From the NCBI GenBank assembly GCA_003660635.1, contig QMUP01000082.1, positions 1-5,107 on the forward strand: 5,107 nt of DNA, in the 5' to 3' direction. A program made the translations under genes and the position numbers. Source of the DNA: Candidatus Wolframiiraptor sp. (GTDB lineage Archaea; Thermoproteota; Nitrososphaeria_A; Caldarchaeales; Wolframiiraptoraceae). A model generated the notes under the pieces. It saw nothing but the letters and a program-made list of their open reading frames with translations, was not told the origin of the DNA and did no database searches. Numbering within the stretch: the stretch's first letter is position 1; each line of letters opens with the position of its first letter. Below, piece after piece: positions 1-5,107 of the stretch.

Positions 1-1982
1 CTCAGCTTCCGGATGAGCTCGTCAACCCCCTCGACGTTCCCCCTCACCGCCTGCTCCGCGGCCTTCAAGGCATTTACCAGAATATTGTGGAGTGATTCCG
101 AGGCGCTCTCCACGTTTATTCCGAGGTGCCTGAGGATCTCCGCGAATTCCCGCTGGGTTACTATCCCATCTTGGGTGGCGTCCACGAGTTCCCTGAAGGT
201 CTCTAACAAGAGGTCGCCGGCCTCCTTCGCCCCGAGCTGATATAGTTGAAGCGCCTGCTGGATCAGGCCATAGCTCTGCATCAAGTAGTTGAGGGTCTGC
301 TGGACGGCGGCGAGCCTCAGCTTGCTCTCCTCAGCCTCCCTCGATAACTGGACGTCGTATCCCATGGCCTCCGCGATCGCGAGCGAGATATCGTAGAAGT
401 TGCCGGCGAGCCCCACCGCCTTCCCGAATACGTCGAGGCTGGAGCCGAGTCCTTGGATGGAGTCAGTCAGTCCATCGATCTCGAGCTTCAATCCGCCTAT
501 CGCTGCCCCGGCCTCTCCGGCGAGCTGCCCCGATGCCTCCGCGATTCTGCCGAATTGCCCTGGTATCTCCGTCCCCGCCTCTATCGACCTGTTCATGAGG
601 TCCTGTATCTCCTGGGTCATTATCCCGAGGTGTTCGGCGATTCGGAGCGCTTCTTCCTCGGTGACCTTCCCCATCTCCACGTAGGAGATGATCCACCTCG
701 CCGCCTCCTCCTCGGTCACCCTGCCGAGCTTCATCTGGACCTCGATCGCCGACTCCAAGTTTCCCGCGAGGTCTCCGACGGCCTGGGCCACGATCCCCCT
801 CCAAGAGGCGAAGACCACCTCGACTGCGGGCAGGAAGACGCTTCCAAGATAGGTCGCTATATCGGATGCCGCCTCACCTATCCTCCTCTTCATGAAGTCG
901 ACTTCAGCCGAGATCGCGGCGAACCTCCCCTGGGTCGTCTCGAGCCAACGCCTATACGCCTCCCAAGTGGATCCACTTCTCTCGATCTCCCTCCTAAGAT
1001 CCCGGAAGCTCTCCGTCATCTGCATGAAGGTCGCCAGCGCCTTGACCGCCCTCACGTCCACTCCCCGGAGCCTCTCCTGAAGTGCCTCGAAGTCTCCCCC
1101 GAGCTCCCTCGCCCGCTCGATGACCTCCAAGATGACCTCGTTCGCGTCCCTCAGGGCTCCACCCGCATCCCTTATCGGGACCCCCAGCTTCCCAGCTATC
1201 TCATAGAGGTCGAGTAGGAACCTGTTCAGATGGGTTCCGGCCTCAACCGCCGACCCAAGCCTCCGCTCCAAGATCACCAGCCACGTGACCGCGTCCTCCA
1301 AACCCAAGCCCATGGCCCTGGCGGTGGCGCCGCAGTTCGCCAAGCCCTGCGCGAAGTCGCTTGCCGCCCCTATCCCCAGCCTCGAAGCGTTCACGAGGGC
1401 GTCCACAACCCTCTCCGCCTCGGAGCCCGCCACCCCAAACTGGGCCATTACCTGGACGAGATTCGAGCCGGCGGTGGCGAAGTCCACGGCCTCGAGCCTC
1501 GCCATCTGGACGACCGCGCCGAGGGCTGCGACGGCATCTCTCCCACTTAAACCGGCCTTCACCAAAGCCTCCAACGCCTGTAATGCCTCATTCGCCGAGA
1601 CCGCGAAGTCCCTCGCAGCCGCCGAGGCGGCCACCCTATACGCCTGAGCCAACGCGTTTACGTCCTGCCCCATCTCCCGGGTTAGCGCCGCGAGCCTGGT
1701 CGAAGCCGCCTCGAACTCGGCGAAGGCGTCTATGCTCTCCCTGACCCCGTCGACTACCTGGTTTAGGATGTTGAATCCGAGTAGCCCTGCCACAACGCCT
1801 CCGGCGACCTCCCCGATCCTCCGAAGCCTCGACGCGAGGTTTGAGAACCTCCTCGACGCCTGCTCGACCTCCCTCGACGTCCTCGACACGTGTTGGCTGA
1901 CGGCCTTGAGCGCCGAAGACGCCCGGTCAACCCCCTCTATAACCACCCTAACCAGGTAATATCCGCCCGCCACTTGGATCAC
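1..1982 (-). CDS. Phage tail tape measure protein, N-terminal 660 residues (C-terminus outside window)
   Basis: Sets tail length and fills the tail tube before DNA ejection. The frame is open from GTG 1982 to the window edge with no stop, so only the N-terminal 660 residues are visible. Residues 21-60 are a charged helical stretch, followed by a Gly/Val/Leu-rich segment at about 59-72. Residues 80-400 are Ala-rich and helical, with the repeated AL..L..AGL and A..F pattern of the phage minor tail/tape measure family (TIGR01760 type), for example EALVKAGLSGRDAVAALG near 138-155. Residues 420-460 and 601-620 carry related G-x-VT-xx-E motifs, the last inside an EF-hand-like loop. The GTG start overlaps the preceding stop as GTGA, and AGGAGGAGG lies about 11 nt upstream; the frame is also open upstream to a stop at 2037-2039, but with no better start. 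Family call is strong; exact start is moderate. Confidence 0.88.
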   Translation of the reverse strand, partial: MIQVAGGYYLVRVVIEGVDRASSALKAVSQHVSRTSREVEQASRRFSNLASRLRRIGEVAGGVVAGLLGFNILNQVVDGVRESIDAFAEFEAASTRLAALTREMGQDVNALAQAYRVAASAAARDFAVSANEALQALEALVKAGLSGRDAVAALGAVVQMARLEAVDFATAGSNLVQVMAQFGVAGSEAERVVDALVNASRLGIGAASDFAQGLANCGATARAMGLGLEDAVTWLVILERRLGSAVEAGTHLNRFLLDLYEIAGKLGVPIRDAGGALRDANEVILEVIERARELGGDFEALQERLRGVDVRAVKALATFMQMTESFRDLRREIERSGSTWEAYRRWLETTQGRFAAISAEVDFMKRRIGEAASDIATYLGSVFLPAVEVVFASWRGIVAQAVGDLAGNLESAIEVQMKLGRVTEEEAARWIISYVEMGKVTEEEALRIAEHLGIMTQEIQDLMNRSIEAGTEIPGQFGRIAEASGQLAGEAGAAIGGLKLEIDGLTDSIQGLGSSLDVFGKAVGLAGNFYDISLAIAEAMGYDVQLSREAEESKLRLAAVQQTLNYLMQSYGLIQQALQLYQLGAKEAGDLLLETFRELVDATQDGIVTQREFAEILRHLGINVESASESLHNILVNALKAAEQAVRGNVEGVDELIRKL
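147..182 (-). other. EF-hand-like loop inside the tape measure protein
   Basis: Residues 601-612 read DATQDGIVTQRE, followed by F. Positions 1, 5, 6, 8 and 12 (Asp, Asp, Gly, Val, Glu) fit the canonical calcium-binding EF-hand loop; position 3 is Thr instead of Asp/Asn/Ser and position 9 is Thr, which is allowed. Helices flank it on both sides (ETFRELV before, FAEILRHLG after). Confidence 0.45.
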
Positions 1983-2167
1983 CCTATGTAGAGCCTCCTC
2001 CTCTGAGCAGGCCTCAGCCTCCGATCCCTCCCACGCCTAACGAGCTCGGCCACGCCGCCCCCAGACCGCCTCCCGAGAAAGCCGAGTAAGCTGAGGTCGA
2101 AGATCCAGGCGGCCGGCCCATCGAATTCGAGGAGTTTGCTGGGCGGCGAGCCGAGTAGCATCGCCAA
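1979..2167 (-). CDS. T-like tail chaperone extension frame
   Basis: Small frame between the G-like gene and the tape measure. It carries GSPPSKLLEFDGPAAWIFDL, which resembles the PPSELLG...D.Y.A..FD signature I recall from T-type extensions of tail chaperones. This is recalled family knowledge, not a search result. The rest is rich in Arg and Gly (RRGRDRR, RPAQRRR) and ends in a TGA that overlaps the tape measure GTG. As a separate gene it would start at TTG 2167 (62 aa) or, better, ATG 2161 (60 aa), which has AGGTGA 7 nt upstream. Independent initiation therefore cannot be excluded, but the frame stays open and protein-like above both starts, which favours the frameshift fusion as the main product. 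Confidence 0.6.
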   Translation of the reverse strand: MAMLLGSPPSKLLEFDGPAAWIFDLSLLGFLGRRSGGGVAELVRRGRDRRLRPAQRRRLYIG

Positions 2168-2475
2168 TTCACCTACCGCGTCTCCGTAGACTCTGTGGAA
2201 AAACCCGCGGCCTTGACGGCTCTCCTTATCTCGTTTCCGACCTCGGCGATCAGCTTGAAGATCAGCTCGAACCTATGCTCCTCCATCGGCTTCGGCGTGA
2301 TGAACTTATCCAACTCCTCGATCGCGGTCTTCAGATCTTCTGCGAGCTGCTTCGCGCTTCCCAGGTTTTGGGGGTTCCCAGCCAACCCGTTTCCGAGGAG
2401 GTTGACGTAGGGGATCGCGTATGCGGGGAGGTCGACGACGTACTCGACTTCGCCGACCCTAATCCTAAACGGCAA
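1979..2475 (-). CDS. Predicted GT fusion chaperone made by -1 frameshift (165 aa)
   Basis: Predicted product of ribosomes that slip -1 at GGGTTTT (2206-2200): 92 residues of the G-like protein, then 73 residues in the other frame, ending at TGA 1981-1979. The -1 frame is open from a stop at 2273-2275 down to 1979, so it overlaps the end of G by about 100 nt without interruption. Read-through gives GFFHRVYGDAVGELAMLLGS across the junction, which looks like ordinary protein sequence. In lambda, gpG and gpGT are both needed, with the T part binding the tube protein and the G part binding the tape measure. The arrangement, shift direction and signal all match that model, but no expression evidence exists here. 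Confidence 0.68.
2173..2475 (-). CDS. Tail assembly chaperone, G-like
   Basis: A 100-residue protein directly after the tail tube gene and before the tape measure gene, the position of lambda gene G and its many counterparts. Such proteins bind the tape measure and recruit tube subunits, and are not in the mature virion. Residues 1-20 look like a beta hairpin (FRIRVGEVEYVVDL); residues 40-92 are mainly helical and charged, including EELDKFI and FELIFKLIAEVGNEIRRAVKAAG. No residue motif proves the family, so the call rests on size, position and the frameshift signal at codons 90-92. The TTG start is supported by a strong Shine-Dalgarno, GAGGTGA, 6 nt upstream. The last eight residues (STESTETR) are hydrophilic and low in complexity, as expected if they are only the tail of the unshifted form. 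Confidence 0.72.
   Translation of the reverse strand: MPFRIRVGEVEYVVDLPAYAIPYVNLLGNGLAGNPQNLGSAKQLAEDLKTAIEELDKFITPKPMEEHRFELIFKLIAEVGNEIRRAVKAAGFSTESTETR
2180..2191 (-). other. Possible frameshift-stimulating hairpin
   Basis: On the minus strand GTCT-ACGG-AGAC can form a 4-bp stem with a four-base loop, 8 nt after the slippery heptamer, which is a typical spacer for -1 sites. The stem is short and weak alone. A second possible stem lies further down, GGCGA/TCGCC between 2165 and 2145 with an 11-nt loop, so a larger fold or pseudoknot is possible but not shown. Confidence 0.35.
2200..2206 (-). other. Candidate programmed -1 frameshift slippery heptamer GGGTTTT
   Basis: In the G reading frame the codons are GCG GGT TTT TCC, so the seven bases G_GGT_TTT fit the X_XXY_YYZ rule exactly: GGT re-pairs as GGG and TTT stays TTT. 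A -1 shift enters precisely the frame of the T-like extension. The run is five T's long, which should help slippage. A small hairpin begins 8 nt downstream, and the unshifted stop (TAG, 2175-2173) comes 8 codons after the site. The lambda G/GT site is GGGAAAG, so the layout is equivalent although the bases differ. Confidence 0.68.
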
Positions 2476-2481
2476 AGAGAT

Positions 2482-2488
2482 TCACCTC
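2482..2488 (-). promoter_or_regulatory. Shine-Dalgarno of the G-like chaperone gene
   Basis: GAGGTGA, complementary to the usual 16S rRNA 3' end, sits 6 nt before TTG 2475. It fixes an unusual TTG start for the chaperone and lies between the tail tube stop (TAA 2497-2495) and that start. Confidence 0.65.
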
Positions 2489-2494
2489 GCCGAA

Positions 2495-3427
2495 TTAATA
2501 CTGGGTCACAGGGTTCGTCAAGGTGAACTTGATCACATCATCGTTCGATGGCTTAAGCGCCGCGAAGTCTATGCTCTGGGTTATCGGCTCCGAGCCGGAG
2601 ATCTCGGCGCTCCAAGCCGAGTATACTATTCTCGGGAGCTCTATCTCGAGTTGGTTGTGGTATTCTCCCTCGATCGCGTCGCCGGTTAACGTGATCTTCA
2701 TCGAGACCTCTTCCTCGTTCAGGAAGTCATCGAGCTGACTCCTATCCTCGAATCTGAGATCCATGCTCCCCGTGACCTCGAGTTCTCCGAGTTCGTGCCT
2801 CGTCAGGTACCGCGATCCGATGACGTGGTGATCCCCCGATGGATTATTGTTTATCTCCAGGGTCAGCGCCCTGAGCTCCGCCTCGACGCCGCCTATCGTG
2901 ATCGAGGCATCTCCCGAATGCCAGCACCTAACCGAAGGGAAGCTCGGGGTAACCGGCGAAGCCTGCTCCTCCTTCTGCCCGAGTATGCTCGCCGTCGCCG
3001 AGACATATTCTCCCGGGGCGAACTCCACGCTGAGCGACTCCAAGATCGCTGACACGATCCTCCTCGCCACATCATCTCCGCCGACTTCAAGCGTGTAGGT
3101 GGCCGGTTCCTCTCCAACCTCGCATGGAGTGAAGATGTGTTGATAGACTGATGGGGCGTTGGTGGGGTCGGGTTGGCTGCTCTCAACCTTTCCGAGGAGC
3201 ATCAGGAGGAAGTCTCCGAATAGCTCGGGATCCACTTGGAACTCAACCTCGCCCGTGACCACGACGTTTCCCGGCGCCTTATCGAGTGGAAACCTCGACG
3301 CCACGCTCCTCCGAAGGATAGGCTCCTTCTCGCTCGCGATGTCTATCCTAAGCGGGTCCAAGAACTTGTTCGGGGCAACGGCGGCTCCGAAACTCGACTC
3401 CTTACCCAAACCGAGGTACCTGCTCAT
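2495..3427 (-). CDS. Major tail tube protein
   Basis: A 310-residue protein, mostly predicted beta strands, that should polymerise into the tail tube. It opens with SRYLGLGKESSFGAA, a beginning common in phage tail tube proteins (Phage_tube_2 type: short N-terminus, then G-E-x-x-x-G). Two stretches look like copies of one half-domain: VTGEVEFQVDPELFGDFLL at about 58-76 and VTGSMDLRFEDRSQLDDFLN at about 218-237, fitting a tube fold with internal repetition. A glycine-containing segment around 100-150 (YTLEVGG, APGEYVSATASILG) matches the strand pattern seen in this family. It is followed by the chaperone pair and tape measure, the standard order. A GTG directly before the ATG (3430) could also start it; ATG is preferred because the upstream 12-bp promoter-like box is then 25 nt away, close to the 24 nt seen for the operon's first gene. 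Confidence 0.82.
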   Translation of the reverse strand: MSRYLGLGKESSFGAAVAPNKFLDPLRIDIASEKEPILRRSVASRFPLDKAPGNVVVTGEVEFQVDPELFGDFLLMLLGKVESSQPDPTNAPSVYQHIFTPCEVGEEPATYTLEVGGDDVARRIVSAILESLSVEFAPGEYVSATASILGQKEEQASPVTPSFPSVRCWHSGDASITIGGVEAELRALTLEINNNPSGDHHVIGSRYLTRHELGELEVTGSMDLRFEDRSQLDDFLNEEEVSMKITLTGDAIEGEYHNQLEIELPRIVYSAWSAEISGSEPITQSIDFAALKPSNDDVIKFTLTNPVTQY

Positions 3428-3445
3428 CACCGCCCATGAACAAGC

Positions 3446-3877
3446 TCAGAGTATTTTTCGCATCAAATCGGAGATGAGGTCCCCGATTCCGTCGTCGAAG
3501 TCCCTCGATGCCTCGGCAACCGCCCTCGCCATTATCCTCATAGGCCTGGTCCCCGGGTGCTCGACATATCTCGCGTAAACCAGTTCTCCCCGGATCTCGA
3601 ATCTAAGCGCCCTCGCCCTCCTCGGCCTTATCACGTGGGGTCTGGCGCCGAACTCCAAGTAGGCCGCATATGGCGCGCGTCCCCCGCCCATCACGACCTC
3701 GTATCCCGATCTAATTCTCCGAACCCCGATGCTCTCCCTGAGTCTACCAGTCTTCTTAGGGGCGATCCTCCTCGCCTCTCGTAGAATCAGCCCGGCGAAG
3801 AACCTCGACGCCTCCGCGCTCAACCCCCTCAAACTCCTCAACGCTTTAACGAGTTTGTCGGCTCCCTCGATCCTCAA
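3446..3877 (-). CDS. HK97 gp10-like head-tail joining / minor tail protein
   Basis: A 143-residue protein with the hallmarks of the HK97-gp10-like family: ARRIAPKKTGRLRESI at 35-50, YAAYLEFGARPHVI at 70-83, and HPGTRPMRIMARAVAEA at 107-123. The family works at the connector between capsid and tail. Length is normal. It starts with TTG whose bases overlap the previous gene's TGA (TTGA), implying translational coupling; no Shine-Dalgarno is well placed and no better start lies nearby. The gene ends 15-18 nt before the tail tube gene, and its final codons (DLMRKIL) contain the 12-bp promoter-like element described separately. Strongly basic C-terminal half with many AGG codons. Confidence 0.88.
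   Translation of the reverse strand: MRIEGADKLVKALRSLRGLSAEASRFFAGLILREARRIAPKKTGRLRESIGVRRIRSGYEVVMGGGRAPYAAYLEFGARPHVIRPRRARALRFEIRGELVYARYVEHPGTRPMRIMARAVAEASRDFDDGIGDLISDLMRKIL
3453..3464 (-). promoter_or_regulatory. Possible internal promoter for the tail tube gene
   Basis: The same GATGCGAAAAAT, within the last codons of the gp10-like gene, ends 25 nt before ATG 3427 (22 nt before GTG 3430). Similarity extends further upstream: ATTTG precedes the box directly here and with GGG inserted at the operon head. An extra promoter here would suit the most abundant tail protein. Because it also encodes protein, chance cannot be excluded. Confidence 0.4.
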
Positions 3878-4293
3878 GCCTCGACTATCACCTCGACGAC
3901 CAAGTATATCCTGTGGCCGTAAGCCGAGGTGGACGGCGCCTCGACCCTCTCAAAGGATATCGGCCGGGCATCCCTCACCAATCCGCCTAAACTTCGATCG
4001 TTCATGATCTCGGAGTATATCGCCCACATGATCTTCTTGGCCTGAGAGTAGGCGATGGATGGGTCGCCGCTGACAGCGTCTATCACGTATTCGAATCTCC
4101 AGATATGCTGCCTCCTCCCCCCAACGGTTACATCCATCATCTCCCCATTCCTTATCCAGATGAAGACCCTCGGGGACTTGAAGCCGCGTTCAAGCGAAGG
4201 CTCCGAAACCGACACCTCCTCAACTCCCTCAATTCTCCGCGCGATCGAGGCCAGGGCCCCCTCGACTTCCTCGAAGAGCGACTCCAGATCCAT
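3874..4293 (-). CDS. Probable tail terminator / tail completion protein
   Basis: A 139-residue protein, first gene of the minus-strand tail operon. Residues 1-22 form an acidic-basic amphipathic helix (LESLFEEVEGALASIARRIE). Then come strands RVFIWI (42-47) and RFEYVID (66-72), a helix SIAYSQAKKIMWAIYSEIM (79-97), SLGGLV, and a closing strand IYLVVEVIVEA. This strand-helix-strand plan with LGG.V and a final beta strand is what small tail terminator/completion proteins (lambda gpU-type fold) show, and the position next to a gp10-like gene agrees. No conserved catalytic motif exists in that family, so this is a fold-and-context call. ATG 4293 is chosen because a TATA-like box lies 24 nt upstream; longer in-frame starts up to 4407 would run through the divergent promoter. 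A head-closure or connector protein is the main alternative. Confidence 0.58.
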   Translation of the reverse strand: MDLESLFEEVEGALASIARRIEGVEEVSVSEPSLERGFKSPRVFIWIRNGEMMDVTVGGRRQHIWRFEYVIDAVSGDPSIAYSQAKKIMWAIYSEIMNDRSLGGLVRDARPISFERVEAPSTSAYGHRIYLVVEVIVEA

Positions 4294-4313
4294 CGCGTTA
4301 GACGATCTATGAA

Positions 4314-4326
4314 GCGAATTTTTCGC
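4314..4326. repeat. 13-bp inverted repeat over the minus-strand TATA-like box
   Basis: GCGAA-TTT-TTCGC, two perfect 5-bp arms around a 3-bp centre, covers the A/T part of the tail operon's promoter-like element. A further pair, CGCAT-6-ATGCG (4324-4339), overlaps its right arm. Either could be a regulator site; the symmetric A/T centre could also partly reflect the promoter itself. Confidence 0.42.
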
Positions 4327-4329
4327 ATC
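4318..4329 (-). promoter_or_regulatory. Promoter-like BRE/TATA element of the tail operon
   Basis: Minus-strand GATGCGAAAAAT ends 24 nt before ATG 4293. GCGAAA resembles an archaeal BRE and AAAAAT a degenerate TATA box; centred about 27 nt from the ATG, it would give a leaderless or nearly leaderless transcript. The identical 12 bases occur ahead of the tail tube gene. Confidence 0.5.
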
Positions 4330-4339
4330 CCCAAATGCG

Positions 4340-4347
4340 TAAAATAC
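4340..4347 (+). promoter_or_regulatory. TATA-like box of the plus-strand genes
   Basis: TAAAATAC lies 21 nt before GTG 4369, so its centre is about 26 nt from the start codon, the distance expected for a leaderless archaeal transcript. It is one of the few A/T-rich stretches in this GC-rich region. No clear BRE precedes it. Confidence 0.4.
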
Positions 4348-4353
4348 ACAACC

Positions 4354-4369
4354 CATCTCCGCGGAGATG
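4354..4369. promoter_or_regulatory. Perfect 16-bp palindrome, candidate operator
   Basis: CATCTCCGCGGAGATG is identical to its own reverse complement over all 16 bases. It sits between the plus-strand TATA-like box and ends on the first base of GTG 4369, where a bound dimer would block initiation of the plus-strand genes. In RNA it could also fold as a short stem close to the start. Confidence 0.5.
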
Positions 4370-4746
4370 TGACCGAAGAAGGAGGCCGGATAAACAAGAT
4401 CCTCCACGACCTCATCCGAAAATACGAGACTCTCTCCAAGAGGTTCGATGAATCATCTGGGGAGATGTCGCTGACCCAATTGACAAAACACGTCGACGCG
4501 CTTACCAGGCTCGCGAAGCTTATCCTGAGTTATCGCGGTTTACTCGAGTTCGAGGAGAGGGAGCGCGAGCTGACGAGGATCCTCTCCGAGGTGAGGAGAG
4601 AGGTCGAGTCGGATAAGCATCCCCTCAAAACCGTGAAGACCTATGGAATCAATTCGTTTGCCTCGGTCGAGGACTTGGCGAGAGAATTACTCGAGGAGAT
4701 CAAGAGGATGAAGTTCACCTTCATGGGAGGCGAGGGAATTGAGTGA
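4369..4746 (+). CDS. Unknown mostly helical charged protein, divergent from tail operon
   Basis: I do not recognise this gene. From GTG 4369 it encodes 125 residues, nearly all predicted helix: RINKILHDLIRKYETLSKRF (7-26), then LTQLTKHVDALTRLAKLILSYRG (35-57), a Glu/Arg-rich coiled-coil-like run EFEERERELTRILSEVRREVE (60-80), and a final helix SVEDLARELLEEIKRMK. The HVDALTRLAKLI...EERERELTRI pattern recalls small terminase subunits or other oligomeric DNA-binding viral proteins, but this is a weak likeness and no DNA-binding motif is clear. GTG 4369 is chosen because a TATA-like TAAAATAC ends 21 nt before it. ATG 4309 would add 20 residues (MKRIFRIPKC...) read through the palindromes, with no promoter-like box ahead. 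Upstream extension to 4105 is antisense to the terminator gene. It overlaps the next gene by 8 nt. Confidence 0.6.
   Translation: MTEEGGRINKILHDLIRKYETLSKRFDESSGEMSLTQLTKHVDALTRLAKLILSYRGLLEFEERERELTRILSEVRREVESDKHPLKTVKTYGINSFASVEDLARELLEEIKRMKFTFMGGEGIE
4725..4730 (+). promoter_or_regulatory. Shine-Dalgarno of the truncated plus-strand gene
   Basis: GGGAGG lies 8 nt before TTG 4739, within the last codons of the preceding gene. It decides the TTG start and implies coupled translation of the pair. Confidence 0.6.
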
Positions 4747-5107
4747 AACATTATCCGAGAAGATCAAGTCGCTGAAACCCGGGGAATACGTGGAGGTGCT
4801 GTGGGGAGACGCCTGCGTCTACGAGAGGGTAACCGATAAAATGCTCAAGCAGCTGAAGCCCGAGCACCTGGATACCCCGATGAGGAGCGTTGGAAAATTC
4901 TTGGGCATAAGGAGCGGCAGGCTCATGGATTACCTAGTCCTCTGGATTGGGCAAGATGAGAAGGGGCATAGATTGGCGATAATCCCGCTCTCACTCGTGC
5001 TCGACGTCCACCCATCATCTGGACAGAAACCCCTCAAAAAACCCATGATAAGCCACAGATTCCACAGGCTACATGGAAAAGCCGTCAAGATATTCGGGGT
5101 GAAGAAA
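4739..5107 (+). CDS. Unknown protein, N-terminal 123 residues (truncated by window)
   Basis: Open from TTG 4739 to the window end with no stop. The TTG start is well supported by GGGAGG 8 nt upstream, inside the end of the previous gene; the frames overlap by 8 nt, so the two are probably co-transcribed and coupled. The protein begins SETLSEKIKSLKPGEYVEVL and continues with short strands (YVEVLWG, CVYERV), a helix (KMLKQLKPEHL), MRSVGKFLGI, then two hydrophobic strands LMDYLVLWIG and HRLAIIPLSLVLDVHP, and a basic stretch rich in Lys, Arg and His (KPLKKP, SHRFHRLHGK). This suggests a small beta-barrel-like domain with a basic tail that could bind nucleic acid. I do not recognise the family, and the function is not inferable from sequence alone. 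Confidence 0.68.
   Translation, partial: MSETLSEKIKSLKPGEYVEVLWGDACVYERVTDKMLKQLKPEHLDTPMRSVGKFLGIRSGRLMDYLVLWIGQDEKGHRLAIIPLSLVLDVHPSSGQKPLKKPMISHRFHRLHGKAVKIFGVKK

Follow-up and report, generated by a model that had tools for sequence, protein, structure and literature searches.

The two overlapping frames on the minus strand between positions 2475 and 1979 probably constitute one recoded gene, the predicted G/GT tail chaperone of what is likely a tailed virus infecting archaea. They lie in the window, the complete stretch of DNA analysed here; it corresponds to contig C105, 5107 bases long, in a 1.23 Mb assembly that is incomplete. In the predicted scheme, translation would mostly terminate at 2175 and yield G, a putative tail chaperone, whereas on G_GGU_UUU a smaller share of ribosomes would move back by one base and yield a G-T fusion. 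In phage lambda, gpG and gpGT arise from a -1 shift at GGGAAAG; by analogy, many copies of G would bind the tape measure protein and few copies of GT would recruit the tube protein through their T part. A sequence-only reading had proposed such lambda-type recoding in an archaeal virus, and gene order, frame relation, the in-phase heptamer and the relatives support that proposal at the sequence level.

The genes of the window are encoded on the minus strand in the order possible tail terminator, neck protein, tail tube protein, G, T and tape measure protein. The possible tail terminator (3874..4407) is a weak assignment from phrog_4204 (E 0.014) and position, and its best match is phrog_8346 of unknown function (E 0.0015). 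An HK97-gp10-like neck protein (3446..3877; PF04883, E 1.3e-9; phrog_5, E 9.6e-18) and the tail tube protein (2495..3430; PF18906, E 4.6e-38; phrog_290, E 4.9e-47) follow. The tape measure protein (3..1982; PF10145, E 3.4e-27; phrog_991, E 9.6e-27) is cut by the contig end, and its GTG start at 1982 overlaps the stop of T. Two small genes, G and T, are thus located between tail tube and tape measure, as in a lambda-type G/GT tail assembly chaperone. The tail-chaperone-like G gene (2173..2475, minus strand) encodes 100 aa from a TTG start at 2475 to a TAG stop at 2175-2173 and has homologues in 22 protein clusters. A Shine-Dalgarno-like GAGGTGA (2482..2488, minus strand) is found by motif scoring 6 nt upstream of its start; such motifs were scored against GGAGGTGAT, a reference sequence that we assumed. 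The T part (1979..2206, minus strand) would follow the shift in the -1 frame, ends at TGA 1981-1979 and aligns with homologous T frames in relatives.

The source of the window is taken to be archaeal because the ribosomal protein family PF01199 is present in its own genome and matches only archaea among 14 control genomes (two of them, Methanocaldococcus and Sulfolobus), and because all four matching loci in named assemblies (three assemblies) carry the title Thaumarchaeota archaeon. Among the related loci, the virus of L004 is also present on a contig from a viral collection (L021) and L009 lies inside a 733 kb contig, so some members are likely proviruses. The window itself likely belongs to a tailed archaeal virus or to a provirus of this kind.

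The slippery heptamer GGGTTTT occupies 2206-2200 on the minus strand (feature 2200..2206) in the phase G_GGT_TTT, with GGT as codon 91 and TTT as codon 92 of G and the leading G from codon 90. It is an in-phase X_XXY_YYZ site, exactly as the sequence-only reading had described. That reading had also called the T-like frame open across the overlap, and the -1 frame indeed extends as an open frame from 2272, just past a stop at 2275, to 1979 and overlaps G by 97 nt. Reading across the shift gives AAG-FFHRVYG, the predicted junction; the two T-part motifs, PPSKLL and AWIFD, are both in the T frame, and the ATG at 2161 that had been named as a possible separate start is present. The P-site tRNA-Gly and the A-site tRNA-Phe with anticodon GAA would re-pair on GGG and UUU. 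Scanning 30 of 31 matches to tRNA loci in the window's own genome revealed one tRNA-Phe, with anticodon GAA, and a tRNA-Gly (CCC); no tRNA-Gly reading GGT was present among the 30 loci scanned, for which a gap in the assembly is a possible reason. In the long frames of the window's locus, GGT accounts for 10% of Gly codons and TTT for 17% of Phe codons. A passage of PMC5009743 places G_GGU_UUU with the -1 heptamers at which mammalian ribosomes shift most. The window alone proves little, since codon resampling generates some in-phase XXXYYYZ in 12% of overlaps of this kind (probability 0.12).

A small hairpin had been claimed downstream of the heptamer, and this claim was not confirmed: in the window, dinucleotide shuffles of the 80 nt following the heptamer fold about as well as the native sequence (z +0.50), 134 of 200 shuffles being as good. 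The RNA after the site likewise showed no marked structure relative to shuffles in L004 (z -0.62), L019 (+0.43) and L006 (-0.35), and was somewhat stable in L005 (z -2.02; 7 of 200 shuffles as good).

Conservation of the heptamer in near relatives had been named as a test of the frameshift, and the outcome is mixed. L005 and L019 keep GGGTTTT in the same phase as the window. L004 keeps both frames, but its site reads GCG GGG TTT, that is G_GGG_TTT, as does that of L017 and L021; here perfect re-pairing would be possible for the P-site Gly tRNA only. The window, L004, L005 and L019 all have T in the -1 frame of G with F-x-R-x-YG after the site, and a stop in the T frame lies just upstream of the site in L004, L005 and L019. 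DNA of near relatives was available for few of the 22 protein clusters.

A wider set of G/T pairs was collected with the tube protein and with alignments. The combined tube-protein and alignment search covered 101 related genomes, 15 of which had a match. By rank, the tube search matched 18 of 44 genomes of the order and 35 of 398 of the phylum, and in the class of G339 8 of 256 at E 1e-15. Viral contigs were searched with the tube protein, and named genomes and viral contigs with the G alignment; all these sets overlap. Forty-two G/T pairs were picked by eye, near-copies among them being L007/L008, L011/L012 and L023/L024. Excluded were loci whose contig ends in G (L003/L020, from the assembly that also contains L019 on another contig), other contig ends (L053, L105), loci with no G/T recognised after the tube (L013/L041/L054), with an odd tube frame (L030/L073) or with no G read (L063, L067, L102), distant loci (L096-L100, L107), the loci L085-L093 that served as comparators, and places already counted.

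T stands in the -1 relation to G in 22 of the 42 pairs, the window included, and a perfect in-phase heptamer is present in 19 of these 22. The heptamers are AAAAAAC (four pairs), GGGTTTT and CCCTTTT (three each), AAATTTC, TTTTTTA and CCCTTTG (two each), and AAATTTT, CCCTTTA and AAAAAAA (one each). L065 has a second in-phase heptamer, AAACCCC. The three misses are L004 (G_GGG_TTT) and L057 and L062 (both G_GAT_TTT). The other 20 pairs have a +1 relation, with in-phase TTT_CGN in 19; the miss, L106, reads TTT_CTT_CGC. Halovirus HF2 was counted apart, and its inclusion brings TTT_CGN to 20 of 21 +1 pairs. In these +1 relatives tRNA-Phe would slip forward from UUU to UUC with a CGN codon waiting in the A site.

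Codon resampling at 38 loci, tested for heptamer or TTT_CGN, gave per-locus chances of 0.015-0.63 for a heptamer, the highest being that of L065 (0.63), and of at most 0.025 for TTT_CGN (16 tested). It is the in-phase sites across the relatives, not the window alone, that place the heptamer beyond chance. Given Phe-Arg at the +1 site, the probability that all 19 pairs use TTT is 10^-8.7 and that all use CGN 10^-6.6, calculated from the codon use of the loci with relatedness ignored. TTT makes up only 5% of Phe codons in L007 and 3% in L008. Selection on the codons is therefore likely.

We considered whether both processes occur, with the -1 frameshift making GT and internal initiation adding a short free T. 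This reading overlaps with the favoured one, and we regard it as possible though unlikely. Heptamer and internal signal do coexist in the window, and over all pairs Shine-Dalgarno-like signals are more frequent at T-frame starts than at control starts from the same loci: 38.75% of T-frame starts (n=80) versus 21.5% of controls (n=8158) have at least 4 matching bases, and 13.75% versus 6.1% at least 5. No excess was seen for signals of at least 6 bases (1.25% versus 1.8%). Counted by pair, 22 of 42 have a T-frame start whose signal matches in 4 or more bases, and 10 of 42 have one that matches in 5 or more. The enrichment speaks for internal T starts operating in part of the pair set and slightly lowers our confidence in the frameshift. 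However, of the five near relatives only L019 carries an internal signal, one of 5 bases; in L004, L005, L006 and L022 no T-frame start has a signal of 4 bases or more.

That T is solely a separate protein, initiated at ATG 2161 through its own Shine-Dalgarno signal or through coupling to the stop of G, with an incidental heptamer, we consider improbable. The same enrichment counts in its favour, as do an AGGTGA (2169..2174, minus strand) 7 nt before ATG 2161 that nearly equals in strength the signal preceding G, the downstream Met at which T-like database proteins start, and the chance level of the heptamer in the window (0.12). The signal-poor near relatives speak against it. In addition, ATG 2161 falls inside the conserved LAxxLGxRPS, and a start there would drop the F-x-R-x-YG common to L004, L005 and L019. 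Three of the 42 pairs (the near-copies L023 and L024, and L057) offer no T-frame ATG, GTG or TTG in the stretch searched, which ran to 60 nt beyond where G ends. Nor can a separate T account for TTT_CGN in 19 of the 20 +1 pairs. The frame change can hardly be an assembly error or the decay of a single gene; the window does consist of a short contig, and its assembly is incomplete, but homologous G and T recur in the same frame relation in L004, L005, L019 and L021, from other assemblies or contigs.

Predicted frameshifts in haloarchaeal G/T genes, and the TTT-CGC motif of the HF1 group, are already published. The favoured reading, a -1 shift producing GT, resembles lambda gpG/gpGT in mechanism as that system is described in part of PMC5009743. 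It differs in the site, G_GGU_UUU, with Phe rather than Lys in the A site, and in the archaeal source, and the kinship of the window's G and T with named chaperone families amounts to weak matches at most. A -1 G/T shift is predicted for the haloarchaeal tailed viruses HCTV-1, HCTV-2, HCTV-5, HVTV-1 and Hardycor1 in sections of PMC5009743, PMC8211752 and PMC7911831; these share the predicted direction with the window, whereas their hosts are halophiles. A +1 G/T shift in HSTV-2 is reported or predicted in passages among PMC5009743, PMC8211752, PMC7911831, PMC7230728 and PMC10885494, and TTT-CGC is proposed as the +1 motif of HF1-group haloviruses in a portion of PMC7230728. This motif is that of 19 of our 20 +1 relatives, and TTT_CGC stands in phase in HF2 (L092). 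In contrast to the HF1 group and HSTV-2, the window is predicted to shift -1 and so falls outside the UUU_CGN +1 type, and its relatives were found in other archaeal genomes and in viral contigs. UUU_CGN +1 sites are also known from influenza A PA-X and amalgavirus (cited within a passage of PMC7230728); these share the +1 motif with the relatives of the window, but they are unrelated RNA viruses and genes in which only the slip is alike. The word "frameshift" is absent from the main text of PMC11705971, on archaeal proviruses. Among the papers listed, none treats such a shift in viruses of Thaumarchaeota or Aigarchaeota in its title or abstract opening, which is weak evidence of absence. The present analysis extends predicted G/GT recoding from viruses of halophiles to assemblies titled Thaumarchaeota and to other genomes of the same phylum, and this phage recoding trick likely also works in a little-studied archaeal group.

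A Phe codon is present at the site in all 25 pairs with a tube protein of the window's family; in the wider -1 set, the sites without Phe are AAAAAAC (four) and AAAAAAA (one). What is new here is the occurrence of -1 pairs among +1 pairs within one tube family, with a Phe codon at each site, which provides a natural series of sites with Phe in both slip directions. A tube tree of 19 rows needs three direction changes, and a single -1 clade is not rejected (p-AU 0.118); a tree of 23 rows needs two, and a single -1 clade is rejected (p-AU 0.0138). Removal of the long-branch rows L010 and L029 from the latter brings all -1 rows together on one side of a weakly supported branch (48/82). The -1 rows thus sit among the +1 rows, and a second change of direction, at L010, is unsure.

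As a tentative possibility, the Phe codon may act as a pivot, by back slip in the A site or forward slip in the P site, such that the direction of the shift would have changed in evolution around a constant tRNA and the wyosine level would set the G:GT ratio and thereby tail assembly. On this reading tRNA-Phe would slip back on G_GGU_UUU and A_AAU_UUY, and forward on UUU_CGN in the neighbours. Wyosine derivatives occur at position 37 of archaeal tRNA-Phe (according to part of PMC7761594), so the level of host modification would set the ratio, and a passage of PMC5009743 raises a link between frameshifting at U-rich sites and wye modification. The idea draws on the site pattern, on analogy and on PF08608, which was found within the order in 43 of 44 genomes and among the 14 controls in 3, these being archaea. 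Two observations speak against it: PF08608 has no match in Haloferax, yet halovirus HF2 has TTT_CGC, and Pseudomonas phage Ab18 apparently uses T_TTT_TTC. Phe sites thus occur without PF08608. The series of sites makes archaeal shifting on U-rich sites without RNA structure, and its tuning by wyosine, testable.

At the protein level, G and T of the window have no Pfam match, profile searches with T returned nothing named, and comparison of the G model with the PDB gave no clear match. The window's G matches phrog_35846, of unknown function, with E 0.025; among 24 G members two match this family (best E 0.00023), and a single one weakly matches a tail-chaperone family (E 0.015). Viral fold matches of the G model named tail assembly chaperone are likewise weak (E 0.26-1.1). 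AAGFS is kept in all 22 protein matches to G, of which P0001 is the window's own cluster, and an alignment of 23 G sequences has 36 invariant columns, including A89, A90, G91, F92 and S93. When both shift groups are aligned, Y12, P61 and P63 are invariant in 24 G sequences, and P22, S23, L26 and D37 are nearly invariant in 24 T sequences; G and T of the -1 and +1 groups thus look homologous in outline. The AlphaFold2 model of G has a mean pLDDT of 90.5 and is confident to about residue 90, with a mean pLDDT of 52 for residues 91-100, which would place the shift at the end of the folded part.

Across the 42 G/T pairs read by eye, Shine-Dalgarno-like signals were approximately twice as frequent at T-frame start codons near the overlap as at control starts, and frameshifting may be supplemented by internal starts in part of this set. 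A T-like database protein, P0027, is identical to the T of the window over 36 residues from ATG 2161, after which it has a different C-terminal end; it perhaps originates from a rearranged or chimeric contig.

The -1 pairs of the related loci L057 and L062 have ATG GAT TTT CCC as slip-site sequence. Judged from these codons, only the Phe codon could re-pair, which suggests a P-site slip on TTTT at both loci. The site of the +1 pair L106:2443-2970 reads TTC CGT TTT CTT CGC, in which the TTT_CGN motif was not found in phase; the same +1 frame could be reached via CTT_CGC or TTT_CTT.

On the + strand of the window, opposite to the tail genes, positions 4105-5107 contain two frames (213 aa and at least 123 aa) without a family match above the cut-off.

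The tail tube gene is present at L013 (genome G012), but no G/T pair was recognised within 1.5 kb downstream, whereas the similar loci L011 and L012 have one; L013 is possibly a decayed provirus. At another related locus, the tail tube frame L030:1593-3617 encodes 675 aa, compared to approximately 311 aa in its kin. Pfam names no family for the additional part. Because the tube matches are split between the first part of the frame and residues 502-604, which match the later part of PF18906, this tube seems to have acquired an insertion of a few hundred residues.
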